Below, in pieces: positions 1-64,000 of a stretch of 64,000 nt of DNA. A program made the position numbers and the translations under genes. The stretch lies in the NCBI RefSeq assembly GCF_016919385.1, contig NZ_CP070351.1:2728001-2792000 (forward strand). Reading direction: 5' to 3'. The notes beneath the pieces are model-generated. The model was not told where the DNA came from and did no database searches. It saw only the letters and a program-made list of their open reading frames with translations. Source of the stretch: Gordonia sp. PDNC005. Its GTDB lineage: Bacteria > Actinomycetota > Actinomycetes > Mycobacteriales > Mycobacteriaceae. The stretch's first letter is position 1, and each line of letters begins with the position of its first letter.

Positions 1-13
1 TTAGGGTCGGATC

Positions 14-1368
<1,355 letters not shown>

Positions 1369-1375
1369 TCCTGCT

Positions 1376-3121
1376 TCAAGGAATCGCGGGATACACCGTG
1401 ATCGTCGATGGCCGGTCTGACACTGCGTACGGCCGCCCCGACGCGAAGCCGGTGGCGTCCGGCAGCACACGAGACCTGGCGGATGCGCTGAGCGGAAGCA
1501 GAGTGATCCCGGCCGACCCGGCCAGCGCGAACGCCAAGTGTCGATCAGAAAAGCCGACACACGTCGCACCCGCCGCGACCACGTGATCTGGGTCGGGTTG
1601 CGCACCAACGCCGACCGGCCGTCCGTCACCTCGAGCGACGACGACCCGGGCCGCGGCGTCCAACGTGACGGTGTACGGACCACACGGCGGATCGATCGGC
1701 TTGCCTTCGACGGTCGTGCCGACGATGGCACCGGTGTCTGAGACGACGAACGTCTCTTGTGCCGGCCTGCGCACGCTCGACTTTCCGACCTGTGTCACTC
1801 CGTCGGCGCCGACCGTCCACTGGCTGTCGGTGGCGGAGTATCGAACCCGGGTGATCTCGGTTCGTTCATTCGACGCGCCCGGCGAAGGAAAGGTGAACGT
1901 CAGACGGGTGGTGAAGTCCGGCTCCCCGGCCCGTTGTGGAATCGACGGGGCGGCGGGTTCGGTCGGCGAGTAGACGACCACCGCGCGCGCTCCACCGCTG
2001 GTGTTCGAGACGGTGTTGACGAGCATTCCGTCGACAAGATCGAGCAGTCCGTTCTTCGGACGCCAATTCCGCTCATCGGATGCGAGCACAACGTCGGGCA
2101 TGGCGACCCAGTCGTCGCCGGACCCGAGGCAGTCGTAGGCGCTCTGGGCCACCGCTGAAAGCCGTGCACCGGATCTGATCGACACTGCACCGGTCGGCGC
2201 CAACAACCAGTCTCCGCACAACCGGGGAGGCCCGTTGGTCGATTCACCCTCCCAGACGACACGGCCGGCGTCCGTGCGGACACGGAAGTGAGAGGGCCCG
2301 GCATCGACCTGCCCGGAGGGTTCCGCGTACAACGTCTCCTGACCGCCGCCGATCACTCGGACTCCGGCGCCGAGCGTCTCCACAGTGCTGCCGTCTGCGG
2401 CGTGAACGGTCGTGACCCCCGCGGACCGCTCCGTCGCGAACCCGTCGGCGAGCAGTGTGACGGCGCATTCGCAGTCCGCGAGCACCTCGCCGGAATCGGC
2501 ATTGCGAACCCGCCGATGATTCGTCGCCGGGAGATATGTGACAACGAGTGGAGCCACCTTCTCCCGAGGACTGGTCAGGTCGTCGACGACGTTCTCACCT
2601 GCGGGGACGCGCCATCTCGCATCTCCGCTCGCGGAGATGACACGTTGGTCGCCGTACTGCCCGACGATCCAGCCGTCGGCGAGCGCCGTCGGCCCGATGC
2701 CGCCAGGAGACTCGGGCACAGCTGCCAGGCGGACTCGAGTTTCCGTCTCCAGGTCGACTGTGTAGAACCCTCCCCCGATCTGGCATCCGAGCACACCGGA
2801 CCGCGTGCGGGCGCACGCGTCGAAGCCTGCGTCGAAATCAGCGCCGACGGTGCGCCCGGTCGAGTCTCTGATGGAGTACCGGTACACGGTCCCGGAGCCG
2901 GCCGCGAGCATCCACCGCGAGTCGGACGCAGCGACGAGCCGTCCGGGAGCGGCGAACAACTCCGCGGGCGGACGGGTCCAGTCCCCCGTGCGCTCCGACG
3001 TAACGGCTCGACTCGGCTCCGGTCGGCCATCGAGCACCACGGCGGCGATCAGCACGCCGATGATCGCCGACGCAGCCGCCACGAACGAACGATGTCGTCT
3101 CCCCCACGAGATGGCCCCCAT
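1376..3121 (-). CDS. membrane-anchored protein of unknown function (probable beta-propeller)
   Basis: A protein of about 581 residues with one hydrophobic N-terminal segment (FVAAASAIIGVLIAAVVL) and a long extracytoplasmic part rich in short beta-strand-like stretches, G-D and W repeats. It looks like a PQQ/WD-type propeller, but I cannot name a family. I chose the start at 3121 because it places the basic residues and membrane helix at the N terminus. A longer frame reaches 3229 and 3286, but the 3229 start would overlap the ATG of the divergent PHP gene at 3228. The gene stands alone, convergent to the SDR gene (7 bases between stops). Function unknown. Confidence 0.7.
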   Translation of the reverse strand: MGAISWGRRHRSFVAAASAIIGVLIAAVVLDGRPEPSRAVTSERTGDWTRPPAELFAAPGRLVAASDSRWMLAAGSGTVYRYSIRDSTGRTVGADFDAGFDACARTRSGVLGCQIGGGFYTVDLETETRVRLAAVPESPGGIGPTALADGWIVGQYGDQRVISASGDARWRVPAGENVVDDLTSPREKVAPLVVTYLPATNHRRVRNADSGEVLADCECAVTLLADGFATERSAGVTTVHAADGSTVETLGAGVRVIGGGQETLYAEPSGQVDAGPSHFRVRTDAGRVVWEGESTNGPPRLCGDWLLAPTGAVSIRSGARLSAVAQSAYDCLGSGDDWVAMPDVVLASDERNWRPKNGLLDLVDGMLVNTVSNTSGGARAVVVYSPTEPAAPSIPQRAGEPDFTTRLTFTFPSPGASNERTEITRVRYSATDSQWTVGADGVTQVGKSSVRRPAQETFVVSDTGAIVGTTVEGKPIDPPCGPYTVTLDAAARVVVARGDGRPVGVGAQPDPDHVVAAGATCVGFSDRHLAFALAGSAGITLLPLSASARSRVLPDATGFASGRPYAVSDRPSTITVYPAIP

Positions 3122-3227
3122 GCCTGGACTATCGATGCATCGACTGCGGACGCTACGCGGGTCGCCTTCAGCGGGTAGCGTCAGATACGGTCCGCCATAT
3201 CCGCGACGTCGACGAGACAGAGCAGTC

Positions 3228-4262
3228 ATGAAGCCGTTCGCACCGTTGATTCCACCGGTGACTCCCGCGATCGCACTCTCGCGCATCGCGTGGCTGCTCG
3301 AGCGCGACCGGCAGAAGACGTACCGGGTAGAGGCCTTCCGTCGAGCGTCGATCGCAGTGTCCGGTCACGACCCCGGAGACCTCGCCGAACGCTGTCGCGC
3401 CGGGACCCTCACCGCTATTCCCGGCATCGGCAAGGTGACCGCGACGGTCGTGACCGAAGCCCTCGACGGTGAGCTGCCGAGCTACCTCGACAAGCTCCAG
3501 CAGGCACCGTCGCCGATGCCCGACGCCGAGCCGCTGGCGGCGTTGCTCCGTGGTGACCTTCATGCGCACACCGACTGGAGCGACGGTGGCGCACCGTTGC
3601 CGGAAATGGCCGACGCCGCCGTCGCGTTGGGCTACGAGTGGCTGGCGATCACCGATCATTCGCCGCGACTGACGGTCGCCCACGGGCTCAGCGCGGAGCG
3701 CCTGAGCGACCAGCTCGACGTCATCGATGCCTGGAACCGCGATCACTGCGACGGGTTTCGTCTCTTGTCCGGAATCGAGGTGGACATCCTCGACGACGGC
3801 TCTTTGGATCAGTCGCCGGAGATGCTCGGCCGTCTCGACGTGGTGACGGCCTCGCTGCATTCGAAGCTGCGGATGGAGCATGACCCGATGACTTCCCGGC
3901 TGGTGTCAGCCGTGAGCAACCCGCGCGTGCAGGTCCTCGGACACTGCACCGGACGTCTGATCACCGGCCGTGGGCGCCCGCCGTCGACCTTCGACGCCAA
4001 TGCGGTCTTCACCGCATGCGCTGCGCACGGAACCGCGGTCGAGATCAATTCGCGTCCCGAACGTGTGGATCCGCCTGACGAACTGATCGCGCTCGCGCTC
4101 CGGCTCGGCTGCCTGTTCGCCATCGATTCGGACGCCCACGCACCGGGTCAGCTCGAATTCAGCAGGCTGGGTGCCGAACGGGCCTTGCACCACGGCATCG
4201 AGGCGGACCGGATCGTGAACACCTGGCCGCTGGAGCGCCTGATGGCGTGGACCGGCCGCTGA
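3228..4262 (+). CDS. PHP-domain phosphoesterase with N-terminal helix-hairpin-helix region (PolX-like)
   Basis: 344 residues. The N-terminal about 90 resemble the helical/HhH domain of family X polymerases (IPGIGKVTATVV is a helix-hairpin-helix). The rest is a PHP metal-dependent phosphoesterase: G-D-L-H-A-H-T-D-W-S-D, then I-T-D-H-S, SGIEVDILDDG, the Leu-His-Ser of ASLHSKL, and the final I-D-S-D-A-H. These histidines and aspartates are the family's metal ligands. No nucleotidyltransferase domain is present, so it is not a full PolX. It is probably a DNA-repair-linked or histidinol-phosphatase-like hydrolase; which one is inference. The next gene starts 31 bases downstream. Confidence 0.8.
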   Translation: MKPFAPLIPPVTPAIALSRIAWLLERDRQKTYRVEAFRRASIAVSGHDPGDLAERCRAGTLTAIPGIGKVTATVVTEALDGELPSYLDKLQQAPSPMPDAEPLAALLRGDLHAHTDWSDGGAPLPEMADAAVALGYEWLAITDHSPRLTVAHGLSAERLSDQLDVIDAWNRDHCDGFRLLSGIEVDILDDGSLDQSPEMLGRLDVVTASLHSKLRMEHDPMTSRLVSAVSNPRVQVLGHCTGRLITGRGRPPSTFDANAVFTACAAHGTAVEINSRPERVDPPDELIALALRLGCLFAIDSDAHAPGQLEFSRLGAERALHHGIEADRIVNTWPLERLMAWTGR

Positions 4263-4293
4263 TTGCCTGAACTAGGACCCGAATGGAGACCAG

Positions 4294-4803
4294 ATGAGCG
4301 AGACCAATGGCGCGGCCGAAGCCTTCGATGCAGTAGTCGCGGTCGACCGCCCGCTGTACGTCATCACTACTCGCTTCGGCGACGAGCTGTCCGGCTGCCT
4401 GGTCGGTTTCGCCACCCAGACCAGCATCGACCCGGAACGATTCCTCGTGGCGATCTCACGTGCCAACCACACCCACGGCGTGGCTGCGAAGGCCGAACAC
4501 ATCGCGGTCCATCTGATCGCTCGGGAGCACGAGGAGCTGGCGCACCTGTTCGGCGGGGAGACTGGAGACTCGATGGACAAGTTCGCCGCATGCAATTGGG
4601 AGGAAGGGCCACACGGTGTGCCAATACTGGCCGATGCCGGTGTGTGGCTGGTCGGCAGCGTGATCGAGAGAATCGACCTAGGCGATCACACGGGCCACCT
4701 GCTCGCTCCGGTCGACGGCGGCGTACTCCACCAGGACTCCGACCTATCGGCGTGGGTGAGTTTGTCGATCGGCGAATCGATAGACCCGGGCCATTCGGCC
4801 TGA
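4294..4803 (+). CDS. flavin reductase-like (FMN-binding) protein
   Basis: A 169-residue protein of the flavin reductase-like/FMN-binding split-barrel family. The N-terminal L-Y-V-I-T-T-R-x-G-D-E-L-S-G-C-L-V-G-F-A-T-Q-T-S core matches the conserved strand-loop that holds FMN, followed by P-x-x-F-L-V-A-I-S-x-x-N-x-T. A GGAGACCAG ribosome site lies directly before the ATG. Such proteins supply reduced flavin to monooxygenases or act as flavin-dependent reductases. No partner monooxygenase is adjacent. It follows the PHP gene by 31 bases and may share its transcript. Family call is good; substrate is unknown. Confidence 0.85.
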   Translation: MSETNGAAEAFDAVVAVDRPLYVITTRFGDELSGCLVGFATQTSIDPERFLVAISRANHTHGVAAKAEHIAVHLIAREHEELAHLFGGETGDSMDKFAACNWEEGPHGVPILADAGVWLVGSVIERIDLGDHTGHLLAPVDGGVLHQDSDLSAWVSLSIGESIDPGHSA

Positions 4804-4935
4804 CCTGCGCCTACCTGTGGATTGGGTCAAAAACCAGCGGGCGGTTCGCTCGGCTCGCCTGCGAGGTAGAGCGAATAGCTCGAGCGCGTCTGCGAGCGAG
4901 TCTGTCTGCGGCGATCCCGGTGGGTCACTGTTCGG

Positions 4936-5298
4936 ATGAGCGAGTATCCGAACTGCGGCGACCTACCTCCCGAGATCGATCCGTCCCTATTTGGGGGCGG
5001 GGTCCCATTCGGCGAGTTACCCCGAACTGACGTGCCTCGTGGGCCGGGCGTCTACTTGGGAGTTCGGCCCACCGGGGCACCGCCGCAGTTCCTCGACATA
5101 TCACCCGCAGGCCACTTCGAAGGCGTTGACCGCACCGAGCCGGTCGCGGACCTTCGAGATCGGTGGGTGCCTGAGAGCCCTGTGCTCTACATCGGCAAGG
5201 CCAACCCTGGAAAGACCGGACGGCGCGGACTCCATGCGCGCCTGAATGAGTACCGCCGTTACGGAGCCGTGCCGCCCTTCGCTAACGGGCGACCGTGA
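4936..5298 (+). CDS. shortened GIY-YIG-like protein
   Basis: 120 residues. P-G-V-Y-L-G-V followed about 55 residues later by V-L-Y-I-G-K-A and then L-H-A-R-L-N-E-Y-R-R-Y-G-A resembles the first half of a GIY-YIG nuclease domain (both Tyr elements and the Arg). The frame then ends in VPPFANGRP, whereas GIY-YIG proteins normally continue with a second half carrying a catalytic Glu. I read it as 3'-truncated, perhaps by recombination near the tRNA-Ala gene 90 bases downstream. The 132 bases before it hold GC-rich repeats but no recognisable feature. Expression is uncertain. Confidence 0.55.
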   Translation: MSEYPNCGDLPPEIDPSLFGGGVPFGELPRTDVPRGPGVYLGVRPTGAPPQFLDISPAGHFEGVDRTEPVADLRDRWVPESPVLYIGKANPGKTGRRGLHARLNEYRRYGAVPPFANGRP

Positions 5299-5356
5299 GG
5301 GGCCCGCTGTTCGCCCGATAGGGCCCGAGGCGAACAAACAGGAGGGAACGAGAATA

Positions 5357-5380
5357 CCCCTCCGACGCAGGTCGGAGGGG
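5357..5380 (-). terminator. intrinsic terminator of tRNA-Ala
   Basis: A perfect 10-bp stem (CCCCTCCGAC / GTCGGAGGGG) with a 4-base loop lies 10 bases beyond the 3' end of the minus-strand tRNA. It is followed on that strand by TATTCTC. Confidence 0.7.
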
Positions 5381-5389
5381 TTCCAATTG

Positions 5390-5462
5390 TGGAGCTAAGG
5401 GGACTCGAACCCCTGACCCCCACACTGCCAGTGTGGTGCGCTACCAGCTGCGCCATAGCCCC
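5390..5462 (-). tRNA. tRNA-Ala(GGC)
   Basis: A 73-nt cloverleaf on the minus strand. The acceptor is GGGGCTA paired with TAGCTCC plus discriminator A, and includes the G3-U70 pair that identifies alanine tRNA. The anticodon stem is CCACA/TGTGG with loop CTGGCAG, giving anticodon GGC. The T loop is GGTTCGAGTCC. The 3' CCA is not encoded. Confidence 0.95.
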
Positions 5463-5626
5463 GTGTTCACTTGTAGGCACCCAGGCCGTTGCCTTTCTGA
5501 GTGCGCTAGCTAAGTTACCGTACCGCCTTCGCGGCGACCAAATCCCCTGGACCGAGGCTCGACTCCACCTCGAGCGGGCATCCAACTCCATCTCCAGGCA
5601 TATCGCAACCCTGTTCGATAAAACTA

Positions 5627-5655
5627 TTGCTTCTGTCGCAAATCGGACGTAACAT
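5627..5655 (+). promoter_or_regulatory. promoter of the HNH protein gene
   Basis: TTGCTT (5627-5632) and TAACAT (5650-5655) are separated by 17 bases, 38 bases before the ATG at 5693. The region 5463-5626 upstream shows no gene. Confidence 0.6.
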
Positions 5656-5692
5656 AGAACATACATTCGATCAAGCGGAGGGGGCCGGCACG

Positions 5693-7231
5693 ATGAACGC
5701 CACAACGCCTGCTGATCGGATCGACCTGAACACGCTCGGCACCGAGTCGACGGGGAACGACTTCGACGACATGGGTTCTTACCGCACGCTGTGGGCCGCC
5801 GAGTCGAATCTCATGTGGCGTCGGCTTCAACTCGTGATCGCGGTCCTCAGCCGTCGGACTGCCGGCATCGTGGGAGACGACTCCGAGTCGGATCGCCTGC
5901 TGCTCGACGCCGAGACCGTGCTCGGCGCCGAGGTGGCGGCACTCATGTCCATGTCGGACGGCGCGGGTCGCACCGTCGTCGACAACGCGTTGGAGGCGCG
6001 CGACCGCCTCGTGCGCGTCGCGAACCTGCTTCGCGACGGCCTGATCTCCGTCGCGTCGTTCCGCGAGATCATCCTGCAGTGCAAGGCCATCGTCGACGCC
6101 GACGTCATGGCTGTCGTCGACGCGGAGATCGCCACCGAGATCCGGGAAGGCGGCTCCGTCTCGAAGAGTGATGCGGCGTCGATCGCGCGCCGCCACGTCG
6201 CCGAGACCGATCCCGACGCCGTGCGCGACGCCCGGCAGGCGCGGGGCAAGGGCGTCACGGTTTCGCACGACGGCGACGAGTCCGTACTGACGATCGCCGC
6301 CGACGCGGAGCAGGTCCTACTCGCCAAGAAGGCCGTCGACGCGTCGGCCGCCGAACTGACGTGCACAGACGACTCCCGTTCGGTCGGTGCCCGCCGCGCC
6401 GACCTCGCGATCGCCCGCCTCACCGGCGGCGAGTTCACGTGCAACTGCGGCAACCCCGAATGCCCAGCCGCCGCGTCCGACGCCGAGGCGGCAGAGCGCT
6501 TCGCACGGGTCGTCGTCCACGTCGTCGCCGATGCATCGACGCTGAACGGCGAGTCGGACAAGGCCGGATGGATGGACGGATACGGCGTGATCGACGCCAA
6601 CCACGTACGGGAAGCCGCAGCACGGCCCGACGCCACCGTCCGACCGCTCGACATGTCGGCGATCGCCGACAACCCCGCCCAGGCAGGCAACCCGTACCGC
6701 CCGACAGCGGCGACGGACACCGCCGTCCGCGCCGTTCACGGCACATGCTCCGTGCCAGGCTGCACCCGGGCCGCGTGGTCGTGCGACCTAGACCACGTCA
6801 CCGAGTACAACCATGCCGACCCCGCGACCGGCGGCGCCACGTGCCCGTGCAACCTGGCGCCGAAGTGCCGTTTTCACCATCTGGTGAAGACATTCGTGGA
6901 CGGATGGCTCGACGACCTCGTGATCGATGCGAACGGAGTCATCTGGGTGGAGACCGTCACCCCGTCCGGGCAGTCCGTCCGGACACGTGCCGCGAATCAA
7001 TGGCTCGTCCCCGGGCTCGGGCTGCTCCCCTGCAGGCACGGCGCACCCGTCCAGCCCGGAACGCCCGACCGATCGGAGCCACCACAACGGTCCGCGACCC
7101 GGGCGGCGACCAAACACGCCTACCGCATGCGACTCCGGTCGCAGCGTCGCTTCGCACGCGCCTGCGCTGAAGCCGAAGCGAAAGTCCTCGCCGGAATGGA
7201 GTTCAACAGCGCAGGCGAACCGCCGTTCTGA
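5693..7231 (+). CDS. HNH endonuclease, DUF222 / 13E12-repeat family
   Basis: 512 residues. The N-terminal two thirds is the alpha-helical DUF222 region. The C-terminal part (about residues 350-400) is an HNH/zinc module: C-S-V-P-G-C-T, then C-D-L-D-H-V-T-E-Y-N-H, then C-P-C-N-L-A-P-K-C-R-F-H-H. The paired cysteines and the D-H...N...H-H are the expected zinc and catalytic residues. The family is the multicopy 13E12 group of mycolic-acid actinobacteria, often linked with repeats or mobile elements; its biological role is not settled. The start at 5693 follows GGAGGGGGCCGGCACG. It sits next to a tRNA gene and a truncated nuclease, a plausible insertion neighbourhood. Confidence 0.85.
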   Translation: MNATTPADRIDLNTLGTESTGNDFDDMGSYRTLWAAESNLMWRRLQLVIAVLSRRTAGIVGDDSESDRLLLDAETVLGAEVAALMSMSDGAGRTVVDNALEARDRLVRVANLLRDGLISVASFREIILQCKAIVDADVMAVVDAEIATEIREGGSVSKSDAASIARRHVAETDPDAVRDARQARGKGVTVSHDGDESVLTIAADAEQVLLAKKAVDASAAELTCTDDSRSVGARRADLAIARLTGGEFTCNCGNPECPAAASDAEAAERFARVVVHVVADASTLNGESDKAGWMDGYGVIDANHVREAAARPDATVRPLDMSAIADNPAQAGNPYRPTAATDTAVRAVHGTCSVPGCTRAAWSCDLDHVTEYNHADPATGGATCPCNLAPKCRFHHLVKTFVDGWLDDLVIDANGVIWVETVTPSGQSVRTRAANQWLVPGLGLLPCRHGAPVQPGTPDRSEPPQRSATRAATKHAYRMRLRSQRRFARACAEAEAKVLAGMEFNSAGEPPF

Positions 7232-7948
7232 TCAAGACTTCGGCGGGTTCGCGATCAGCTCGTCGAGCCACGCCGGCCCGTCGGTGATGCCGTCGACCAC
7301 CGTGCCCGCCGACAGCACAGTCGGCGTCACGATGTCGCCCTTCGTCGAATTCTCCAACTGACCGCTCGAAGCATCAGCCATTCCGCGGGCCTCATCGACA
7401 AGAGCACCATCGGCGATGCAGGTCTGCGAGGCCTGCGAAGCGCCCGCCGCAGCCGCCAGCTTCGCGATGTCCGCATTCGACGGGTCGTCGCCGGCCTTCG
7501 CGAACAACTGCGAGTGCAACTTCCAGAAGACGTCGCGATTGTCGTTGCGGGCCACGCACAACACCGCGCCTGCACCGCGCGACGAGAAGTCACCCGAGCC
7601 CGACTCCTTGTCCAAGAAATTCAGCATGTGGTAGCGAACACGAACCTGACCTGCAACGACCTTGGCTTGGATCGCCGCGCCCGACTTCTCCTCGAACGCC
7701 TTGCAATGCGGGCAGTTGAAGTCCTCGAAGACGTCGATCGTCTCGGGCGCGGTGCGCTCCCCGACGATGAACGACGCGTTCTCGGCCAGCACCTTGTCGT
7801 CGACCGGCGGGTAGTCCTTGTTCATCTGCCAGAGAACACCACCCACCACCAACGCCACCACCACGGCGGCCGCCGCAATCAACACATACGACGTCCTACT
7901 CGACGTCGACTTCGGCTCGTACTTCGCGTTCTCGCGGCTCGTGCTCAC
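7232..7948 (-). CDS. membrane-anchored DsbA-family thiol-disulfide oxidoreductase
   Basis: 238 residues. Residues 21-41 form one transmembrane anchor, followed by an extracytoplasmic thioredoxin-fold domain of the DsbA_2/Thioredoxin_4 type. The redox site is C79-P-H-C82 within F-E-D-F-N-C-P-H-C-K. A later T-P-T-V is the cis-proline loop. It probably helps oxidise or isomerise disulfides of secreted proteins. The GTG start at 7948 has TAGAGT seven bases upstream, fitting a leaderless transcript. It is convergent with the HNH gene (stops abut) and reads in the same direction as pgm, whose stop is 41 bases upstream of its start. Confidence 0.87.
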   Translation of the reverse strand: MSTSRENAKYEPKSTSSRTSYVLIAAAAVVVALVVGGVLWQMNKDYPPVDDKVLAENASFIVGERTAPETIDVFEDFNCPHCKAFEEKSGAAIQAKVVAGQVRVRYHMLNFLDKESGSGDFSSRGAGAVLCVARNDNRDVFWKLHSQLFAKAGDDPSNADIAKLAAAAGASQASQTCIADGALVDEARGMADASSGQLENSTKGDIVTPTVLSAGTVVDGITDGPAWLDELIANPPKS

Positions 7949-7989
7949 GTAGTCGACTCTAGCGACCTCTCAAGCAACAGCGAGAAGGC

Positions 7990-9633
<1,644 letters not shown>

Positions 9634-9699
9634 GAGGACGATTCTGCCATCGGCGAGTCGCTATTGTCGGAGCAGAAGGGCCAAGCGAACTGGGGGCAA

Positions 9700-10329
9700 A
9701 TGTTCACGCGATTCCAAGGTCGATCACCCGACCTCAACGTTCTCGTCCTGCCCGGAGGCACGGACTTCAGCTACCGACCGTTCTCGCCGTGGCAGGGTTC
9801 CGCTGTGCGGATGTACCCGTTCACCGCGTCGATCCGCGCGACCTTCGGCAGCCGCGTTCGCGTGCACCAGGCGCGGTACCGCGTCTACGGGTGGAACGGC
9901 GGCCAAGCGAGCCCCATGCCGTATGCGCGCCACGCCCTCGAGATCCTGACCCGTGAGAATCCGGATATCCCGGTCGCCGTCATCGGGCATTCGATGGGCG
10001 GACGGATAGCCGCTCAGCTCGGCGGAGACGAGCGCGTGACCGACATCCTCGCGCTCGCGCCGTGGTGGCAGTACGCCGACTGGCGGCAGATCCACGACGG
10101 TGCGCGTGTCGTTGCGGTGCACGGCGAGGCCGACACCGTCACCTACCCCGCGCGGACCGCAAAGGGCATCGCCGAGCTCGCCGACCGCGGCCTCGACGCC
10201 ACCTACATCGGGGTCCCCGGAGGCGGCCACCCGATGCTCGACAACGTCGGGCTGTGGCACTCGGAGACGCTTGCGTTCGTCCGTCACTCGCTCCAACGGG
10301 CGCGTGTTCTCGACCAGGTGACCGCATGA
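9700..10329 (+). CDS. alpha/beta hydrolase
   Basis: 209 residues from the ATG at 9700, chosen because GGGGG lies 4-5 bases upstream; the frame stays open to 9625, but that would overlap pgm. The nucleophile elbow is G-H-S98-M-G-G-R, an acidic residue is in H-G-E-A-D, and the histidine in G-G-G-H-P. It is compact and may be a dienelactone hydrolase- or BAAT-like esterase; the substrate is unknown. Its TGA overlaps the ATG of the ABC ATPase gene, so translation is coupled and it belongs to the exporter operon. Confidence 0.8.
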   Translation: MFTRFQGRSPDLNVLVLPGGTDFSYRPFSPWQGSAVRMYPFTASIRATFGSRVRVHQARYRVYGWNGGQASPMPYARHALEILTRENPDIPVAVIGHSMGGRIAAQLGGDERVTDILALAPWWQYADWRQIHDGARVVAVHGEADTVTYPARTAKGIAELADRGLDATYIGVPGGGHPMLDNVGLWHSETLAFVRHSLQRARVLDQVTA

Positions 10330-11198
10330 CTGCACAACACGACTGGACCTCCACCGTTCCGGCGCTCACCGGACTCGGACTGGCCCGATCATTCGGCGGA
10401 CACCAGGCCGTCGCTCACGCCGACATCGCCCTCTACTCCGGCCGGATCATCGGCCTCGTCGGGCCGAACGGCGCGGGAAAGACGACGCTTCTCCTGATGC
10501 TCGCCGGCCTGCTCGCCCCGGACCGCGGCGAGCTCCTCCTCGCCGGCGCACCGGCCGACCCGAAGACTCTCCGCGCTCGCATCGGATGGATGCCCGACGT
10601 GTTCGGCACCTGGGAGTCGTTGACGCCCCGCGAGATCCTCACCGCCTTCGGCCGCCTGCACGGCGCCGACAAGACCGCCGCCGACCAGCGTGCACTGGAA
10701 CTCCTCCACCAGGTCCACCTCGTCGAGTTCACCGACCATCCCGCATCCGGCCTGTCCCGCGGTCAGAAACAGCGACTCGGACTGGCGCGTGCACTGGTCA
10801 ACCGGCCACAGATCATCCTGCTCGACGAGCCCGCATCGGGAATGGACCCACGGTCCCGCATCGAACTTCGCTCTCAACTTCGTGCGCTGGCCGACGCCGG
10901 AGCCGCCGTTGTCGTCTCATCGCACATCCTGAGTGAGCTCGAGGAGATGGTCGACGACGTCGTGATGATGACCGGCGGCGTGACCCGCGGAACGCCCGCC
11001 GTCTCCGCACCACGATGGCGTATCCGTATGGTCGGCCAACCCGTAGATCAGGCGTCGTACGTCGACCTTCCCGACGACGAGGCAGCGGCGAAACACCTCG
11101 CCGCCCTCGTCGCCCAGGGAGCGCCGATCGCCGATTTCAGTCGTGTCACCAGCGGGCTCGAACAGGCCTACCTCAATCTCGACGCCGACAGGACCTGA
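10326..11198 (+). CDS. ABC transporter ATP-binding protein
   Basis: 290 residues. Walker A G46-P-N-G-A-G-K-T-T, the signature L-S-R-G-Q-K-Q-R-L, Walker B I-I-L-L-D-E-P and a switch histidine in S-S-H-I-L-S-E-L-E mark an ABC ATPase of the CcmA/ABC-2 exporter class. The last 80 residues form an accessory domain. It starts by ATGA overlap with the hydrolase and is 3 bases from the permease gene, with which it should form an ATPase dimer plus membrane subunit. The cargo is unknown. Confidence 0.92.
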   Translation: MTAQHDWTSTVPALTGLGLARSFGGHQAVAHADIALYSGRIIGLVGPNGAGKTTLLLMLAGLLAPDRGELLLAGAPADPKTLRARIGWMPDVFGTWESLTPREILTAFGRLHGADKTAADQRALELLHQVHLVEFTDHPASGLSRGQKQRLGLARALVNRPQIILLDEPASGMDPRSRIELRSQLRALADAGAAVVVSSHILSELEEMVDDVVMMTGGVTRGTPAVSAPRWRIRMVGQPVDQASYVDLPDDEAAAKHLAALVAQGAPIADFSRVTSGLEQAYLNLDADRT

Positions 11199-11201
11199 CT
11201 C

Positions 11202-12254
11202 ATGAACCTGCAGGCAGTTCGCACCCTCGCCGGACTCGAAGTCCGTCAACGCATCCGCTCCACTCGCTGGCAGATCACCGCCGGGATCCTCTTTCTGCTC
11301 GTCAGCATGTTCATCCTCGGCTCGCTGTATCTCGTGGTCGGCATCGCTGGCGTCACCTATCGCGACTGGGCGAGGAACCTCCTCGACATCACGCTCGGCA
11401 TCGTGCTGTTCCTCGGCGTCGCCGCGGCGCCGACCTTGAGCGCGACGTCGATCAACGGCGACCGCCGGGACGCGACACTCGCCCTGGTCCAGGCCACCCC
11501 GATCTCCTCGTGGGACATCGCGATCGGCAAGCTCGTCGGTTCGTGGCTGGCTTCGCTCGCGCTGATCGGCGTGGCTCTCCCCTACCTGCTGTGGGGCATC
11601 GCGACGAGCCGCGCGTCGCTCGTGTTCGGTGTCCTCTCCGTGATCGTGACCGCGCTGATCATGCTCGGCTACTGCGCCATCGGGCTCGGCTTCTCCTCAC
11701 TGACCAACCGTCCGGCGGCGTCGGCCATGCTGACCCAGGCCACTGTGCTGTTCCTGCTCATCGGCCTGCCGATCGGCTTCGGGTTCACCTACCCGCTCGT
11801 CGCACAGGACCATCGGGTGGCCGTCACGCACTACGACTACACCTCATCGTCGCCGACCGAGTGCACCCTCGTGATGAAGGACAAGGAGTTCAACCACACC
11901 GAGTACACGTGGTGGATGCTTGCACCGAACCCATTGCTCATCGTGAGTGACACCGTTGCGGGCGGCATCAGCGACTTCGACGACGGATCGGACGGGGGCG
12001 GGTCCGGGTTCTTCTCGTACCTGCTGTCCGCCGCGAGGACCGGGCCCGAGGTGGCCGACGAGAAGTGCAGCGACCGTCAGACCTATTCCTCCGGTCCACT
12101 GGACGACGAGGACTGGTCGGCTCAGAACGTCGGCCGCAGCTGGTACATCGGACTGGTCATGACGCTGGCCATCGGCGGATTCGGCCTGTGGGTGGCAGCC
12201 CGCCGCCTCCGCGTACCGGCGGGGAAGCTCGCGCGAGGGGTGCGTGTCGCATGA
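11202..12254 (+). CDS. ABC-2 type transporter permease
   Basis: 350 residues. Membrane segments occur near residues 25-50, 60-85, 105-135 (SWLASLALIGVALPYLLWGI), 145-170 and 180-195. A long extracytoplasmic loop of about 110 residues rich in Asp, Gly and Ser comes next, and a last helix near residues 310-330 (IGLVMTLAIGGFGLWVAA). This is the ABC-2 permease pattern with an unusually long loop before the final helix. It partners the ATPase just upstream. Its TGA overlaps the ATG of the next gene. Confidence 0.85.
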   Translation: MNLQAVRTLAGLEVRQRIRSTRWQITAGILFLLVSMFILGSLYLVVGIAGVTYRDWARNLLDITLGIVLFLGVAAAPTLSATSINGDRRDATLALVQATPISSWDIAIGKLVGSWLASLALIGVALPYLLWGIATSRASLVFGVLSVIVTALIMLGYCAIGLGFSSLTNRPAASAMLTQATVLFLLIGLPIGFGFTYPLVAQDHRVAVTHYDYTSSSPTECTLVMKDKEFNHTEYTWWMLAPNPLLIVSDTVAGGISDFDDGSDGGGSGFFSYLLSAARTGPEVADEKCSDRQTYSSGPLDDEDWSAQNVGRSWYIGLVMTLAIGGFGLWVAARRLRVPAGKLARGVRVA

Positions 12255-12595
12255 GTGTGACCGTCGCTCGCGTCTACGACTCTCCGACTGCCGACCGAGT
12301 GTTCGTCGATCGACTCTGGCCGCGCGGAATCCGCAAGGACGACCCTCGCATCGGCCGATGGTGCAAGGACGTCGCACCGTCGAACGAACTGCGCAATTGG
12401 TACCACGCCAACCGCGACCAGTACGAGTTGTTCACCGCGCGCTACCTGGAGGAGTTGGCTGACGGCGCTGCCGCCGCGGGTCTGGCCGAACTACGAGGTC
12501 TCGCCACCTCGGGCGACGTCGAGATCGCCACCGCGGCGAAAGACGTCGAGCACAGTCACGTGCCGGTGATCATCGCCGCGCTCGGACGTTCATGA
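12251..12595 (+). CDS. DUF488 family protein
   Basis: 114 residues. The segment V-F-V-D-R-L-W-P-R-G-I-R-K-D near residue 18, the W-x-K-D-V-A-P-S-N-E-L-R segment and the Y-x-x-E-L core are typical of the DUF488 family, a small conserved bacterial protein of unknown biochemical role. It begins by ATGA overlap with the permease gene, ending the four-gene operon. Its last 40 bases overlap the 3' end of the convergent TetR gene. Confidence 0.85.
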   Translation: MSVTVARVYDSPTADRVFVDRLWPRGIRKDDPRIGRWCKDVAPSNELRNWYHANRDQYELFTARYLEELADGAAAAGLAELRGLATSGDVEIATAAKDVEHSHVPVIIAALGRS

Positions 12596-13173
12596 GCTCC
12601 CACCCCGAGTAGCGCGCCACACGCCTGTCCCACTTTGACCGCGTCCGGCTCCTCGCCGGTGATGACGTTCGCGTAGACGAACGTCTCTGTGATCCGGACG
12701 AGGATCAGCGCGAGATCGGGAGTCGGAAGCGGAGGCGTGAGGTGTCCGGCGGCCACCTCGTCGTCGATCACCTCTGTGATCCGCTCCACGATCCGCGGCT
12801 GAACTCCCCCGGCCTGCGTCGTCATGACGCGTAGAGCACGTTCGGGTTCACGACTGAAGAACAGTCGGATGTGATCGGCGGTGTTCGCCAGTGTCGCGAA
12901 CTCGACCATCAAGGACGTGATCCGTGCCGCGCCCTTGCCGCGCGACCGTCGGATCGCAGCCTCCATCGTGCGAGACGTCAGACCCCAGAGCACCTCTCCC
13001 AGCAGGCCGTCGCGGCCGTGAAAGCGCCGGTAGACGGTGCTGCGGTTGACCCCTGCCTCCGTCGCGAGCTCGCCGACCTCGATGCGCTCACCTGCGATGA
13101 ATGCCCGCGTGGCAAGCGCCACCACATCGTTGGACGTCACCCGGTCGGCCTCACATTCCATCGTCTGCACCAT
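12556..13173 (-). CDS. TetR family regulator divergent from an acyl-CoA synthetase gene
   Basis: Up to 205 residues. The helix-turn-helix (about 33-55) contains V-G-E-L-A-T-E-A-G-V-N-R-S-T-V-Y-R-R-F. Two starts are possible, 13173 and 13161. The inverted repeat at 13167-13189 overlaps the first, so the shorter form may be the real one. Placement divergent to the synthetase gene, with a palindrome between, suggests it represses that gene and itself, probably responding to an acyl-CoA or fatty acid (inference). Confidence 0.85.
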   Translation of the reverse strand: MVQTMECEADRVTSNDVVALATRAFIAGERIEVGELATEAGVNRSTVYRRFHGRDGLLGEVLWGLTSRTMEAAIRRSRGKGAARITSLMVEFATLANTADHIRLFFSREPERALRVMTTQAGGVQPRIVERITEVIDDEVAAGHLTPPLPTPDLALILVRITETFVYANVITGEEPDAVKVGQACGALLGVGAHERPSAAMITGT

Positions 13174-13189
13174 TTCTCAGGAATGGTGC
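13167..13189. promoter_or_regulatory. probable TetR operator
   Basis: A perfect inverted repeat, GCACCATT - 7 bases - AATGGTGC, lies between the divergent TetR and acyl-CoA synthetase genes. It overlaps the longer TetR start and lies upstream of a possible TAATGT -10 box for the synthetase. Confidence 0.55.
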
Positions 13190-13299
13190 GCGGTTTCTGG
13201 TCTAATGTTGCAAACTAGCCGATGGAGAAGTGAAGCCGCTCACTTTCCGGCGAACCTATGGTCCGGTCCATCCGGACGGCGCGAATGAAGGAGACTCTC

Positions 13300-14946
13300 T
13301 TGATCCAGACCACGATGCAACGCGGAGCACTGACGATTCCGAGCCTCGTCGAGTACAGCCGCCGCATGTTCCCGGAAGCGTCGATCCAGACGTGGACCGG
13401 CGAGTCGCTGCGCTCCCAGTCGTTCGCCGAGATCGCCGACACCGGCGCTCAGATCGCACACGCCCTGACCAAGCTCGGAGTGGAGCGCGGCGACCGCGTG
13501 GCCACGTTCATGTGGAACAACAACGAACACCAGGCGATCTACGCGGGTGTCCCGTCGATGGGTGCGGTCCTGCACACCCTGAACCTGCGCCTCTCCCCCG
13601 AGCAGGCCGTCTTCATCATCAATCACGCCGACGACAAGGTGATCTTCGTCGACGCCACCGTCGCACCGATGCTCGCCGCGTACCTGCAGGGCACCCCGAA
13701 GGTGCAGCACGTTGTGGTCGTCAACGGCCCCGCCGATGCCATCACCGCACCCGAGGGCATCACCGTTCACCAGTTCGACGACTTGATCGCAGGCGAACCG
13801 ACCACCTTCGAATGGCCGGACATCGACGAGAACGACGCCGCCGTCATGTGTTACACCTCGGGCACCACCGGCGACCCGAAGGGCGTCGTCTACTCGCACC
13901 GCAGCATCTACCTGCACTCGCTGATCGTCACCACCACCATGGGCATGCGACTGTCGAACGCCGACAAGATGTTGGCGATCGTCCCGATGTTCCATGTGAT
14001 GTCGTGGGGCCTGCCCTACGCAGCCATGATGTGCGGCGCGACGCTGATCATGCCCGACCGCTTCCTGCAGCCCGAGCCGCTGCTGCAGATCATGGACACC
14101 GCGAAGCCGACTCTGGCCGCCGCCGTCCCGACCATCTGGGCCGGCGTCTCGGCGATGCTCGACGCGAAGCCCCAGGACATCAGCCACCTCCGCGAGGTCG
14201 TCGTCGGCGGCGCGACCGTCCCGCCGTCGATGATCAAGAAGTTCGACAGCTACGGCGTCACCATCATCCACGCGTGGGGAATGACCGAGACGTCGCCGCT
14301 CGGCTCCGTCGCCCGCCCGCCGTCGAGCGCCACCGAGGAGAACGAGTTCGCGTACCGCGTGACGCAGGGCCGCTTCCCGTCGCCCGTCGCAGCACGCCTC
14401 ATCGGCGACGACGGCACCGAGCAGCCGTGGGACGGCGAGTCCGCGGGCGAACTCGAGGTCTCCGGCCCGTGGATCACCGGCGCGTACTACGACCCGGCGG
14501 GCAACGTCACCGACGAGTCGAAGTTCAACAACGGCTGGCTGCGCACCGGTGACGTCGCGACCGTCACTCCCGACGGCTTCATGACGATCGTCGACCGCGC
14601 GAAGGACATGATCAAGACCGGCGGCGAGTGGATCTCGTCGGTTGAGCTCGAGAGCATCATCGCGTCGAACCCGACGATCGTCGAGGCCACCGTCGTTGGT
14701 GTTCCCGACGCGAAGTGGGACGAGCGCCCGTTCGTCCTTGCGGTCGTCCGCTCCGAGGAGGACGCCGACATCGACGCGCAGCGCAAGTACCTCGAGGACC
14801 TGGTCCCGAAGTGGCAGATCCCCGAGCGTTGGTCGTTCGTCACCGAGGTCCCGAAGACCTCGGTCGGCAAGTTCGACAAGAAGCGTGTCCGCAAGGAATA
14901 CGCCGAAGGCGACTACACCGTGCTGGGCGAGCCCGACAACAGCTGA
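13300..14946 (+). CDS. long-chain/medium-chain acyl-CoA synthetase (FadD-type)
   Basis: 548 residues from a TTG at 13300, preferred because AAGGAG sits 6 bases upstream; an in-frame ATG at 13285 contains that site. The ANL-superfamily P-loop Y-T-S-G-T-T-G-D-P-K-G is near residue 185, the G-W-L-R-T-G-D core and R-A-K-D-M-I-K-T-G-G-E-W hinge follow, and K-T-S-V-G-K-F-D-K-K near residue 525 holds the catalytic lysine. It should activate a fatty acid to acyl-AMP then acyl-CoA. Chain length cannot be read. The divergent TetR gene is the likely regulator. Confidence 0.9.
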   Translation: MIQTTMQRGALTIPSLVEYSRRMFPEASIQTWTGESLRSQSFAEIADTGAQIAHALTKLGVERGDRVATFMWNNNEHQAIYAGVPSMGAVLHTLNLRLSPEQAVFIINHADDKVIFVDATVAPMLAAYLQGTPKVQHVVVVNGPADAITAPEGITVHQFDDLIAGEPTTFEWPDIDENDAAVMCYTSGTTGDPKGVVYSHRSIYLHSLIVTTTMGMRLSNADKMLAIVPMFHVMSWGLPYAAMMCGATLIMPDRFLQPEPLLQIMDTAKPTLAAAVPTIWAGVSAMLDAKPQDISHLREVVVGGATVPPSMIKKFDSYGVTIIHAWGMTETSPLGSVARPPSSATEENEFAYRVTQGRFPSPVAARLIGDDGTEQPWDGESAGELEVSGPWITGAYYDPAGNVTDESKFNNGWLRTGDVATVTPDGFMTIVDRAKDMIKTGGEWISSVELESIIASNPTIVEATVVGVPDAKWDERPFVLAVVRSEEDADIDAQRKYLEDLVPKWQIPERWSFVTEVPKTSVGKFDKKRVRKEYAEGDYTVLGEPDNS

Positions 14947-14955
14947 GACCGGTCC

Positions 14956-14977
14956 TCAGGTTGGCGTTGTAACCTGA
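14956..14977 (+). terminator. hairpin after the acyl-CoA synthetase gene
   Basis: TCAGGTT (14956-14962) pairs with AACCTGA (14971-14977), followed by ATCTTG. It ends 37 bases before the small gene at 15015, so it may end the synthetase transcript or belong to the leader of the small gene. Confidence 0.45.
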
Positions 14978-15014
14978 ATCTTGCGGTACAACGCTCAACC
15001 GAGAGGAGAACCTC

Positions 15015-15101
15015 ATGTTCGATCAGGCTCTGTGGGATGCGATCAACAGCCACGACGGGCTGCTCGGCGTCCTGACGCTGATCTTCTCCGGCGTCAAGTA
15101 G
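15015..15101 (+). CDS. 28-residue peptide, MFDQ/FSGV family, copy 1
   Basis: A tiny gene with a strong ribosome site (AGGAG, 6 bases before the ATG). The product starts MFDQ-A-LW, has Ile10, an aliphatic C-terminal half (L16, L17, V19, L20, L22, I23) and ends FSGVK. It matches copy 2 at 18462 at 13 of 28 positions without gaps, plus several conservative changes, which argues strongly that both are translated. There is no signal peptide; it is probably one amphipathic or membrane-associated helix. Candidate roles are a small mycomembrane porin-like peptide, a membrane-active peptide or a regulator of a neighbour; all are inference. I do not recognise a described family. Confidence 0.75.
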   Translation: MFDQALWDAINSHDGLLGVLTLIFSGVK

Positions 15102-15116
15102 CGCCCCGAATCACTG

Positions 15117-15158
15117 CTCCCCGGGAGTTGGACTGGCCTTCAGTTCACTCTCGGGGAG
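15117..15158 (+). terminator. weak hairpin after small peptide gene 1
   Basis: CTCCCCG (15117-15123) can pair with CGGGGAG (15152-15158) across a 28-base loop. There is no clear T run. The remaining sequence to 15200 shows nothing else. Confidence 0.3.
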
Positions 15159-15201
15159 TTGTCGTATGTGCACGAGCTGCGTCACTCGACCGCGGTGTTC
15201 C

Positions 15202-15227
15202 GTTCGTCTGTAGTTCAACCAGACGAA
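15202..15227 (+). promoter_or_regulatory. possible PHO-box or operator upstream of phoX
   Basis: Two adjacent 11-base units begin GTTC (15202-15212 and 15213-15223), like the 11-base direct repeats bound by actinobacterial phosphate regulators (PhoP/RegX3 type). The same stretch also holds a perfect inverted repeat, TTCGTCTG - 9 bases - CAGACGAA (15203-15227). Either reading fits control of the phosphatase gene starting at 15314. Confidence 0.4.
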
Positions 15228-15313
15228 ACCGCCGCGTGAACGGGCCTGCCTAACGTCACCGGAGTATCCGCCAGCCCATAGCGGACCCAGCACTCTGAAG
15301 TGAAGGCATCTTC

Positions 15314-17332
15314 ATGCGTATCCCGTTGCAGTTGTTCACCGTCGGCGGAGCGGACGTCGGCCGTTCGGCCCGGTCCCGCACCACCTGTAAGTACAAGTGC
15401 GGCGAGGCGTGCTGGCATGAGCCCGGCAACAAGAGCGACAACCCCTACTTCCGAGACGTCGCCCGCACCGCACTGTCGCGTCGCACTGTGCTGCGTGGCA
15501 CCGTGGGCGCCGTTGTCGCGGTCGGCGCCACGTCGATGCTCGCCGCCTGCGGCGACGACTCCGGCAGCACGGCGTCGAGCGGTCCCCTCGAGGGCATGCG
15601 CTTCGACCCCGTCAAGCCGAACACCGACGACGCCCTCCGCATCCCGAAGGGGTACCAGCAGAAGGTCGTCATCCGGTGGGGCGACCCCGTGCTGCCCGGA
15701 GCCCCCGCGTTCAACTTCGACGAGCAGACTCCCGAGGCTCAGGCCAAACAGTTCGGCTTCAACAACGACTTCGCCGGCCTCATCCCCATCGCCGGGGAGA
15801 AGGACAAGTACTACCTGGTGGTCAACCAGGAGTACACAACCGAGCAGTTCATGTTCCGCGGCTACAAGGAGAAGGAGCCGACCGAACAGCAGGCTCGGAT
15901 CTCAATGGCCGCCCACGGCATCACGGTCCTCGAAGTCGCCGGCTCGTCGAAGGACGGCTCCCTGACTCCTGTCATCGGGCCCCGCAACCGACGCATCACC
16001 GCCAGCACCCCGTTCAGACTCACCGGCCCGGCGGCAGGCACGGACTTGGTCAAGTCCAAAGCCGACACCGCGGGCACGACGATCCTCGGCACCATCGCCA
16101 ACTGCTCGGGCGGCATCACGCCGTGGGGCACCATGCTGTCCGGCGAAGAGAACTTCCCCGACTACTTCTCGGGCTTCGGAAAGATCACCGACAAGACGGC
16201 TTCCGAACGCCTCGACCGGTACGGCTTCGAAGACGACGCCGACTACCACCAGTGGAGCCGATACGAGTCGCGCTTCGACCTGACGAAAGACCCCAACGAG
16301 GCTAATCGCTTCGGGTACGTCGTCGAGGTCGACCCGACCGACCCGAACTCGACTCCGCTCAAGCATTCCGCGCTCGGTCGCCTCAAGCACGAGTCGGCGA
16401 ACATCCACGTCACCGCAGACGGCACCGTCGTCGCCTACACCGGAGACGACGAGCGCTTCGAGTACATCTACAAGTTCGTGTCCAGCCGCAAGATCAAGGA
16501 CGGCGACCTCCGCCACAACATGGGCATCCTCACCGAAGGCACCCTGTACGTGGCCGAGTTCAGCAGCGACAAGCCCGTCACCGTCGACGACGCGGCAGGC
16601 TCCGGTCGCTGGCACAAGCTGATGACCGTCGACGCCGACGGCTCGGCGACCTCTCACATCAAGGGCATGACGGCCGCCGAGGTCGCCGTGTTCACCCGCC
16701 TGGCCGCCGACAAGGCGGGCGCCACCAAGATGGACCGCCCCGAGGACATCGAGCCGCACCCGACCAACGGCAAGGTGTACTGCGCCCTCACCAACAACAC
16801 CAAGCGCGGAGTCGACGGCAAGCCCGGCCCCGATGCAGTGAATCCGCGCAACGAGAACAAGAACGGTCAGATCCTCGAGCTGACCGACGATCACGCCGGT
16901 GAGACCTTCACCTGGGACCTGCTCCTCGTCTGCGGCGATCCGAACGAGGCCGACACATACTACGGCGGATTCGACAAGACCAAGGTCAGCCCGATCTCCT
17001 GCCCGGACAATATCGCGTTCGATCCGCACGGCAACCTGTGGATCTCCACCGACGGCAACGCCCTCGACAGCAACGACGGCCTGTTCGCAGTCGCGCTCGA
17101 CGGCGACCGTCGCGGCGAGACCAAACAGTTCCTCACCGTGCCACGCGCCGCCGAGACATGCGGTCCGATCATCGGCGACAAGCGTGTCATCGTCTGTGTC
17201 CAACATCCCGGCGAGGAAGACGATCACTCGGCGGACAAGCCGTTCTCGCACTGGCCTGACGGCGGCGACTCACAGCCGCGTCCGGCCGTCGTCGCGGTGT
17301 GGCGTGACGACTACGGTCTGATCGGCGGCTGA
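15314..17332 (+). CDS. phoX: PhoX-family alkaline phosphatase (DUF839), Tat-exported lipoprotein candidate
   Basis: 672 residues. Twin arginines R56-R57 (S-R-R-T-V-L-R-G) and a hydrophobic stretch are followed by a lipobox L-A-A-C79, so it is probably Tat-exported and lipid-anchored. The N terminus carries the conserved C-K-Y-K-C-G-E-A-C-W-H-E-P cluster. The rest is the DUF839/PhoX propeller with L-S-G-E-E-N-F-P-D-Y-F, H-E-S-A-N, Y-T-G-D-D and R-P-E-D-I-E segments that in the family hold iron/calcium and substrate. It releases phosphate from organic phosphoesters outside the cytoplasm. Upstream repeats suggest phosphate control. It lies between the two 28-residue peptide genes. Confidence 0.93.
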   Translation: MRIPLQLFTVGGADVGRSARSRTTCKYKCGEACWHEPGNKSDNPYFRDVARTALSRRTVLRGTVGAVVAVGATSMLAACGDDSGSTASSGPLEGMRFDPVKPNTDDALRIPKGYQQKVVIRWGDPVLPGAPAFNFDEQTPEAQAKQFGFNNDFAGLIPIAGEKDKYYLVVNQEYTTEQFMFRGYKEKEPTEQQARISMAAHGITVLEVAGSSKDGSLTPVIGPRNRRITASTPFRLTGPAAGTDLVKSKADTAGTTILGTIANCSGGITPWGTMLSGEENFPDYFSGFGKITDKTASERLDRYGFEDDADYHQWSRYESRFDLTKDPNEANRFGYVVEVDPTDPNSTPLKHSALGRLKHESANIHVTADGTVVAYTGDDERFEYIYKFVSSRKIKDGDLRHNMGILTEGTLYVAEFSSDKPVTVDDAAGSGRWHKLMTVDADGSATSHIKGMTAAEVAVFTRLAADKAGATKMDRPEDIEPHPTNGKVYCALTNNTKRGVDGKPGPDAVNPRNENKNGQILELTDDHAGETFTWDLLLVCGDPNEADTYYGGFDKTKVSPISCPDNIAFDPHGNLWISTDGNALDSNDGLFAVALDGDRRGETKQFLTVPRAAETCGPIIGDKRVIVCVQHPGEEDDHSADKPFSHWPDGGDSQPRPAVVAVWRDDYGLIGG

Positions 17333-17375
17333 CCAGGGGTCTGATGCGCCCGAGTCCGCAGACTAAGCTCACACT

Positions 17376-18401
17376 GTGAGCCGCAGGAAGAAACTGACGC
17401 TGGCGGCGATCGGCACCGTCTTGGCGCTGGTCCTCAGTGTCACCGTGTGGGTGCTCGTGGCGAACGATTTCAAGTTCCACGAGGAACGCGTCACCATTCA
17501 GGGTCCGCGGGGTGAGCTGCACGGTGTCCTCGCCCGCCCCGCGGCGTCCAGCGCTCCCTACGGTCTGGTGGTGTTCGTGCACGGCGACGGCCCCGCCGAT
17601 GCGAGTCGTGACGACGCGTACAAGCCGTTGTGGGACGCGTTCGCGAAGGCAGGTTTCGCCAGCCTCTCGTGGGACAAGCCGGGCGTCGACGGTGCTCCCG
17701 GCGACTGGCTCGATCAGTCGATGCACGATCGAGCCGCAGAGGTCGACGCGGCGATCGCCTGGGCGCACACCCGCGACGACATCGACACCACGCGCATCGG
17801 CGCATGGGGAGTCAGTCAGGCGGGCTGGGTGCTCCCAGAGGTGGCCCGAGCACGGCCCGATCTACGGTTCATGATTCTCGTGGGCCCCGCGATCAACTGG
17901 CTGCGTCAGGGTGAGTTCAACCTGCGCGCCGACCTCGCCGCGGCGGGAGCGCCCCCCGACCGCGTCGCATCCGAGATGGGGCGTCGTGCGCGCCAGATCC
18001 AGCTCCTGAAGGCGGGGGCCGACTACAAGACGTACCTCGCCTCCGAGGTGGATCCCGATCCGATGACCGCCGAACGCTGGGCCTTCGTCTCCCGGAACTT
18101 CCGTTCGGATGCCACCGCCGACATCACGCACGTCTCGATCCCGACCCTGCTGATTCTCGGAGGTCGCGACCGGAACGTCGACGTCGCCGAAACCGAACGC
18201 GTGTACCGGGCGACGATGCCGCCGAACACGTTGACCGTCAAGAACTTTCCCGACGGAACGCACAGCATGACGCGCAACGACATCGAGTACAACCCGGACA
18301 ATCTACGAGCCGTCGGACGCACGATCTTCGCCCCGAGGTCTATTTACGTGCCGGGTTACCTGGACGCACTCCGAGTGTTCGCCAAGCGGCAGGCCGGATG
18401 A
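17376..18401 (+). CDS. membrane-anchored alpha/beta hydrolase
   Basis: 341 residues. Residues 8-29 form an N-terminal anchor (LTLAAIGTVLALVLSVTVWVLV), followed by an alpha/beta-hydrolase domain of the prolyl-oligopeptidase/dienelactone type: oxyanion H-G-D-G, nucleophile G-V-S147-Q-A-G, D in G-G-R-D-R-N, H in D-G-T-H-S-M. It should act outside the membrane as an esterase or peptidase. The GTG start has TAAGCT six bases upstream, fitting a leaderless mRNA. A hairpin overlaps its stop, and small peptide gene 2 follows. Confidence 0.85.
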   Translation: MSRRKKLTLAAIGTVLALVLSVTVWVLVANDFKFHEERVTIQGPRGELHGVLARPAASSAPYGLVVFVHGDGPADASRDDAYKPLWDAFAKAGFASLSWDKPGVDGAPGDWLDQSMHDRAAEVDAAIAWAHTRDDIDTTRIGAWGVSQAGWVLPEVARARPDLRFMILVGPAINWLRQGEFNLRADLAAAGAPPDRVASEMGRRARQIQLLKAGADYKTYLASEVDPDPMTAERWAFVSRNFRSDATADITHVSIPTLLILGGRDRNVDVAETERVYRATMPPNTLTVKNFPDGTHSMTRNDIEYNPDNLRAVGRTIFAPRSIYVPGYLDALRVFAKRQAG

Positions 18402-18427
18402 CACCGACGTGATTTACTGTGTCATCC
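18396..18427 (+). terminator. hairpin overlapping the hydrolase stop
   Basis: GGATGACAC (18396-18404) pairs perfectly with GTGTCATCC (18419-18427) around a 14-base loop. It ends 34 bases before small peptide gene 2, echoing the arrangement before copy 1. Confidence 0.5.
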
Positions 18428-18461
18428 GAATGATTCACCCAGACTAGGCAAAGAGGTCTTC

Positions 18462-18548
18462 ATGTTCGATCAGTGGCTGTGGAACACCATCCAGGACAAC
18501 CCCCACGTCCTCGCGGCTCTTGCGCACGTCTTCTCCGGCGTGCAGTAA
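18462..18548 (+). CDS. 28-residue peptide, MFDQ/FSGV family, copy 2
   Basis: Same length as copy 1 at 15015. It begins MFDQ-W-LW, has Ile10, aliphatic positions V16, L17, L20, V23 and ends FSGVQ. The first 12 bases are identical to copy 1. A ribosome site AAGAGG lies 5 bases before the ATG, and a clear terminator follows 20 bases after the stop, so it looks like a complete small transcription unit. Identity with copy 1 is 13 of 28 with no gaps. The differing residues show divergence at the protein level rather than a recent duplication. No known family recognised; function unknown. Confidence 0.75.
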   Translation: MFDQWLWNTIQDNPHVLAALAHVFSGVQ

Positions 18549-18567
18549 CTCGAAGCCGATTCCGCGG

Positions 18568-18602
18568 AACGCCCTCCGACCTCCCCGGGTCGAGGGCGTT
18601 TT
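18568..18602 (+). terminator. intrinsic terminator after small peptide gene 2
   Basis: AACGCCCTC (18568-18576) pairs with GAGGGCGTT (18592-18600), followed by TTGT. Confidence 0.65.
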
Positions 18603-18718
18603 GTCGTTCCCGGGGCCGGTGGACGGTACGCATCGAGGGCCACGAGATCGGCACAGGTAGCCGGACACGCGATCTCACCATCCTCCACGCGGCACTTCGC
18701 CCGACCGGGGAGCCATCG

Positions 18719-18750
18719 GAAGCCCGGCACCTGTCTGGGTTCCGGGCTTC
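18719..18750. terminator. hairpin in the gap before the HEPN gene
   Basis: GAAGCCCGG (18719-18727) pairs with CCGGGCTTC (18742-18750) over a 14-base loop. The surrounding gap (18603-18824) holds no gene that I can support; it may mark the left edge of the ssrA-proximal islet. Confidence 0.45.
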
Positions 18751-18824
18751 TGTCGTCCATCCAGATCAGTCGGCCCCGTCACGTCCCTCAGCCATCGGCG
18801 GACTGAGGTGCTACCCGTGCGACG

Positions 18825-20240
18825 ATGGCGGCTGTGGACGACGCTAAGAAGCTGATCGAGTCGTATGGGGTGATCGAGCCCGGTGAATACGACTGCGACT
18901 GGACGATCAACGGAACAACTATGCGAGGCGAGGTTGAGCTCCTGAGCGGTCACAGTCCTGGCGGGTCCGCAAGAGGTCGACTCCACGACGGACATGCTCC
19001 CGGACGCCCTGCCGCGCGTGAGTGGAGGTACCCGCACCACCAGGACGAACCACTAATCCGGGGATACATCGCCAGCCGCGACCTGCACGTAACACTGCTC
19101 GACGCGACCGTCACTGCGGTGTTCACCGACCAGTTGCTCATCGCAAGTGCGATTGCGTTGGTATCGAGGCATGAAATGCCCGACAGCGCACTGTTCACGT
19201 CGATGTCCGTCCAGATGACGCGTCTCGACCACTTCGTGGGACTGGCCCCGCTCGACACGCAGGTGATCCCGAAGGAGGGGCCGCCCTACGACTTCGGAGC
19301 CACGACGACCACGATGAAGCAGGTATGGACCGCGGCCGGCATGACCGCAGAGTTCTGGTACGGGTACCGATCGGCAATCAACCCGTATCAGCTGTCGGTC
19401 CGGTTCACGCCTTGGATCAGCTTTACGTCAGCGACCCCCTTGTCTGCCGAGACGTGGCTAAGAAGCTGGTGCCTCCCACTGCGTGCTCTGATCTCAGTAT
19501 CAACAGGCGAGACCGAGCAGGTAACCCTCGCTACGTTGACTGCTGAGGGTGTTGATGCAGCCAAAGCTCACCTGTTCATGAACCTCAGCACGCATCAGCC
19601 CTACTACAGCTCCCAGCGGCCTTCCGAGCGACTCGCGTTTACCGCAGAGAAGAGCAACCTTTCCCTTGTCGACGCGTTGATTCGCAGGAACGAACTGCAC
19701 GCCGCTGGACACCCCTTGATCGCTGGGTACAACACCGCCGCAATCGGTCGAGACCAACATCCGCAGGCGCGTCTACTGCTACTCCTCCAATGGATGGAAG
19801 CGAGCTTCGGCTTCGGTCAGAGGGACAAGATCGCGGTGCAGCAAGCGAAACACGACGCGACCGTCACATCGCTGCTAGAGAAGGTCGCTGAGCTGAAAAC
19901 CGAAGGGCGACTTACCCGCAGGGAAGCGAAGCTCGCTAAGCGCGTCCCGCGACGTGCCCTGCCCACCTTGGGGGAAGCCCTTAGCCACTACCTCAGTCGT
20001 CATGCCGACCTCGACACCGAGCAGATGCTGGGTCGCACGGTGCTCATCGCTGAGCTGATCGAGTCCGATTGCGAGTCGGTGATCGACGCGTTGCGGACCA
20101 TCCGCAACGGCCTGTCACACGGAACCGAGAGCTACGAGCCGCGACGACTGGACGAACTGGTCAGAGTCCTCCATCCCCTGGTCCGGGCCGAGTATCTGGC
20201 TCTGCTGGGCGGGTCATTCGATGCGGCGTCGCCGACGTAA
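18825..20240 (+). CDS. HEPN-domain protein resembling ApeA anti-phage proteins
   Basis: 471 residues. The C-terminal helical domain carries R427-N-G-L-S-H432, the R-x4-H catalytic signature of HEPN ribonucleases, preceded by helices containing L-I-E-S-D-C-E-S-V-I-D-A-L and followed by V-R-A-E-Y-L. The N-terminal 280 residues are beta-rich (E-Y-D-C-D-W-T-I-N-G, then R-G-E-V-E-L-L-S-G), like the ApeA N-terminal domain. ApeA-type proteins cause abortive infection by RNA cleavage (established for E. coli ApeA; here inference). Third codon positions look less GC-rich than in neighbouring genes, and a broken integrase and the ssrA 3' end follow, so it is probably transferred. No clear ribosome site; a downstream GTG at 18831 is an alternative start. 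Confidence 0.65.
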   Translation: MAAVDDAKKLIESYGVIEPGEYDCDWTINGTTMRGEVELLSGHSPGGSARGRLHDGHAPGRPAAREWRYPHHQDEPLIRGYIASRDLHVTLLDATVTAVFTDQLLIASAIALVSRHEMPDSALFTSMSVQMTRLDHFVGLAPLDTQVIPKEGPPYDFGATTTTMKQVWTAAGMTAEFWYGYRSAINPYQLSVRFTPWISFTSATPLSAETWLRSWCLPLRALISVSTGETEQVTLATLTAEGVDAAKAHLFMNLSTHQPYYSSQRPSERLAFTAEKSNLSLVDALIRRNELHAAGHPLIAGYNTAAIGRDQHPQARLLLLLQWMEASFGFGQRDKIAVQQAKHDATVTSLLEKVAELKTEGRLTRREAKLAKRVPRRALPTLGEALSHYLSRHADLDTEQMLGRTVLIAELIESDCESVIDALRTIRNGLSHGTESYEPRRLDELVRVLHPLVRAEYLALLGGSFDAASPT

Positions 20241-20377
20241 CTGGTGCATCCGTCTCACGGGGAGGTTCCCCTCGGACCTGTCGCCATCGGCCTCGACGCG
20301 AGCGTAGTTTAAGCCGATCCTGCGCTCATCCCAAGTCTGACCGCGACCCTCGAAGACTGCCGTGCTGCGGCAGCCGA

Positions 20378-20740
20378 GGCAGGCGGTACCGCGAGATAGT
20401 GCTCCTGCTGGCATACTCCGGCCTCCGGTGGGGCGAGATGGCCGCGCTCCGCCCGATGGACATCAGCGTCGAGACCGGGCGCATCGAAATCGTCCGGTCC
20501 GCGAGCAAGCGGGACGGCGGCTATGACTACGTGGCCCTGATCCCCACCACCGACTTCCCGGTCATCTCACCGCACATGCTCCGACACACGGCGGCGAGCC
20601 TCGTGACCGCCTCCGGGGCCGTGGTCAACGTCCAGAGGCCGCTCGGCACAAGAGCACCGCGATGACACTCGACCACTACGGGCACCTCTACGAGACCGAC
20701 CTGGACGATGTGGCCGAACGTCTCGCAAGGTTTACTGTGC
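20378..20740 (+). pseudogene. degenerate tyrosine recombinase (phage-type integrase)
   Basis: Only the C-terminal catalytic parts remain. A-Y-S-G-L-R-W-G-E carries the first catalytic Arg (codon 20426-20428), and S-P-H-M-L-R-H-T-A carries the His-x-x-Arg-His box. The two are separated by only about 45 residues, so the central part is deleted. The nucleophile segment D-H-Y-G-H-L-Y (Tyr codon 20677-20679) lies in another frame, so there is also a frameshift near 20640-20670. The N-terminal arm-binding domain is absent. It points at the 3' end of ssrA, a common integration target, and explains the HEPN gene as cargo. The gap 20241-20377 holds nothing recognisable. Confidence 0.75.
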
Positions 20741-20784
20741 CCAAACCGTGCCCACGGAGCCCGATGCGCCCACGATCAGACAAT

Positions 20785-20826
20785 AAAAAAAGCCCCTCAC
20801 CTGCGTAAACAGGCAAGGGGCCTTCC
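20785..20826 (-). terminator. intrinsic terminator of ssrA
   Basis: On the minus strand, a GGCCCCTTGCCTG arm pairs with CAGGTGAGGGGC and is followed by seven T residues. It starts just after the tmRNA 3' end. Confidence 0.85.
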
Positions 20827-20827
20827 G

Positions 20828-21197
20828 TGGAGCCGCCGGGAATTGAACCCGGGTCCTCCGTCACGTCAATGGGGCTTCTCCGTGTGCAGTCCGCTATGTC
20901 TCTACTTGGATCTCCCGGTCTCACGAACAAGCCGGGATGACGATCCCAGTCGCTGTTTGTTGTCCTGTCGCCGTCCGCGACCGGCGACGACAGTGAGTTC
21001 CCTAGCTGATGCCGGCATCCGGTTCCGGGAACTTAGAACCGGGCCGACAGACTAGCCTCGTTGATCAAGCAGCGAGTGCGTAGTCGCGCTGATTGGAATC
21101 GGCGCTTAATTGGTTGCTGCGACGCTTACGGTGGTCTCTAGCCTGCACCGACACGCTTCCCCCACCTCGATGCACGTAGTCGAAACCGATCGGCCCC
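20828..21197 (-). ncRNA. ssrA: transfer-messenger RNA (tmRNA)
   Basis: About 370 nt on the minus strand. The 5' end GGGGCCGATCGGTTTCGACT and the 3' end with T loop GGTTCAATTCC and acceptor CGGCTCC-A form the tRNA-like domain, with G1-G7 pairing and an Ala-type G-U at position 3. The tag frame runs from GCC at 21103 to TGA at 21065 and encodes ADSNQRDYALAA, one residue different from the mycobacterial tag as I recall it (His to Asn). It rescues stalled ribosomes together with SmpB, whose gene is 1.9 kb upstream on the same strand. CCA is not encoded. Confidence 0.95.
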
Positions 21198-21323
21198 TAG
21201 GTGGTGTCCCCCGTTTCCGGCGGACATCTAATGATAACCAACCTGCCGCGAAGAATCATCCCGTTATTCTCCGGACGTGGTGTCACAGTCGCTTCCCGCT
21301 GAGATCTGAGTAACGTCAGGCGA

Positions 21324-23069
21324 GTGACGAGTACCAGATCACTCTGTATCCGTACACTCAGTGCGCTCGCCGTCGTTGCGATCAGCACGACGGTGTGGCC
21401 GGCATCGGCGCATGCGCGTCCCGAGGCGGTCGACGTCCAGACGCTCCATTTCGACGCGGGCGGCGGGTGCGACATCGTCGGCGACCTGTACACACCGTCC
21501 TCAGCGACTGGTTCGACGCCGGCGCCGGCGATCCTGACGACCAACGGATTCGCCGGATCGAAGGACGACCTGAAAGGCTCTGCGCTGATGTACGCCGAGC
21601 GCGGCTATGTGGTCCTGGCCTACTCCGGACTGGGATTCGGGGGATCCGGATGCCGCGTCACGCTCGACACCCCGTCGATCGACGGTAGAGCCGCGTCGAA
21701 GCTCATCAGCTATCTCGGCGGGTCGAGTGGAATCGCCTACCGCGACCGATCTCATCTGATTCCGGCCACTCCCGTCAGGAACGTCCGCCTCGACGACCGC
21801 GGTTCGGACGGTCGGCACCACGCGCACGATCCACGGGTCGGGATGATCGGCGGATCGTACGGTGGACAGATCCAGTTCGCGACCGCCTCGGTCGATCCGC
21901 GCCTGGACACGATCGTCCCGATGGCGACGTGGAACGACTTGTCGTACTCCGTCTTCCCGAACAGCGTCGGTCAGAGCCGAGGCGTCACGACCGCGACTCC
22001 CGGCGCCGCGAAGATCAACTGGGGCATGACCTTCGCCGCAGGCGGCATCGTCTCCGGCGTGACCGACCCCGGTGTCACTCCCGACCGGCTGACCGGTTGT
22101 CCGAACTTCCCACGCGAAGTGTGCGACGGGGTGGTTCAGGGGATCACATCCGGTGTCCCCGAACCGCGAGTTGTCGCGAGGCTCCGGGCCGGATCGGTTG
22201 CGCGATACCTCGATCGGGTCCGCATCCCGACTCTCCTCATCCAAGGACAGAAGGACACACTCTTCAACCTGAACGAATCACTCGCGACGTACCGCGGCCT
22301 GAGTGACAACGGGGTGCCGACCGGCCTCATCTGGTATTCCGGTGGTCATTCCGGTCCGGCCGCCCCCGGTGACTTCGACGAGAAACACCCCGATCCCGGC
22401 AGCCAATACGTCGCGCGGCGTCAACTCGACTGGATGGCCCACTATCTTGCGGGCACACCCGCGTCGACCGGACCGACGTTCGCATACTTCCGCGACTGGG
22501 TGCCGTATCGGGGCGACGCGGCTCCGGCGTACGCGGCATCGGCCGGAGTCGACCTCGATTCCGTCGTCACCTACCCGTTCGTCAACCGGGCGGCGCATTT
22601 CACCACGCCGCCTTTCGGGCTGCCGACCAGCGGCGACTCTCCCGACGGTCTCAAGTTGATCACCGCGCCCGGTCAGGACGTCCCGGGCACGTTCGTGCAC
22701 TGGGACTCGGCTCCCCTTCGTGGATCCACCGATGTCGTCGGCTCGCCGACCGTCAAGCTCCGGCTGCGGACCAACGTCCGGCCGTTCGCGCCCGTGACAG
22801 ACCGGCTGGTCGTCTTCGTGCGCATCCAGGACGTCGCACCGTCGGGGCGGGTGACAACCGTCGGCGACCAGGTCGCGCCGGCGAGGATCGCAGACCCCAC
22901 CCGCCCGGTGACGATCACCGTTCCAGCCTTCGTCCACCGATTCGACCGTGGACACCGCATTCGAGTCCTGGTGTCCGGGGGGTCGACGAATTACCGTGGC
23001 GGCTCCGTTCCGGCGCCGGTGACGATCACCCCCGGAGGACAGCAGACGGTGACCCTGCCCATCCGTTGA
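21324..23069 (+). CDS. secreted CocE/NonD-type (S15 family) hydrolase
   Basis: 581 residues with an N-terminal signal peptide ending near P-A-S-A-H-A. The alpha/beta-hydrolase core has nucleophile G-G-S-Y-G-G-Q, and the C-terminal third is the beta-sandwich of X-Pro dipeptidyl-peptidase/cocaine-esterase proteins (V-G-S-P-T-V-K-L-R-L, then R-I-R-V-L-V-S-G-G). It is probably an exported acyl-peptide or ester hydrolase. The GTG start is preceded by TAACGT at 21311-21316 seven bases away (leaderless). The gene separates ssrA from smpB and reads opposite to both. The gap 21198-21323 should hold the ssrA promoter. Confidence 0.87.
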   Translation: MTSTRSLCIRTLSALAVVAISTTVWPASAHARPEAVDVQTLHFDAGGGCDIVGDLYTPSSATGSTPAPAILTTNGFAGSKDDLKGSALMYAERGYVVLAYSGLGFGGSGCRVTLDTPSIDGRAASKLISYLGGSSGIAYRDRSHLIPATPVRNVRLDDRGSDGRHHAHDPRVGMIGGSYGGQIQFATASVDPRLDTIVPMATWNDLSYSVFPNSVGQSRGVTTATPGAAKINWGMTFAAGGIVSGVTDPGVTPDRLTGCPNFPREVCDGVVQGITSGVPEPRVVARLRAGSVARYLDRVRIPTLLIQGQKDTLFNLNESLATYRGLSDNGVPTGLIWYSGGHSGPAAPGDFDEKHPDPGSQYVARRQLDWMAHYLAGTPASTGPTFAYFRDWVPYRGDAAPAYAASAGVDLDSVVTYPFVNRAAHFTTPPFGLPTSGDSPDGLKLITAPGQDVPGTFVHWDSAPLRGSTDVVGSPTVKLRLRTNVRPFAPVTDRLVVFVRIQDVAPSGRVTTVGDQVAPARIADPTRPVTITVPAFVHRFDRGHRIRVLVSGGSTNYRGGSVPAPVTITPGGQQTVTLPIR

Positions 23070-23092
23070 CGACTTCCGCGCCGGAAGTCGTC
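23068..23092. terminator. bidirectional hairpin between convergent genes
   Basis: An 11-bp perfect stem (GACGACTTCCG / CGGAAGTCGTC) with a 3-base loop overlaps the stop of the S15 hydrolase gene and ends 2 bases before the smpB stop. There is no T run; it is a short tight hairpin. Confidence 0.6.
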
Positions 23093-23093
23093 C

Positions 23094-23567
23094 TCACATG
23101 CCCTTCACGCGGCGGCCGATGGTCCGCTCGACTTCACGCTTGGCGGTCCGCTCGGCGATGTCGCGACGCTTGTCGTGCGCCTGCTTACCGCGCGCGAGCG
23201 CGAGTTCGAGCTTGGCGTGACCGTCGGAGAAGTACATCTGCAGCGGGACCAGCGTCAGGTTGCCGTCGCGGATCTTGCCGATCAGGTTGTCGATCTCCTG
23301 GCGGTGGAGCAGCAGCTTCCGCTTGCGGCGCGGTGCGTGGTTGGTCCACGTGCCGCTGCCGTACTCGGCGATGTGCAGACCGTTGATCCACACCTCACCG
23401 TCGTCGATGGTCGCGAACGCGTCGACGAGGGATGCCTTGCCCTCGCGCAGCGCCTTCACCTCGGTGCCCTGCAGCACCATGCCGGCCTCGTACGTGTCCA
23501 GGATGGTGTACAAGTGCCGAGCTTTGCGGTTGGTCGCCACCACCGCTTTGCCCTTCTCTCTAGGCAC
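23094..23567 (-). CDS. smpB: SsrA-binding protein SmpB
   Basis: 157 residues, normal length. [29 protein letters not shown] is the family's opening, and the oligonucleotide-binding barrel and the basic tail ([14 protein letters not shown]) are present. It binds tmRNA and delivers it to stalled ribosomes. The start is GTG at 23567, set by a near-perfect AGGAGGTGA ribosome site. It follows ftsX by 24 bases. Confidence 0.97.
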
Positions 23568-23591
23568 GATTCACCTCCTGATCCCTCGTGT

Positions 23592-24497
23592 TCATTCTCG
23601 GACGTAGACGCGCAGCGTGCCGTAGGCGGTCAGACCCGCCAGCAGGATGCCGGACAGGACGAGCCACGGAGAGACGAACCAGACGTCGGCCGTCGTGATG
23701 CGCGCCAAGATGTTCACACCGTAGAGGTCTTCGAGCGCTTTGTCGAAGAAGAATATCTTCGCGAGGAACAGACCACCGATCGCGAGAACCGCGCCGACCA
23801 CCGCGGCGACAACCGCTTCCAGCAGGAAGGGCAGCTGCGTGTACCAACGGGTGGCACCGACGAGCCGCATGATCGACACTTCCGTCTTGCGCGTGTACGC
23901 CGCTATCTGAACCGTGTTGACGATCAGCAGTATCGCGGCGACGGCGAGGACCGCGGCGATCGCGAACGCCGCATTCCGCGCGCCGTCGAGCACGCTGAAG
24001 ATGCGTTTCACGAGATCACGTTGATCGAGGACGCCGTCGACGCCCTCGGCTCGCGAGAACTTGTCGAGGACGTCGCCGAACCGGCTCGGATCGTCCATTC
24101 GCACACGGAGCGCACCCTGGTACGCGTCCTTCCGGATGAAGTCCGCGAGCTCGGGCGAATCCTTCTCCCACGCGGCCTTCGCGGTGCGGAACGCCTGATC
24201 CTGGCTGATGAACGTCACCGAACCGACACCCGGCTCGGCCTCCAGGTCCGTCCGGAGGGTTGTGCACGGCGCGGACAGGCAGTTCGGGTCGGCCTTGGTG
24301 ACGGCGTCGTTGATGAAGAACTGCATCTCCACCCGGTCGAGGAAGATCTTCTGGCTCTTGTCGGCCATCTGGATCACCAGCATTCCGCCGCCGAGCATGC
24401 CGAGGGTGATCGCCGTGGTCAGAACCATGGCGACGGTCATGGTGATGTTCCGGCGAAGTCCGTTGAGGACCTCGCGGATGATGAAGTTCACGCGCAT
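23592..24497 (-). CDS. ftsX: cell division protein FtsX
   Basis: 301 residues. One transmembrane helix near residues 20-45, a large extracytoplasmic domain, and three C-terminal helices (about 170-200, 225-250 and 270-295) form the FtsX/MacB permease-like fold. It forms the FtsEX complex, which activates peptidoglycan hydrolases at the division site in response to ATP cycles. Its ATG lies 32 bases after the ftsE stop, and smpB follows. Confidence 0.95.
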   Translation of the reverse strand: MRVNFIIREVLNGLRRNITMTVAMVLTTAITLGMLGGGMLVIQMADKSQKIFLDRVEMQFFINDAVTKADPNCLSAPCTTLRTDLEAEPGVGSVTFISQDQAFRTAKAAWEKDSPELADFIRKDAYQGALRVRMDDPSRFGDVLDKFSRAEGVDGVLDQRDLVKRIFSVLDGARNAAFAIAAVLAVAAILLIVNTVQIAAYTRKTEVSIMRLVGATRWYTQLPFLLEAVVAAVVGAVLAIGGLFLAKIFFFDKALEDLYGVNILARITTADVWFVSPWLVLSGILLAGLTAYGTLRVYVRE

Positions 24498-24529
24498 GAG
24501 GTGCTTGTCTCTCCTGTCTACGGCCCGGC

Positions 24530-25216
24530 TCAGCCGATGCCGTACACGCCGTAGTCGTCGTTGCGGACAAGGGAACCGTTGTTGAACTCGACGACGCGAC
24601 GGCGCATCGAGTCGACGATGTGCCGGTCGTGCGTGGCCATCACCACTGTTGTGCCGCCCCTGTTCACCCGATCCAGGACGTCGACGATCTCCTCACTGGT
24701 CTCGGGGTCCAAGTTGCCGGTCGGCTCGTCGGCCAACAGCAACGCCGGACGGTTGACGATGGCGCGGGCGATCGCCACCCGCTGCATCTCGCCTCCGGAG
24801 AGCTCCTGCGGCATGCGGTTCGCCTTGCCCGCGAGCCCCACGTACTCGAGCGTCTCCGGCACCGCCTCGCGGATCGTCGACGCCGGTTTGCCGATCACTT
24901 CGAGCGCAAACGCGACGTTGTCGGCAACGGTCTTCTGCTGGAGGAGACGGAAGTCCTGGAACACGCATCCGATCGACTGGCGCAGTTTGGGAACCTGACG
25001 TCCCTTGAGCTTGTTGACGTGGAAGTCGCCGACCCAGGTGTCGCCTGACGTCTGCCGGTCCTCTTTGAGGAGCAGGCGGAAGAACGTCGACTTGCCCGAG
25101 CCGGACGGGCCGATCAGAAACGCGAACTCGCCCTTGTCGATCTCGAGCGTCAAGTCCGAGAGCGCGGGCCGGGTCGACTTCGCGTATTGCATCGTCACAT
25201 TCGACAGCTTGATCAC
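24530..25216 (-). CDS. ftsE: cell division ATP-binding protein FtsE
   Basis: 228 residues from GTG at 25216, where the FtsE homology starts (I-K-L-S-N-V). Walker A G36-P-S-G-S-G-K-S-T, signature L-S-G-G-E-M-Q-R-V, Walker [13 protein letters not shown] and switch histidine A-T-H-D-R are all present. It powers FtsX. TACACT lies 8 bases before the GTG, suggesting a leaderless transcript starting here and running through ftsX and smpB. Confidence 0.96.
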
Positions 25217-25245
25217 GCTGACCAAGTGTACTGATGATGCTCCGG

Positions 25246-25689
25246 TCAGCGGCCGGTGCTGGTCTCCGGCGTCGCCGTGTCGGTATCGCGGTCGGTTGTC
25301 GGAGTGGTGCTGAGGCGGGTCTCGGCGGGCGCCGAGCGGCGAGGGTTCGCGGGCTCGTCCGTCGTCGACGTGTCGGTCGGCTCCATGGAGTCCTCGGTGG
25401 TCGTCGGCGTCGACTCCTCCGTCGACGTCGGAACCTCGGTCCGCGTGGGCTCGGGGGTCTGCGTCTGTTCGGTCTGCGTGACCGGAGCGGTCTTGTCCTC
25501 GGGCGGGAAGTAATGCCCGGACGAGAACCCGTAGAAGGCGAGCAGCCCGAGCCACACGACGCACAGCACAAGGGTGGTCGTCCGCACCCGCGTGTGATAG
25601 ACGTGCCGCATCCGATACGCGAGCTGCTGCAGGCGAGTCTGCGGCTCGACGGGAAGCGGGTTGCGCCCGCTCGGTGTCGGGTCGATCAT
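25246..25689 (-). CDS. single-pass membrane protein with Thr/Pro/Glu-rich exported tail
   Basis: 147 residues. A short cytoplasmic part rich in arginine, one transmembrane helix ([18 protein letters not shown], about residues 38-55) and an external low-complexity tail full of Thr, Pro, Glu and Asp. The tail may be a glycosylated spacer through the cell wall. Its ATG overlaps the MscS gene's stop (ATGA), so the two are translationally coupled. Related Pro/Thr-rich proteins occur at this place in mycobacteria (from memory Rv3103c). No function is known. Confidence 0.75.
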
Positions 25690-26603
25690 TCTGCGCTCCC
25701 CTCGGTCAGGTCGTTCGATGCCGTGGCCTCGGCGGACGTGGCGTCGACGCCGTGCTGCCAGAGCCCGAACACGATCTCCGACCGCAATGCTCGACCGACA
25801 CCGAACTGCTGCCCCGGCAACGTGCGGGCGACGATGCGGACGGTCAGGGAGTCGAGTTCGAGATTGATCACGCCGAGCGGTGTGGGTTCGTCCAGCAGCA
25901 GGCGATGCCATTTCGGGTCGGCGTAGAACCGTCGGCCGACCTCGCGGAGAGTGTCGTTGACAACGTTGATGTCGGTGTCGGCGGGCACGGGGACGTCGAC
26001 GACGGCTCGCGCCCAGTCCTTCGACAGGTTCGTCGATTTGATCATCTGGCCGTTGGGGACGGTGATCAGCTCACCGTCCGAACTGCGCAGCCGAGTTGCG
26101 CGGAGGGTCACGTCTTCGACGGTGCCTTCGGCTTCGCTGCCGGACACCGACAGTTTCACGACGTCGCCGTACCCGTACTGGTGCTCGGCGATGATGAAGA
26201 ATCCCGCCAACACGTCCTGGACAATGCGCTGCGCGCCGAAACCCAGTGCCGCGCCGAGCACGGCGCTCAACCCGACGAGGCTCGAGGTGGTGACCCACGA
26301 CGAGAGCAGCCGCAGTCCCACCACCACGACGACGATCGCGATGAGAGTCCACGCCACGACGTCGACGAGAGCACGGCGATGCTTCATGTCCTCGGACTGG
26401 ACGATGTCGTCGCTGTTCTCGAAACGCGTCACCGTGCGTTGGGAGTACTTGTCGGCGGCCCAGCGGATGCAGCGGACCACCAGCATCGCTCCGACGATCC
26501 ACAGCAGGATGCTGACGAAGTCGACGGCCAGCCACCGTTCCCAGTCACGCATCCACGACGGGAGCCCGATGGTGTCGACGAGATATGAGACCTGCGGCGT
26601 CAT
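25686..26603 (-). CDS. MscS-family mechanosensitive ion channel
   Basis: 305 residues. Three transmembrane helices occur in the first 150 residues. The third, pore-lining one is the Gly/Ala-rich [16 protein letters not shown] segment, followed by the MscS beta domain (Y-G-Y-G-D-V-V-K-L, then V-P-N-G-Q-M-I-K). It opens on membrane tension to release solutes in hypo-osmotic shock. It starts 9 bases after the prfB stop and overlaps the next gene, so it belongs to the prfB-side operon. Confidence 0.92.
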
Positions 26604-26612
26604 GGGCGACCC

Positions 26613-27725
26613 CTACGCGTTCTCGTCCATCCGCCAGCGGATGCCCGCTTCGATGAAGCGGTCCAGGTCACCGTCGAGGATGGCGCTCGGGTTGTTGCTC
26701 TCCACGTTGGTCCGCAGATCCTTGACCATCTGGTACGGCTGCAGGACGTACGAGCGCATCTGGTTACCCCAGCTGGCGCCGGTGTCGCTCTTGAGCGCGT
26801 CCATCTGGGCGCGTTCTTCGAGTCGCTTGCGTTCGAGGAGCTTGGCCTGCAGAACGCGCATCGCAGCGGCCTTGTTCTGCAGCTGGCTCTTCTCGTTCTG
26901 ACAGGTCACGACGATGCCCGTCGGCACGTGAGTCAGGCGCACCGCCGAGTCTGTCGTGTTGACCGACTGCCCGCCGGGGCCCGACGAGCGGTAGACGTCG
27001 ACGCGCAGATCGTTCTCGTCGATGTCGATATGGTCTGTGGTCTCGACGACCGGCAGCACCTCGACCTCGGCGAACGACGTCTGGCGTCGGCCCTGGTTGT
27101 CGAAGGGGCTGATGCGGACCAGACGGTGGGTGCCCTGCTCGACCGAGAGGGTTCCGTACATGTACGGCGCCTTGATCGCGAAGGTCGCCGACTTGAGCCC
27201 GGCTTCTTCGGCGTACGACGTGTCGTACACCTCGACCGAGTGGCCGTGCTGCTCGGCCCAACGGATGTACATGCGCATGAGCATCTGCGCCCAGTCGGCG
27301 GCGTCGACGCCGCCCGCACCGGACCGGATGTTGACGAGCGCCTCGCGCGGGTCGTACTCCCCGGCGAGCATGGTCTTCACTTCCATCGCCGCGATGTCGC
27401 GACGCAGGTCTGCGCGCTCGGCGTCGGCGTCGGCGATCGCGGCGGCCTGGTCGTCGCCCTCTTCGGCTTCGGCGAGCTCATACAGGACCGGCAGATCGTC
27501 GAGTCGTGAGCGGAGTTCGGTGACGCGCCGCAACTCGCTCTGAGCGTGCGACAACTCGCTGGTCACCTTCTGCGCGTGATCCTGGTTGTTCCACAGGTCC
27601 GGATCGGACGCCTGCATCTCCAACTCGTCGATACGGCGGCGGAGTTCGTCGAGATCCACCACTTTCTCGACCGTGGTCAAGGTGGCGTCAAGCGATTCGA
27701 GGTCGGCAGAGGCTTCGGGATGCAC
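26613..27725 (-). CDS. prfB: peptide chain release factor 2
   Basis: 370 residues. It has the codon-recognition S-P-F motif of RF2 in R-I-S-P-F-D and the peptidyl-hydrolysis G-G-Q in [13 protein letters not shown]. It ends translation at UAA and UGA. The reading frame is continuous, so there is no programmed +1 frameshift, unlike E. coli prfB. The GTG start has TAGGCT six bases upstream (leaderless). Confidence 0.97.
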
Positions 27726-27729
27726 CCGG

Positions 27730-28098
27730 TCAGCCTACCGAGTCGGAGAGGGTCCCGAAACGCCAGGTGGATTCCTCTTTACCCGGCTTGTAGACGACGG
27801 GCCGATCTTCACCCGGCCTCGGCTCGACCGCTCCGGACGGCAGGACCACGCGCCCGTACACTTCGACCCCCGGCGCGTCCGGCCCGATGATCGTGCCGGC
27901 GATGGTGCAGGTTCGGGCGCCGTTCCGATCCATTGCGCCGCTGGCGGAGCTTGTGATCGTCATCGTGCCGTCGACGTATCCGCGGCCTGCCGACGCCATG
28001 CCGAATCCACCCGCCGGACCGTTTCCACGTGACACTTTCAGCAGGATCACACTCACGATCAACAGCGCGGTGAACAGGACGAGTATCCACGACGGCAT
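27730..28098 (-). CDS. small membrane protein of unknown function
   Basis: 122 residues from the ATG at 28098, chosen because TAGGGT lies 7 bases upstream and the protein then opens directly with a transmembrane helix ([17 protein letters not shown]). The remainder is a soluble, probably extracytoplasmic domain with a [10 protein letters not shown] segment. Its stop is 4 bases before the prfB start, so the two may be one unit. I recognise no family. Confidence 0.65.
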
Positions 28099-28149
28099 GC
28101 GCTCAACCCTACCGTCGCGACACGCATCGTTTGTCGGTAGCGTGACCGC

Positions 28150-28947
28150 GTGGCCATTGACTCCGCCGGTTCCGAACACGCGTCCGATCTCGCGCTCGCC
28201 CTCGAGCTGGCGACGGCCGCGGACGCGCTCACCTCTGCCCGTTTCGGTGCACTCGACCTCCAGGTCGATTCGAAGCCGGACCTGACGCCGGTGTCCGACG
28301 CCGACCTCGCCTGTGAACGACTACTCCGCGACCGCCTCCAGCAGGCCCGCCCCGACGACGCCGTACTCGGAGAGGAGTTCGGCGGCGACCAGGTCCTGAC
28401 AGGTCGCCAGTGGGTGATCGACCCGATCGACGGCACCAAGAACTTCGTACGCGGAGTCCCGGTGTGGTCGACGCTGATCGCGCTGCTCGTCGACGGCGTT
28501 CCCGTTGTGGGTGTGGTCAGCGCGCCCGCACTGAACCGCCGCTGGTGGGCGTCGGACGGTGCGGGTGCGTTCACCTCCCACGACGGGGTCGAGCGCTCGA
28601 TCAGCGTCTCGAAGGTCGGCGACCTCGCGTCGTCGTCGCTGGCGTTCTCGAGTCTCTCCGGCTGGAAGGACCTCGGAATCCGAGATGAGTTCATCGACCT
28701 CACCGACCGCGTGTGGCGGGTTCGCGGGTATGGCGACTTCTTCAACTACTGCCTCGTCGCCGAGGGTTCAGTGGACGTGACCGCCGAACCCGAGGTGTCC
28801 CTGTGGGACCTCGCTCCCCTCGACATCCTCGTCCGCGAGGCCGGCGGTCGGTTCACCGCCCTCGACGGCAGCGCCGGACCGGCGGGCGGCAGTGCCGTCG
28901 CGTCGAACGGACTGCTGCACGACGACGTCGTCTCCGCCCTGCGCTGA
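28150..28947 (+). CDS. hisN: inositol monophosphatase-family phosphatase, probable histidinol-phosphatase
   Basis: 265 residues. Metal-binding motifs of the IMPase family are clear: [18 protein letters not shown] and, near the C terminus, W-D-L-A-P-L-D. Actinobacterial relatives of this length act as HisN in histidine synthesis; a gene of this kind lies near fadE24/fadE23 in M. tuberculosis as I recall, as it does here, which supports the name. Inositol or other monophosphates remain possible substrates. Start GTG with TAGCGT six bases upstream (leaderless). Divergent from the small membrane protein gene by only 51 bases. Confidence 0.8.
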
Positions 28948-28949
28948 GC

Positions 28950-29609
28950 TCAGAGGTCGACGGCCTCTCCGACAGGGAGGATCCGGTATTCCGTGCCGTC
29001 GGGCGCCATCTCGGCGAGCCGCGCGTTGTGTACGGCACGACCGGCGTCGGACTGAACGGCCTGGTGGATGCCGAAAGCGATGCGGGGATGCACCGCCCGC
29101 AGGTAGTCGATCGGCTCGCTGATCTTGAGCCACGGCGCAGCGGCGGGCAACGCGAGGACGTCGATGCGCTCGAACGGGATGTACAGGCTGTCACCGGGAT
29201 GGCAGAACGCGCCAGGCCGACCGTCGACGTCGAGAACGTACGAGATGTTGTCGATCACGGGCAGCTCCGGATGGATCACGGCGTGCCGCCCTCCCGTGCC
29301 CCGCACGGTGAACGCTCCGACACTGAGGAGTTCACCGGGCGCGATGACCGACCACTGACCCGCGTCGCCGCGAGCGTTGAGCTGGGCCGCCGTCTGCGGG
29401 TCCGCGTACCGGACGGCGTCGGGGTTGGCCTCGACGAGTGCGGGCAAGCGCGCCGGATCGGCATGATCAGGATGCTGGTGGGTCACGAGAATCGCATCCA
29501 GCCCGGTCAGCGACTCGAAGCCGGTGGAGAAGTTCCCCGGGTCGAAGAGGACTCGCGTCCCGTTGTGCTCAACGAGGACACAGGAGTGTTCGAGGTGAGT
29601 GAACAGCAT
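28950..29609 (-). CDS. MBL-fold metal-dependent hydrolase (UlaG-like)
   Basis: 219 residues from the ATG at 29609, supported by TAGCGT 7 bases upstream. The metallo-beta-lactamase signature T-H-Q-H-P-D-H is near residue 58, with an opening L-F-D-P-G and later H-P-G-D-S-L and G-I-H-Q segments. It belongs to the L-ascorbate-6-phosphate lactonase/YtkL-like branch, general hydrolases of uncertain substrate. It is convergent with hisN, the stops 2 bases apart. Confidence 0.85.
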   Translation of the reverse strand: MLFTHLEHSCVLVEHNGTRVLFDPGNFSTGFESLTGLDAILVTHQHPDHADPARLPALVEANPDAVRYADPQTAAQLNARGDAGQWSVIAPGELLSVGAFTVRGTGGRHAVIHPELPVIDNISYVLDVDGRPGAFCHPGDSLYIPFERIDVLALPAAAPWLKISEPIDYLRAVHPRIAFGIHQAVQSDAGRAVHNARLAEMAPDGTEYRILPVGEAVDL

Positions 29610-29668
29610 GTTCTCGACGCTACTCGCCGTCGCCTGAGACGACTTCGCCATTGACGCGTGACAACTTT

Positions 29669-29710
29669 CTTACCGCAGAGTAAGGTCAGTTCTTACTACG
29701 GAGTAAGAAC
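29669..29710 (+). promoter_or_regulatory. tandem operator upstream of fadE24-fadE23
   Basis: Two palindromes with the same core, TTAC-N6-GTAA, lie 23 bp apart (centres 29676.5 and 29699.5). The second is extended to GTTCTTAC-N6-GTAAGAAC (29689-29710). They precede the fadE24 start by about 40 bases and are typical of a TetR-type dimer site. No regulator gene is adjacent. Confidence 0.65.
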
Positions 29711-29747
29711 TCCGCCGGTCCGTTCACTCGACACATCTGGTGAGGAT

Positions 29748-31115
29748 ATGACAACCAACACCGAGCCCCGCGACACGTCGTCCGTCGGCAACGCACCCCA
29801 CAAGCGCAGCGCCATCGGAGCCGCGATGCGCGTCTTGACCGCCATCACAGGATCCGACCTGGCCGAGAAGTACGGCCTGCGCGAACCGATCAACCGCGTG
29901 GCCTACGAGGCCACCAAGACCGGTTTCAAGACCCTCGGTGCCGCGAACCGCGCGTTCACGCAGGTCGCAGGTGGTGGCAAGCCGCAGCGCCCGGCCACCT
30001 CGTCCAAGGGATTCTTCAACCTGAACCCTGACGACGAGCAGGCGATGATCGCCGAGACCGTCAAGGATTTCTCCACCGAGATCCTGCGTCCGGCCGCGTA
30101 CGACGCCGACAACGCCGCCACCGCTCCCGAGGACATCCTCAAGCGCTCGGCCGAACTCGGCATCACGATGATCAACGTGCCCGAAGAACTCGACGGCGCA
30201 GCCACCGATCGCAACGTCGTAACCAACGCCCTCGTCGCCGAGGCCATGGCGTACGGCGACATGGGCCTCGCCGTGCCGCTGCTCGCACCGAGCGGTGTCG
30301 CGACCACCCTGACCAACTTCGGCAGCGACGGCCAGCAGCGCACGTACCTCCCCGACTACGCGGGCGAGAACGTCCCGACGTCGGCCGTCGTCATCGCCGA
30401 GCCGCGTCCGCTGTTCGACGCCTTCGCGCTTCAGACCAAGGCCACCCGCGCACCGAGCGGCTACCGCCTCAACGGCGTGAAGAGCTTCGTGCCCGCCGCC
30501 GGCAGCTCCGAGCTGTTCATCGTCGGCGCACAGCTCGACGGTCGTCCGGCGCTGTTCATCGTCGAATCCGACACCAAGGGCCTCTCCGTCGAGGCCGACC
30601 CGGGCATGGGTCTGCGCGCCGCGGGCATGGGTCGCCTGATCCTCGACGACGTGTCGGTGCCGGCCACCGCTCTGCTCGGTGAGGTCGAGGGTGACGAGGC
30701 AGCCGCCGCGTACCGCGACGTGGTACGCCTGTCTCGCCTCGGCTGGTCGGCGCTCGCAGTCGGCACCGCGACCGCGATGCTCGACTACGTGGTCCCCTAC
30801 GTCAACGAGCGCGAGGCCTTCGGCGAGCCGATCTCCAACCGCCAGGCCGTGGCGTTCATGGTCGCGAACATGGCCACCGAGATCGACGGTCTGCGTCTGG
30901 TGACGCTCCGCGGCGCATCGCGCGCCGAGCAGGGCCTCTCGTTCGCTCGCGAGGCCGCGCTCGCGCGCAAGCTGACCATCGACAAGGGCCTGCAGATCGG
31001 CCTCGACGGCGTGCAGTTGCTCGGCGGCCACGGCTTCACCAAGGAGCACCCGGTGGAGCGCTGGTACCGCGATCTGCGCGGCGCGGGCATCGGCGAGGGC
31101 GTCATCGTCCTCTGA
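29748..31115 (+). CDS. fadE24: acyl-CoA dehydrogenase, FadE24-like
   Basis: 455 residues from the ATG at 29748 (GAGGAT upstream). An extended N-terminal region (about 75 residues) precedes the acyl-CoA dehydrogenase fold: helical domain, beta domain with G-V-K-S-F-V-P, and C-terminal helical domain with Q-L-L-G-G-H-G-F-T-K-E-H-P-V-E-R-W-Y-R-D-L-R. It should oxidise an acyl-CoA at the alpha-beta bond using FAD. It is paired with a second dehydrogenase 31 bases downstream; such pairs can form heterotetramers (inference). Control by the tandem palindrome upstream is likely. Confidence 0.87.
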   Translation: MTTNTEPRDTSSVGNAPHKRSAIGAAMRVLTAITGSDLAEKYGLREPINRVAYEATKTGFKTLGAANRAFTQVAGGGKPQRPATSSKGFFNLNPDDEQAMIAETVKDFSTEILRPAAYDADNAATAPEDILKRSAELGITMINVPEELDGAATDRNVVTNALVAEAMAYGDMGLAVPLLAPSGVATTLTNFGSDGQQRTYLPDYAGENVPTSAVVIAEPRPLFDAFALQTKATRAPSGYRLNGVKSFVPAAGSSELFIVGAQLDGRPALFIVESDTKGLSVEADPGMGLRAAGMGRLILDDVSVPATALLGEVEGDEAAAAYRDVVRLSRLGWSALAVGTATAMLDYVVPYVNEREAFGEPISNRQAVAFMVANMATEIDGLRLVTLRGASRAEQGLSFAREAALARKLTIDKGLQIGLDGVQLLGGHGFTKEHPVERWYRDLRGAGIGEGVIVL

Positions 31116-31146
31116 CGGACGACGACCTGAGAAGGAGCAGCCTCAC

Positions 31147-32367
31147 ATGGCAATCAATCTTGAACTCCCGAAGAAGCTCGAGCCGACGATCGACCAGGCC
31201 CGCCAGGCGGCCCTGCAGATCTTCCGCCCGATCAGCCGCAAGTACGACCTCGCCGAGCACGAGTACCCGGTAGAGCTCGACACCCTCGCCAACCTGTACA
31301 ACGGCCTCGCCGCCGCTGGCCAGGCCGGCGCAGGCGCCGCGGGCGGCCGCGGTGACGCGAACAAGGAACGTCCCGAGGGCTACAACGCCAACGGCGGCAA
31401 CATGCAGTCGGTGCTCAACGCCCTGTGGGCGTCGTACGGCGACGTCGGCCTGATGCTGTCGATCCCTTACCAGGGCCTCGGCAACGCAGCCATCGCCGCC
31501 GTCGCCACCGACGAGCAGATCGAGGAGATGGGCGGCGAGGTGTGGGCCTCGATGGCCATCACCGAGCCGAGCTTCGGATCCGACTCGGCGGCGGTCACCA
31601 CGACCGCCGTTCGAGATGGCGACGAGTACGTGCTCAACGGTGAGAAGATCTTCGTCACCGCGGGTTCGCGCGCATCGCACATCGTGGTGTGGGCGTCCGT
31701 GGACCGAAGCCTCGGACGCGCCGCGATCAAGAGCTTCGTGGTCCCCCGCAAGCATCCCGGTGTGACGATCGCGCGGCTCGAGCACAAGCTCGGCATCCGT
31801 GCGTCCGACACCGCCGTGATCCGCTTCGAGGACTGCCGCATCCCCGCCACGTTCTTGCTCGGCTCGCCGGAGGTGGACGTCAAGAAGGGCTTCGGCGGGG
31901 TCATGCAGACCTTCGACAACACCCGGCCGATGGTGGCGGCGATGGCCGTCGGCGTCGGACGGGCCGCACTCGAGGAGCTACGCAAGCTGCTCGAGGACGC
32001 CGGCATCGAGATCGACTACGACCGCCCGGCGGCCGATCAACCCGCCGCCGCGGCGGAGTTCATTCGCCTGGAGTCCGACTGGGAGGCCGCATACCTTCTG
32101 TCGCTCCGTGCGGCGTGGATGGCCGACAACAAGATGCCGAACTCTCTCGAGGCGTCGATGAGTAAGGCCAAGGCGGGTCGCACCGGCACCGATGTGACCA
32201 ACAAGGCCGTCGAGCTCGCGTCGACCCTCGGCTACTCGCAGCGCACGCTCCTGGAGAAGTGGGCTCGCGACTCGAAGATCCTCGACATCTTCGAGGGCAC
32301 GCAGCAGATCCAGCAGCTGATCATCGCTCGCCGTGTGCTCGGGAAGAGCAGTTCTGAGCTGAAGTAG
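31147..32367 (+). CDS. fadE23: acyl-CoA dehydrogenase, FadE23-like
   Basis: 406 residues. Features: M-A-I-T-E-P-S-F-G-S-D-S-A-A-V (flavin and substrate region), the beta domain with L-N-G-E-K-I-F-V-T-A-G, and the C-terminal F-E-G-T-Q-Q-I-Q-Q-L-I-I-A-R-R, where the family keeps its FAD-binding residues. GAAGGAGCAG precedes the ATG. With FadE24 it forms a two-gene unit. Gene order with the hisN-like gene nearby matches what I recall of M. tuberculosis Rv3137-Rv3140, though M. tuberculosis has an extra gene between. Confidence 0.87.
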   Translation: MAINLELPKKLEPTIDQARQAALQIFRPISRKYDLAEHEYPVELDTLANLYNGLAAAGQAGAGAAGGRGDANKERPEGYNANGGNMQSVLNALWASYGDVGLMLSIPYQGLGNAAIAAVATDEQIEEMGGEVWASMAITEPSFGSDSAAVTTTAVRDGDEYVLNGEKIFVTAGSRASHIVVWASVDRSLGRAAIKSFVVPRKHPGVTIARLEHKLGIRASDTAVIRFEDCRIPATFLLGSPEVDVKKGFGGVMQTFDNTRPMVAAMAVGVGRAALEELRKLLEDAGIEIDYDRPAADQPAAAAEFIRLESDWEAAYLLSLRAAWMADNKMPNSLEASMSKAKAGRTGTDVTNKAVELASTLGYSQRTLLEKWARDSKILDIFEGTQQIQQLIIARRVLGKSSSELK

Positions 32368-32379
32368 CAGTATCTGTTT

Positions 32380-32451
32380 GTAAAAGAATCACCGATCCAC
32401 GAGAAAACAGCCGATCTCGGCCGCACCTCATCGGATCGGTGATTCTTTTAC
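32380..32451. terminator. long inverted repeat between fadE23 and the Lrp gene
   Basis: A perfect 19-bp inverted repeat (32380-32398 and 32433-32451) encloses 34 bases that contain a further small hairpin, GCCGA-TC-TCGGC. Each arm ends in a TTCTTTT run, so it can work in both directions. It includes the stop codon of the convergent Lrp gene. Confidence 0.75.
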
Positions 32452-32888
32452 GAGGTTCCCTTGAGGACCTTCATCGTCATCCTGGAGTCGAGCCGGGCGA
32501 TCGCCGGGTCGCCCATGAGGTCGGCCGTCACCCATCGCTCGTATTCGGCGGTGTCACGCACCCGGACGCGGATCAGATAGTCGGGCAGCCCGAACATCCG
32601 CCGTAGTTCGACCACGCTGTCCATGGCCGCCACCCGACTCTCGAAGTCGCGGACCGTCTCCCAGTCCTTCGCCACAAGCTCGGCATTGACGATCACCTCC
32701 AATCCGAGTCCCATCGCGTTGTGATCGACCACCGCGGAGTAGCCGCGGATCACCCCGTCAGCTTCGAGGCGTCGGACGCGACGCAGACACGGAGCCGCCG
32801 TCAGGCCCACCCGTGAAGCCAGTTCCTGATTCGTCACGCGACCGTCTCGCTGCAACTCTCTGATTATGGCTCGATCCAAAGCATCCAC
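32448..32888 (-). CDS. Lrp/AsnC family transcriptional regulator
   Basis: 146 residues. The N-terminal helix-turn-helix opens with D-A-L-D-R-A-I-I-R-E-L-Q-R-D-G-R, then L-A-S-R-V-G-L-T-A-A-P-C-L-R-R-V-R-R-L, a standard AsnC DNA-binding domain. It is followed by the RAM ligand domain. Divergent from azlC with 80 bases between, it very likely controls export of branched-chain amino acids in response to one of them. Confidence 0.93.
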   Translation of the reverse strand: MDALDRAIIRELQRDGRVTNQELASRVGLTAAPCLRRVRRLEADGVIRGYSAVVDHNAMGLGLEVIVNAELVAKDWETVRDFESRVAAMDSVVELRRMFGLPDYLIRVRVRDTAEYERWVTADLMGDPAIARLDSRMTMKVLKGTS

Positions 32889-32897
32889 GGTTCAATT

Positions 32898-32907
32898 ATT
32901 GCGCAAT
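32898..32907. promoter_or_regulatory. Lrp-type operator core
   Basis: A palindrome ATTGCGCAAT lies just upstream of the Lrp gene start, and a half copy ATTGCG occurs at 32939, close to the azlC promoter. Both lie in the divergent gap, as expected for a regulator acting on both genes. Confidence 0.5.
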
Positions 32908-32968
32908 GACACGGCTCTACGCCAGAACACGACAGCACATTGCGAGTGATAATTCCTAGAATTGCTGC

Positions 32969-33685
32969 ATGAAGAACGTTCGTCTCCCCGAAGGTCTGAC
33001 GCCGGCCGCGAAGGCCGCGGGTGTGGTCTGGCTCGGCCTGTTCGCCCTCGGCCTCGGTTTCGGAGTCCTCACGCGCACAACGGGATTCGACTGGTGGGTG
33101 GCGCCGATCATGTCGGCGGTGATTTTCGCCGGGTCGGCAGAGTTCATCCTCGTGGGATTGTTCGCAGTCGCCACTCCCCTGGCGGTGATCGCCGCGACCG
33201 CGGCCCTGGTGAACTCCCGGCATCTCTTCTACGGGCTGTCGTTCCCGGTCCACAAGCTTCGCGGGCGTGGCGCCAAGACGTACGGCGTGTACGCACTCGT
33301 CGACGAGGCGTACGTGATGGCGACATCACCCGCGGGCGCCGCATGGTCTGGACGTCAGCTCGTGTGGACCCAGGCGGGTCTGCACGTGTCGTGGGTGCTC
33401 GGCGCACTCACCGGGTCACTCGCCGGACCAACACTGCTCAGCGGCCTGTCCGGGCTCGACTTCGTCCTGACCGCGCTGTTCCTGATTCTCGCCGTCGACG
33501 CAGTGGACGCCTCGCGCGACGCGGCGACCGCGACGATCGCCGTCGTGGCGGGCGTCGTCGCCCATCTGATCGCGCCCGAGGCGATGCTGATCGTCGCCAT
33601 CTCCCTGTTCACCGTTGGAATCCTGGTTCGCTACGGAGCGAGGGAACACGTCGCAGCCAAGGAAGGAACGCGCTCGAATGCCTAG
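32969..33685 (+). CDS. azlC: AzlC family branched-chain amino acid exporter subunit
   Basis: 238 residues, with about seven hydrophobic segments and the family's F-A-G-S-A-E-F and N-S-R-H-L-F-Y-G-L-S-F motifs. It pairs with a small AzlD protein to export branched-chain amino acids. The ATG has TAGAAT six bases upstream (leaderless). Its end overlaps azlD by 8 bases. Confidence 0.92.
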   Translation: MKNVRLPEGLTPAAKAAGVVWLGLFALGLGFGVLTRTTGFDWWVAPIMSAVIFAGSAEFILVGLFAVATPLAVIAATAALVNSRHLFYGLSFPVHKLRGRGAKTYGVYALVDEAYVMATSPAGAAWSGRQLVWTQAGLHVSWVLGALTGSLAGPTLLSGLSGLDFVLTALFLILAVDAVDASRDAATATIAVVAGVVAHLIAPEAMLIVAISLFTVGILVRYGAREHVAAKEGTRSNA

Positions 33686-34004
33686 CACCGCCTACTTGAT
33701 CTCGGCGATCGCCGTCACGGCTGCGATCACGTTCGCGCTGCGTGCCGCACCGTTCGCACTGCCGCAGAGCATGCGCGACACTCCGGCGGTCAGGTTCCTG
33801 CGCACCGCGATGCCCGCGGGCGCAGTGCTCATCCTCGCGTTGTACTGCCTCCTCAAGGTCGACCTCGGGTCCCCGCGACACGGCCTCCCGGAGGCGATCG
33901 GCGCCGCGGTGACGATCGGCGTCCATCTGTGGCGCCGAAATCTGCTGCTCTCGCTGGTTCTCGGCACTGCGACATGCGTGGTGCTGAGCTCCGTCACCTT
34001 CTGA
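33678..34004 (+). CDS. azlD: AzlD family small exporter subunit
   Basis: 108 residues with four hydrophobic segments, including R-A-A-P-F-A-L-P and a final H-L-W-R-R-N-L-L-L-S-L-V-L-G typical of AzlD. The ATG at 33678 lies inside the azlC end and follows AAGGAAGGAACG, giving coupled translation. It works with AzlC in the membrane. Confidence 0.9.
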   Translation: MPSTAYLISAIAVTAAITFALRAAPFALPQSMRDTPAVRFLRTAMPAGAVLILALYCLLKVDLGSPRHGLPEAIGAAVTIGVHLWRRNLLLSLVLGTATCVVLSSVTF

Positions 34005-34086
34005 GCCTCTTGTGCGCTGAAGCACACCGGCGTATTCTCCTCTCAATTCTGAAATGTTTATGTTTCACAATGAAGGGGAGAATGTC

Positions 34087-35469
34087 ATGCGCGTGAAGAA
34101 GGCGATCGCATGCCTGGTGGCGGCCACCGCTGGAGTGTCGCTCATCGCGGCGCCGGCGGCGGCCGCGCCGTCGTCCGTCCGGGTGGCTCCGGCACCACTG
34201 GTGCCGCTGCCGCAGGAACTGGACTCGAGTTTCTATCGGCCCGCCCAGTCGCGGGTCGCAGCAGCTGCGCCAGGCGAGATCCTCGGAGCCCGACGGATCA
34301 ATGCGGCGAACTTCGGCGTCGCGCCGCTCAACGTCGACGCCTGGCAGTTGTCGTTCCGGTCCACCGACACCAGTGGTCGGCCCATTCCCGCCGTCACCAC
34401 GATCCTGAAGCCGCGCGGCGCGACGAAGGGTCCGCGCAAGGTGATCTCGATGCAGATCGCCGAGGACTCGACCGCGGGCTACTGCTCGACGTCGTACGCG
34501 GTTCAGCACCTCAACGCGAGTCCCCTGCTGGGGCAGGTGGTGGCGCCGGCGGAACTGTTGGTCGGACAAGGCTTTCTCGCACAGGGCTACGCGCTCGTCC
34601 TGCCGGACCATGAAGGGCCGAACCACGCGTACGCCGCAGGCCCGCTCGGTGCGCGGATCACACTGGACAGCCTGCGTGCCGCGAAGCAGTTCGCGCCGTC
34701 GACCATCACCGACGCGTCTCCGATCGGCCTGTACGGATACTCCGGGGGCGCCATCGTCACCGGCCATACCGCCGAACTGAAGCAGTCGTATGCACCCGAG
34801 CTGAACATCGTGGGCGCTGCGGAAGGCGGCGTGCCCGCCGACCTCGGTTCACTGTTGCGCACCGCGCAGAACGGCGCCACCAGCGGTCTGGTGCTCGGTG
34901 CCGTTTTTGGCCTGGCCCGCGAGTACAAGTACTTCGACACGTTCCTCGACCGTCGACTGAATCCGCTCGGCAAAGGGCTGCGCGACCTGAAGGGGCCACT
35001 CTGCGTGCAGTATCAGGCCGCGACGTTCCCGTTCCTCAACAACATCGGGCTCATCGACTGGCCGGGCGGCGCGCTCAACGCGCCGAGCGTCAAGCGGCTG
35101 CTGGTCGACACCAGGATGGGGCGCGCCCGCCCGGACGTCCCGATGTACATCTGGAACTCGCAGCTCGACGAGATCGTCCCGGTCGGCCAGGTGAACACAC
35201 TGGTGAAGAAGTACTGCGCCGCACCGGGCCCGTCGATCACGTATACCCGGGATCACCTGTCCGAGCACATCATCGGCGAGGTCGCCGGTGCGCCCATGGC
35301 GTTCCTGTGGCTGAAGGACCGTCTCGACGGAAAGCCTGCGGTGCCCGGCTGCACCACACGCGACGAACTGTCGATGACCACCGACGCCAAGTGGTGGCCC
35401 ACGTTCTCCCGAACCATCGGGACCGACCTCGCGGCACTGTTCGGCGCGGCGATCGGGCGCGGCAAGTAG
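34087..35469 (+). CDS. secreted lipase of the LIP (secretory lipase) family
   Basis: 460 residues with a Sec signal peptide (about residues 1-27, ending A-P-A-A-A-A). The hydrolase core has nucleophile G-Y-S219-G-G-A, acidic residue in N-S-Q-L-D-E-I-V-P, and the histidine around D-H-L-S-E-H. Length and the W-x-x-D-R-L-D-G-K-P-A ending match the secretory triacylglycerol lipase family common in mycolic-acid bacteria. GGGGAGAATGTC precedes the start, preferred over an upstream in-frame ATG at 34054 because it begins the signal peptide. A TetR gene follows 9 bases later. Confidence 0.88.
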   Translation: MRVKKAIACLVAATAGVSLIAAPAAAAPSSVRVAPAPLVPLPQELDSSFYRPAQSRVAAAAPGEILGARRINAANFGVAPLNVDAWQLSFRSTDTSGRPIPAVTTILKPRGATKGPRKVISMQIAEDSTAGYCSTSYAVQHLNASPLLGQVVAPAELLVGQGFLAQGYALVLPDHEGPNHAYAAGPLGARITLDSLRAAKQFAPSTITDASPIGLYGYSGGAIVTGHTAELKQSYAPELNIVGAAEGGVPADLGSLLRTAQNGATSGLVLGAVFGLAREYKYFDTFLDRRLNPLGKGLRDLKGPLCVQYQAATFPFLNNIGLIDWPGGALNAPSVKRLLVDTRMGRARPDVPMYIWNSQLDEIVPVGQVNTLVKKYCAAPGPSITYTRDHLSEHIIGEVAGAPMAFLWLKDRLDGKPAVPGCTTRDELSMTTDAKWWPTFSRTIGTDLAALFGAAIGRGK

Positions 35470-35478
35470 TTTGGACGC

Positions 35479-36102
35479 GTGACCGAGTCCAGGAGTTATC
35501 GAGGACAGTCCGTCGACGACCGCCGACGACTGCGCCGCGCCAGGTTCCTGGACTCGGGCCTGCAACTCTTCGGGACGCAGGGGTACACGGGGACGTCCAT
35601 CCCCGCCGTCTGCAAACACGCCGCCCTGTCGTCGCGGCAGTTCTACGAGGTGTTCGCCGACAGGGAGGACCTCCTCAAGGCTCTGTACGACGAGACACAG
35701 GACGCCGCTATGGCGGCGGTCTCCGACGCCATAGCCGCGGAACTCGAGAAACAGTCCACCCTCGAAGAGATGTTCAGCGCGGGCATCACGGCGTTTGTCA
35801 TGTACTACGCCGACAGCCCACAACGCATTCGCGTGAGCTTCATCGAGGTGGTCGGTGTGAGCCCGGCATTCGAGGCGCACCGTCGCGAACGCAGGCTCCG
35901 GTGGGCCTCGTTGCTGGCTGCTGTGTCCGAGCGTGGAGCCCAGCAGGGCATGGACGTGACCGCGACGGACCCACTCGCCTGGGCCGCCTATCTGGGCGCG
36001 GTCAACGCCGCCATCGTCGAGCACTCGGAGGTCCCGTCGACCACCGTTGACGACGTGATGCGTGTGATGCGTCGAATGCTCAGGCCCGGCGTACTCGGCT
36101 GA
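35479..36102 (+). CDS. TetR family regulator between two lipase genes
   Basis: 207 residues. Helix-turn-helix at about residues 33-60 with T-S-I-P-A-V-C-K-H-A-A-L-S-S-R-Q-F-Y-E-V-F-A-D-R-E. The GTG start has TAGTTT six bases upstream, so it can be transcribed on its own as a leaderless mRNA even though it lies 9 bases after the lipase stop. It is flanked by two lipase genes, which are the natural target candidates. Ligand unknown. Confidence 0.9.
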   Translation: MTESRSYRGQSVDDRRRLRRARFLDSGLQLFGTQGYTGTSIPAVCKHAALSSRQFYEVFADREDLLKALYDETQDAAMAAVSDAIAAELEKQSTLEEMFSAGITAFVMYYADSPQRIRVSFIEVVGVSPAFEAHRRERRLRWASLLAAVSERGAQQGMDVTATDPLAWAAYLGAVNAAIVEHSEVPSTTVDDVMRVMRRMLRPGVLG

Positions 36103-36124
36103 CCGCCCGCCCTATCCTCTAGGG

Positions 36125-37825
36125 ATGACTCGCCACCAGGCCATCAACGGACTCGTCGGCGTCGCCGCCGTCGCGATCGGCGTGGTCTTCGCGCTGCGAC
36201 CATTCGGATCGGTTCCGATCCTCGCGGCCGCGATCGCCGGCGGGCTGATCGTCGCGGGCATCGGCGAGGCGACACGGGCGGCGGACGGCGCGTTACCTCT
36301 CCGCTACGCCGGGGCCGCCGCACTGTTCACCACCGGCGTGGTCCTCCTCGCCTGGCAGGGGCTGTCGATCGTGTCGGTCGCGCTGGTCTCCGGAGTCGGC
36401 CTCGTCGCCTGGGGCGCCACCAGAATCGTCGGAGCGATACGCGGCGACGACGTTGCCACGCGGGTCGCGGACGCTCTGCTCGGCATCGCCGCCATCGCGC
36501 TCGCCGTCACCGCGTTCGCGTGGCCCGGGGTCACGATCTTCGCCGCGACATTCGTCGCAGGCATCGCACTGGTCTGGTTCGGCCTCACCCGCCTGTATCG
36601 CATCGTTCGAGGGCCCTCGGAGACCGCAGGCAGACCGCACCGGGTGCTGCGCCTTGCCACGGCAGTCATCGCTGTCGTCATCGCCGTGCCATTGGCGGTC
36701 GTCTCAATCGGCGTGCATCGCTCGTCGCCGACGCCGGACGACTTCTACTCCGCCCCCCTAGATCCCGCAGCAAAGCCCGGAACACTCCTGCGCACCGAAG
36801 ACTTCCACCGCGACGTCCCCGACGAAGCGCGGGCATGGCGAATCCTGTACACGACCACCCGAGACGACGGAGCCGCCGCGCTGGCGAGCGCCATCGTCGT
36901 CGCTCCGAAGAGCCCGCCGCCAGGCCCTCGCCCGGTGATCGCCTGGGCACACGGCACCACCGGAGCCGCACCCGGTTGCGCGCCGTCCGTGCTCGACCAC
37001 CCGTTCACCGCGGGCGCCACCCCCGCGCTCCCCGAGGTGATCGCGTCGGGCTCGGTGATGGTCGCGACCGACTACACGGGACTCGGCACCGAAGGTCCGA
37101 CGCCGTACCTCATCGGCCAGGGTGAAGCGCGCTCCGTCCTCGACTCGGTGCGCGCAGCCAGAGGCATGTCGCAACTACAGTTGTCACCGCGCACTGTGGT
37201 GTGGGGCCACTCGCAGGGCGGTCACGCCGCGCTGTGGACCGGCATCGTCGCCCCGACGTACGCGCCGGACGTCGAAGTCTCGGGCGTCGCCGCGATGGCG
37301 CCCGCGTCTGATCTGCTCGGACTGGCGGACAAGCTGATGGGGATGACCGGCGGAGCTGTCTTCGGTTCGTACGTCCTCGACGCGTACAGCCGCACGTACG
37401 GCGACATCGACTTCGACGACTACGTCGAACCGCAGGCCCGCCTGCCACTCCATACGATGGCGACCCGCTGTCTGAGCGAACCCGCAGTCGTCGCATCGGT
37501 CATCGAGGCGTTCCTCGTCGGCACCGACCCGTACGGAGGAAGTCTGGACGACGGCCCGTTGAAGCAGCGCCTCATCGAGAACACGCCGTCGGCGAAACTG
37601 ACCATGCCGTTGTTTCTCGCTCAGGGCGACGCCGACGACCTGATCAGTCCGGCAGGCCAACAGTCGTTCGCGGCTCGTCAGCGCTCGGTCGGCACCGACG
37701 TCGACTTCCGGACGTATCCGGGATTGGGACACGTGCCGCTCGTCGAGGCGGGCTCCCCCGCCGTCGACGACTTGCTCGCATGGACCAGGTCGGTGATCGA
37801 CGAGGGCCAGCGGCAGTTCAACTAG
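36125..37825 (+). CDS. lipase fused to an N-terminal HdeD/DUF308-like membrane domain
   Basis: 566 residues. Residues 1-200 contain six or seven membrane helices arranged as repeated pairs (V-G-V-A-A-V-A-I-G-V-V-F-A-L-R-P-F, then A-L-L-G-I-A-A-I-A-L-A-V-T-A-F-A-W-P), as in HdeD/DUF308 proteins. Residues about 205-566 are a secretory-lipase-type alpha/beta hydrolase: nucleophile G-H-S-Q-G-G-H, acidic D-D-L-I-S-P, histidine in G-L-G-H-V-P-L. The enzyme would thus be tethered to the membrane. TATCCT at 36113-36118 lies six bases before the ATG (leaderless). Its stop overlaps that of the convergent synthetase gene by 4 bases. Confidence 0.8.
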   Translation: MTRHQAINGLVGVAAVAIGVVFALRPFGSVPILAAAIAGGLIVAGIGEATRAADGALPLRYAGAAALFTTGVVLLAWQGLSIVSVALVSGVGLVAWGATRIVGAIRGDDVATRVADALLGIAAIALAVTAFAWPGVTIFAATFVAGIALVWFGLTRLYRIVRGPSETAGRPHRVLRLATAVIAVVIAVPLAVVSIGVHRSSPTPDDFYSAPLDPAAKPGTLLRTEDFHRDVPDEARAWRILYTTTRDDGAAALASAIVVAPKSPPPGPRPVIAWAHGTTGAAPGCAPSVLDHPFTAGATPALPEVIASGSVMVATDYTGLGTEGPTPYLIGQGEARSVLDSVRAARGMSQLQLSPRTVVWGHSQGGHAALWTGIVAPTYAPDVEVSGVAAMAPASDLLGLADKLMGMTGGAVFGSYVLDAYSRTYGDIDFDDYVEPQARLPLHTMATRCLSEPAVVASVIEAFLVGTDPYGGSLDDGPLKQRLIENTPSAKLTMPLFLAQGDADDLISPAGQQSFAARQRSVGTDVDFRTYPGLGHVPLVEAGSPAVDDLLAWTRSVIDEGQRQFN

Positions 37826-39705
37826 GACTGCGTCAACTGCTCCACCAGCGCGTCCAGAACCGACGCGTCTTCGATCGTCGACGGGACCGTGTACTCCTCG
37901 CCGTCGACGATCTGCCGCATCGTCTTGCGGAGGATCTTGCCCGAGCGGGTCTTCGGCAGCGACGCCACGACGGTGACGTCGCGGAACGTCGCTACCGCGC
38001 CGATCTCGTCGCGAACGCGCTGTACGAGTTCGGACCGCAGAGTGTCGTCGTTGACGTCGACCCCCGCCTTGAGGACGACGTAACCGCTCGGACGCTGGCC
38101 TTTCAGATCGTCGCGAATGCCGATGACGGCACACTCTGCGACCGCGGGGTGCGCGGCCACGACGGCCTCGATGCTGCCGGTGGACAGCCGGTGACCGGCG
38201 ACGTTGATGACGTCGTCAGACCGCCCGAGCACCACGACGTAGCCGTCGGCGTCGATGTACCCGGAGTCGCCGGTGAGGTAGAAGCCGTCGAATGTGTTGA
38301 GATACGACGCGCGGAGCCGGTCCTCGTCACGCCACAGTCCGGCGAGAGTCCCCGGTGGGAGCGGCAGTCGGATCACGATGTTGCCCTCCCCGCCTGCGGG
38401 CACCGGTCCCCCGGTCGCGTCGACGACCTCGACGGCGTACCCCGGTACCGGCACAGTCGGCGATCCCGCCTTGATCGGCATCGGTTCGAGGCCTCGAAGG
38501 TTCGCGGCGATCGCCCAGCCGGTCTCGGTCTGCCACCAGTGATCGACCACCGGCACCCCGAGCACCTCCGACGCCCAGGTGTAGGTGTCGGGGTCGAGCC
38601 GCTCCCCCGCCGCGAACAGGGTCCGCAGCGTGGACGTGTTGTACTTGGCGAGTTCGGTCGCGTCGGGATCGGCCTTGCGGATCGCGCGGATCGCGGTCGG
38701 CGCGGTGAACAGCGCGGCCACTTTGTGCTGGTCGATCACCCGCCAGAACGCACCCGCGTCGGGCGTCCCGACCGGCTTTCCCTCGTACATGACAGTCGTC
38801 GCACCGACGAGGAGTGGCCCGTAGACGATGTAGCTGTGGCCGACCACCCAGCCGACATCGGACGCCGTCCACCAGACGTCGCCGGGCGAGATGTCGTAGA
38901 CGTTGTGCATCGACCAGGTCAGGGCGACGGCGTGGCCGCCGTTGTCACGCACCACGCCCTTCGGCTTCCCCGTTGTTCCCGAGGTGTAGAGGATGTACAG
39001 CGGGTCTGTGGCTGCCACCTCGACGGGAGCGGCGGGTGACGCGGCTGCTAGCTCGGCGTCCCAGTCGAGCCAGCCGTCGTAGTCGGAGGCTGAACCGGGG
39101 ACTTCCGCGCGGTCTTTCACGATCACAGTGCTCGGCGTGGAGGCAGCCAGTTCGATGGCGGACTTCACCAGCGGGAGGTACTCGACGACGCGGCCGGGCT
39201 CGAGACCACCCGACGCGGTGATCACCGCGACGGGCTCGGCGTCGTCGATGCGCGTGGCGAGTTCGGGTGCCGCGAAGCCGCCGAAGACCACTGAGTGGAC
39301 TGCTCCGATGCGGGCGCAGGCGAGCATGGCGATCGCCGCCTCCGGGATCATCGGCAGGTAGATCACCACGCGGTCGCCCTTGGTGACTCCTTGCGCCGCG
39401 AGCACTCCCGCGAACGCCGCGACCTCGTCGAGCAACTGCGCGTAGGTGTACGTGCGGACGGTGGACGTCATCGCAGAGTCCCAGATCAAGGCGATCTGAT
39501 CACCCCGGCCCGACGCGACGTGGCGGTCGAGCGCGTTCGTCGACGTGTTCAGGGAGCCGTCGGGGAACCACCGGTAGATCGGCGGGTTCGAATCATCGAG
39601 CGCTCGAGTAGGCGGCGTGATCCAGTCGACCCCCGCCGCAGCGTCGAGCCAGAAGTCGTCGGGGTGATCGATGCTGCGAGCGAAGGCGTCTGCGTAGGAT
39701 CCCAT
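37822..39705 (-). CDS. prpE: propionyl-CoA synthetase-like acyl-CoA synthetase (PrpE/AcsA type)
   Basis: 627 residues. Acetyl/propionyl-CoA synthetase features: I-Y-R-W-F-P-D-G-S-L-N-T near the N terminus, Y-T-S-G-T-T-G-K-P-K-G P-loop near residue 240, H-W-W-Q-T-E-T-G-W, and C-terminal T-R-S-G-K-I-L-R-K with the catalytic lysine. It makes propionyl-CoA or another short acyl-CoA from the acid. The N-terminal Y-R-W-F-P-D-G favours PrpE over Acs, but acetate is not excluded. The gene appears to stand alone. Confidence 0.85.
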   Translation of the reverse strand: MGSYADAFARSIDHPDDFWLDAAAGVDWITPPTRALDDSNPPIYRWFPDGSLNTSTNALDRHVASGRGDQIALIWDSAMTSTVRTYTYAQLLDEVAAFAGVLAAQGVTKGDRVVIYLPMIPEAAIAMLACARIGAVHSVVFGGFAAPELATRIDDAEPVAVITASGGLEPGRVVEYLPLVKSAIELAASTPSTVIVKDRAEVPGSASDYDGWLDWDAELAAASPAAPVEVAATDPLYILYTSGTTGKPKGVVRDNGGHAVALTWSMHNVYDISPGDVWWTASDVGWVVGHSYIVYGPLLVGATTVMYEGKPVGTPDAGAFWRVIDQHKVAALFTAPTAIRAIRKADPDATELAKYNTSTLRTLFAAGERLDPDTYTWASEVLGVPVVDHWWQTETGWAIAANLRGLEPMPIKAGSPTVPVPGYAVEVVDATGGPVPAGGEGNIVIRLPLPPGTLAGLWRDEDRLRASYLNTFDGFYLTGDSGYIDADGYVVVLGRSDDVINVAGHRLSTGSIEAVVAAHPAVAECAVIGIRDDLKGQRPSGYVVLKAGVDVNDDTLRSELVQRVRDEIGAVATFRDVTVVASLPKTRSGKILRKTMRQIVDGEEYTVPSTIEDASVLDALVEQLTQS

Positions 39706-39753
39706 TCCGCAACCGTAGTGAACGCTCGGTGACGGCGGTCACGCAGGCGGCGA

Positions 39754-40182
39754 TCAGCCGCCCACTTGTTCAACGATGAACCCCAGCAGAATGACGGCCG
39801 TGCCGCCGATCTCTCCGACTATGAGGGCGACCATCGACGCGGTCATCATCGGCGACTTCGGGTGCAGTTGGTTCTCCGTGTCGCGGAGAGCGCCGTGGAG
39901 GCAGTACGACGCTATCGCGGTGACGAAGAAGAAGACGACCACCAGCAGGGCGGTGAGATTCACGGCTGTGTTCCACGCACTGAACTGCACGAACACACCC
40001 AGCATCGCCGTCGCGAACGAGTACATGAGCGCGGCACGGTGCGCGATGTCGACGTAGATGTGTGCCGCGCCGTCCGGGCTGCGCATGATCTGCGCGAATT
40101 TCCAGACGCCGAGGATCAACGCCCACAGGAAGATCACGCCGGCTGCGATCAGCGCGACCTGCGTCGCGAGAGTCAGAGTCAT
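39754..40182 (-). CDS. four-helix membrane protein of unknown function
   Basis: 142 residues from the ATG at 40182, preceded by GGGAGGC. Hydrophobic segments at about 5-28 (VALIAAGVIFLWALILGVW), 45-65, 72-95 (LLVVVFFFVTAIASYC) and 118-138. The loops are short. I recognise no family; size and topology would fit an integral membrane accessory protein. It lies 48 bases upstream of the synthetase gene on the same strand and may be co-transcribed. Confidence 0.7.
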   Translation of the reverse strand: MTLTLATQVALIAAGVIFLWALILGVWKFAQIMRSPDGAAHIYVDIAHRAALMYSFATAMLGVFVQFSAWNTAVNLTALLVVVFFFVTAIASYCLHGALRDTENQLHPKSPMMTASMVALIVGEIGGTAVILLGFIVEQVGG

Positions 40183-40312
40183 GCCTCCCACTCTTTCACG
40201 GCAACCCAGTCGATCACCCCATACGCGGTTCTGCGCCGGCGTCGACATCCACCGGCTCATGATGCGCGGCGCAGTACCGCACGGTCGAGGCTCTGACCAA
40301 CCCCGACCAATC

Positions 40313-40360
40313 ATTTGAATGTTGAAATGAGCTGACGTATGATCATTTCAAGTTTGAAAT
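40313..40360 (+). promoter_or_regulatory. tandem MarR-type operators upstream of the dioxygenase gene
   Basis: ATTTCAA-GT-TTGAAAT at 40345-40360 is a perfect palindrome. ATTTGAATGTTGAAAT at 40313-40328 is an imperfect copy 32 bp upstream. They precede the dioxygenase-MarR operon, so the MarR protein encoded downstream is the likely binder. Confidence 0.65.
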
Positions 40361-40386
40361 ATCTACTCGGCATACAGAGGCTCCCG

Positions 40387-41286
40387 ATGACAATCACACC
40401 CAGCACCACGGCACTGGCCGACGCGACGATCCGCGCCGACCACCCGTTCGCACAGCACCTCGTCCACGCCGCAGCCGTCTCCGCTGCGACACCCCACCGC
40501 GCCTGGACTCCGGACGACGGACCCCTCCCCGCGCTGTACCTGTCCCACGGAGCCCCTCCCACCTTCGAGGACGCCGAGTGGATGCGCCAACTGCATGACT
40601 GGTCGCAGGCTCTGCCGAGGCCACGCGCGATCCTCATCGTGAGCGCACACTGGGAATCGGACGAGCTCGGAATCACCAGCACCGTGCCGACTGAACTCGT
40701 CTACGATTTCGGCGGCTTCGACCCGATGTACTACCGCATGCGATACGACACCCCCGACAACACCGGTCTCGCACAGCGCCTGCTCGACGTCCTACCGGAC
40801 ACGCAACGCGTGTACGAGCACCGAAATCGCGGCCTCGACCACGGCGCGTGGCTGCCCCTCAAGGTCATGTACCCCGAGGCCGACATCCCGGTTCTGCAGC
40901 TGTCGATGCCGACGCACGACCCACAGGCGCTGTTCGCCATCGGGCAGCGCCTGCAGACACTCCGAGCCGAGGGAGTCCTGGTGATCGGGTCCGGTTTCAT
41001 GACCCACGGGCTGCCCTACTTGGACTGGTCTCGCCCCGACATCGTTCCGACGTGGTCGACAGAGTTCGACGAGTGGGCGGCCGACGCCCTGTCACGAGGC
41101 GACGTCGACTCCCTCGAACGATTCCGCAGCCTCGCTCCCGGACTGCCGTTCGCTCACCCGACGGTTGAGCATTTCACGCCGATCTTCGTCACCCTCGGCG
41201 CGGCGACCGATGCGACAGCACCGGTCACCACCGCGATCGAGGGCTTCGCGATGGGCCTCGCCAAGCGGTCGTTCCAGGCTGCCTGA
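40387..41286 (+). CDS. DODA-type extradiol aromatic ring-opening dioxygenase
   Basis: 299 residues of the LigB/DODA family: L-Y-L-S-H-G-A-P-P with a metal-binding His near residue 50, I-V-S-A-H-W-E-S with a second, L-D-H-G-A-W-L-P, and I-G-S-G-F-M-T-H-G-L-P. These match the zinc- or iron-binding positions of YgiD-like dioxygenases. It probably cleaves a catechol- or hydroquinone-like ring. Start at 40387 (GAGG upstream). Its stop overlaps the MarR ATG (TGATG), so the two genes are coupled and autoregulated through the palindromes upstream. Confidence 0.87.
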   Translation: MTITPSTTALADATIRADHPFAQHLVHAAAVSAATPHRAWTPDDGPLPALYLSHGAPPTFEDAEWMRQLHDWSQALPRPRAILIVSAHWESDELGITSTVPTELVYDFGGFDPMYYRMRYDTPDNTGLAQRLLDVLPDTQRVYEHRNRGLDHGAWLPLKVMYPEADIPVLQLSMPTHDPQALFAIGQRLQTLRAEGVLVIGSGFMTHGLPYLDWSRPDIVPTWSTEFDEWAADALSRGDVDSLERFRSLAPGLPFAHPTVEHFTPIFVTLGAATDATAPVTTAIEGFAMGLAKRSFQAA

Positions 41287-41738
41287 TGTCCGACGAACCG
41301 CGCTGGCTCACCGCCGCGGAGATGGATGCGTGGCTGCCGCTTCTCGCCGTCATCAATCTGCTGCCTCAGGCTCTCGACCAACAGCTCCGGACTGACGCGG
41401 GGATCAGCCACGTCTACTACTCGATGCTCGCGCTGCTCTCGAACGCACCCGACCGCACGATGACGATGGGCGAGCTCGCCCGCGACAGCTTCACGAGCCC
41501 GTCCCGCCTCACGCATGCAGTCGCGAGCATGGAGAAGCGCGGTTGGGTCGCTCGATGTGCCGACCCGGAGAACAGGCGGATCCAGAACGTCTCCCTGACC
41601 GACAACGGCGTGGAGCTGCTCGTGCGTATCGCACCCGGCCACGTCGACGAGGTCCGTCGCCGAGTGTTCGACCGACTGTCGCCGGCTCAGGTCGACCAGT
41701 TGCGCGACATCGCGTCAACGCTCGCCGAGCAGGGCTAG
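41286..41738 (+). CDS. MarR family transcriptional regulator
   Basis: 150 residues with the winged helix at about 55-105: T-M-G-E-L-A-R-D-S-F-T-S-P-S-R-L-T-H-A-V-A-S-M-E. The wing segment is R-C-A-D-P-E-N-R-R-I-Q-N-V-S-L-T. Position directly behind an extradiol dioxygenase recalls MarR repressors of quinone or phenol response operons; the inducer is inference. The last 4 bases overlap the convergent SnoaL-like gene. Confidence 0.92.
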   Translation: MSDEPRWLTAAEMDAWLPLLAVINLLPQALDQQLRTDAGISHVYYSMLALLSNAPDRTMTMGELARDSFTSPSRLTHAVASMEKRGWVARCADPENRRIQNVSLTDNGVELLVRIAPGHVDEVRRRVFDRLSPAQVDQLRDIASTLAEQG

Positions 41739-42295
41739 TCGTCGAACTGCGGAGGAACGGTGTCGAGCAGCCGGGAGTCCGGCTCGTCGCCCGACATCGC
41801 CAGAAGTCCGACCACCGCTCGCCCGATCGTCAGCAGATCCCGGGGGTCACGTTTGTCGAGACCGCCGATGAGCTGCTTGAGAATCGTGAGCTGGTCGAAG
41901 TAGATCCGTTCGACGATCAGGTTCTCGTTGTCGTCGAAGATGAAGTATGCGGTCATGCGCGTACGGTGCGACGATCCAGTCGGCGGGATCTTGCCGAGCG
42001 GACCGAGATGCGTGCCGAGCAGCCAGAACTCGACGACCACTGCGTCGACGGTGTGTCGGAACGCGATGATCTCGTGATTCTGGTCGGGAAACGCGACCCG
42101 CGTGTCGTGGTAGTAGTCGCGGACTTCACGGGCCCCGTCGTGGACGGCCATCTGCGCAATCAACTCGTAGTGGGGATGAGGGAAGGTCGAGAGCGTCGCG
42201 TCCCAGTCCTGCGCGACCTCGTCGTGGAAGTGGTCCAGGACAAGCTTCTCGCGGGCACGGAGCACATGCTCGGGCGGGAGTTCAAAACGGGTCAT
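41735..42295 (-). CDS. SnoaL-like / NTF2-fold protein
   Basis: 186 residues. The pattern V-L-D-H-F-H-D-E-V-A-Q-D-W-D-A-T-L-S-T-F, then Y-H-D-T-R-V-A-F-P-D-Q-N-H-E and the later R-M-T-A-Y-F-I-F-D-D-N-E-N-L-I-V-E-R-I-Y-F-D-Q is that of NTF2-like SnoaL polyketide cyclase/ester cyclase proteins. No reaction can be assigned. AGGAGG precedes the ATG. Divergent from a TetR gene with about 60 bases between, which probably regulates it. Confidence 0.8.
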   Translation of the reverse strand: MTRFELPPEHVLRAREKLVLDHFHDEVAQDWDATLSTFPHPHYELIAQMAVHDGAREVRDYYHDTRVAFPDQNHEIIAFRHTVDAVVVEFWLLGTHLGPLGKIPPTGSSHRTRMTAYFIFDDNENLIVERIYFDQLTILKQLIGGLDKRDPRDLLTIGRAVVGLLAMSGDEPDSRLLDTVPPQFDD

Positions 42296-42355
42296 GGCGG
42301 CCTCCTAACATCTGCTCCCGTCAACATATACCCACAGCGTGGATTAACTCAAGGG

Positions 42356-43054
42356 ATGCGGCACAATGAGCCGGTGGACCTTTCACCGCGCCGCGGGCGA
42401 CCACCCAAGGGCGAAGCCAGACTCTCCCGGGAAGCGATCGTCGACGCGGCGCTGCAGCTGATCGACGACGAGGGCATCAATGCGCTCAGCATGCGATCGG
42501 TCGCACGCCACCTCTCCTCCGACCCGAAGAGCCTGTACAACCATGTCGGCGGCATCGACGATCTGCTCGACGCCGTCGCCGAACGCCTGCTCGGGTCGAT
42601 CACCGCACCCGAGCTGTCGGGCGACTTGCGCACCGACCTGCGCGCGATCGCCCTCGCTTTTCGCGCGGGCACCCTGAGTCACCGCGCAGCCGCACCGCTC
42701 ATCCTGACTCGGCAACTGACGTCGATGGCATCCCTTGCTCCGGTGAACACCGCACTCGCCGCCATGCACAACGCCGGATTCTCCACCGACGACGCCGTCC
42801 ATCTAATGCGAGCGACCCTCGCCGCACTCGTCGGCACACTGCTGCGCGAGGTCAACGCCGCTCCGACGTTCGGGACCGCCGACACGGAGGCGATCGCCAA
42901 ACGCGAGTCCGACCTCGCCGGAAGCGAGTTGTCCGCAGTCGCCGAGGTGGCACCACAGCTGGCCAGGTTCGATGCCGAGGCCGAGTTCCACTACACCGTC
43001 GAATTCCTGATAGACGGTGTGCTCGCGCGCAAACCCTCGGCAGTCAACGACTAG
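42356..43054 (+). CDS. TetR family regulator divergent from the SnoaL-like gene
   Basis: 232 residues from the ATG at 42356 (TTAACT six bases upstream). The basic R-R-G-R-P-P-K-G-E-A-R-L-S-R start is typical. The helix-turn-helix contains L-S-M-R-S-V-A-R-H-L-S-S-D-P-K-S-L-Y-N-H-V, resembling the TetA-repressor branch, and the C-terminal domain is longer than in AcrR types. Likely target: the divergent SnoaL-like gene and itself. The 3' end overlaps the convergent HxlR gene by 11 bases. Confidence 0.88.
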   Translation: MRHNEPVDLSPRRGRPPKGEARLSREAIVDAALQLIDDEGINALSMRSVARHLSSDPKSLYNHVGGIDDLLDAVAERLLGSITAPELSGDLRTDLRAIALAFRAGTLSHRAAAPLILTRQLTSMASLAPVNTALAAMHNAGFSTDDAVHLMRATLAALVGTLLREVNAAPTFGTADTEAIAKRESDLAGSELSAVAEVAPQLARFDAEAEFHYTVEFLIDGVLARKPSAVND

Positions 43055-43514
43055 GCAGCACCCCACCGTCGGGAGCGCCCGGACCGTGCTGAAGTTCGAG
43101 GTCGCGCGCACGTAGATGCTCGCCGCATTCCGAGCAGTGCAATTCCGCAGTGACAACCGAGCCGCAGGAGTGAGCCACTTCCACCGGCGCACCGTCGGGC
43201 GCATACCAGCGATCACCCCACTGACGGAGCATCATCAACACCCGCCAGAGGTCGCGCCCCTTCGGCGTCAGCACGTACTCGTGGCGGACAGGCCGGTCCT
43301 GATACTGGACGGTTGTGAAGATCCCGTGTTCCACGAGGCCGTCGAGTCGTTGACTGAGCACGTTCCGGGCTATTCCGAGCCGTGACTGGAACTCGTCGAA
43401 TCGCGTGACGCCCATCAGGGCGTCACGCAGGATCAACGGCGTCCACCACTCCCCGATCACCTCGAGACTCTGGGCGATGGAGCAGTTCATGTCGACAAAG
43501 CTGGCGCGGCGCAT
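43044..43514 (-). CDS. HxlR family transcriptional regulator with C-terminal CxxC element
   Basis: 156 residues from the ATG at 43514. The winged helix shows C-S-I-A-Q-S-L-E-V-I-G-E-W-W-T-P-L-I-L-R-D and F-D-E-F-Q-S-R-L-G-I-A-R-N-V-L-S-Q-R-L, the HxlR hallmark. An additional tail holds C-S-E-C, possibly a zinc site or redox sensor. The gene is divergent from an MFS transporter gene across 54 bases, so it probably represses that transporter. Confidence 0.9.
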   Translation of the reverse strand: MRRASFVDMNCSIAQSLEVIGEWWTPLILRDALMGVTRFDEFQSRLGIARNVLSQRLDGLVEHGIFTTVQYQDRPVRHEYVLTPKGRDLWRVLMMLRQWGDRWYAPDGAPVEVAHSCGSVVTAELHCSECGEHLRARDLELQHGPGAPDGGVLPSR

Positions 43515-43524
43515 GTACTCATCA

Positions 43525-43584
43525 TAGTCAGTTGCTTCATAGAACGCACCTCGTCTACAGTCCGTTTCATGACACAACTAACTA
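43525..43584. promoter_or_regulatory. possible HxlR binding half-sites
   Basis: TAGTCAGTTG (43525-43534) and CAACTAACTA (43575-43584) are inverted copies with one mismatch, spanning the divergent start region of the HxlR and MFS genes. Confidence 0.4.
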
Positions 43585-44945
43585 GTCGGGCGTCGACGTC
43601 GACGCCGAGTCGGGCTGTGATTCCGATCGTCGCCACAACCGTCCTGCTCTCCGGATTCGACCTGTTCGTGGTCAACGTGGTCCTCACTCAGATAGCCGAC
43701 GACCTGCACGTCGCCGACCTGTCAGACCTCTCGTGGATCCTGAACGCGTACACGATCGCGTTCGCCGCTCTCTTGATTCCGGCAGGCAGGCTGAGCGACC
43801 GGATCGGTAGTCATCGTGCGCTCGTCGCGGGCCTCGCCCTCTTCGCGATCACGTCGGCCGGATGTGCGTTCAGCACGTCGCTGACCACGCTGATCGTGAT
43901 GCGGGCACTTCAAGGTGCGAGCGCAGCGCTCATGACACCGTCATCGCTCGGGGTCGTCTTGGAGGGGACGGCGCCCGAGAAGCGCGCGGGCGCCGTCCGA
44001 CTCTGGGCCGCGCTCGGCGGACTCGGTGCCGCACTCGGACCGGTAGTCGGCGGTGGCCTCGCAGAATTCGGCTGGAGATGGGTGTTCCTGATCAACATTC
44101 CGATCGCAGGCGCCGCGGCACTCGCGACGTGGTTCCTCGTCGCGCGCTCGACTCCGCGCCGCGAGCATCACCTCGGCCTGATGCAATCGGCTGTTCTCGC
44201 GGGCTCGATCGCCGCGCTGGTCGCGGCGCTCGTCAACGGCGGCGAGTGGGGATGGTCGTCTGCCCAGACTGCAATCCTTGCCGTGATCGCGCTCGTCGGC
44301 TTCTCCTCTACCGGACTGACCAGCGCGTTTGGACGACGCCCGATCCTCGAACCGCAGCTCTTGCGGGTTCCGCGCATCATTCCGGCCGCCGCGGTCCTCC
44401 TCGTCTTCCACGTGGCGTTCGGAGCGATGTTGTTGACGGTCATCCTGTGGATGGAAGGGGTTTGGGGCTGGTCCCCACTGCGCGCCGGTCTCGGCATCGC
44501 GCCCGGCCCGGCGATCGTTCCGATCGTGGCGATTCTCGCCGGCCGTGTCGCCGACCGAATCGCGCCGCGGGTGCTTGCCGGCCTCGGCGGAGCTGTCTTC
44601 GCTGTGGGCGTCGCCAGTTGGGCGCTGGTCACCCAGGCCGACTCGACCTACGCCGCGGCAATCCTGCCGGGAGCCCTCTTGACCGGCGTCGGCGTCGGGC
44701 TGATCACGCCGACCGCCATGGCGATCGGAACGTCGGCCCTCCCGGCACAGTGGTTCGCTACCGGGTCCGGCGTGCTCAGCATGGCCCGCCAGGTCGGTAT
44801 CGCAGTCGGTGTCGCGGTGGCCGTCGCGTGCCTCGGGTCTGCGTCCGACGTCTCCGATTTCCACCTCACGTGGTGGGTCACCGCCGCAGTCTCACTGATC
44901 GCAGGCGCGCCCCTGTTCGCCGCCACCAAGGAGACCCGAGAATGA
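43569..44945 (+). CDS. MFS transporter, DHA2-like drug exporter
   Basis: 458 residues with 12-14 hydrophobic segments. The A-Y-T-I-A-F-A-A-L-L-I-P-A-G-R-L-S-D-R-I-G loop-2 motif and G-A-S-A-A-L-M-T-P-S-S-L motif of the drug:H+ antiporter-2 family are clear. It probably exports a toxic compound using the proton gradient. HxlR is divergent upstream. Its stop overlaps the ATG of the thioesterase-like gene (ATGA), so both are coupled. Confidence 0.9.
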   Translation: MTQLTSRASTSTPSRAVIPIVATTVLLSGFDLFVVNVVLTQIADDLHVADLSDLSWILNAYTIAFAALLIPAGRLSDRIGSHRALVAGLALFAITSAGCAFSTSLTTLIVMRALQGASAALMTPSSLGVVLEGTAPEKRAGAVRLWAALGGLGAALGPVVGGGLAEFGWRWVFLINIPIAGAAALATWFLVARSTPRREHHLGLMQSAVLAGSIAALVAALVNGGEWGWSSAQTAILAVIALVGFSSTGLTSAFGRRPILEPQLLRVPRIIPAAAVLLVFHVAFGAMLLTVILWMEGVWGWSPLRAGLGIAPGPAIVPIVAILAGRVADRIAPRVLAGLGGAVFAVGVASWALVTQADSTYAAAILPGALLTGVGVGLITPTAMAIGTSALPAQWFATGSGVLSMARQVGIAVGVAVAVACLGSASDVSDFHLTWWVTAAVSLIAGAPLFAATKETRE

Positions 44946-45736
44946 CCGACCAGTTCACCACCCTGCACCGTCTGCTCGACGGCCGCACCGTCGACTCTGA
45001 ACGCCTGCGCACCGTGTACGGGTTCGGCGGACTCCACGGTGGGATCCTTTCGGCGATGCTGCTCGGCCACATGCGCCGCGCAGTCGACGCATCGTTCCGA
45101 CCGGTCGAGTTGACCACCCAGTTCATCGCACCGACGCGCGATCTGCCGAGCGTCGAGGTGCGGGTGTTGCGCCAGGGACGACGCAACGCTCAGGTGACGG
45201 CCACCGCGACCGCGCCTGACGGTTCGATCGTCGCCACGGCCGATGCCGTGTTCACCGCACGAGCGGCAGCGCCGATCACGCACCGACTGTCCCCCGAGGC
45301 GCCCTCCGGTGTCACCCCGCTCGAGTCGGCGTCGCCGATCGTCATCGACCCGCAGTTCATGCCGCTGGCGACGGCGTTCGAGATCCGTCCCGCCACGTCG
45401 ATCCTGCCGTACACCGGGGCCGACGACGCCGAACTGTACGCGTGGATCCGTCTCGCCGGCCCCTCCCCCGACCCGCAGTCGCGGTTGCTGATCCTGGCCG
45501 ACGCACTGGCGCCGTCGTACGCCGCGACACTCAACGTCCTGGCGCCCATCCCGACGGTGCGAATGGCTGTTCACTTCGCGCCCACCACAAAGAGCAGCGA
45601 CGACGATTGGGTGTTGCTACACGCTCGGACCCCGCACGCCGACGATGACGGCTGGCTCAGCGAGTCTCTGGACCTGTGGACGCCAGACGGAGTTCACCTC
45701 GCGTCGTCGACACAACTGCGTATCGTCCGACACTGA
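44942..45736 (+). CDS. double hotdog acyl-CoA thioesterase-like protein
   Basis: 264 residues. Two hotdog-fold halves: the N-terminal one with G-G-L-H-G-G-I-L-S-A-M-L-L and F-I-A-P-T-R-D-L-P-S-V-E-V-R-V-L-R-Q-G-R-R, the C-terminal one with A-D-A-L-A-P-S-Y, S-D-D-D-W-V-L-L-H-A-R-T and G-W-L-S-E-S-L-D-L-W-T-P-D-G. This is the TesB/acyl-CoA thioesterase II arrangement. Coupled to the MFS gene, it may process a compound exported or detoxified by that system (inference). Confidence 0.82.
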   Translation: MTDQFTTLHRLLDGRTVDSERLRTVYGFGGLHGGILSAMLLGHMRRAVDASFRPVELTTQFIAPTRDLPSVEVRVLRQGRRNAQVTATATAPDGSIVATADAVFTARAAAPITHRLSPEAPSGVTPLESASPIVIDPQFMPLATAFEIRPATSILPYTGADDAELYAWIRLAGPSPDPQSRLLILADALAPSYAATLNVLAPIPTVRMAVHFAPTTKSSDDDWVLLHARTPHADDDGWLSESLDLWTPDGVHLASSTQLRIVRH

Positions 45737-45744
45737 TGAAAAAG

Positions 45745-45772
45745 AAAGCCCGGACCGATTGGTCCGGGCTTT
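45745..45772 (-). terminator. terminator between the thioesterase gene and tRNA-fMet copy 1
   Basis: A 12-bp perfect stem (AAAGCCCGGACC / GGTCCGGGCTTT) with loop GATT, flanked on the minus strand by TTTCTTTTT. It ends the minus-strand tRNA and can also stop the plus-strand thioesterase transcript. Confidence 0.85.
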
Positions 45773-45781
45773 CTCATCTAG

Positions 45782-45855
45782 TAGCGGGGACAGGATTTGA
45801 ACCTGCGACCTCTGGGTTATGAGCCCAGCGAGCTACCGAGCTGCTCCACCCCGCG
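45782..45855 (-). tRNA. initiator tRNA-Met (CAT), copy 1
   Basis: 74 nt. Acceptor CGCGGGG/CCCCGCT with an unpaired C1-U72 and three G-C pairs in the anticodon stem (GGG-CTCATAA-CCC) identify the initiator. No encoded CCA. It has its own promoter: TTCGGA (45891-45896) and TATCGT (45867-45872) with an 18-base spacer on the minus strand. Confidence 0.95.
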
Positions 45856-45921
45856 ATGCATGTACTACGATACAGCACTCTCGCACCCGCTCCGAACCGG
45901 GGCCCGGAGGCCGGAATGCAA

Positions 45922-45951
45922 GAAGACCCGGACCGATTGGTCCGGGTCTTC
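45922..45951 (-). terminator. terminator of tRNA-fMet copy 2
   Basis: A 13-bp stem (GAAGACCCGGACC / GGTCCGGGTCTTC) with loop GATT. Compared with the copy-1 terminator it has paired changes on both arms that keep the stem. Confidence 0.8.
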
Positions 45952-45959
45952 TCATCTAG

Positions 45960-46033
45960 TAGCGGGGACAGGATTTGAACCTGCGACCTCTGGGTTATGA
46001 GCCCAGCGAGCTACCGAGCTGCTCCACCCCGCG
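45960..46033 (-). tRNA. initiator tRNA-Met (CAT), copy 2
   Basis: Identical to copy 1 over the mature 74 nt as far as I can read, 178 bp away in tandem. Its promoter on the minus strand is TTGCCT (46069-46074) and TAACGT (46045-46050), 18-base spacer. Each tRNA thus has its own promoter and terminator. Confidence 0.95.
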
Positions 46034-46116
46034 TTGCATCGACTACGTTACACAGCGGTGAACGACAGAGGCAAATCGATTACCCGGCAACGTGATCGAG
46101 GGCACGAACCCGCCGA

Positions 46117-47370
46117 TCAACGGGCCCGGACACCCATCAGGCCTGCCAATTGGTTGGCGAGCGGGTTGAGGTTCAGCTTGTCGGGATCACGCTTGGGCTT
46201 GTTGTCCCAGGGCTGCACGAAGTCAGGGTTCGACAAGTCGGCGTTGTTCGCGCCGCGCACCGCTGTCGGACTGCCGGTGGGCACCGAGCAGGCAGCCTTG
46301 GTGTTGAACGGGAAGTCGTCGTAGTTGATGTCGAAGTCGGGGTTGCGCGCCTTGATCTGGTCGATCATCCGCTGCGTGCTCTCGTAGCCGCGTGTACAGC
46401 TCGGCGGGTTCTCCGTCTCGAGGACGATGCCGAACCGGATTGTCCCTTCCGGCGACGACGTGGTCATGCTGCTCGCGGACAGGGACGACAGCATCGCGAA
46501 GGTCATGCCGGTCACGAACGACGCCGGTTCGATCGTGTCGACCGTCGTACCCAGTTGGTGGATGAGTTTCGTGGCGTCTGCGCCGTTGTCGTCGAGGAAC
46601 CTCGACAGCGTCGTCGCCGCACGGGGCCCGTCGGTGAGGATCCGGCGGATCGCCGGGTCGGACGACGCGAGCGTCGCCGCGACCACGTTGAGGTTCTTCG
46701 ACCACGACAGGATCTCATCCGACTGCTCAGCCTGTGTCGCCAGGACCGGACGCGAGTTCTTGATCAACTGGATCGTGTCGTCCAGGTTCTCGACGCCAGT
46801 CTGCGACAGCTTGTCCAGGGAGTCGACGAGCCGAGTCAGGTTGTCACCCTGACCGTCGAAGGCCTTGCCGAGTTCAGTGACGGCGATCCGCAGATCGTCG
46901 ACGGGGACCGTCTTCGTCAGGTCGATCGCCGACTGCGTGACTTCCTGCAGCTTCGGCGGGAACCGCACCTGCGACGCCGCGATACGTGATCCTTCATGGA
47001 GGAACGGTCCGTCAGCCGACGTCGGCTGGAAGTCGAGGAACTGCTCGCCGATCGCGGACCGGTTCGCCACGACAGCGAGGGCGGACGCCGGAATCTGTTC
47101 ACCACTGGACTCGAGGACCAGGTCGACGTCAACACCGTCTGCAGTCATCCGCAGATCACGTACACGTCCGGCGGCGACACCTCGATAGGTGACCTGAGCC
47201 TCCGAGAACAGGCCTCCCGCGTCGGGCATCTCCACCGTCACCCGGTACACGCCGACGCCCACCGCCTGGTCCATTCGGGCGTACCGAATGCCGCCGTACA
47301 CCGACGCCACCAGCCCCAACAGGACAACAACGATGAGCTGGATCTTCACTAGACGACTGAGCGGTGGCAT
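46117..47370 (-). CDS. orphan Mce family (MlaD-domain) protein
   Basis: 417 residues. N-terminal anchor (about 8-28, IQLIVVVLLGLVASVYGGI), then the MCE/MlaD domain (V-T-V-E-M-P-D-A-G-G-L-F-S-E-A-Q-V-T-Y-R-G-V-A-A-G-R-V) and the long helical tail of mycobacterial Mce proteins. Mce proteins are substrate-binding parts of lipid importers normally encoded in operons with two YrbE permeases and six Mce genes. Here it is alone, closest in layout to MceF, so it may join complexes made by other loci. A palindrome at 47422-47438 overlies its likely -10 box. The gap 46034-46116 holds only the tRNA promoter. Confidence 0.88.
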   Translation of the reverse strand: MPPLSRLVKIQLIVVVLLGLVASVYGGIRYARMDQAVGVGVYRVTVEMPDAGGLFSEAQVTYRGVAAGRVRDLRMTADGVDVDLVLESSGEQIPASALAVVANRSAIGEQFLDFQPTSADGPFLHEGSRIAASQVRFPPKLQEVTQSAIDLTKTVPVDDLRIAVTELGKAFDGQGDNLTRLVDSLDKLSQTGVENLDDTIQLIKNSRPVLATQAEQSDEILSWSKNLNVVAATLASSDPAIRRILTDGPRAATTLSRFLDDNGADATKLIHQLGTTVDTIEPASFVTGMTFAMLSSLSASSMTTSSPEGTIRFGIVLETENPPSCTRGYESTQRMIDQIKARNPDFDINYDDFPFNTKAACSVPTGSPTAVRGANNADLSNPDFVQPWDNKPKRDPDKLNLNPLANQLAGLMGVRAR

Positions 47371-47421
47371 ACCGACCCTTCCCGGAAACAGTGCGGGCCC
47401 CGACTACCCCACTGTGCGCAG

Positions 47422-47438
47422 TGTAAACGTTGTTTACA
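47422..47438. promoter_or_regulatory. operator palindrome upstream of the orphan mce gene
   Basis: TGTAAAC-GTT-GTTTACA is a perfect inverted repeat. On the minus strand it overlaps a TACACT -10 box, about 45 bases before the mce start. No regulator gene is adjacent. The rest of the gap 47371-47572 shows nothing else. Confidence 0.6.
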
Positions 47439-47572
47439 TGAGGAAACGAGCCCCGGCACTCCATTCGTGATCAAGGATCTCCAATGTGACGTCATGTGAT
47501 GGTGCTCACTTCCGGAGTAGGGTGAGACTCACCAGTCCGGCCCGCCAGGACCGACCGAATCCAGGAGGCGAC

Positions 47573-47860
47573 ATGGCAGACCCAAACATCCATCACGAGA
47601 ACCACGGCAATCATCCGATGAGCCTGCTCGCGTTCGTATTGCTACTGGCCGGAGGCGCTCTGTCGGCGCTCTGGATCGTCACTCTCGCCGACCTTCCGGC
47701 AGGGCGGACGATGAACATCACCTACGGTGTGCTCGCCCTCGGGTGCCTGGTGTCGTCGGCGCTGATCTTCCGTCACCTCACCACTCACCTGCATCACTCA
47801 CCGGTGATGCCGGACAACACCCAGTCCGAGATCGACCGCTACCTCGGCAAGGTGCGCTGA
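47573..47860 (+). CDS. small two-helix membrane protein
   Basis: 95 residues from the ATG at 47573, set by AGGAGGCGAC. A His/Asn-rich N terminus is followed by two transmembrane helices (SLLAFVLLLAGGALSALWIV and MNITYGVLALGCLVSSALIF) and a short tail. No family recognised. Followed by a strong hairpin and convergent with the UPF0182 gene. Confidence 0.7.
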   Translation: MADPNIHHENHGNHPMSLLAFVLLLAGGALSALWIVTLADLPAGRTMNITYGVLALGCLVSSALIFRHLTTHLHHSPVMPDNTQSEIDRYLGKVR

Positions 47861-47880
47861 GACACACCTGACCGACAACA

Positions 47881-47916
47881 AAACCGCCGAGCCCCTGTGC
47901 AGGGACTCGGCGGTTT
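47881..47916. terminator. bidirectional terminator
   Basis: AAACCGCCGAG (47881-47891) pairs perfectly with CTCGGCGGTTT (47906-47916), followed by CGTTT. It lies between the convergent small membrane protein and UPF0182 genes. Confidence 0.8.
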
Positions 47917-47928
47917 CGTTTGGCCCGA

Positions 47929-50898
47929 TCAGTTTCCGGACGGATAGTCTGCGAGCGCGGCCTTCAGCTTCTTGAGCGCGTCGCCGATAGCAGCGAAGTC
48001 ACCGCTCTTCTGCGCAGCATCCATCTGAGCGACGGCGGCATCCAACGCGTCGACCTGCGCCTGTGTCGGCTCGGACTTGTTCGGCACGGACGGAGTGGTC
48101 GGCTTCTCGTCAGGTGCCTTCGGTTCCGACCCGTCCGAATCAGGCTCAGTCGCCGCCCCGGGGTCGATACCGACCTGCTTCAACGCGTCACCGATCGTCG
48201 GTGCCGCACCGATGCGGACCTGACCATCGACGGGTGACTTGTAGTAGGTCAGCATGCGGAAGACCTTCGGCATGGCCGAGTCACCCGCCTTCGATTCGGT
48301 GTACAACGGCTGAACGTACAGGACCCCGTTGCCGCCGACGGGCAGAGTCAGCAGGTTACCGAAAGTGATGTTCACCGATCCCTGGACGAGAGTGGTCTCC
48401 CTCGCGACGGCGTTCTTCATCGCTTCCTGTGCCTGCCGCGGGCCGACAGTCTGCGAATCAGTCGGAGTCGTCTTCACCGTCAACTTCCCGTAGCCCTCCG
48501 GATCAGCGCCGACGGTGATGTAAGCGGCCAGGTTCTGTCGATTGAGCGGAGTCGTGACGGAAGTCAGCTGGAACTGCGACTTGCCCGGAGTGTTAGGCGC
48601 AGCTGCCGTGAAGTAGTACGGAGGCTGCGGCAACTGGGTGTTGTCCCCAGTCGGATCGTTGGGGACGGACCAGAAGTTATTGGCGCGGTAGAAGTCAGCC
48701 GGATTGTCGACGTGGTACCGGGTGAGCAGCTGCCTCTGAAGCTTGAACAGATCCTCGGGGTACCGCATGTGGCTGAGCAGATCCTTGTTCTTATCCAGTT
48801 CCGATCGCGGCTTCACCGTGCCCGGGAATGCCTTCATCCAGGTCTTCAGAACGGCATCGCTCGTGTCGAACTGGTACAGGGTCACTTCTCCCGTGTACGC
48901 GTCGACGGTCGCCTTGACCGAGTTCCGGACGTACGACACCTCTTCGTCTGCCTGCTGGCGCGCCGTCTGGCCTGCGGACTCAACCCGCGAATCGGTTGTA
49001 GCCGCAGACAGCGACATCCGCTGCGCGTACGGGTAGTTCTTGAGCGTCGTGTATCCATCGACGATCCACTTGACCGAGCCGTCTGCCATGACCGCCGGGT
49101 ACGTCTTCGAATCAGTGGTGAGCCACGGAGCGACCTTCGACACGCGGTCTCGAGGATCACGGTTGTACAGGATCTTCGAGTTGTCGTTGATCGCATCCGA
49201 CAGCAGCAGATTTCGCTCGCCGTACTTGATCGCGTACAGCAGACGAGTTCCCACATTGCTCAATGCGACTCCCGAATCCGCGGTGTAGGTGTACGTCGAC
49301 GCATCGGTGTCGTACTCACGGTCCTTGCCATCTGCCGAACCCACGATGGCGTAGTCGGGATCGACGTTGGCGATCATCTCGCCGAAGTACACACGCGGCT
49401 GCTTCACCTGGATTGGCTGGTTCTTGTAGCCGGGCTGGCGGATCGACTCGATGTCGGAGACCAGGAACTTAGGCAGTCCACCACCGTCGGTGCCCGACGC
49501 CGCGTCAGTAGCCGGAGAATCAACGGTGTTCGCGAATGCTGCGATGAAGCCGTTGCCGTGGGTGAAGACCGTGTGCTTATTGATCCAGCTCTGCTGGTTG
49601 TCGTTGTACTTCCGGGGATCGAGTTCGCGCGCAGACACGATGAAGTCGCGCGACTGCTTCGCGCCGTCCTCCTGCACCGGATAGCGGTCGACTGCGAGCT
49701 GATCGGGGAACCCGTAGAAGTTCTTGAGTGACTGTCGCTGCACGAACGACTTCGCGACAACGGCGGGATCGAGCACGCGGATATTCGACAGAGTCGCCAC
49801 GTCAGCGTTGACCTTCGCCGGATCCGCGGGCGCACTGGTCCATCGGTCCTCGTACTTCACGTCGACGCCTTCTCGGATCCGATAGGCGTCTGAGGTGGCC
49901 GCAATGTTTCGACTGATGTACTCCGCTTCCTTCGAGTCGGCGCTCGGCTTGACGGAGAACTGCTCCATCGCGGCGGGCCAGATGACGCCGATGGCGAGGG
50001 CCGACAGCAGCATGAGCACCGTCGCCATGGCGGGGATTCGCAGATCACGGAGCGCCACCGCTGCGAAGAACGCGATGGCACACACGATGGCGATGGCCAT
50101 CAGGATGAGCTTGGAGGGCAACACGACGTTGATGTCGGTGTACGTACCACCGGTGAAGATGTCGCCGCGGCGGTCGCTGCTCAGGAGGTCGTACCGGTCG
50201 AGCCAGTATCCGACCGCCTTGAGGAGGATGAACACACCGATGATGACGGCGAGCTGCACACGTGCGGGACCCGACAGTCCACCACGTCGTCCGCCACCGC
50301 CGAGGCGCAGACCACCGAACACGTAGTGGGTGATCAGGTTGCCGACGAACGCGACGCCGACCGCGATGAACGCCAGATCGAGAATCAGTCGGATGAACGG
50401 CAGCGTGAACGCGTAGAAGCCGATGTCCATCCCGAACTGCGGATCCTTCTCACCGAACGACTCCGCGTGGATGAACGTCTGAATCGTGGCCCAGGACGCC
50501 TGCGCGATCAGACCTGCGACCAGACCGATCAACACGGCGGGAATCACCCCGGCGATCCAGGGACGCCGACCGATCACTGCGCGGTAGCGATCCAACGGGT
50601 CGCCGGGACCGCTCACCGGAGGGAAGTCCGGCCGTCCACGGTAAGCGGCGAAGAGTCCGCCGAAGACGATTCCGCCGACCACAATCGCCGCCACGAGGAA
50701 CGCGACGATCCGCGTCGTGATCATCGTCGACATCACTTCGGAGTAGCCGAGATCGGAGAACCACATCCAGTCGGTGATGATCGACACCACCCGCGGTCCG
50801 ATCAGCAGGATCAGCAGCAGCGCCACACCTATGCCGATCAGTATCTTCGACCTGCGGGACAGCGTCGGTCGACCAATCGGACCACGCACTCCAACCAC
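47929..50898 (-). CDS. UPF0182 family large membrane protein
   Basis: 989 residues from GTG at 50898, chosen for the AGGAG site upstream; an earlier in-frame ATG exists at 50940. About seven transmembrane helices fill the first third. A large extracytoplasmic region follows and ends in an acidic, Pro-rich tail and a Q-M-D-A-A-Q-K-S-G-D-F helix. Actinobacterial UPF0182 proteins are conserved but uncharacterised. It reads divergently from the PPA1309 family gene; M. tuberculosis Rv3193c is, as I recall, its counterpart at the same place. Confidence 0.9.
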   Translation of the reverse strand: MVGVRGPIGRPTLSRRSKILIGIGVALLLILLIGPRVVSIITDWMWFSDLGYSEVMSTMITTRIVAFLVAAIVVGGIVFGGLFAAYRGRPDFPPVSGPGDPLDRYRAVIGRRPWIAGVIPAVLIGLVAGLIAQASWATIQTFIHAESFGEKDPQFGMDIGFYAFTLPFIRLILDLAFIAVGVAFVGNLITHYVFGGLRLGGGGRRGGLSGPARVQLAVIIGVFILLKAVGYWLDRYDLLSSDRRGDIFTGGTYTDINVVLPSKLILMAIAIVCAIAFFAAVALRDLRIPAMATVLMLLSALAIGVIWPAAMEQFSVKPSADSKEAEYISRNIAATSDAYRIREGVDVKYEDRWTSAPADPAKVNADVATLSNIRVLDPAVVAKSFVQRQSLKNFYGFPDQLAVDRYPVQEDGAKQSRDFIVSARELDPRKYNDNQQSWINKHTVFTHGNGFIAAFANTVDSPATDAASGTDGGGLPKFLVSDIESIRQPGYKNQPIQVKQPRVYFGEMIANVDPDYAIVGSADGKDREYDTDASTYTYTADSGVALSNVGTRLLYAIKYGERNLLLSDAINDNSKILYNRDPRDRVSKVAPWLTTDSKTYPAVMADGSVKWIVDGYTTLKNYPYAQRMSLSAATTDSRVESAGQTARQQADEEVSYVRNSVKATVDAYTGEVTLYQFDTSDAVLKTWMKAFPGTVKPRSELDKNKDLLSHMRYPEDLFKLQRQLLTRYHVDNPADFYRANNFWSVPNDPTGDNTQLPQPPYYFTAAAPNTPGKSQFQLTSVTTPLNRQNLAAYITVGADPEGYGKLTVKTTPTDSQTVGPRQAQEAMKNAVARETTLVQGSVNITFGNLLTLPVGGNGVLYVQPLYTESKAGDSAMPKVFRMLTYYKSPVDGQVRIGAAPTIGDALKQVGIDPGAATEPDSDGSEPKAPDEKPTTPSVPNKSEPTQAQVDALDAAVAQMDAAQKSGDFAAIGDALKKLKAALADYPSGN

Positions 50899-51020
50899 GT
50901 TATTTTCTCCTGTTTCGTGAATAATCGCCGGAGCAGGCACCGGCTACCTCACCCACAGTACTGATCGCAGCGACGGCCACTGACTTCTCCACGGACCTCA
51001 CGACCTGTGACAATGGGGCG

Positions 51021-51584
51021 GTGACCTTCCCGCAGCAGCAGCAGAACTTCTCGCAAGCCGACCTCGGCAACGCTCTCGCACAATGCGCCGGGTACGCGGC
51101 AGCGGCGCCCTGGGGATCACCGGCGACGCTGTTCGCGCTGGTCCCCACATCGTTTCTGGCATTGCAGGCACCCGATCTGATCGATCCGGACGACGATTCG
51201 CCACTGAGCCCTGTCGTTCAGGAGACCTCCGACGGCGACCTCGAAAAACTGTTGACCACCGTCACATGGCCTGAGGCCGTCGTCGGATGCGCGGTCGTCA
51301 CCGAGATCACCGTCCTGCCCCCGGATGCCGAATCGGCGCTGGATGAAGCCTTCGAGCCTCTCTTGGCCGACCCCGACGCGGCGGATGCGGCAGCCCGCGA
51401 CGCCGCACAGCGCCACCCCGAACGCCGCGAGGCGCGACTGATCGCCGGCGTGCTCCGGACCGGTCAGCGGCTGGCACTGCTGTCGCTGCGGGCGACCGAC
51501 GACGAACCGCACTCCGAATCAGACTTGCGGACCCATCCGACACTCGCGCCGAACGTCCTGGACGCCCTCGCCTCGACGTTCTGA
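51021..51584 (+). CDS. PPA1309 family protein
   Basis: 187 residues. The sequence W-G-S-P-A-T-L-F-A-L-V-P-T, W-P-E-A-V-V-G-C-A-V-V-T-E and R-L-I-A-G-V-L-R-T-G-Q matches the PPA1309 family, a small conserved actinobacterial protein of unknown function commonly next to the Lon-like PDZ protease and UPF0182 genes. GTG start with GACAAT six bases upstream (leaderless). Soluble, no membrane segment. Confidence 0.8.
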   Translation: MTFPQQQQNFSQADLGNALAQCAGYAAAAPWGSPATLFALVPTSFLALQAPDLIDPDDDSPLSPVVQETSDGDLEKLLTTVTWPEAVVGCAVVTEITVLPPDAESALDEAFEPLLADPDAADAAARDAAQRHPERREARLIAGVLRTGQRLALLSLRATDDEPHSESDLRTHPTLAPNVLDALASTF

Positions 51585-51659
51585 CCCGACGATTCGGGAC
51601 AGATTTCCCGAAGTGTCTTCCGGCGCCCCACTTCTATCGATAGCGTCTGCTCCATTTAC

Positions 51660-51675
51660 TTGATCGAACGATCAA
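51660..51675. promoter_or_regulatory. operator palindrome before the YhgE/Pip gene
   Basis: TTGATCG-AA-CGATCAA, 7-bp arms, ends 6 bases before the GTG start and would overlap the transcription start or ribosome-loading region. A TetR-type repressor is the usual partner; none is adjacent. Confidence 0.5.
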
Positions 51676-51681
51676 CTGGGA

Positions 51682-53556
51682 GTGGACGTGACATTCGAAG
51701 ATCCGGCGACACAAGAGCCCGCGCCGAGCAGACCGTGGCATGACAGCCGCATTCGACGAGCATTGCTGGCGATCGTCGTGACGGTGCCGCTGGTGTTCGC
51801 AGCCGTCTTCATGTGGGCGATGTGGGATCCGACCGACACTCTCGAAGACATGCCGGTCGCCCTGGTCAACAACGACATCCCCGCCGGAGCAGGCGCCGAC
51901 CGCCTCGCGGCCGGCGACGAAGTGGCCAAGACTCTGCTCGACTCGGGCGCGCTCAAGTTCGACGCAGTCGACTCCGCCACCGCCAATGCCGGGCTCGCCG
52001 CAGGGGACTACTACTTCGTCGTCTCGATCCCGAGCAACTTCAGCACCACCCTGTCCGGCATCGGCGGTAAGACCACCGCACCCGCGCTCATCTCGGTCAC
52101 CTACAACGACAACAACACACTCCTCGCGTCGAGCATCGGCGACAGTGTGATGACCGCGATCCGGGCCGAAGTCGTCAAAGGGACCGCAGGAAGCAGCGTC
52201 AAGACCGTCGTCGCAGGTCTCGACGAGTTGAGCTCGGGGATCCGGGAGGCCGCGACCGGTTCCGGACAGTTGCACGACGGAACGAGCGAACTGTCCGCAG
52301 GTGCCTCTGAACTGGCGAAGGGCCTGCAGAACGAACTCGTCCCCGGCACCGCCGAAGCCGCCGACGGTGGACGCCAATTGGCCGACGGCACGGGCCAGTT
52401 GTCCTCCGGGCTCACCGAGCTGCAGGCCGGCACCGATGAACTCGGCGCCGGAGCAACCGAACTGGCCGACGGAATCGAATCCATCGTCGGCGGCGTGGAC
52501 GCGAAAGGAATCGCCGCACAACTCGCTGCGCTCAAACGTGCACTCCCAAACGATCCGTCCCTGCGCGGCCTGATCGACGAACTCACCGGCGTCGTTGACG
52601 GTCTGGCGCAACTCTCCTCGGGCAGCCGCGAGATCGCGAACCAGCTCACCGATCCCAACGCCGACTACCGGTCGGGCGTCAACCAGCTCGTGGCCGGCTC
52701 GGCCGAACTCAACAGCGGCGCGAACGAACTGAGCGCCGGACTCGGCGAACTCAACGCGGGTGCGCAGGAGGCGGCGACCGGTGCCGCGCAACTCGCCGAC
52801 GGCGCGAATCAGCTCGACGCGGGCGCAGGCGAGCTGTCGGCAGGCCTGTCCGACGGTGCCCGACAGGCGCCCGAACTGGGCGACGACGTCGCGCAACAGT
52901 CACTGGCCGATCTGCTCGCAACCCCGGTGGACACCAAGGCGTCGAACCTCGCCGCAGCCCAATTCAACGGACCCGGAGCAGCACCGCTGTTGCTGGTCCT
53001 GCTGACTGCGCTCGTCCCGCTGATCGTTTTCATGTGCTGCAAGCCACTTCGCGCCTCCGCGAGCCAGCCCCGCCGCATGAACCTGCACACCTGGCTCCGC
53101 CGAGTCGCATTCGTGGGTGGAGTCAGCCTTCTCGCGAGTGCCGCGTGCACGGCGGCGGTGTGGGTGGCCCTCAGCCCGTCACCTGATCCCGCCGAGTTGG
53201 GCAAGACACTGCTGATGGTGGCCGCCGCAACCCTCATGCACACAGCGGTCATCGCCGTCATGTTCGCGATCGGCGGCTACGTCGTCGGAGCGGTGACCGC
53301 GCTGGCCGGGATCATGCTGCAGATGTTCACCTTCGGCGGCGTCTGGATGATCGAGACCGTTCCGGGACTGCTGAAATGGCTTAACCCGGTCATGCCGATG
53401 ACCTACGTCCGAGACGGATTCATCAGCTCGTTCAACGGTTCCCCCGGCTTCTGGACCGCGCTCGTGATCGTGGTCTGCATCGGGCTCGTCGCGACCGGCG
53501 TCCACCTGCTGCTGGTCCGTGAACGTGCACCGCGGGCGAGTTCACAGCCAGCCTAG
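51682..53556 (+). CDS. YhgE/Pip family membrane protein with heptad-like repeats
   Basis: 624 residues. One N-terminal helix (about 27-47), then an extracellular part whose middle (about residues 175-400) is a long run of A-x-x-L-x-x-G-x-x-E-L-type repeats (A-S-E-L-S-A-G-A-S-E-L, G-A-N-E-L-S-A-G-L-G-E-L). Five C-terminal helices follow. This is the layout of the phage-infection protein/YhgE family, exporter-like proteins related to ABC-2 permeases and RND/EsaA-like proteins. Start is GTG at 51682 or 51688; GGGAG favours the second. A palindromic operator lies just upstream. Confidence 0.87.
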   Translation: MDVTFEDPATQEPAPSRPWHDSRIRRALLAIVVTVPLVFAAVFMWAMWDPTDTLEDMPVALVNNDIPAGAGADRLAAGDEVAKTLLDSGALKFDAVDSATANAGLAAGDYYFVVSIPSNFSTTLSGIGGKTTAPALISVTYNDNNTLLASSIGDSVMTAIRAEVVKGTAGSSVKTVVAGLDELSSGIREAATGSGQLHDGTSELSAGASELAKGLQNELVPGTAEAADGGRQLADGTGQLSSGLTELQAGTDELGAGATELADGIESIVGGVDAKGIAAQLAALKRALPNDPSLRGLIDELTGVVDGLAQLSSGSREIANQLTDPNADYRSGVNQLVAGSAELNSGANELSAGLGELNAGAQEAATGAAQLADGANQLDAGAGELSAGLSDGARQAPELGDDVAQQSLADLLATPVDTKASNLAAAQFNGPGAAPLLLVLLTALVPLIVFMCCKPLRASASQPRRMNLHTWLRRVAFVGGVSLLASAACTAAVWVALSPSPDPAELGKTLLMVAAATLMHTAVIAVMFAIGGYVVGAVTALAGIMLQMFTFGGVWMIETVPGLLKWLNPVMPMTYVRDGFISSFNGSPGFWTALVIVVCIGLVATGVHLLLVRERAPRASSQPA

Positions 53557-53562
53557 GCTCGC

Positions 53563-54621
53563 TCAGCAGTGTGGGCGGGGCTTGTCCGTGCCCACGGTGC
53601 CGAGCGCGTCGAGCGCACCGGACAGCGTGTCGACCTTCACCAGTTCGACACCGTCCGGCGCGTCGGCCGCCGCCAGCGAGCAGTTGGCGGCCGGAACGAG
53701 GAACATCGTCGCGCCCGCGTCCTTCGCGGCACGGATCTTGTGGTCGATACCGCCGATCTCGCCCACCTTGCCCGACGGATCAATCGTCCCGGTGCCCGCG
53801 ATGAACTCGCCGTGCGACAGGTCGCCCGGAGTCATCTGATCGATGATCGACAGCGTCATCATCAGACCCGCAGACGGACCGCCGATACTGCCGACATCGA
53901 ACTTGATCTCCTTCGACGGATCCGCGGGAACCGACCGCATGGTGACACCGAGAAACGGACGATCCTTGTCGTCCGGCCGCGGCGCCAGGGTCACCGCCGA
54001 GGTCTGCTGCTTCCCGTCACGCACGAACACCACGTCGACGACGTCGCCGGGCTTGTGCCTCCCGAGAACTGCCGACATCTGCTCCATCGTCGCCACGGGT
54101 GCACCGCCCACCGACAGAATGCGGTCGTCGTCCTTCAAGACTCCTTTCGCCGGAGACTTGTCCGACACCGAGGTGACCCCGACGGCCGTCGGGAGCTTCA
54201 GGTGATTCCAAGCGGCGAGCACCGCGTTGTCCTCGGAACCCGACATCTGCGCCTGATTCTGCTGACGTACCTCATCGTCGCTCTGGTCCGGCGGGAAGTA
54301 CGACTCTCGCGGCTGCACTTCGTACGACGGCGACAGCCACTTCCCGAGCGCCTCGAACAGCGTGAGACCGTCGTACAGGGAGACGGTCGTCAGGTTGAGA
54401 TTGCCCTTCGGCGCCGGGTCCACTCCACCGACCACCTGCACCACGCGCACCTGTTTGCCCGACTCCTCGGACTGATGCATGCCCAGGGTGTTGACGGTCG
54501 GGCCGGGTCCGAGCGCGACGTACGGCACCCTGACCATCAGGCCGAGACAGATGAAGACGGCCAGCAACGCCACTGCGACATAGATCGTGATCACGCGGCG
54601 GCGGGTGAGGTTGCTCGTCAT
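53563..54621 (-). CDS. membrane-anchored PDZ-Lon-like protease
   Basis: 352 residues: an N-terminal helix (about 12-32), a PDZ domain (about 150-225: T-S-V-S-D-K-S-P-A-K-G-V-L-K-D-D-D-R-I-L-S-V-G-G) and a Lon-type proteolytic domain with catalytic Ser in G-G-P-S-A-G-L-M-M (about residue 249) and Lys in D-H-K-I-R-A-A (about 294). It is a secreted-side Ser-Lys protease, by position the counterpart of Rv3194c. TACCCT lies 7 bases before the ATG (leaderless). Divergent to the next gene with only about 70 bases between. Confidence 0.92.
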   Translation of the reverse strand: MTSNLTRRRVITIYVAVALLAVFICLGLMVRVPYVALGPGPTVNTLGMHQSEESGKQVRVVQVVGGVDPAPKGNLNLTTVSLYDGLTLFEALGKWLSPSYEVQPRESYFPPDQSDDEVRQQNQAQMSGSEDNAVLAAWNHLKLPTAVGVTSVSDKSPAKGVLKDDDRILSVGGAPVATMEQMSAVLGRHKPGDVVDVVFVRDGKQQTSAVTLAPRPDDKDRPFLGVTMRSVPADPSKEIKFDVGSIGGPSAGLMMTLSIIDQMTPGDLSHGEFIAGTGTIDPSGKVGEIGGIDHKIRAAKDAGATMFLVPAANCSLAAADAPDGVELVKVDTLSGALDALGTVGTDKPRPHC

Positions 54622-54693
54622 CTGGATCAGGGTAGTCGGCGTTGCGAGTCATGACCCGCCGGGAGGTGCACACATCCCGGTACCGTGGAGCAC

Positions 54694-56046
54694 ATGAACG
54701 ATCTCCCCTTCGGATTCTCGGCGTCCGGCAACGACGACGGTCGTGACGACAACGGTCAGAACCCCGGCGTGCCCGGCGGGTTCGACCCGAACATGCTCGG
54801 CCAGCTGTTCAACCAGCTCGGCTCCATGTTCAGCGGAATGGGCTCGGGGATGACCCCCGGCGGCAACGGTTCCGGTCCGGTCAACTACGAGGTCGCCGCC
54901 AACCTGGCACGGCAGCAGATCGGCAACTTCACCCCGATGCTCGCCAAGGAGGAGTCGGCGGTGGCCGACGCCGTCCGGCTCGCCGAAGTGTGGCTCGACG
55001 AACAGACGACGCTGCCCGCCGGAATCACGACGACGGCGGCGTGGACGCCCGTCGACTGGCTCGAGAACACGATGCCGACATGGCGCACGCTGTGCGACCC
55101 GGTCGCCGAGCAGATGGCCCGCAGCATGACCGACGGCCTACCTGACGAAGCGAAGTCGATGGCGGGGCCGATGATCGGCATCCTCGGCCAGATGAGCGGC
55201 AGCATGTACGGCAGCCAACTCGGTCAAGGCCTGGGAACTCTCGCAAAGGATGTCCTGACATCCACCGACATCGGATTGCCACTCGCGCCGACGACCACCG
55301 GTGTGCTGCTCCCCGAGGCGATCGCACGCTTCTCCGAAGGCCTCGACCTGCCCGCCCAGGAGATCGTCGTGTTCCTCGCCGCCCGCGAGGCCGCACACGT
55401 CCGCCTCTTCACACACGTCCCGTGGCTCAAGCAGCGTCTCCTCGCCACTGTCGAGGAGTACGCGCGCGGGATCCGGATCGACTTCAGCGGCATGCAGAAC
55501 CTCGCCGAAGGCATCGACCCGCAACAGTTGTTCAGCGACCCGTCCAAGATGGAAGAGCTGATGGGATCGGCTGCGGCGTTCGAACCGCAGACCACACCCG
55601 AGCAGCAAGCAGCCCTCGCTCGCCTGGAAACTCTCCTCGCACTCATCGAGGGATGGGTCGAGACCGTCGTCAGCAACGCGCTGTCGGACCGCATCCCGAG
55701 CACGGCGGCGCTCACCGAGACGATGCGCCGTCGTCGAGCGACCGGAGGGCCGGCCGAGCAGACGTTCGCCACCCTCATCGGCCTCGATCTACGTCCCCGT
55801 AAGCTCCGGGAAGCCGCAGACCTGTGGCGAAAGCTCACCGACGCATCCGACGTGACGGTCCGCGACGGTGTCTGGGGCCACCCCGACCTCCTGCCCGACG
55901 GCGAGGACATCGACTCCCCCGCCGCGTTCATCGACCGAGTGATCGGCGGCGACTCGTCCCTCGACGACGCGATCGCCGAACTGGAACGCAGCCTGGCACA
56001 GGACGATGAGAACCCCGACGACAAGGGCGACGACACATCCCGCTGA
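54694..56046 (+). CDS. zinc-dependent metalloprotease-like protein (DUF2342 family)
   Basis: 450 residues from the ATG at 54694 (TACCGT 7 bases upstream); an in-frame GTG at 54685 is possible. The Gly/Asn-rich N terminus and the core E-I-V-V-F-L-A-A-R-E-A-A-H-V-R-L-F-T-H-V-P-W-L, with E-x-x-x-H-type metal residues, define the DUF2342/TIGR03624 hydrolase family of actinobacteria. The C-terminal half includes P-G-G-P-A-E-Q-T-F-A-T-L-I-G-L-D-L-R-P-R-K-like spacing. Substrate not known. Neighbours suggest a conserved envelope or stress block. Confidence 0.85.
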   Translation: MNDLPFGFSASGNDDGRDDNGQNPGVPGGFDPNMLGQLFNQLGSMFSGMGSGMTPGGNGSGPVNYEVAANLARQQIGNFTPMLAKEESAVADAVRLAEVWLDEQTTLPAGITTTAAWTPVDWLENTMPTWRTLCDPVAEQMARSMTDGLPDEAKSMAGPMIGILGQMSGSMYGSQLGQGLGTLAKDVLTSTDIGLPLAPTTTGVLLPEAIARFSEGLDLPAQEIVVFLAAREAAHVRLFTHVPWLKQRLLATVEEYARGIRIDFSGMQNLAEGIDPQQLFSDPSKMEELMGSAAAFEPQTTPEQQAALARLETLLALIEGWVETVVSNALSDRIPSTAALTETMRRRRATGGPAEQTFATLIGLDLRPRKLREAADLWRKLTDASDVTVRDGVWGHPDLLPDGEDIDSPAAFIDRVIGGDSSLDDAIAELERSLAQDDENPDDKGDDTSR

Positions 56047-56070
56047 GCATAGACACGCTCGTGTACCTCA

Positions 56071-56137
56071 AAACTCAGGACTGAGGTCGAAACTCGAGGG
56101 AATACTGCCCTCGAGTGCCCGTATCGATACTGAGTTT
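56071..56137 (+). terminator. nested hairpins with competing pairings
   Basis: CTCGAGGG (56093-56100) pairs with CCCTCGAG (56108-56115). Outside it AAACTCAG (56071-56078) can pair with CTGAGTTT (56130-56137), but the same CTCAG can instead fold onto CTGAG at 56081-56085. It lies between two plus-strand genes and could be a terminator or a switch. Confidence 0.5.
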
Positions 56138-56225
56138 GGGGGCGCGTCCGAGTCGGTGAACCAGCGGGTTCGTGCCTGTGGAATTCGTGGTCGACGAAAT
56201 CGGACAAGGGTGACATCGTGACGGC

Positions 56226-57071
56226 ATGACGGCCACCGTGAACGCCCCCGACCTACCGGTTCTCCTGCCGGGGGTACCAGTTCTCGCGCGACGAGACTCG
56301 TGTGTGCAGGTCGGGTGCGATCCAGGCAGCGCGATCCTGATCGACGTCGACCGCGACGTCGACACCCGGACCGTCGCGACACTGCTTCAATCCCTGCGCC
56401 AGCCCACGGACTATCGATCGATTGCGCGCACCGTACGGGCGATCGGCCTCGACGCCCGGACGTTCCGCTCCATACTCGACCGTCTGGTCGCAGCCGGGCA
56501 GGCCGCTCGACCCGACGGGCCACCCACGCTGACAGTGCCGGTCCACATCCTGGGGCGCGGCGACGTCGCCCGCGAACTCACCAAGTCTCTGACCGACGCT
56601 GACATGACAGTCGACGAGGTACCGACGACCGGCCTCATCGTGATCGCAGATCAACCCGTGCCCGATCCACGACTCACCCGACTGCTCATGGCGGCACGCC
56701 TGCCGCACCTCCCCGTCCACCTGCGCGACGGCATCGGCGTGGTGGGACCGCTCGTCCTGCCCGGAACGTCGAGTTGCCTGCGGTGCGCCGACCTCCACCG
56801 GACCGACTTCGATCCACAGTGGCCGATCGTCGCCGCAAGCCTGCTCGACCTCATCGGGCACGCTGCTCCGGCAGTCCTGCGCGCCACCGTCGCCATCGCC
56901 CACGGTCAGATCGACGAGATCACCACGATGCTTACCTCGTCGTCGCGTGCCCGACCGAGCCTCGTCGAACGAAGCCTCGAGTACAGCAGCGGTCCCTCGC
57001 GGCTCGAGGCTCACTCACGACCCGTTCACCCTCGCTGCGGTTGCGGTGCCGACCCGATCACACAGGTGTAG
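56226..57071 (+). CDS. cyclodehydratase/TOMM leader-binding-like (ThiF-related) protein
   Basis: 281 residues. G-P-L-V-L-P-G-T-S-S-C-L-R-C-A-D-L-H-R-T-D-F-D-P-Q-W-P is the hallmark of the ThiF-like partner protein of azole-forming (TOMM) cyclodehydratases, and the N-terminal third is winged-helix-like as in leader-binding domains. The C-terminal H-P-R-C-G-C-G completes a probable zinc site with the C-L-R-C pair. No YcaO gene or precursor peptide is visible nearby, so it may have another role; a similar orphan sits at this place in mycobacteria (Rv3196 as I recall). The ABC1 kinase gene follows 42 bases later. Confidence 0.75.
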   Translation: MTATVNAPDLPVLLPGVPVLARRDSCVQVGCDPGSAILIDVDRDVDTRTVATLLQSLRQPTDYRSIARTVRAIGLDARTFRSILDRLVAAGQAARPDGPPTLTVPVHILGRGDVARELTKSLTDADMTVDEVPTTGLIVIADQPVPDPRLTRLLMAARLPHLPVHLRDGIGVVGPLVLPGTSSCLRCADLHRTDFDPQWPIVAASLLDLIGHAAPAVLRATVAIAHGQIDEITTMLTSSSRARPSLVERSLEYSSGPSRLEAHSRPVHPRCGCGADPITQV

Positions 57072-57113
57072 GTCAGAGCCGTCCACTATCCTCGACAGAG
57101 GGGAAAGGACACC

Positions 57114-58427
57114 ATGAGCGAGATCACCCGCGGCCAAGGCCGACGCAACGCGAAACTGGCTGCACTGCCGCTCGGCATGGCAGGCCGCGCCGTCGGCGGA
57201 TTCGGCAAACGCATGACCGGCAAGAGCAAAGACGAAGTGAACGCCGAGCTCATGAACAAGACCGCCGAGCAACTGTTCGCAGTCCTCGGCGAGCTCAAGG
57301 GCGGAGCCATGAAAGTTGGGCAGGCCCTCTCCATCATGGAGGCCGCCATTCCCGACGAGTTCGGCGAGCCGTTCCGCGAAGCGCTCACCAAACTGCAGGC
57401 CGAAGCGCCGCCGATGCCGGCGAAGACCGTGCACAAAGTCCTCGACCAACAGCTCGGGACCCGCTGGCGCGAACGCTTCCAAGAGTTCAACGACCAACCC
57501 GCCGCGTCCGCCAGCATCGGCCAGGTCCACAAAGGCGTGTGGAAAGACGGCCGCACCGTCGCCGTCAAAGTCCAGTACCCGGGTGCCGATCACGCCCTCA
57601 AAGCCGACCTCAAGACACTCAGTCGCATGTCCGGCCTCATTCAGAAACTCTCACCCGGCACCGACGTCAAAGGCATGTTCGACGAGCTGATCGATCGGAC
57701 CGAAGACGAGCTCGACTACATCGGCGAAGCCGACAACCAGCGAGCATTCGCGAAGGCGTTCGACGGCGACCCCGACTTCGTGATCCCCAAGGTGATCGCC
57801 AGCGCGCCCAAGGTGATCGTCTCCGAATGGGTGGAAGGCCGACGCCTCTCACAAATAATCACCGACGGCACCCAAGAAGAACGCAACGCCGCCGCGACCA
57901 AGATGACCACGTTCGAAGTCAGTTCCCCGTCCCGCGTCGGTCTGCTCCACGGCGACCCGCACCCGGGCAACTTCTTCGTTCTCGACGACGGCCGTTTCGG
58001 CGTCCTCGACTTCGGCGCAATCGGCCACTACCCCGACGGACTGCCGGCCAAAACCGGCCCGATCCTCGCCCTGGCACGGGACAAGAAGTACGACGAACTC
58101 CGCGACCTCATGGTCGAAGCGGACTTCATCCGCGCGTCACACGCCGACCGAGTCACACCGGACGACCTCGCCAAGTATCTCCAGCCCTACGTCGACCCGC
58201 TGTACAACGACACATTCCACTTCACTCGCAAGTGGTTGCAGCGGGCCGCGGGCAAGGCGACAGACCTGTCCGGCGACGTCTACAAGACGTCCCGCAACCT
58301 CAACGTCCCCCGCGAATACGTGATGGTGTTCCGAGTCCTCATCGGCTGTGTCGGCATCGCCGCACAGCTCAACGCCGAAGCGCCGTATCGGGAGATCATG
58401 GCGGAGTGGGTTCCCGGTATCGCCTGA
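57114..58427 (+). CDS. ABC1/ADCK (UbiB-like) atypical kinase
   Basis: 437 residues. The family's N-terminal K-V-G-Q motif, A-S-A-S-I-G-Q-V-H loop, V-A-V-K-V-Q-Y-P-G lysine, H-G-D-P-H-P-G-N-F catalytic loop and V-L-D-F-G-A-I-G metal motif are all present. ABC1 kinases act as ATPases/kinases in isoprenoid-lipid or quinone metabolism. The mycobacterial counterpart (Rv3197, from memory) has been tied to macrolide tolerance and lies next to whiB7, as here. GGAAAGGACACC precedes the ATG. Confidence 0.92.
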   Translation: MSEITRGQGRRNAKLAALPLGMAGRAVGGFGKRMTGKSKDEVNAELMNKTAEQLFAVLGELKGGAMKVGQALSIMEAAIPDEFGEPFREALTKLQAEAPPMPAKTVHKVLDQQLGTRWRERFQEFNDQPAASASIGQVHKGVWKDGRTVAVKVQYPGADHALKADLKTLSRMSGLIQKLSPGTDVKGMFDELIDRTEDELDYIGEADNQRAFAKAFDGDPDFVIPKVIASAPKVIVSEWVEGRRLSQIITDGTQEERNAAATKMTTFEVSSPSRVGLLHGDPHPGNFFVLDDGRFGVLDFGAIGHYPDGLPAKTGPILALARDKKYDELRDLMVEADFIRASHADRVTPDDLAKYLQPYVDPLYNDTFHFTRKWLQRAAGKATDLSGDVYKTSRNLNVPREYVMVFRVLIGCVGIAAQLNAEAPYREIMAEWVPGIA

Positions 58428-58457
58428 CCTTCTCTGGCGTTCCGCTGAACGCATAGT

Positions 58458-58561
58458 GCGGTGGGGCGGGTGGTATCGGTTTGTTCAGCAGTCCTCGCGG
58501 GCTCGCCTATCGGCTCGCGCGCTGCGGAGGGCTCTCAAACCGATACCACCCGCCCCACCGC
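58458..58561. repeat. 26-bp perfect inverted repeat forming a long stem-loop
   Basis: Arms at 58458-58483 and 58536-58561 are exact inverted copies. The 52-base loop itself folds partly (CGCGGGCTCGCC against GGCTCGCGCG). It fills the gap between the convergent ABC1 kinase and whiB7 genes. It may be a bidirectional terminator or a REP/MITE-like hairpin element. There is no T run. The rest of the gap to 58667 shows nothing else. Confidence 0.8.
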
Positions 58562-58667
58562 GCTTCGCAGCTCGTCTCCGTTGCGATCAGTCGCCATTCG
58601 GTCATGCGCGAGAAAGAACGTGCGCTCGGCCGAACGACGAAGACTGGGGTGGGCATCGCGGGCCAAC

Positions 58668-58952
58668 TCAGGCGACCGCGTTCTTGCGCGGACGGCCACG
58701 GGGACGTTTGCGTGCGATCACGACTCCCCCGTCGAAGATCTCGCCTCCCCAGACGCCCCACGGCTCGGCGCGCTCGAGAGCGAGTTCGAGGCACTGAGCC
58801 CGGAGCGGGCAGGACGTGCAGAGAGCCTTCGCCTCTTCGAGGAGGTTCGGCTGGTCAGCGAACCAGAGATCGGCGTCGCCGCTCTGGCAGGGGAGCTCAA
58901 CAGCTCTTCGCCTGGTGGTGTCGATGGTGGGCGGAAGGGTGGAGATACTCAT
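58668..58952 (-). CDS. whiB7: WhiB7 transcriptional activator of intrinsic antibiotic resistance
   Basis: 94 residues. Four iron-sulfur cysteines (C22, C45, C48, C54), the G-V-W-G-G turn (66-70) that contacts SigA, and a C-terminal AT-hook R-G-R-P-R-K (85-90), which is specific to WhiB7. The 5' position next to uvrD2 matches M. tuberculosis. WhiB7 activates ribosome-protection, efflux and inactivation genes after ribosome stress. Start at 58952, with 58970 as alternative; ribosome sites are weak. Expression is controlled by the 320-nt leader described separately. Confidence 0.93.
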   Translation of the reverse strand: MSISTLPPTIDTTRRRAVELPCQSGDADLWFADQPNLLEEAKALCTSCPLRAQCLELALERAEPWGVWGGEIFDGGVVIARKRPRGRPRKNAVA

Positions 58953-59030
58953 GAAGTCGGGCTTTCTCATCGGAAGATGAACGGGTGTTTCGAATGAACC
59001 CCGGCCGACTCGACCTCAATTGTCGAGAAA

Positions 59031-59064
59031 GGCCACGGTTCGCGTTTCGCGATTCGCCGTGGCC
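59031..59064 (-). terminator. intrinsic attenuator terminator in the whiB7 leader
   Basis: On the minus strand GGCCACGG and CCGTGGCC form a perfect 8-bp stem followed directly by TTTCTC, about 80 bases before whiB7. A further hairpin, GCTAGT - 6 bases - ACTAGC, lies just upstream and overlaps the uORF stop codon, a natural competing structure. Confidence 0.75.
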
Positions 59065-59090
59065 TCGAGAATTCCGAGCTAGTAGTCGAA

Positions 59091-59210
59091 CTAGCCTTGT
59101 CGGAACGGCTGTCGACAGCCTGGACGGGTCACGGGGAATCGCCGGCGCGCTCGCGCCACTGCTCCTGCTGGCGCTGCTGCTTCTGCCAAACGCCAATGCA
59201 CTGCAATCAC
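59091..59210 (-). CDS. upstream ORF in the whiB7 leader, alanine-rich
   Basis: 39 codons starting with GTG at 59210. GGGAG lies 9 bases upstream and the TAG stop at 59091-59093 lies 27 bases before the attenuator stem. The first 21 residues include nine alanines (A-E-A-A-A-P-A-G-A), then an Arg-rich tail. Ribosome stalling here would be expected to alter folding of the downstream hairpins. In mycobacteria whiB7 is controlled by such a uORF and has been linked to alanine starvation; transfer to this organism is inference. Confidence 0.65.
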   Translation of the reverse strand: MIAVHWRLAEAAAPAGAVARARRRFPVTRPGCRQPFRQG

Positions 59211-59278
59211 GTTGATCGACTCCCTTCCGTTCCAGGTCTCCACCACACGCCGAGATGGGCGTGTCACTTACTCGCACT

Positions 59279-59316
59279 ACTCTAGGTGCGCGTACCGATA
59301 CGCACAACTTATTTTC
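59279..59316 (-). promoter_or_regulatory. whiB7 promoter with AT-rich WhiB7 box
   Basis: TAGAGT (-10, 59279-59284) and TTGTGC (-35, 59302-59307) with a 17-base spacer. The AT-rich GAAAATAAG (59308-59316) directly precedes the -35, as in WhiB7-activated promoters, implying autoactivation. The leader from about 59272 to 58953 holds the uORF and attenuator. Confidence 0.75.
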
Positions 59317-59325
59317 TACCTGCGG

Positions 59326-61323
59326 TTATGCACCGCCGAGCCCTCTGTCGACAGCGTCGAGAACCTCCTGCCCGATGACGTCGACCCGCTCGGAGCCAAA
59401 ACCGCGGATGGCGAGGAGTTCGGACATGTCAACGGGCAGCTCGGTCGCGATGGTCCGGAGCATCGCCTCGCTGAGGACGTTGGCAGGCATGATGTCGTTG
59501 CGATCGGCGAAGTCTTTCCGCCAAGCACGGAGACTGCGGAACACGTCCTTGTCGGGCTCCTGCCGCGGCTCATCGCGCATGTCGACAGGCACGGGCAGGA
59601 CTCCGTCGAGGAAGCGTGAACGCTTGCGGGTGGCACGCCGACCGTCGCCCCGCGACAGGCTCCACGACAAATGCAGATGCTCGCGGGCTCGGGTCACACC
59701 GACGTAGAAGAGCCTGCGCTCCTCCTCCACCTCGTCCTGCGTACCGGTAGCGCGGCCCAGCGGAACCGACCCCTCGTGGAGCCCGGTGAGGAACACCGCG
59801 TCCCATTCGAGGCCCTTGGCCGCGTGCATCGACGACAGGGTGACGCCGTCGATTGTCGGTGCGTGCCGGTTCTTCGATCTCGTGTCGAGTTCCCGGACGA
59901 CAGAGGCGAAGTCGGCGCCCGGCTTTTCCGCGACGACGGTCTCCGCGAGTTCAACGAGTCGCAGCAATTGCTGCCAGCGGGCCTTCGCGTTGGCGCCCGC
60001 GGGCTCGGCGTCGGTGAGCCCGACCGCGGCGAGCGCACGCCGCACCGCGTCGATCACCGGCATCGGCGGCGGCGCGCCCTCGGCGAGAGCCACGAGCCGG
60101 CGCATGCCCGCGGCGATCTCCGGTCGCGAGAAGAAGCCCTGGTCGCCGCGGACCTGGTAGTCGATGCCCGCCGCAGACAGTTCTTCCTCATATTGCTCCG
60201 ACTGCGCGTTCACGCGGTACAGGATGGCGATCTCGGTGGCAGGCACTCCGGCCCGCAGCAGCTTCTTCACCTCACCGACGACGGTCCCGACCTCGGTCGC
60301 CTCGTCCTCGTTCTCGGAGAACACCGGTGCCGGTCCCGAATCGCGTTGCCCCACGAGTCGGAGCCTTGTCCCGGCGATACGACCGCTGGCCTTGCCGATC
60401 ACGTTGTTGGCGAGTTCGACGACCTCGGGCGTCGACCGGTAGTCCCGCTGCAGGCGAACGAGAGTGGCGTCGGGGAACCGCCGGGTGAAGTTCAACAGGT
60501 GATCGGGGGTGGCGCCGGTGAAACTGTAGATGGTCTGATTCGCGTCACCGACGACTGTCAGGTCGTCCCGGTCGCCGAGCCACGCGTCGAGCAGGTTCTG
60601 TTGGATCGGGGTGACGTCTTGGTATTCGTCGACGACAAAACTCCGGTACCGAGAGCGGAACTCGTCGGCGATCGCCGGCTCGGACTGCAGAATCGCGGTG
60701 GTGAAGATGATCAGATCCTCGAAGTCGAGGAGGCGGACGCCGTCGTACGATGCCTTCGTGTCCTCGTATGCCGCGAATATCTGCGCAACGGTCCGCGCGT
60801 CGGTCGGGAGGTCGCGGTGGCCGGTCTTGGCGGCCTCGACGTAGGCCGCAGGACCGATGTCCGACGATTTGGCCCACTCGATCTCCGACGCCAGATCTCG
60901 CATCAGGTCGCGGTCTGCGGAGTCGAGTCCAGCATCGCGGGCGACGCGAGCCACCAGCCGGAACTTGTGGTCGAGCAGTTCCCACTGCGTCGATCCCATG
61001 ACGTTGGGCCAGAAGTACCTCAGTTGTCGCAGAGCCGCCGCGTGGAATGTCTGGGCGACGACGGTGCCCCCCGGCCCCGAGACTCCTAGTCCGGCGAGTC
61101 GTTCACGCATCTCGGCCGCGGCTCGTGCGGTGAAGGTCACGGCGAGCACCTGGCTCGGATTGACCTGTCCGGATTCGATGAGGTGCGCGATTCGACGCGT
61201 GATGGTCCGAGTCTTGCCTGTGCCCGCACCTGCGAGCACACACACCGGCCCACGCGGGGCCGTCACCGCCTCCAACTGCTCGGGGTCGAGGCCCGCGAGC
61301 GCACCCGTCTCAAACGTCGTCAT
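59326..61323 (-). CDS. uvrD2: ATP-dependent DNA helicase UvrD2
   Basis: About 665 residues from the ATG at 61323 (an in-frame GTG at 61329 is possible). SF1 helicase motifs: Walker A A-G-A-G-T-G-K-T near residue 32, V-D-E-Y-Q-D-V, G-D-A-N-Q-T-I-Y-S-F, and L-S-S-M-H-A-A-K-G-L-E-W-D-A-V-F. The C-terminal 75 residues form an HRDC domain (L-L-A-I-R-G-F-G-S-E-R-V-D), which separates UvrD2 from UvrD1. A DNA unwinding and repair enzyme; in M. tuberculosis essential as I recall. Transcribed toward whiB7. Confidence 0.93.
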   Translation of the reverse strand: MTTFETGALAGLDPEQLEAVTAPRGPVCVLAGAGTGKTRTITRRIAHLIESGQVNPSQVLAVTFTARAAAEMRERLAGLGVSGPGGTVVAQTFHAAALRQLRYFWPNVMGSTQWELLDHKFRLVARVARDAGLDSADRDLMRDLASEIEWAKSSDIGPAAYVEAAKTGHRDLPTDARTVAQIFAAYEDTKASYDGVRLLDFEDLIIFTTAILQSEPAIADEFRSRYRSFVVDEYQDVTPIQQNLLDAWLGDRDDLTVVGDANQTIYSFTGATPDHLLNFTRRFPDATLVRLQRDYRSTPEVVELANNVIGKASGRIAGTRLRLVGQRDSGPAPVFSENEDEATEVGTVVGEVKKLLRAGVPATEIAILYRVNAQSEQYEEELSAAGIDYQVRGDQGFFSRPEIAAGMRRLVALAEGAPPPMPVIDAVRRALAAVGLTDAEPAGANAKARWQQLLRLVELAETVVAEKPGADFASVVRELDTRSKNRHAPTIDGVTLSSMHAAKGLEWDAVFLTGLHEGSVPLGRATGTQDEVEEERRLFYVGVTRAREHLHLSWSLSRGDGRRATRKRSRFLDGVLPVPVDMRDEPRQEPDKDVFRSLRAWRKDFADRNDIMPANVLSEAMLRTIATELPVDMSELLAIRGFGSERVDVIGQEVLDAVDRGLGGA

Positions 61324-61395
61324 CACCACGCAGACACGATCTCACGAGGGTCTGACAGATTGGACGACCCGCCGATCATCGAGCAGGAAGGCGCG

Positions 61396-61653
61396 TCAGA
61401 GCAGTCCGAGCTTGGACATGACCTCGCCGACAGCGGGATTGGTGGCGGTGGAGCCGTCACCGTAGAGAGCCGTCGGGACGACGTGGTTGCCGTTGTTGAC
61501 GCTCCCGACGAATTCGGCGGCGTCGGGATTCGCCTCGATGTCGATCTCGGTGTACTCGACGTTGTTCCGGTCCAGGCCCGCCTTCAGCCTGTTGCAGAAC
61601 GGGCACCAGGTGGTCGTGTACAGCGTGAGAGCGGGGTTCGCGACGTCGGTCAT
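61396..61653 (-). CDS. mrx1: mycoredoxin/glutaredoxin-like protein
   Basis: 85 residues with W-C17-P-F-C20, a thioredoxin-fold active site, and V-P-T as the cis-Pro loop. Mycoredoxin-1 reduces mycothiol mixed disulfides; the M. tuberculosis protein has C-G-Y-C as I recall, so the C-P-F-C here is closer to NrdH/glutaredoxin types, but the position between nudC and uvrD2 supports mrx1. TAGATT 7 bases before the ATG (leaderless). Confidence 0.85.
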   Translation of the reverse strand: MTDVANPALTLYTTTWCPFCNRLKAGLDRNNVEYTEIDIEANPDAAEFVGSVNNGNHVVPTALYGDGSTATNPAVGEVMSKLGLL

Positions 61654-61663
61654 GGTGACGAAT

Positions 61664-62563
61664 CTACCGTGGCGCGTGAGCCCAGGCCTCGATGAGGCTC
61701 CGCGCTATCGAGATCGACGCGGGCAGCATGAGCCGGACGCCGGGATCGTCCACGCCCCAGTCGGCGCGACGTTCGAGCGCGGCGAGCACGTCGTCGCGAT
61801 GGAACCACTGTGCGTCGGCGAGCTCGCCGTCGTGGAACACCAGCGGTTCGGACGGATCGGCGACTGCTTCGAAGCCCAGCATCAACGAGCGCGGGAAGGG
61901 CCACGGTTGCGACCCCAGATACCGAGGAGCAGTGACGGTGATGCCCGCTTCTTCGGCGACTTCGCGTTGCACACACTGCTCGAGCGATTCACCCGGTTCG
62001 ACGAACCCGGCAAGCGTTGAGAACCACTTGTCCGGCCACACCGCCTGGCGGCCGAGCAGCACCCTGTCGGCACCGTCGTGGATCACCATGATGACGGCGG
62101 GATCGGTGCGCGGGAACTCGTCGCCCGCATCGGTCCGCAGGATCCAGCCGCCGTTCGCGGTGGTCACCGGCTTCCCGTCCACTGGGGAGAAGCGGGCCGC
62201 GCGATGCCAGTTGAGCATGCCGACCGCAGTCGCGAGCATGCCGGCCTCGTCGTGCGACAGCAGGTGAGCACCGGTCCGAGCATCAGCGGAGTCGCCCGTC
62301 ACCTCCTCGACGCGGATCGCCCACCGATGACTGCCGACGACACCGACGAACACGGCGTCCGGCGGCGGCTCGGCTCCGGTGGCCGACGTCCACGCGAGGG
62401 CGCTGTCGCCCGTCACGGGATAGCGACCCTTGTGGTCGATGTGTAGGACCTGCGCGTTCGCCCATCCGGAAACGAGCGCCTCGGGATTCTTGCGGATCTC
62501 GTCGCCTCGATCGAACTCACCGCGGGAGAGCATCGGCGGTTCGATGAACTCGAACGAGGCCAT
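61664..62563 (-). CDS. nudC: NADH pyrophosphatase NudC
   Basis: 299 residues. Nudix box G-F-V-E-P-G-E-S-L-E-Q-C-V-Q-R-E-V-A-E-E and the NADH-specific S-Q-P-W-P-F-P-R-S-L-M follow it at the expected distance. It hydrolyses NAD(H) to NMN(H) and AMP and may remove NAD caps from RNA. The zinc-ribbon cysteines present in E. coli NudC before the Nudix domain are missing (F-S-P-V-D-G instead). Its ATG overlaps the stop of the K+ channel gene (TGATG), so both are coupled. Confidence 0.92.
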   Translation of the reverse strand: MASFEFIEPPMLSRGEFDRGDEIRKNPEALVSGWANAQVLHIDHKGRYPVTGDSALAWTSATGAEPPPDAVFVGVVGSHRWAIRVEEVTGDSADARTGAHLLSHDEAGMLATAVGMLNWHRAARFSPVDGKPVTTANGGWILRTDAGDEFPRTDPAVIMVIHDGADRVLLGRQAVWPDKWFSTLAGFVEPGESLEQCVQREVAEEAGITVTAPRYLGSQPWPFPRSLMLGFEAVADPSEPLVFHDGELADAQWFHRDDVLAALERRADWGVDDPGVRLMLPASISIARSLIEAWAHAPR

Positions 62564-63624
62564 CAGGCCGGTCCACCCTGGCGGACGTACAGCAGGCGGT
62601 CGCCCGCTTCGATCTCCTCCACCTCGGGCTCACCGACCCGGTACAGCTTGCCTTCCCGCACCACGCCGAGCACCAGGTCCTTCGTGTGCGCAGGCGAGCC
62701 TCCGGTCTCCGACGGCTCCACTTCACGCTCGGCGATCGCGTATCCCTCCTCCGGGCTGAGGAGGTCTTCGACCACTTCCACGACCGACGGGGTGATCGTC
62801 GCGATGCCCAGGAGCCGGCCCGCGGTCTCCGACGACACGACGACGGAATTCGCGCCGGACTGCCGCATCAGGTGTGTGTTCTCCGCTTCGCGAATGGACG
62901 CGACGATCTTGGCGCGAGGATTGATCTCACGCGCGGTGAGCGTCGCGAGGACGGCGGTGTCGTCACGGTTGGCGGCGATGACGATCGCCGACGCGTACTG
63001 GACTCCGGCGAGGCGTAGGACGTCGGACTTCGTGGCGTCACCGCGGACGGTGACCAGACCGTGCGCGCCGGCGGCTTCGAGGGCGGCGGGATCGTTGTCG
63101 ACGACCACGATGTCGGCGGGCTTGCCGCCGTCGGCGATGACCGCGTCGACGGCCGTACGGCCCTTGGTGCCGTAGCCGACGACGATGGTGTGGTTACGCA
63201 CGCGGTTTCTCCAGTTCTGGATCTTGATGGCCTGCCGCGACCGCTCGGTCAGCACCTCGAGGGTGGTACCGATCAGGACGATCAGGAAGAGCACGCGCAG
63301 CGGCGTGATGAAGACGACGTTGATCAGTCGTGCCGACTCGGTGACCGGCGTGACGTCGCCGTATCCCGTGGTCGACAGGGTGACGGCCGAATAGTAGAGG
63401 GCGTCGAGATAACTGAGCGGCGACTCCTTGACGTCGCGGTAGCCGTCTCGGTCCAGGTAGACGACGATCGAGCAGACGAACAGCGCGATCAGCGCCCAGA
63501 GGACTCGCCGCCCGATCGCACGCGCCGGGCTCTTCTCGATCTCGGGGATCCGGACGACGCCGACGAGCGCGTAGTCGGGCTCGTCCACGAGGCCGCCTTT
63601 CCGGCGGCGCAGTCGTTTACGCAC
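62563..63624 (-). CDS. potassium channel family protein with TrkA-N (RCK) domain
   Basis: 353 residues. Two transmembrane helices (about 39-57 and 95-120) flank a pore loop with selectivity filter T-T-G-Y-G-D. An RCK domain follows (V-V-G-Y-G-T-K-G-R nucleotide loop near residue 150) and then a C-terminal TrkA-C-like part. It is a ligand-gated K+ channel of the MthK/Kch type. Orthologous by position to Rv3200c as I recall. Confidence 0.92.
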   Translation of the reverse strand: MRKRLRRRKGGLVDEPDYALVGVVRIPEIEKSPARAIGRRVLWALIALFVCSIVVYLDRDGYRDVKESPLSYLDALYYSAVTLSTTGYGDVTPVTESARLINVVFITPLRVLFLIVLIGTTLEVLTERSRQAIKIQNWRNRVRNHTIVVGYGTKGRTAVDAVIADGGKPADIVVVDNDPAALEAAGAHGLVTVRGDATKSDVLRLAGVQYASAIVIAANRDDTAVLATLTAREINPRAKIVASIREAENTHLMRQSGANSVVVSSETAGRLLGIATITPSVVEVVEDLLSPEEGYAIAEREVEPSETGGSPAHTKDLVLGVVREGKLYRVGEPEVEEIEAGDRLLYVRQGGPA

Positions 63625-63637
63625 AGGCGTCAGGCTA

Positions 63638-64000
63638 CTACTGACTGGTCCCCGGCGTGCGCAGCATGTCCGCGAGTCCCTCGGCGTCCGGGAGGTCGTC
63701 CGGTTCGAGAGTCACATCGTGACGCACGTAGTGGAACGCCGCGCGTACGCGGTCGATCTCCACATCCATGAGCTGCGCCCACGCGACTCGATAGGCGGCG
63801 AGCTGAACGAACAGCGATCCACGTTTGGCGGGTTCGGGGACCGACCCGGTCTTCCAGTCGACCACCAGCCAGTCGTCACCCTCGCGGAACACCGCGTCCA
63901 TCCGCCCGCGGACGACAGTCTCACCGATGACGGTCTCGAAGCCCACCTCGACCTCGACTGGGGTGCGGTCGGCCCACGAGGACGCGAGGAAGGCGGCGCG
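63638..64000 (-). CDS. adnB: C-terminal end of AdnB-type helicase-nuclease (incomplete)
   Basis: The last 120 codons of a gene that continues beyond the window. R-G-R-M-D-A-V-F, followed by W-L-V-V-D-W-K-T-G, is the PD-(D/E)XK nuclease site (Asp, Asp, Lys) of RecB-family C-terminal domains. Then come Q-L-A-A-Y-R-V-A-W and V-R-A-A-F-H-Y-V-R. By position next to the K+ channel it matches AdnB (Rv3201c) of the mycobacterial AdnAB double-strand-break resection motor. The helicase domains lie outside. Confidence 0.82.
   Translation of the reverse strand, partial: RAAFLASSWADRTPVEVEVGFETVIGETVVRGRMDAVFREGDDWLVVDWKTGSVPEPAKRGSLFVQLAAYRVAWAQLMDVEIDRVRAAFHYVRHDVTLEPDDLPDAEGLADMLRTPGTSQ

Follow-up and report, generated by a model that had tools for sequence, protein, structure and literature searches.

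The window analysed here is a stretch of 64,000 nucleotides from Gordonia sp. PDNC005 (contig NZ_CP070351.1, positions 2,728,001 to 2,792,000), whose genome is a single contig of 4.26 Mb. Two open reading frames (ORFs) of 28 residues each, A and B, lie 3.4 kb apart on the plus strand of the window, with a phosphatase gene and a hydrolase gene between them and an acyl-CoA synthetase gene at the left border of the site (Table 1). Gordonia malaquae is close to this genome, its fadD-like gene product being 99% identical and its hydrolase 94% identical.

Table 1. Features of the peptide site in the window
Feature	Coordinates	Strand	Description	Evidence
fadD-like acyl-CoA synthetase (AMP-binding)	13258..14946	+	left border of peptide site	PF00501, 8.6e-73
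Putative -10 box of A	14970..14975	+	TAACCT, start at -45	TAnnnT leader scan
Ribosome site of A	15002..15008	+	AGAGGAG	sequence; leaders of relatives
Peptide A gene	15015..15101	+	MFDQALWDAINSHDGLLGVLTLIFSGVK, 28 aa	family profile E 7e-15, own row in profile
Stem-loop after A	15116..15159	+	terminator-like	z -3.9
PhoX phosphatase	15314..17332	+		PF05787, 8e-155
Alpha/beta hydrolase (Hydrolase_4)	17376..18401	+	hydrophobic N-terminus; between A and B	PF12146, 5.7e-12
Putative -10 box of B	18415..18420	+	TACTGT, start at -47	TAnnnT leader scan
Ribosome site of B	18450..18456	+	AAAGAGG	sequence
Peptide B gene	18462..18548	+	MFDQWLWNTIQDNPHVLAALAHVFSGVQ, 28 aa	family profile E 3e-18, own row in profile
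Stem-loop and T run after B	18568..18601	+	terminator-like	75-base fold -36.4 kcal/mol, z -1.3

The initial annotation had described A and B as twin peptide genes with the same first 12 bases and good ribosome sites, and all of this is seen in the sequence, where a purine-rich site precedes each frame. The two peptides align without gaps and share 13 of 28 residues, at positions 1, 2, 3, 4, 6, 7, 10, 17, 20, 24, 25, 26, and 27. Leaving the start methionine aside, the 12 remaining identities were not reached by any of 200,000 shuffles of one peptide, the best of which gave 11. Peptide A alone was also sufficient as a query to recover B in its own genome (E 0.02).

In a wider search with A as the sole query, 8 of 41 genomes had a match at an E value of up to 1, all of them in the same genus and with its own genome counted. 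Two profiles, A1 with 10 rows and A2 with 26, were used in the profile searches, and 30 full-length copies were found in 26 of the 59 genomes of the genus. The A2 E values of these copies range from 2.2e-18 to 6.1e-12 and describe membership, as most of the copies are themselves in A2 or match one of its rows exactly; independent support comes from the A1 step, in which copies absent from that profile scored E 2.7e-9 or better. Four genomes (G000, G020, G054, and G055) carry two copies and 22 carry one. All copies are 27 or 28 residues long, and in the four shorter ones position 1 is absent and the methionine occupies the hydrophobic place of residue 2. The search was prefiltered and may miss divergent copies, and with this proviso no copy was detected in 33 of the 59 genomes, which suggests that the peptide as such is dispensable in the genus. 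The initial annotation had let its proposal depend on homologues in related genomes. These exist within Gordonia, while outside the genus no credible relative was found in samples of 298 genomes of the order, 401 of the family, and 396 of the phylum, each of which includes genus members and is limited both by sampling and by the same prefilter. A and B are therefore members of an unnamed microprotein family that is restricted to the genus as far as sampled.

Several weaker matches were considered and set aside. Within the genus, the further matches of the A1 and A2 searches were partial, had E values of 0.01 or worse, and lay in frames of at least 173 residues. Outside it, the best E values were 0.0026 in the phylum, 0.0098 in the order, and 0.043 in the family; all of the matches listed were partial and most sit within longer frames. 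Ten weak matches were inspected, four of them inside the genus, and none was a free-standing 28-residue ORF. Two matches that partly resemble the motif, one from another family of the phylum (L158, E 0.005, 83-residue frame) and one in a 14-residue frame (L160, E 0.047), were dropped as chance. Pfam and NCBIfam, scanned with 26 members, hold no family that describes the peptides, in agreement with the earlier view that they belong to no known family, and no porin family was among the matches. Likenesses to the XPC-binding domain (three of the 26 members, best E 0.002), to Nudc_N (one member), and to Rad23 (one member, E 0.053) were taken as chance resemblances between short helices. A profile search of the PDB with the peptide family returned three matches only, at E 0.31 or worse. 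Peptide B had one poor match (E 6) in a plasmid collection and none in a phage collection, and the DNA of A had no match in the phage collection. Literature searches listed no report of such peptides in Gordonia.

Conservation within the family is strict at a few positions. Among the 26 distinct peptides W7, L20, and S25 are invariant, position 3 is always D or E, and position 26 is G in 24. The initial annotation had pointed to S25 as shared by A and B, and the serine turns out to be present in all 30 copies, encoded by TCC in 15, TCG in 8, and AGC in 7 (TCN 23 vs AGC 7). Since a change between TCN and AGY requires more than one substitution and both codon types are used, the serine itself is under selection. 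The peptides of L085 and L091, which end in MSQVF, retain S25 even with both F24 and G26 replaced. The substitution test proposed in the initial annotation was carried out on pairs of 28-residue copies that are more than 70% identical and differ in their DNA; pS (0.05-0.76) exceeded pN (0.00-0.26) in every printed pair, these pairs sharing ancestry and not being independent, and the comparison of A with its G020 relative gave a pS of 0.46 and a pN of 0.11. In six compared pairs, identity was 0.70-0.81 in the coding sequence, 0.44-0.71 in the preceding 60 bases, and 0.21-0.50 in the following 80 bases. Judging from these comparisons, evolution clearly preserves the peptides at the protein level across part of the genus, as had been suspected from A and B.

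For a comparison of the regions at all 26 loci, genes were called by a simple procedure (ORFs of at least 70 residues) and clustered with blastp, one representative per cluster being scanned for domains. The fadD-like gene adjoins or is near the peptide gene in 15 of the 26 loci, and the commonest order is fadD-[A]-hydrolase-[B]. Of the 11 sites with the hydrolase, four carry both peptides, two only A, and five only B, and among the loci compared PhoX lies between A and the hydrolase only in the window and in G055. An ABC-2-type permease gene is found upstream of fadD in ten loci, and the main site is near smpB-ftsX-ftsE-like genes. The eleven loci without fadD have other neighbours. Across the loci compared, an HpcH aldolase and an acyl-CoA dehydrogenase precede the peptide in L089, L090, and L093; arginine deiminase and aldehyde dehydrogenase genes accompany it in L085 and L091, a pyridine nucleotide oxidoreductase in L077, an AidB-like dehydrogenase in L086, and a gene matching PF11271 ('Porin PorA') in L083. 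No called gene of at least 70 residues is common to all 26 loci. PADLOC returned nothing for the three proteins submitted.

The surroundings of the individual copies also suggest how they are expressed. A TAnnnT box starting 41-50 bases ahead of the start codon is present in 22 of 30 copies, which are not all independent, several being from close relatives. In 500 sets of leaders with shuffled bases the count averaged 3.4 and never exceeded 9; the scoring window of -56 to -40 was picked after the leaders had been viewed. The box lies at -39 in three further copies and is missing in five. Downstream of the ORF, folding reaches z values of -2.9 or lower in 25 of 30 copies, the exceptions being L082, L085, L090, L093, and B of the window, which scores -1.3 yet has a clear stem-loop. 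The initial annotation had assigned A and B a common layout with one hairpin before the ribosome site and another after the ORF. The second hairpin proves to be a feature of the family, but the first could not be upheld as common to both genes, as the leader of A folds with a z of -3.9 against shuffles and that of B with only -0.46, though a stem can be drawn for B. The putative -10 box sits inside both of these leader stretches. In 3 of 30 copies (L078, L080, and L083) the first gene called upstream lies on the opposite strand, that of L078 being a 72-residue call that may be spurious. A terminator pattern scan listed neither the A nor the B stem-loop, a consensus sigma-70 scan, which is a weak test in this group, gave no promoter on either strand at the locus, and Rfam placed no RNA within 14500-19200 at gathering scores. 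On the strength of the -10-like boxes, the downstream stem-loops, and the opposite-strand upstream genes, most copies look like self-contained short transcription units.

The peptides are acidic, with a net charge of -1 to -3 (counting K, R, D, and E only) in all 26 distinct sequences, none of which contains cysteine, and by inspection they have no apparent transmembrane or signal-like stretch. AlphaFold2 was given 19 of the 26 sequences, each extended by two or three preceding codons to reach 30 residues, and it predicted a pair of helices interrupted at N13 (mean pLDDT 80, pTM 0.34). These helices span model residues 2-14 and 16-27, or about 1-12 and 14-25 of the peptide, and S25 closes the second helix, outside the free tail. 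N13 with P, D, or E after it at residue 14 is typical of the beginning of a helix. Conservation is helix-periodic (p 0.027), and family-averaged hydrophobicity is helix-periodic in residues 14-24 (p 0.03) and weakly so in 2-12 (p 0.12). Residues 2-24 taken as one helix show no such periodicity of averaged hydrophobicity (p 0.29), and with a single 100-degree helix the hydrophobic moment exceeds chance (p<0.05) in just 8 of the 26 distinct peptides. Retention of the start methionine follows from residue 2, and it is expected in most copies. The earlier suggestion of signal-less helical peptides is consistent with these predictions, and A, B, and their relatives have the look of small envelope peptides that are helical and acidic. 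For a short peptide of this kind, with two helices, an acidic charge, and no transmembrane stretch, the most likely place of action is the surface of a membrane or of a protein.

Gordonia bears mycolates, and PorA, PorH, and ProtX of Corynebacterium glutamicum provide the nearest model to work with. Two reports describe these proteins as signal-less and modified with mycolate by Cmt1/MytC, and state that surface assembly of PorH requires PorA and the modification sites (PMC12632848; PMC11927696). The former also gives S56 of the 57-residue PorH and S15 of PorA as the modified positions, and notes that both proteins are without signal sequences (PMC12632848). The likeness to the Gordonia peptides is one of description. 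It includes very small size, helical structure (predicted for PorA and PorH), absence of a signal sequence, a mycolate-bearing actinobacterial host with Cmt1-like enzymes, a serine near the chain end (S25 of 28, compared with S56 of 57 in PorH), and the occasional presence of two different peptides at one site. The published account of mycoloylated serines places them in flexible accessible stretches with small residues nearby and no strict motif, and S25-G26 at the chain end fits this setting (PMC11066868).

We therefore favour, at a probability of roughly one in three, the interpretation that the peptides are signal-less envelope peptides of two helices with a kink, on which a Cmt1-like enzyme possibly O-mycoloylates S25. 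Each gene would probably be transcribed as its own short mRNA, giving an acidic product of 27-28 residues with predicted helices at about 2-12 and 14-25, a hinge at N13, and a loose C-terminal end beside the invariant serine. Like PorA, PorH, and ProtX, the peptide would most likely be exported with no classical signal, and it would lie in or against the mycomembrane, where a mycolic acid added to S25 by a Cmt1/MytC-like mycoloyltransferase may anchor it. It is also possible that A and B assemble together. Candidate enzymes are at hand: four of the eleven PF00756 matches in the window's genome were tested, and Cmt1 was the best PDB match for three of them, the fourth being nearer to PS1. All 59 genomes of the genus have Cmt1-like homologues (E <= 1e-60), whether or not the peptide is present, so that their presence does not discriminate between interpretations. 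One study records mytC orthologues in Nocardia, Gordonia, and Rhodococcus, not all of these enzymes being functional in C. glutamicum (PMC5310785).

There are also differences from the corynebacterial proteins. The Gordonia peptides have 28 residues, compared with 45 and 57 in PorA and PorH, and unlike that pair they occur singly in 22 of 26 genomes. A paper on cell-wall channels assigns those known from Rhodococcus, Nocardia, Tsukamurella, and mycobacteria to the MspA-like kind and links small helical channels to the thin mycolate layer that corynebacteria have (PMC9233653). MspA-like channels in these relatives of Gordonia count against a porin role. We regard as rather unlikely the bolder proposal that A and B represent the smallest genetically encoded mycolate-lipidated set, anchored through S25 in the Gordonia mycomembrane, exported without a signal, and forming a mini two-component assembly like that of PorA and PorH.

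The peptides may instead act at the inner face of the plasma membrane, their helices lying in the plane of the membrane and recruiting or tuning a process at the membrane such as lipid metabolism or division, which we consider possible but doubtful. SpoVM of Bacillus, an amphipathic membrane-interface peptide, would be the model; it is of similar size, signal-less, and helical without a transmembrane stretch. To our knowledge, SpoVM has no sequence relation to the Gordonia peptides, and it belongs to another group of organisms and lacks the invariant near-end serine and kinked two-helix model found here. Such a role requires no unfamiliar export route and accords with the apparent absence of signal-like and transmembrane stretches, with the predicted helices, with neighbours that are often acyl-CoA or lipid enzymes, and with the smpB-ftsX-ftsE-like genes near the main site. 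S25, at the helix end in the model, would then be a helix-end or contact residue. However, an amphipathic helix alone leaves the invariance of S25 and W7 unexplained, the neighbours vary among sites, and the peptide is without a known partner.

A secreted surfactant of the phenol-soluble-modulin type or a leaderless bacteriocin, serving in surface spreading, hydrocarbon wetting, or the inhibition of neighbours, appears distinctly unlikely. Peptides of both kinds are short, signal-less, and helical, with a formyl-methionine start that is likely retained, and the hydrophobic Gordonia peptides share these traits, one or two copies being present per genome with a patchy distribution. Phenol-soluble modulins have a dedicated ABC transporter for export and act as surfactants, and the ABC-2-type permease gene upstream of fadD might be read in this light. 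The permease cluster is nevertheless absent at the eleven sites without fadD, among the genes called no exporter, immunity gene, or gene cluster is common to all sites, and the strict conservation of single residues such as W and S would be unusual in a surfactant. Leaderless bacteriocins are cationic and have adjacent immunity or export genes. The Gordonia peptides are acidic in every case, and their commonest neighbour among called genes is fadD.

Less probable still is that the peptide is a small protein that partners or regulates the hydrolase beside it or fatty-acid enzymes. The hydrolase (E <= 1e-25) is found in 11 of the 59 genomes, in all 11 at this site and beside a peptide gene, an association with a Fisher p of 2.8e-5 that is uncorrected for kinship; the 11 genomes may be simply one clade. 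Six further genomes that have a fadD orthologue (70-73% identical) with no peptide there also have no hydrolase, and scanning both strands of these six sites gave no ORF of the family pattern, the stretch scanned for L131 ending about 2.3 kb past fadD. One of the six genomes, G042, has the peptide elsewhere, and G020 has a second hydrolase homologue (56%) elsewhere in its genome. Four other genomes (L069, L089, L090, and L093) encode a different esterase (BD-FAE) one gene or more downstream of the peptide, which would suit such a partnership. Against this, the hydrolase is absent from 15 of the 26 genomes that carry a peptide, and the other neighbours are unrelated.

Type I toxins pair a hydrophobic transmembrane peptide with an antisense RNA, and the short genes described here, probably on their own transcripts with terminators and in one or two copies per genome, recall them superficially; the peptides are acidic, those listed have no long unbroken hydrophobic stretch, and neither the Rfam search nor the promoter scan, weak as the latter is, revealed a partner RNA or promoter, although an antisense RNA could escape both. 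A toxin is very improbable. Chance ORFs or a conserved non-coding RNA might be suspected for such short frames in a GC-rich genome rich in spurious ones, but conservation of the protein at unlinked loci, pS above pN, diverging flanks, and fixed length make this hardly credible, and by the evidence of their sequences the members of the family are real protein-coding genes.

The peptides of Gordonia thus constitute a family of 28-residue proteins that is clearly under selection and whose members are so small that gene finders may miss them. The family bears on the question of how signal-less mycomembrane peptides cross the plasma membrane (PMC12632848) and on the reach of protein mycoloylation beyond Corynebacterium (PMC5310785). 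For mycoloylation, hardly any test object could be simpler than a candidate of 28 residues in which one serine is invariant. If the peptides do carry a mycolate on S25, protein mycoloylation would be extended to another genus, and a minimal substrate would be available for finding the export route.

The 471-aa ORF that directly follows peptide B matches ApeA_NTD1, a domain name known from an anti-phage protein; PADLOC returned no match for the ORF, and its blastp cluster (c71) was confined to the window's locus among the 26 peptide loci compared. The location of phoX between peptide A and the alpha/beta hydrolase gene is restricted, being shared by the window and one other Gordonia genome (G055) among 11 hydrolase-bearing genomes.

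Features near peptide copies and a peptide-like stretch
Feature	Stretch	Position	Strand	Match
ABC-2 type permease, upstream of fadD	window	11202-12254	+	PF12679
TetR-family regulator, divergent from fadD	window	12556-13173	-	PF18598
phoX	window	15314-17332		
471-aa ORF	window	18825-20240	+	PF18862 (E 5.4e-7)
PorA-matching protein	L083	7561-8853		PF11271
450-aa neocarzinostatin-family-matching protein	L076	9586-10938		PF00960
Peptide-like stretch	L158	~1501-1566		

Elsewhere in the genus, a neocarzinostatin-family-matching protein (cluster c27) comes after the peptide in three genomes (L076, L079, and L082), and a protein matching 'Porin PorA' adjoins one peptide copy. In a genome from another family of the same phylum, an ILW...NHPLILHFLRHIFSD stretch resembling the peptide core lies inside an 83-residue frame (E 0.005), a likeness to the peptides that is probably due to chance.

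The ABC-2 type permease cluster is present at 10 of the 26 peptide loci, and all ten are sites that carry the fadD-like acyl-CoA synthetase gene. It is conceivable that this permease is an exporter, and the TetR-family regulator is a possible candidate for control of the peptide site.
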